The notes under the pieces are model-generated. The model saw only the letters and a program-made list of their open reading frames with translations. It was not told the origin of the DNA and searched no databases. A stretch of DNA of 11,871 nucleotides from Candidatus Hydrogenedentota bacterium (GTDB lineage Bacteria; Hydrogenedentota; Hydrogenedentia; Hydrogenedentales; JAGMZX01): NCBI GenBank assembly GCA_029556545.1, contig JAKQEQ010000163.1:1-11871 (forward strand), read 5' to 3'. Of the stretch, positions 1 to 11,871 are shown piece by piece. The position numbers were made by a program, and so were the translations under genes. Each line of letters starts with the position of its first letter. The stretch's first letter is position 1.

Positions 1-383
1 CGATCGAGGACCTGCGCCGCTACGATCTCGTGTTCATGGACACGGCCGGCAACAGCCAGTTCAACCTCGAACAGATCAACGAACTCAAAGGCCTGCTCCA
101 CGTGGTGCGACCCCACGAGACGGTGCTGACCATGAGCGCCAACACCCACCTCGAAGACCTGCGCAGCATCGTCTCGAACTTCAAGTGCCTCAACCCGACC
201 TCGGTCCTCTTCACGAAAATCGACGAAACGCGGCAGTACGGGGCCATGCTCAGTATCCTCGTCGAGGCCGGCCTCCCCTTGTCTTACCTCGGCACCGGCC
301 AGAACGTCCCCGACGACATCCGCGTGGCCTCGACGGCCCTCGTCGCCAATCTCATCATGGAAGGCAGGGAAAGCCGTGGCTGA
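1..383 (+). CDS. flhF: Flagellar biosynthesis GTPase FlhF, C-terminal part (5' end outside window)
   Basis: This is the end of an SRP-family GTPase that marks the pole or site of flagellar assembly at the inner membrane. The reading frame is open from the left edge (first whole codon at 3), so the gene starts outside the window. Visible motifs are the G3 motif DTAG (39-50) followed by a Gln-rich NSQFNLEQINEL helix, the G4 motif TKIDE (213-227), and the GTGQNVPDDI loop (291-320) typical of FlhF rather than Ffh or FtsY. The gene ends with TGA at 381-383 inside the start of flhG. The overlap suggests translational coupling, and FlhG is the known activator of FlhF. About 127 codons remain, roughly the last third of the usual length. 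The N-terminal B domain and P-loop cannot be checked. The family call is confident. Confidence 0.92.
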   Translation, partial: IEDLRRYDLVFMDTAGNSQFNLEQINELKGLLHVVRPHETVLTMSANTHLEDLRSIVSNFKCLNPTSVLFTKIDETRQYGAMLSILVEAGLPLSYLGTGQNVPDDIRVASTALVANLIMEGRESRG

Positions 384-1233
384 TCAAGCGCAATCTCTTC
401 GCGAACTCGTCTGGCGCACCCACAGCGTCGCGCGCGTGCTCGCCGTCACCAGCGGCAAGGGCGGCGTCGGCAAGTCCAACACGAGCGTCAACCTCGCCAT
501 CGCCCTCGCCCAGCATGGCCGCCGCGTCATCCTCATCGACGCCGACCTCGGCCTCGCCAACGTCGAGGTGCTCATGGGCTTCAACTCGGTCTACACGCTC
601 CAGGACGTAATCGACGGCGAACGCGGCATCCGTGACGTGCTGGTAAACGCCCCCGGCGGCATCCGCATCGTGCCCGGAACCTCCGGCCTCGCCAAGATGG
701 CCGACCTCCCCCAAAGCGCGCGTCAGAACGTTCTCACCGGCCTGCGCGATCTCCAGGACCAGGCCGACTTCATCCTCATCGACACCATGGCCGGCATCGG
801 CCAGAACGCCGTCGGATTCACCCTTGCCGCCGACGAGGTCCTCCTCATCACGACGCCTGAACCCTCCGCCATCGTCGACGCCTATGCCATGCTCAAGACC
901 ATCTACCTCCGCCGCGAGGACGCCGTAATACGTCTTGTGGTGAATATGGCCGCGTACGAATCGCAGGGCAAGGCCGTCGCCGCGAAACTCGCGAACGTCG
1001 CCCGTCAGTACCTCGGCCGCAACCTGAGCTATCTCGGCTTCATCCCGCGCGACCCCCATGTCTCCCAAGCCGTCATGCAGAGCAACCCCTTCGTTCTCAC
1101 CTACCCGAACTGCCCCGCGGCAACGGCCATGCAGCAACTCGCCGCCCGCGTGCTCCAGCAGCAGGTCGAAACCGCGCCCCGGAAAGAAAACTTCTTCCGC
1201 CGCTTCGCCCAAAGCCTCGGCATCGCCGGCTAA
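376..1233 (+). CDS. flhG: MinD/ParA-type ATPase FlhG (FleN/YlxH), regulator of flagellar number
   Basis: This 285-residue membrane-cycling ATPase limits flagellar number and stimulates the GTPase FlhF. The start is GTG at 376, with AGGGA at 366-370 placed 5 bases upstream. Starting there gives the N-terminal motif DQAQSLR (residues 3-9), the DQAxxLR activator helix known to stimulate FlhF; this supports the start strongly. The deviant Walker A motif is SGKGGVGKS (26-34, Lys28 and Lys33). Walker A' is DADLGLANV (55-63) and Walker B is ILIDTMAG (133-140). The PEPSAIVDAYAMLK stretch (161-174) is typical of FlhG. Family members usually read DTGAGIS at Walker B; here it is DTMAGIG, a small deviation. 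The C-terminal NFFRRFAQSLG (272-282) looks like the amphipathic membrane-targeting helix. The gene overlaps flhF by 8 bases, and the length is normal for the family. Confidence 0.93.
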   Translation: MADQAQSLRELVWRTHSVARVLAVTSGKGGVGKSNTSVNLAIALAQHGRRVILIDADLGLANVEVLMGFNSVYTLQDVIDGERGIRDVLVNAPGGIRIVPGTSGLAKMADLPQSARQNVLTGLRDLQDQADFILIDTMAGIGQNAVGFTLAADEVLLITTPEPSAIVDAYAMLKTIYLRREDAVIRLVVNMAAYESQGKAVAAKLANVARQYLGRNLSYLGFIPRDPHVSQAVMQSNPFVLTYPNCPAATAMQQLAARVLQQQVETAPRKENFFRRFAQSLGIAG

Positions 1234-1269
1234 GCAACGCCGAGCCTTCCGCGCTGCGTGAAGACGGCC

Positions 1270-3720
<2,451 letters not shown>

Positions 3721-3742
3721 GATGCGCCTCCCGAGTTCGGCG

Positions 3743-3770
3743 AAAAACCCTGTTCCTCACCCCGAACAGG
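3743..3770 (-). terminator. Terminator-like hairpin in the leader of the 816-residue protein gene
   Basis: On the - strand a 7-bp stem CCTGTTC/GAACAGG (3764-3770 and 3749-3755), with an 8-base loop, is followed by G and TTTTT (3743-3747). That is the layout of an intrinsic terminator. It ends 10 bases before the ribosome-binding site (3727-3732) of the gene starting at 3720. It could end transcripts from the upstream secreted-protein gene, act as an attenuator for the downstream gene, or be an operator, since CTGTTC-N8-GAACAG is a clean palindrome. The stem is short, so confidence is moderate. Confidence 0.45.
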
Positions 3771-3886
3771 TATGGATATTTGAGAGATTTTCGATATTTT
3801 CCGGTCTCATTATGACATTACCACGAACGCCCGAAATCTGTCAATCGCGCGTGCGGGCTGTCACTGAGATAGCGATACGCGCGGCC

Positions 3887-3968
3887 AGCCCCTCGGACGG
3901 GGCTCACCCCTACGAATGGCGCCACGCCCGCGGAGCCATTTAACATACCGGCAGAGGCATGTCGCCTC
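3887..3968. other. Three short stem-loops after the 512-residue protein gene
   Basis: The 250-base gap (3721-3970) contains no credible gene. Next to the stop codon at 3971 are three inverted repeats: GAGGC/GCCTC (3954-3958, 3964-3968), AATGGC/GCCATT (3915-3920, 3935-3940) and AGCCCC/GGGGCT (3887-3892, 3899-3904). None is followed by a T-run in either direction. They may stabilise the 3' end of the mRNA or support weak termination. A locally AT-rich patch follows at about 3771-3835. Confidence 0.3.
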
Positions 3969-3970
3969 CC

Positions 3971-5509
3971 CTATCTCCGTCGCCGCAAGATGCGCGAGGC
4001 GGCCCACGCAAGGCTCCCCGCCAACCCCGCCAGACCCAGCATGCCCGCAAGCGGCACGCCCACGCCCGCGCCTTCGGAACCGTTCAGCAGCGGATGTCGC
4101 GCCACGTAAACGTAATCGGCCCGGGAACGCCCCGCAACGACAATGTTGTCGTATTCAGCGCCGTTGACCCAGTTGTCGTAGTCGAGGTCCCCGTCCGGCG
4201 CGAAAGGCTCGTTCGAGGCTTTTCCGGCACGCGTCAACACGGTGTAGCCGCCGCTCAGGGCGAGGTTCGTCTTGATGGCCGCCTGCATCGTGCCGCTGAT
4301 CGTAAGCAGCCCCGCAACCACGTCCGCCTGCGCCGCGTAAGGCCCGGCCCCGGCCTCGGCGAGGAACGCGGCCCGGTTCGCCAGGAACGTGCATCGGGCC
4401 GTGTGGTTCAGGCTGTCCGCGGGATCGCAGAGCACTGCGCGAAACAGCGCGGCCTCCCAACTGTCGACCAGCCCGTTCTGGTCCAGGTCGCTTGTGGTCC
4501 AGTCGTACCCAAGCCCGCCGTCGTAAAGTGCGGTTCCCTGTCCGTCAAAGTCCGGACACTCGGGCAATAGGCAGGGGTCGCCTTCCCCTTCGCCCTCCCC
4601 CTCGCCTTCCCCTTCTCCTTCCCCCTCCCCTTCGCCTTCCCCTTCGCCGCCAAGTCCGTCAACCACCACGCCCGTCAACGTAATCGGACCCAGACTGGCC
4701 GTGCCATAGCCCCGGACCTTGATGGTGAACAGGTCGTTTGTCAAATTCGCGCCGAAGATGTTGAACGGGGCCAGCTCTACGGGAGTAGTCCCGGGTATCG
4801 CATTCGTCAGGCTGCCCACCTCGATCGTCGGCGGAGCGCCGTTCACGCCGAAAGTCTGACGGACCGTGTTTGTCGCGGCGCTGTATTCGAGTTGCACCGT
4901 GATCCGCTCGACCTCTGTGCCCACGTCAAAACACGTGACACCGTCCGGCGCGTTCGCGGCGCGCGAGATATTCAGATTGCTATGGTTGCGAACGGACCAC
5001 CGTCCGTGCAGCGTACCGGGCGGGCTTTCGTTCGGCCACTCGATGCCCAACCGGAACCGGGCCACGTCGATCTCGTTCGACGTAAGCGGCGTGCCGATGT
5101 ACAGGTACGTATTCGACGCGGACAAGAGCGGCAGTCCCCCCGGCTCTTGCTGCTGGATCGACGTGTCCACGGTCCACGTCGCGGTCAGCGTCCAATCCGC
5201 GTCGTCCGAGAGCACAATGGGCGACGACCCACTGTAGCTCAGCACGAGGTAGCCGACACCGCCATTTGGCCCGACACTCACTTCATACGTGCCGTCCGGG
5301 TTCTCTTCGAGAATGTTATCGCCGCCGTTCGGCCCGATGGTAGGCGAACCCGCCCCGGGCGCGCCCGGAATCGCCGGATCGGTCCAATACAGCTCTTCCG
5401 GCCCTTCCGTGTCCCCCCAGACCAGCGTCATCTGCTGCGCCGCAACATCGTATGCGCCAAAGAACGCCGCCAACGCGATCAAGACCGCTAATAACCCCAT
5501 GTGCCTCAT
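3971..5509 (-). CDS. Secreted, surface-anchored protein with Glu-Gly linker, EF-hand loops and C-terminal sorting-like tail
   Basis: This is a 512-residue exported protein of unknown function. AGGGAG (5517-5522) lies 7 bases before the ATG at 5509; Met4 is an alternative. A signal peptide is clear (LLAVLIALAAFFGAYDVAAQQ region, residues about 5-25). Residues about 26-285 look beta-rich and might be a lectin-like sandwich, but I do not recognise the fold. Residues 289-310 are 11 Glu-Gly units. After the linker are two complete EF-hand calcium loops, DLDQNGLVDSWE (341-352) and DLDYDNWVNGAE (441-452), about 100 residues apart. The tail has VPLAG (485-489), a hydrophobic span to about 503, then Arg506 and Arg509-512. 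This three-part layout matches PEP-CTERM/IPTL-like sorting signals, though not the exact PEP-CTERM motif. It differs from the 816-residue neighbour, which lacks an anchor. Its ligand and function are unknown. Confidence 0.85.
   Translation of the reverse strand: MRHMGLLAVLIALAAFFGAYDVAAQQMTLVWGDTEGPEELYWTDPAIPGAPGAGSPTIGPNGGDNILEENPDGTYEVSVGPNGGVGYLVLSYSGSSPIVLSDDADWTLTATWTVDTSIQQQEPGGLPLLSASNTYLYIGTPLTSNEIDVARFRLGIEWPNESPPGTLHGRWSVRNHSNLNISRAANAPDGVTCFDVGTEVERITVQLEYSAATNTVRQTFGVNGAPPTIEVGSLTNAIPGTTPVELAPFNIFGANLTNDLFTIKVRGYGTASLGPITLTGVVVDGLGGEGEGEGEGEGEGEGEGEGEGEGDPCLLPECPDFDGQGTALYDGGLGYDWTTSDLDQNGLVDSWEAALFRAVLCDPADSLNHTARCTFLANRAAFLAEAGAGPYAAQADVVAGLLTISGTMQAAIKTNLALSGGYTVLTRAGKASNEPFAPDGDLDYDNWVNGAEYDNIVVAGRSRADYVYVARHPLLNGSEGAGVGVPLAGMLGLAGLAGSLAWAASRILRRRR
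4580..4645 (-). repeat. 11 x (Glu-Gly) coding tract
   Basis: 22 codons alternate strictly as Glu-Gly. Gly codons are 6 GGG, 4 GGC, 1 GGA and no GGT, unlike the longer tract at 2017-2292, which is mostly GGT. On the + strand this gives a 29-base pure pyrimidine run at 4605-4633. It links the N-terminal domain to the EF-hand region. Confidence 0.93.
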
Positions 5510-5560
5510 TGCCGGACTCCCTGTCAGATGCCCCGCCCGCCCTCAAGGAACCTTGCTCCC

Positions 5561-5566
5561 ATTATA
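5561..5566 (-). promoter_or_regulatory. Possible -10 box for the 512-residue protein gene
   Basis: The - strand reads TATAAT exactly, preceded by TGTG, 51 bases upstream of the ATG at 5509. I see no good -35 hexamer at 16-18 bases, so the call rests on the perfect -10 in a GC-rich gap and its position. Confidence 0.35.
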
Positions 5567-5599
5567 CACAATCGCTACCCCAAGCGCCTACCGCCCCGC

Positions 5600-5645
5600 A
5601 AATAGGGGACAGCCACCTATTTCCGGGTCGCCACCCATATTCCGG
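5600..5645. repeat. REP-like palindrome plus imperfect direct repeat in the 185-base gap 5510-5694
   Basis: AAATAGG (5600-5606) and CCTATTT (5616-5622) form a perfect 7-bp inverted repeat around the 9-base spacer GGACAGCCA. The right arm context CCACCTATTTCCGG (5614-5627) is repeated imperfectly as CCACCCATATTCCGG (5631-5645). From memory, GGGGACAG-xCACCTATTT sequences of this kind recur between genes in many environmental bacterial genomes, often near REP-associated (Y1) transposases. No transposase is present here. The rest of the gap holds no gene. Confidence 0.5.
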
Positions 5646-5694
5646 CGCGTCCCCGCACCTCTTTGCCGGGGCGTAAGTCGAGCGCGCCATCCGC

Positions 5695-7110
5695 CTATTC
5701 CGGCTCCGCAAGCACGCCCGGGGGCCGCGCATCGGCTATCAGGTCCTGCTCGAATGCATGGGCCATCGCCGTGAGGCGCTCGACAACCTTCGGCTGGGCC
5801 GCCGCGAAATCCCGCGTCTCGCCGGGGTCGTCAGGCAGATAGAACAACGCGCTCTCGATGGTCCCTTGCGCGTACTTGCCCGGTTTGCCGCCCGTGCCCG
5901 GCGTCTCGATGCGGTTATAGGTATGCGGCAGATGCAGTTTCCACCGGCCCGCGCGCACGGCCTGGAGTTCGTCGCTCCGGAAGAAATAGAAGGTGTCGTG
6001 CGGCGATTGAACGCCGAGTCGGCCCGACAGCAGCGGCCAGATGATCCTTCCATCAATAACCCGATCGGCGGGCGGCGCGGACCCGGCCAGATGGGCGAAG
6101 GTGGGCAGCAGGTCGAACATGGCCGCTACTTCCCTGCATACGCTCCCGGCGGGGATGCGCCCCGGCCAGCGGGCGATGCCCGGCACGCGCTGCCCGCCGT
6201 CGAAGGTGGTCGTCTTCCCTTCGCGCAGCCGGCCCGCCGACCCGGCGTGATCGCCATAGATGAGCCAGGGGCCATTGTCGCTCGAAAAGAACACGAGCGT
6301 GTGCTCGTCCAGGTCGAGCCGCTTCAAGGTATCGAGAATCCGCCCGACGGACCAGTCGATCTCCATAATCACGTCGCCGTAGAGCCCTTGCCGCGATTTC
6401 CCGGCAAACTTGTCCGAGACGAACAACGGCACGTGCGGCATCGAGTGCGGCAGATAGACAAAGAACGGCTCGTCCTTGTGCCGCTCGATGAACTGCACGG
6501 CCCGCTCCGTGTAGCGCGTCGTGAGTTGCGTCTGGTCCGGGTTGGTCTCGATGGCTTCCTCGCCGTCGATAAGCGGCAACTCGGGATACCCCGGCGGCCG
6601 CTCGGGCGACGGGATCATGTCGTTCGAGTAGGGCAGCCCGAAGTATTCGTCGAAACCGTGCCGCATGGGCAGAAACTCGGGGTGATGGCCCAGATGCCAC
6701 TTCCCGAAACAGCCTGTCGCGTAGCCTTGCGCCTTGAGAATTTCCGCGATGGTGATTTCTTCCGGGTTCAGCCCGATCTTCGACTGCGGGAACAGCACGT
6801 CGGGCAACCCCACGCGCAACGGATAGCACCCGGTCATCAGCGCCGCCCGCGACGGCGTACACACCGGCGCAGCGGAATAGAAGTCCATGAGGCGCATGCC
6901 CTCGGCGGCCATGCGATCGAGATGCGGCGTCTCGAAGCCTTCCGCGCCGAAGCAGCCCACGTCGCCATAGCCCTGGTCGTCCGTGAGGATGACCACGAAA
7001 TTCGGCTTGCGCGCCGGCAGCTCGTCGCCGCGCGCGGGCAGCGCCAGCGTGGCGGCGCCCGCCCCGAGCGCCGCGAGAAAGGTTCGGCGGTCACACGTGC
7101 GCGAGTACAT
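5695..7110 (-). CDS. Arylsulfatase A-like formylglycine sulfatase, Tat-exported
   Basis: This 471-residue family S1 sulfatase hydrolyses a sulfate ester outside the cytoplasm. The N-terminus DRRTFLAALGAGAATLALPARG (residues 7-28) is a Tat signal. Active-site residues align one for one with arylsulfatase A: Asp44-Asp45 (TDDQGYGD), Cys84 in CTPSR as the formylglycine site, Arg88, Lys137 and His139 (GKWHLG), His222 (PHSMPH), Asp278-Asn279 (SDNGP) and Lys299 (GKTTTFDGG). All catalytic and calcium ligands are therefore present. The C-terminal LFYLPDDPGETRD segment is normal for the family. GAGGAG (7117-7122) lies 6 bases before the ATG at 7110 and overlaps the stop of the upstream sulfatase gene, so the two are probably co-transcribed. 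Length is typical. The exact substrate (galactosaminoglycan, fucan or other) cannot be read from the sequence. No formylglycine-generating enzyme or anaerobic maturase is in the window. Confidence 0.93.
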   Translation of the reverse strand: MYSRTCDRRTFLAALGAGAATLALPARGDELPARKPNFVVILTDDQGYGDVGCFGAEGFETPHLDRMAAEGMRLMDFYSAAPVCTPSRAALMTGCYPLRVGLPDVLFPQSKIGLNPEEITIAEILKAQGYATGCFGKWHLGHHPEFLPMRHGFDEYFGLPYSNDMIPSPERPPGYPELPLIDGEEAIETNPDQTQLTTRYTERAVQFIERHKDEPFFVYLPHSMPHVPLFVSDKFAGKSRQGLYGDVIMEIDWSVGRILDTLKRLDLDEHTLVFFSSDNGPWLIYGDHAGSAGRLREGKTTTFDGGQRVPGIARWPGRIPAGSVCREVAAMFDLLPTFAHLAGSAPPADRVIDGRIIWPLLSGRLGVQSPHDTFYFFRSDELQAVRAGRWKLHLPHTYNRIETPGTGGKPGKYAQGTIESALFYLPDDPGETRDFAAAQPKVVERLTAMAHAFEQDLIADARPPGVLAEPE

Positions 7111-7120
7111 GGCCGTCTCC

Positions 7121-8482
7121 TCACTCCCGGTCCCACTTCAATAGCCAGGGGTCCTTGGTCCGCTCCTGAAACGCGCGCAGCTTCGCCTGCAACTCGGCGA
7201 GCACCGCGGCATGTTGCGGGTCTTCCGCCAGGTTGCGGACCTCGTCCGGGTCTTCCTGCAAGTCGTAAAGTTCGAATCGCGGACGATGCAGGTAGGCGTC
7301 CACCGTACGCTTCCCGTACACCGTGTCGCCCCGTTCGAGGACGCCCTGCCACGTGCTCGATCGCCAAAGGTCCGACGCGAACGGATATTCGAGCCCATGC
7401 GCGATGTTCCAGATCAATTTGTGCCGCCGCGTCCGCACCACACGCATGGGGTAATACATCGTCACCTCGTGGAACGTGTGCGACGCATACACCTCGTCCC
7501 AACCCTCGGGGTCCTCCTCCGAGAGCGCGGCACGGAAAGACCGCCCGTGGAAGTCCGCGCCCGCAGGCGCGCCGCCCGCATAGTCGAGCAGCGTGGGGGT
7601 GATGTCGGCCCATGTGATCATGGCGTTGCACACCCCGCCCTGCCGCGCGACGGCGGGATCGCGTATAACGCACGGCAGCCGAATGCCGGGGTCGTAAACG
7701 GTGGTCTTCGCCCCGGGGAACGGGATCCCGTTGTCGGAGACGCACAAGACGACGGTGTCGTCCCAGTGCCCCGTTTCCTGGAGCAATTCAAGCACCCGCT
7801 TCAGCCCGCTGTCCCCCCGCTGCACCGACATGCAATATTGCGCCAATTCCTCGCGGCATTCGGGCGTGTCCGGCAGGTACGGCGGCACCACCACCTCCTC
7901 CGGCGACACCGGGTCCGCGCCGTCGCGCCGGAACGGACGGTGTGGTTCCGTTGTGCACATATAGAGAAAGAACGGTCGGTTATCGTCGGTTTCTATCGCT
8001 TTGCGGCAGTTTTCGGCCATCTCCAGAGGCGCGCCGCCCCCGATCTGAAGCTCGAACCGGTACGCAGCCTCCGGCGCCACGTGAAACTTCCCCGCGCACG
8101 CCGTGCGGTAGCCCGCCTCGGCAAGCATCACCGGCAGCGACCGCACGGTGTCATGCGACGAGAAATGATGATACCCGTGCTGGAGCCCGTACTGGCCGTT
8201 CGCGTGATTGTACTGCCCGGTGAGAATTACGGATCGGCTCGGACTGCAACTGGCCGTCGTGCAAAAGGCGTGCGTGAACCGCGTGCCATGCCGCGCCAGC
8301 ATATCGAGACCCGGCGTCCGGATGACCGGGTGACCGTAACAGCCCGCGTCGTCCATGCCCTGGTCGTCCGTAACATAGAGCAACAAGTTCGGACGTCGCG
8401 CCGGGGCCGCCGCCGCCCGGTTCGTCATTGCGAGCGCCGCCGCGCCCGCGCCCACGGTCTTCATGAAGTCCCGCCGTTTCAT
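7121..8482 (-). CDS. Sulfamidase (heparan N-sulfatase, SGSH)-like sulfatase, Tat-exported
   Basis: This is a 453-residue S1 sulfatase. It resembles mammalian N-sulfoglucosamine sulfohydrolase, which removes N-linked sulfate from glucosamine in heparan sulfate. Shared stretches, recalled from the human protein, include YGL..(Y/V)HHF near residues 98-107, SDNGIPFP (249-256), HEVTMYYPMR (338-347), FELYDLQEDPDEVRNLAEDP (403-422) and the ending DPWL. Active-site residues are Asp39-Asp40, Cys79 in CSPSR (formylglycine site), Arg83, Lys132, His134, His181, Asp250-Asn251 and Lys259. I chose the ATG at 8482: GAGGAGG (8491-8497) lies 8 bases upstream and the protein then begins MKRRDFMKTVGAGAAALAM, a textbook Tat leader. 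An ATG at 8536 would add 18 residues before the leader. The next sulfatase gene starts 10 bases after this stop. The natural substrate is inferred from similarity only. Confidence 0.92.
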   Translation of the reverse strand: MKRRDFMKTVGAGAAALAMTNRAAAAPARRPNLLLYVTDDQGMDDAGCYGHPVIRTPGLDMLARHGTRFTHAFCTTASCSPSRSVILTGQYNHANGQYGLQHGYHHFSSHDTVRSLPVMLAEAGYRTACAGKFHVAPEAAYRFELQIGGGAPLEMAENCRKAIETDDNRPFFLYMCTTEPHRPFRRDGADPVSPEEVVVPPYLPDTPECREELAQYCMSVQRGDSGLKRVLELLQETGHWDDTVVLCVSDNGIPFPGAKTTVYDPGIRLPCVIRDPAVARQGGVCNAMITWADITPTLLDYAGGAPAGADFHGRSFRAALSEEDPEGWDEVYASHTFHEVTMYYPMRVVRTRRHKLIWNIAHGLEYPFASDLWRSSTWQGVLERGDTVYGKRTVDAYLHRPRFELYDLQEDPDEVRNLAEDPQHAAVLAELQAKLRAFQERTKDPWLLKWDRE

Positions 8483-8490
8483 CAAGCCGC

Positions 8491-8497
8491 CCTCCTC
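8491..8497 (-). promoter_or_regulatory. Ribosome-binding site deciding the sulfamidase-like gene start
   Basis: GAGGAGG on the - strand lies 8 bases before the ATG at 8482. No comparable site precedes the upstream ATGs at 8536 and 8530, and the protein from 8482 begins directly with the Tat motif. Confidence 0.75.
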
Positions 8498-8521
8498 TTC
8501 CGGGGCCGATGCCCGGCGGCC

Positions 8522-8550
8522 ATAGTACATAGCCATGCGCGCCGCCGCAA
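8522..8550 (-). promoter_or_regulatory. Possible promoter for the sulfatase operon
   Basis: The - strand shows TTGCGG (8545-8550), a 17-base spacer and TACTAT (8522-8527). This would start transcription near 8515, about 30 bases before the ATG at 8482, and would exclude the longer 8536 start. The hexamers match the sigma-70 consensus only partly (3/6 and 4/6). Confidence 0.3.
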
Positions 8551-8570
8551 GGCGCGCTTGGGGTCCGCGT

Positions 8571-8600
8571 TTGTGTCGCCGCGGCGGGTCTGGCTATACT
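8571..8600 (+). promoter_or_regulatory. Possible promoter for the arabinose-donor operon
   Basis: TTGTGT (8571-8576), an 18-base spacer and TATACT (8595-8600) lie in the divergent gap. Transcription would start near 8607, about 27 bases before the GTG at 8634 and after the ATG at 8535. This supports the shorter DprE1-like protein. The -10 is good (5/6) and the -35 is weak (3/6). Confidence 0.4.
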
Positions 8601-8633
8601 CGCGCCATTCCAACAAATGAATGGGCTGCCGCC

Positions 8634-9998
8634 GTGGTTGAACCGTTTGTCGCGAAATCGCTGACCGGTTGGGGGCGCATCGCGCCGCGGGTGTGCCATG
8701 TCTACCGGCCGGAGAAACCCCGGCTTATCGAGAACATCCTGCGCGATCTCTCGCAGCCGCATTTTATCGCGCGCGGTCTGGGCCGCAGTTACGGCGACAC
8801 GGCGGTGAACGAAGGAGGCGGCGTAATCGATTTCGCGCGGTTGAACCGCATGATGCGCTTCGACCCCGCCACCGGCGTCCTCGAATGCGAGGCGGGCGTC
8901 ACGCTCGCGGAGATCATCGAGACCTTTCTTCCACGCGGCTTTTTCCTGCCCGTCACGCCGGGCACCAAGTTCGTCACGGTGGGCGGCGCTATCGCGAACG
9001 ATGTACACGGCAAGAACCATCACCGGGATGGCACGTTCGGGCAATTCGTCCTTGATTTCGGTCTCTATACGCCCGAGGGCCACCTGCTGCTTTGTTCTCC
9101 CGAGGACAACCCCGACCTGTTCTGGGCGACCGTCGGCGGCATCGGCCTCACCGGCGTCATCCTGACCGCACGCATTCGCCTTCAGCCCGTGCGCAGCGCG
9201 TATATCGTGGCGGACTACCATAAGTCCCGCGACCTCGATGATGCCTTGGCCACGTTCGAGGCCTCAGACGCGCGCTACCAGTATTCCGTCGCGTGGGTGG
9301 ATTGCCTCGCCCGCGGCGCGATGCTCGGCCGATGCATTCTCATGCGGGGGAATCACGCCGATCCGGCGCAATTGCCGGGGAGCCTCGCCGCGAAGCCCTT
9401 CGACGTCCGCCCCCGCCGCGACAAGCGCGTGCCCGTCGATTGTCCCGCGTTTCTCCTGAATCCCCTGAACGTCCGCGTCTTCAACAACCTGTTCTACGGC
9501 ATGCACCGCTCCGTCGAGGGGCAAATCATCGACTACGATCGGTATTTCTATCCCCTTGACCAGATTCACGACTGGAACCGCCTCTATGGCAGACGCGGGT
9601 TCGTGCAATACCAGGCCACGCTGCCGACCGAGAGTGCGAAGGGGCTTGTGGCGCTCCTTGAACGCCTCAGCACCGAGCGACGCGGCTCGTTCCTGGGCGT
9701 GCTGAAGCGATTCGGCGACGCGGGCCCCGGCCTCCTGTCCCATCCGATGAAAGGCTACACGCTCACCCTCGACATTCCGAACCGGACCGGGCTCGTGCCG
9801 TTTCTGCGCGAACTCGACCGGATACTTCTCGATCACGGCGGGCGTCTTTACCTGGCGAAAGACGCCGTCGCCGCGCCCGAGACGGTCGCGGTCATGTACC
9901 CCGATCTGGACCGGTTTCGCGAGATCAAGGGCCGCGTCGACCCGGAGAACCGGCTGTCGTCCTCGATGGCGCGCAGGCTCGGCATTGTAGGCGTGTAG
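8634..9998 (+). CDS. dprE1: DprE1-like FAD oxidase, decaprenylphosphoryl-beta-D-ribose 2'-oxidase
   Basis: This 454-residue VAO-type flavoenzyme is expected to oxidise the 2'-OH of polyprenyl-phospho-ribose to the keto intermediate, the first half of epimerisation to arabinose. Motifs follow mycobacterial DprE1: TGWGR near the N-terminus (residues 11-15), GLGRSYGDTAVN (48-59), PGTKFVTVGGAIANDVHGKNHH (109-130, FAD-binding), FWATVGGIGLTG (163-174), WNRLYG..GFVQYQ (314-327) and RLYLAKDA (404-411) with the conserved active-site Lys409. The position of mycobacterial Cys387, the benzothiazinone target in the WNICVDFP stretch, is Thr378 here (GYTLTLDIP). The start is taken as GTG at 8634 because it matches the mycobacterial N-terminus and follows the promoter candidate. 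An in-frame ATG at 8535 adds 33 Arg-rich, unconserved residues. No clear ribosome-binding site precedes the GTG. The next gene follows after 13 bases. Confidence 0.9.
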   Translation: MVEPFVAKSLTGWGRIAPRVCHVYRPEKPRLIENILRDLSQPHFIARGLGRSYGDTAVNEGGGVIDFARLNRMMRFDPATGVLECEAGVTLAEIIETFLPRGFFLPVTPGTKFVTVGGAIANDVHGKNHHRDGTFGQFVLDFGLYTPEGHLLLCSPEDNPDLFWATVGGIGLTGVILTARIRLQPVRSAYIVADYHKSRDLDDALATFEASDARYQYSVAWVDCLARGAMLGRCILMRGNHADPAQLPGSLAAKPFDVRPRRDKRVPVDCPAFLLNPLNVRVFNNLFYGMHRSVEGQIIDYDRYFYPLDQIHDWNRLYGRRGFVQYQATLPTESAKGLVALLERLSTERRGSFLGVLKRFGDAGPGLLSHPMKGYTLTLDIPNRTGLVPFLRELDRILLDHGGRLYLAKDAVAAPETVAVMYPDLDRFREIKGRVDPENRLSSSMARRLGIVGV

Positions 9999-10011
9999 GA
10001 AGGACGAAGGC

Positions 10012-10782
10012 ATGGGTCGCAATCCCTTAGATAGCGCGAACAAGACCGCCGTCATCCTCGGCGCGGCCTCGACTGTCGCCCGTTCCATCGCGATGGAATT
10101 CGCGCGGGGCGGTTACGCCCTCGTCCTGGCTGACTGTGACCACGAGGAAACCGCGCGCATCGCCGCCGACGTGGCCCTGCGCTTCGACGTCGCATGCCAC
10201 GCCGTCCCGTTCGACGCCACCGCCTACTGCACGCACCGCCCCTTTCTCGAAGAGTGCCGCCGCATCCTCGGGGTCGAGCCGCAAGGCGTCGTCCTCTGTT
10301 TCGGCTACATGCCCGAGCAGCGCGAGGCCCAGGAGGATTTCGCCAAGGCCCAGCGCGCCATCGACACGAACCTCACGGGGGCAATCTCGGTCCTCGAACT
10401 TTTCGCGAGTGCGTTCGAGGCGCGCCGGGGCGGGTTCATCGTCGGGCTGTCGTCGGTCGCGGGCGACCGGGGCCGCAAAGCGAACTACATCTACGGCGCG
10501 GCAAAGGCGGGGCTGACGTGCTTTCTGTCCGGGTTGCGGAATCGGCTGCATACCGCGGGCGTGCACGTCCTTACCGTGAAGCCCGGCTTCATGGACACGA
10601 AAATGACCTACGGTATGCCGTTGCCGGGGCCGCTTGTCGCGTCGCCCGGTCAGGCCGCCCGGGCAATCGTCCGCGCCCTGCGCAAGGGGAAAGACGAGGT
10701 TTACGTGCGCTTCTTCTGGCGCTACATCATGCTGATCATTCGGAACATCCCTGAATGGCAGTTCAAGAAGATGAACATCTAG
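10012..10782 (+). CDS. dprE2: DprE2-like short-chain dehydrogenase/reductase
   Basis: This 256-residue SDR is the expected partner of the oxidase upstream: an NAD(P)H-dependent reductase turning polyprenyl-phospho-2'-keto-erythro-pentofuranose into the arabinose form. The cofactor loop is ILGAASTVARSIA (residues 15-27), the GAxSxVA variant instead of TGxxxGIG, as in DprE2-type enzymes. Further motifs are TNLTG (119-123), GLSSVAG (145-151, catalytic Ser) and YGAAK (Tyr161, Lys165), then KPGFMDTKM (190-198). The C-terminal segment FFWRYIMLIIRNIPEWQFKKMNI region (234-256) is hydrophobic and basic, probably a membrane-contacting tail suited to a lipid-linked substrate. AGGA at 10001-10004 lies 7 bases before the ATG. 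Neighbours of both required functions make the DprE2 role likely. Alone, the sequence would be called only a generic SDR. Confidence 0.87.
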   Translation: MGRNPLDSANKTAVILGAASTVARSIAMEFARGGYALVLADCDHEETARIAADVALRFDVACHAVPFDATAYCTHRPFLEECRRILGVEPQGVVLCFGYMPEQREAQEDFAKAQRAIDTNLTGAISVLELFASAFEARRGGFIVGLSSVAGDRGRKANYIYGAAKAGLTCFLSGLRNRLHTAGVHVLTVKPGFMDTKMTYGMPLPGPLVASPGQAARAIVRALRKGKDEVYVRFFWRYIMLIIRNIPEWQFKKMNI

Positions 10783-10788
10783 GAAGGG
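10781..10788 (+). promoter_or_regulatory. Ribosome-binding site deciding the start of the UbiA-family gene
   Basis: AGGAAGGG overlaps the stop codon of the preceding gene and lies 8 bases before the ATG at 10797. An in-frame ATG at 10755, inside the reductase gene, has no such site and adds 14 hydrophilic residues. Confidence 0.7.
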
Positions 10789-10796
10789 ATGCGATC

Positions 10797-11690
10797 ATGA
10801 CCACCGCCGCCGATATCAGCGTGCCGCGCGCCGTGCTCCAGGTCATGCGTCCCTATCAGTGGACCAAGAACCTGCTCGTGCTCGCCGCGCTCATCTTCGC
10901 CGGGCAGGCCCTTATCCCGGCCCAAGCGGCGCGCGCGCTGGTCGCGTTCGCGGCGTTCTGCCTCGTTTCGAGCGGCGCATACATCTTCAATGACCTCCTC
11001 GATATGGAGCAGGACCGGGCCCACCCCAAGAAACGCAGGCGGCCCCTAGCCAGCGGGGCCTTGTCCGCGCCCCTGGCCGTCGCGATCATGATCATCTTGC
11101 TCGCGGGCGGCGTCACCGCCGCATGGGCGATTCATCCGCGGTTCTTGCTCGCGTTGCTCTTTTATCTCGCGCTGACGGTCAGCTACACGGTCGTCTGGAA
11201 ACATTTCATTATCATCGATGTGATCGTAGTGGCTTTGGGTTTCGTCGTGCGGGCCGTCGCGGGCGCGATCGCGCTCGACGTCGTTTTCTCGAAATGGCTC
11301 GTGGTCTGCACCCTCTTTCTGGCGCTGTTTCTCTCGCTGAGCAAACGCCGGCACGAGATCACGCTCCTCGAGCAGGACGCCGGCGACCACCGGCCCGTGC
11401 TCCACTACTACACGACGCAGTACCTCGATGCGCTCATCCACATCATGGCTGGCGGCACGCTGCTGACCTACACCATCTACACCTGTTCCCCCGAAGTTGT
11501 CGCGAAATTCGGCACGGACAAGATGTACGTCACGCTGCCTTTCGTCGTGTACGGCCTGTTCCGCTACCTCTATCTTGTCCAGCATAAGACCGGTGGCGGC
11601 GACCCGAGCGGCACGTTGCTCCAAGATTGGCCCCTCGGCCTTACCGTGCTCCTCTGGGGCCTTGCGAATATCATCATCATCTACGCCTAG
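10797..11690 (+). CDS. UbiA-family polyprenyl-phosphate phosphoribosyltransferase (DPPR synthase-like)
   Basis: This 297-residue integral membrane prenyltransferase-fold protein most likely transfers 5-phosphoribose from PRPP to polyprenyl phosphate, the entry step to lipid-linked arabinose. The N-terminal RPYQWTKNLLV (residues 18-28) and the Asp-rich motif NDLLDMEQDRAHPKKRRRPLASG region (65-87; Asn65, Asp66, Asp69, Asp73) are typical of the DPPR synthase branch rather than of ubiquinone or heme UbiA enzymes. SKRRHE (182-187) lies on the second cytoplasmic loop, and RYLYL..HKTGGGDPSGTLLQDWPL (256-280) is a further family signature. About nine hydrophobic segments are visible. The start is ATG at 10797. 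It is the last gene of the operon, 14 bases after the reductase. The phosphatase that removes the 5-phosphate is missing. The lipid may be undecaprenyl rather than decaprenyl. The gene symbol is left empty because ubiA is also used for unrelated substrates. Confidence 0.88.
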   Translation: MTTAADISVPRAVLQVMRPYQWTKNLLVLAALIFAGQALIPAQAARALVAFAAFCLVSSGAYIFNDLLDMEQDRAHPKKRRRPLASGALSAPLAVAIMIILLAGGVTAAWAIHPRFLLALLFYLALTVSYTVVWKHFIIIDVIVVALGFVVRAVAGAIALDVVFSKWLVVCTLFLALFLSLSKRRHEITLLEQDAGDHRPVLHYYTTQYLDALIHIMAGGTLLTYTIYTCSPEVVAKFGTDKMYVTLPFVVYGLFRYLYLVQHKTGGGDPSGTLLQDWPLGLTVLLWGLANIIIIYA

Positions 11691-11741
11691 CATCCCCCGT
11701 CTCGTACTCGTACTACTCCGAAAATCGACGCGCTTTGGAGT

Positions 11742-11811
11742 GCTGGAGCTTGCTCCAGCTTTCCCGTCCAGCAAGCTAGCTTGCCGGACAAGAGCGCAAG
11801 CAAGCTTGCGC
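11742..11811. repeat. Cluster of three strong palindromes sharing an AGC/CTTGC core
   Basis: Hairpin 1: GCTGGAGC/GCTCCAGC (11742-11749, 11752-11759), followed by TTT. Hairpin 2: GTCC-A-GCAAGCTAGCTTGC-C-GGAC (11766-11789), whose 14-base core is fully self-complementary. Hairpin 3: GCGCAAGC/GCTTGCGC (11794-11801, 11804-11811). They sit 51 bases after the operon stop. They look like a REP/BIME-type intergenic repeat. Hairpin 1 may also serve as a weak terminator. Confidence 0.7.
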
Positions 11812-11840
11812 AGTCCACATGCGTCGCGCACTTTCATCCT

Positions 11841-11858
11841 CTGCGGGAGAAACCGCAG
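11841..11858. repeat. Stem-loop CTGCGG/CCGCAG
   Basis: A perfect 6-bp stem (11841-11846, 11853-11858) with loop GAGAAA, followed by GTTT. It is distinct in sequence from the cluster before it. Its role is unknown. Confidence 0.45.
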
Positions 11859-11871
11859 GTTTCATGACAAC

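Follow-up and report, generated by a model that had tools for sequence, protein, structure and literature searches.

A three-gene row at the end of a Hydrogenedentota contig

The window analysed here, a stretch of 11,871 bases, represents one whole contig (C108) of the 6.1-Mb draft genome of a Candidatus Hydrogenedentota bacterium. At its right-hand end, three genes on the plus strand encode a DprE1 oxidase, a DprE2-like reductase and a phosphoribosyltransferase (DPPRS), and the following features can be recognized:

8634-9998, plus strand: DprE1-type polyprenylphosphoryl-ribose 2'-oxidase (FAD); match to NF053785 (501.4 bits), 40% identity to the Mycobacterium tuberculosis DprE1
9999-10011, plus strand: gap of 13 bases with an AGGAAGG ribosome-binding site ahead of the DprE2 gene; read directly
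10012-10782, plus strand: putative DprE2-type 2-keto-pentose reductase of the short-chain dehydrogenase type; best match among solved structures 21gq_C, YxxxK motif
10783-10796, plus strand: gap of 14 bases ahead of the DPPRS gene, with AGGAAGG at its start; read directly
10797-11690, plus strand: polyprenyl-phosphate phosphoribosyltransferase (UbiA family, DPPRS/PPPRS); matches to NF008977 (291 bits) and PDB 8j8j (133.5 bits)

The genes are arranged head to tail, and both gaps have the lengths reported in a first-pass annotation of this DNA. The AGGAAGG site in the gap preceding the DprE2 gene is also found in G001, a genome of the same genus. The longest frame of the DprE1 gene extends on the plus strand from an upstream ATG at 8535 to 9998, with position 8634 corresponding to an in-frame GTG; the DPPRS gene has its ATG at 10797 within a longest frame that begins at 10755. 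The contig ends 181 bases past DPPRS, and the visible sequence stops there.

Elsewhere in the window (3-1233), the end of a FlhF-like GTPase gene overlaps a gene for a MinD/FlhG-like ATPase; such pairs are typical of flagellar loci. The minus strand (1270-3720) encodes a secreted protein of 816 amino acids that contains about 90 residues of Glu-Gly repeat, as well as a P-domain and two paired C-terminal repeats; a second Glu-Gly protein is encoded at 3971-5509.

The DprE1 protein passes narrowly the cut-off (500 bits) of the NCBIfam equivalog model for decaprenylphosphoryl-beta-D-ribose oxidases, and its closest solved structure is that of the mycobacterial DprE1 (351 bits). His132, Lys134, Gln334, Gln336, Lys367, Lys418 and the other tested FAD-binding and catalytic residues (numbering of the M. 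tuberculosis enzyme) are all kept, and the tested active-site residues are present in each of the 37 Hydrogenedentota DprE1 proteins inspected (that of the window and 36 relatives). Relative to the M. tuberculosis protein, Tyr314 is replaced by Phe, and both Asn385 and Cys387 are replaced by Thr. Position 387, the benzothiazinone cysteine, is occupied by Thr or Ala in the other Hydrogenedentota and by Ala in seven plasmid-borne proteins; it is hence predicted that covalent benzothiazinones would be inactive on these enzymes.

The reductase exceeds the cut-off of the broader model PRK07102 (300.9 bits; cut-off 267), retains the YxxxK motif, and finds its best solved match in the mycobacterial DprE2 (21gq_C, 111 bits), with the next family at 55 bits. 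Since it scores below the curated cut-off of the DprE2 equivalog model NF053786 (173 bits; cut-off 250), we refer to it as DprE2-like, a placement suggested by its position in the operon and by its best structural match.

The DPPRS protein lies above the cut-off of NCBIfam NF008977 (291.3 bits; cut-off 234). When it is aligned to its closest solved structure, the mycobacterial enzyme (PDB 8j8j), the motif NDxxDxxxDxxHPxKxxRP of Rv3806c is found to be kept, and the metal- and PRPP-binding NDxxDxxxD pattern is present in 46 of the 49 DPPRS proteins that were collected. The window protein is devoid of a fused HAD phosphatase domain, and a 64% identical DPPRS is encoded in a named Candidatus Hydrogenedentota MAG. 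The family matches are far beyond chance, and the initial observation is confirmed.

A predicted lipid-linked arabinose donor and its known relatives

We consider it highly probable that the three genes form an operon for the production of polyprenyl-phosphate-D-arabinofuranose. In the pathway that we envision, the 5-phosphate would be removed by a phosphatase encoded elsewhere, C2 of the ribose would be oxidized by DprE1 with FAD, and the resulting ketone would be reduced to the arabino configuration by DprE2. The lipid-linked arabinose would then be flipped across the membrane, where a GT-C transferase would use it to decorate an envelope glycan. The sequence itself shows which three enzymes are encoded, their active sites, the layout of the operon and its conservation. 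We infer the reaction products and the nature of the lipid, and the phosphatase, flippase, transferase and acceptor are likewise predicted components. A lipid-linked arabinose donor had already been proposed in the first-pass annotation and is well supported by homology. The matches to family models and solved structures, the fully conserved active sites and the co-occurrence of DprE1 with DPPRS (see below) speak for arabinose, whereas the lack of a linked phosphatase, flippase or arabinosyltransferase and the reductase score below the equivalog cut-off speak against it.

The closest solved relatives of all three proteins belong to the mycobacterial decaprenylphosphoryl-arabinose pathway (Rv3806c, DprE1, DprE2, Rv3807c, Emb/Aft), whose catalytic residues are kept here; in contrast to that pathway, neither an Emb-type transferase nor a PAP2 phosphatase is found beside the trio. 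A general polyprenyl-phosphate pentofuranose pathway has been described by Kelly et al. in 2024 (PMC11127046), who assigned Gram-negative DprE1/DprE2 homologues to glycans containing Araf. The three-component systems of Citrobacter youngae (PPPRS, MATE flippase, GT136; DprE1/DprE2 for Araf) share the first step and the proposed C2 epimerization with the locus studied here, while in the latter the synthase carries no fused phosphatase domain, and neither a flippase nor a glycosyltransferase is linked to the trio on the contig, which ends after DPPRS. In Citrobacter, the same first step serves ribofuranose, and xylofuranose is made with another epimerase (PMC11127046). D-Araf has also been documented on the pili of Pseudomonas paraeruginosa (PMC12369383), and the group IV pilin arabinosylation system of P. 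paraeruginosa/P. aeruginosa (PSPA7_6245-6251, TfpW) likewise combines a Gram-negative UbiA-family synthase with a D-Araf donor pathway (PMC12369383); this likeness is drawn from the published description, and neither a pilin nor TfpW is seen here.

DprE1 homologues are present on 108 plasmid records, most of them from Rhizobium and other Alphaproteobacteria, with one cyanobacterium and one member of the Bacteroidota among the remainder. In five alphaproteobacterial records, the genes for a UbiA-family synthase, GtrA, DprE1 and DprE2 stand in a row. In Cereibacter an additional gene precedes DprE1, and in Azospirillum one separates DprE1 from DprE2; in a Flammeovirgaceae record the row consists simply of DPPRS, DprE1 and DprE2, in that order. 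These plasmid cassettes (Rhizobium, Tateyamaria, Cereibacter, Azospirillum) resemble the row in the window in their joint arrangement of DprE1, DprE2 and a UbiA-family synthase, and the alphaproteobacterial plasmid DprE1 proteins are 43-50% identical to that of the window. They differ from it in carrying GtrA and, in Tateyamaria, a HAD phosphatase domain fused to the synthase, neither of which lies beside the trio here.

The first-pass annotation had implied that such a trio is an oddity outside mycobacteria; this view is not supported, as the genes are spread through the order to which the host belongs and are common on alphaproteobacterial plasmids, and a Gram-negative pathway has been published (PMC11127046; PMC12369383). 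Many Gram-negative bacteria are already known to possess these genes, and it is mainly the host phylum that is new. The locus adds a new representative, from an uncultured phylum, to a pathway that is known and widespread.

Candidates for the remaining steps

The trio has been called a complete core operon, a description that is apt for the three enzymes; the pathway, however, also requires phosphatase, flippase and GT-C transferase genes, and none of these accompanies the trio on the contig, which ends shortly after DPPRS. As had been remarked at the outset, neither a pathway phosphatase nor an arabinofuranosyltransferase is encoded in the window. The genome-wide search for GT-C transferases and PAP2 phosphatases that had been proposed yielded one PAP2 phosphatase in the host genome, unlinked to the trio, and 13 PMT_2-type GT-C matches, ten of them over the family cut-off. 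Emb-type GT-C arabinosyltransferases (PF04602) were absent from the 12 genomes searched, the host included, while the Corynebacterium glutamicum control was matched. A GtrA flippase was found in seven of 19 genomes and was absent from that of the host. The alphaproteobacterial protein of about 520 amino acids encoded downstream of DprE2, used as a transferase probe with no positive control, had no match in 12 genomes.

A GT-C gene adjoining the core in G037 and G034 (L041, 8777-10342) was considered as an arabinosyltransferase and rejected as unspecific, because it has homologues in 58 of 60 genomes, some of them lacking both DprE1 and DPPRS. A GT-C-type membrane protein, fused to a C-terminal sulfatase-family domain, is encoded in the host (L140, 7124-10102; G000:C192) and in G001 (L141, 6374-9391; G001:C1; PMT_2 at residues 127-268, sulfatase at 563-879), and several relatives possess open frames of similar length.

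In G047 and G055, two genomes of one genus, the trio is followed by RmlA and an aminotransferase gene, and in G047 an undecaprenyl-phosphate sugar transferase and a Wzx-like flippase are encoded about 3-6 kb upstream. This suggests a polysaccharide setting for the trio in these relatives, and our guess is that the acceptor is a surface polysaccharide in preference to a pilin or flagellin. On the plasmid of Tateyamaria omphalii (L128, 1-2683), a DUF4185 gene and a DUF2723 gene are located near the DprE1/DprE2 cassette. The DUF4185 family has been reported as endo-D-arabinanases (PMC10115798); a partial query with this domain gave no match among the proteins encoded next to the Hydrogenedentota loci.

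Distribution in Hydrogenedentota and alternative readings

DprE1 is present in 43 of 68 Hydrogenedentota genomes, and among 14 control genomes only C. glutamicum gave a match. In a sample of 60 genomes that includes the host, 40 encode DprE1 (match above 300 bits) and 48 DPPRS (match with an E value of 1e-10 or better); 38 possess both, two DprE1 only, ten DPPRS only (G003, G007, G009, G012, G015, G018, G021, G033, G036, G042), and ten neither. The two genes co-occur with a Fisher p of 1e-4, kinship ignored, and share a strand in 28 of the 29 loci that hold both. The ten genomes with DPPRS and no DprE1 suggest a lipid-linked ribose donor in these bacteria, and because of them the core shared across genomes may be lipid-linked ribose.

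One could therefore envision that ribose or another epimer is the pentose that matters, with polyprenyl-phosphoryl-ribose as the main donor and DprE1 and DprE2 as accessory enzymes with a product other than arabinose. Citrobacter, with its ribofuranose and xylofuranose branches (PMC11127046), and the low equivalog score of the reductase are in keeping with such a view; however, DprE1 and DprE2 are encoded here in one operon and every tested catalytic residue of DprE1 is kept, so that we regard it as unlikely.

In 19 of the 45 loci with a visible next gene, glgC, a gene for a glucose-1-phosphate adenylyltransferase, comes after DPPRS in the same orientation, mostly at a distance of 20-270 bases (L036, L041, L046, L047, L057, L084, L092, L100, L102-L110, L112, L113). 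This arrangement occurs in genomes with and without DprE1, and in eight loci a gene for an MFS_2 (GPH-like) sugar transporter adjoins the DPPRS-linked glgC. Two strong glgC matches were detected in 15 of 17 tested genomes, the host among them, and the copy beside DPPRS is the lower-scoring one except in G048, where the other copy is a fragment. DPPRS might accordingly act chiefly together with this second GlgC-type enzyme in a separate pathway for sugars or storage, to which DprE1 and DprE2 came as later partners. We consider this very improbable: the second glgC of the host lies on another contig, G044 has two glgC genes and no DPPRS, and the link is thus not obligatory. Moreover, we know of no reaction that joins DPPRS-type and GlgC-type enzymes.

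The operon is conserved in G001, with all three proteins about 81% identical and dN/dS values of about 0.10-0.13 for its genes relative to those of the window. The pair of sulfatase genes that diverges from DprE1 flanks the operon in G001 as well; hence, the flanks belong to the host. The closest relatives are carried by genomes of the same order, and the Hydrogenedentota DprE1 proteins group in a single clade (100/98), separate from the mycobacterial and plasmid-borne ones, in a tree with only nine named outside sequences and long deep branches. Although the draft genome has an estimated contamination of 4.27%, the operon and sulfatase genes in G001 and this separate clade leave practically no room for a wrongly binned actinobacterial or proteobacterial contig, and the non-actinobacterial host suspected in the first-pass annotation is supported. 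A phage origin was likewise rejected (only two weak matches, at most 29% identity).

Beyond the arabinose donor proposed for the window, we put forward, tentatively and with less than even confidence, that a polyprenyl-phosphate-pentose system is widespread in Hydrogenedentota, with ribose in all carriers and arabinose where DprE1 and DprE2 are present. It would decorate an undescribed envelope glycan through flippase and transferase families new to pentofuranoses, and in many lineages it would be tied to a second enzyme of the GlgC type. Within this phylum, the phosphoribosyltransferase is more widespread than the epimerase pair. An uncultured phylum is thereby added to the bacteria predicted to carry surface D-arabinofuranose, and neither DprE1 nor D-arabinose should, in our view, be taken as an actinobacterial mark.
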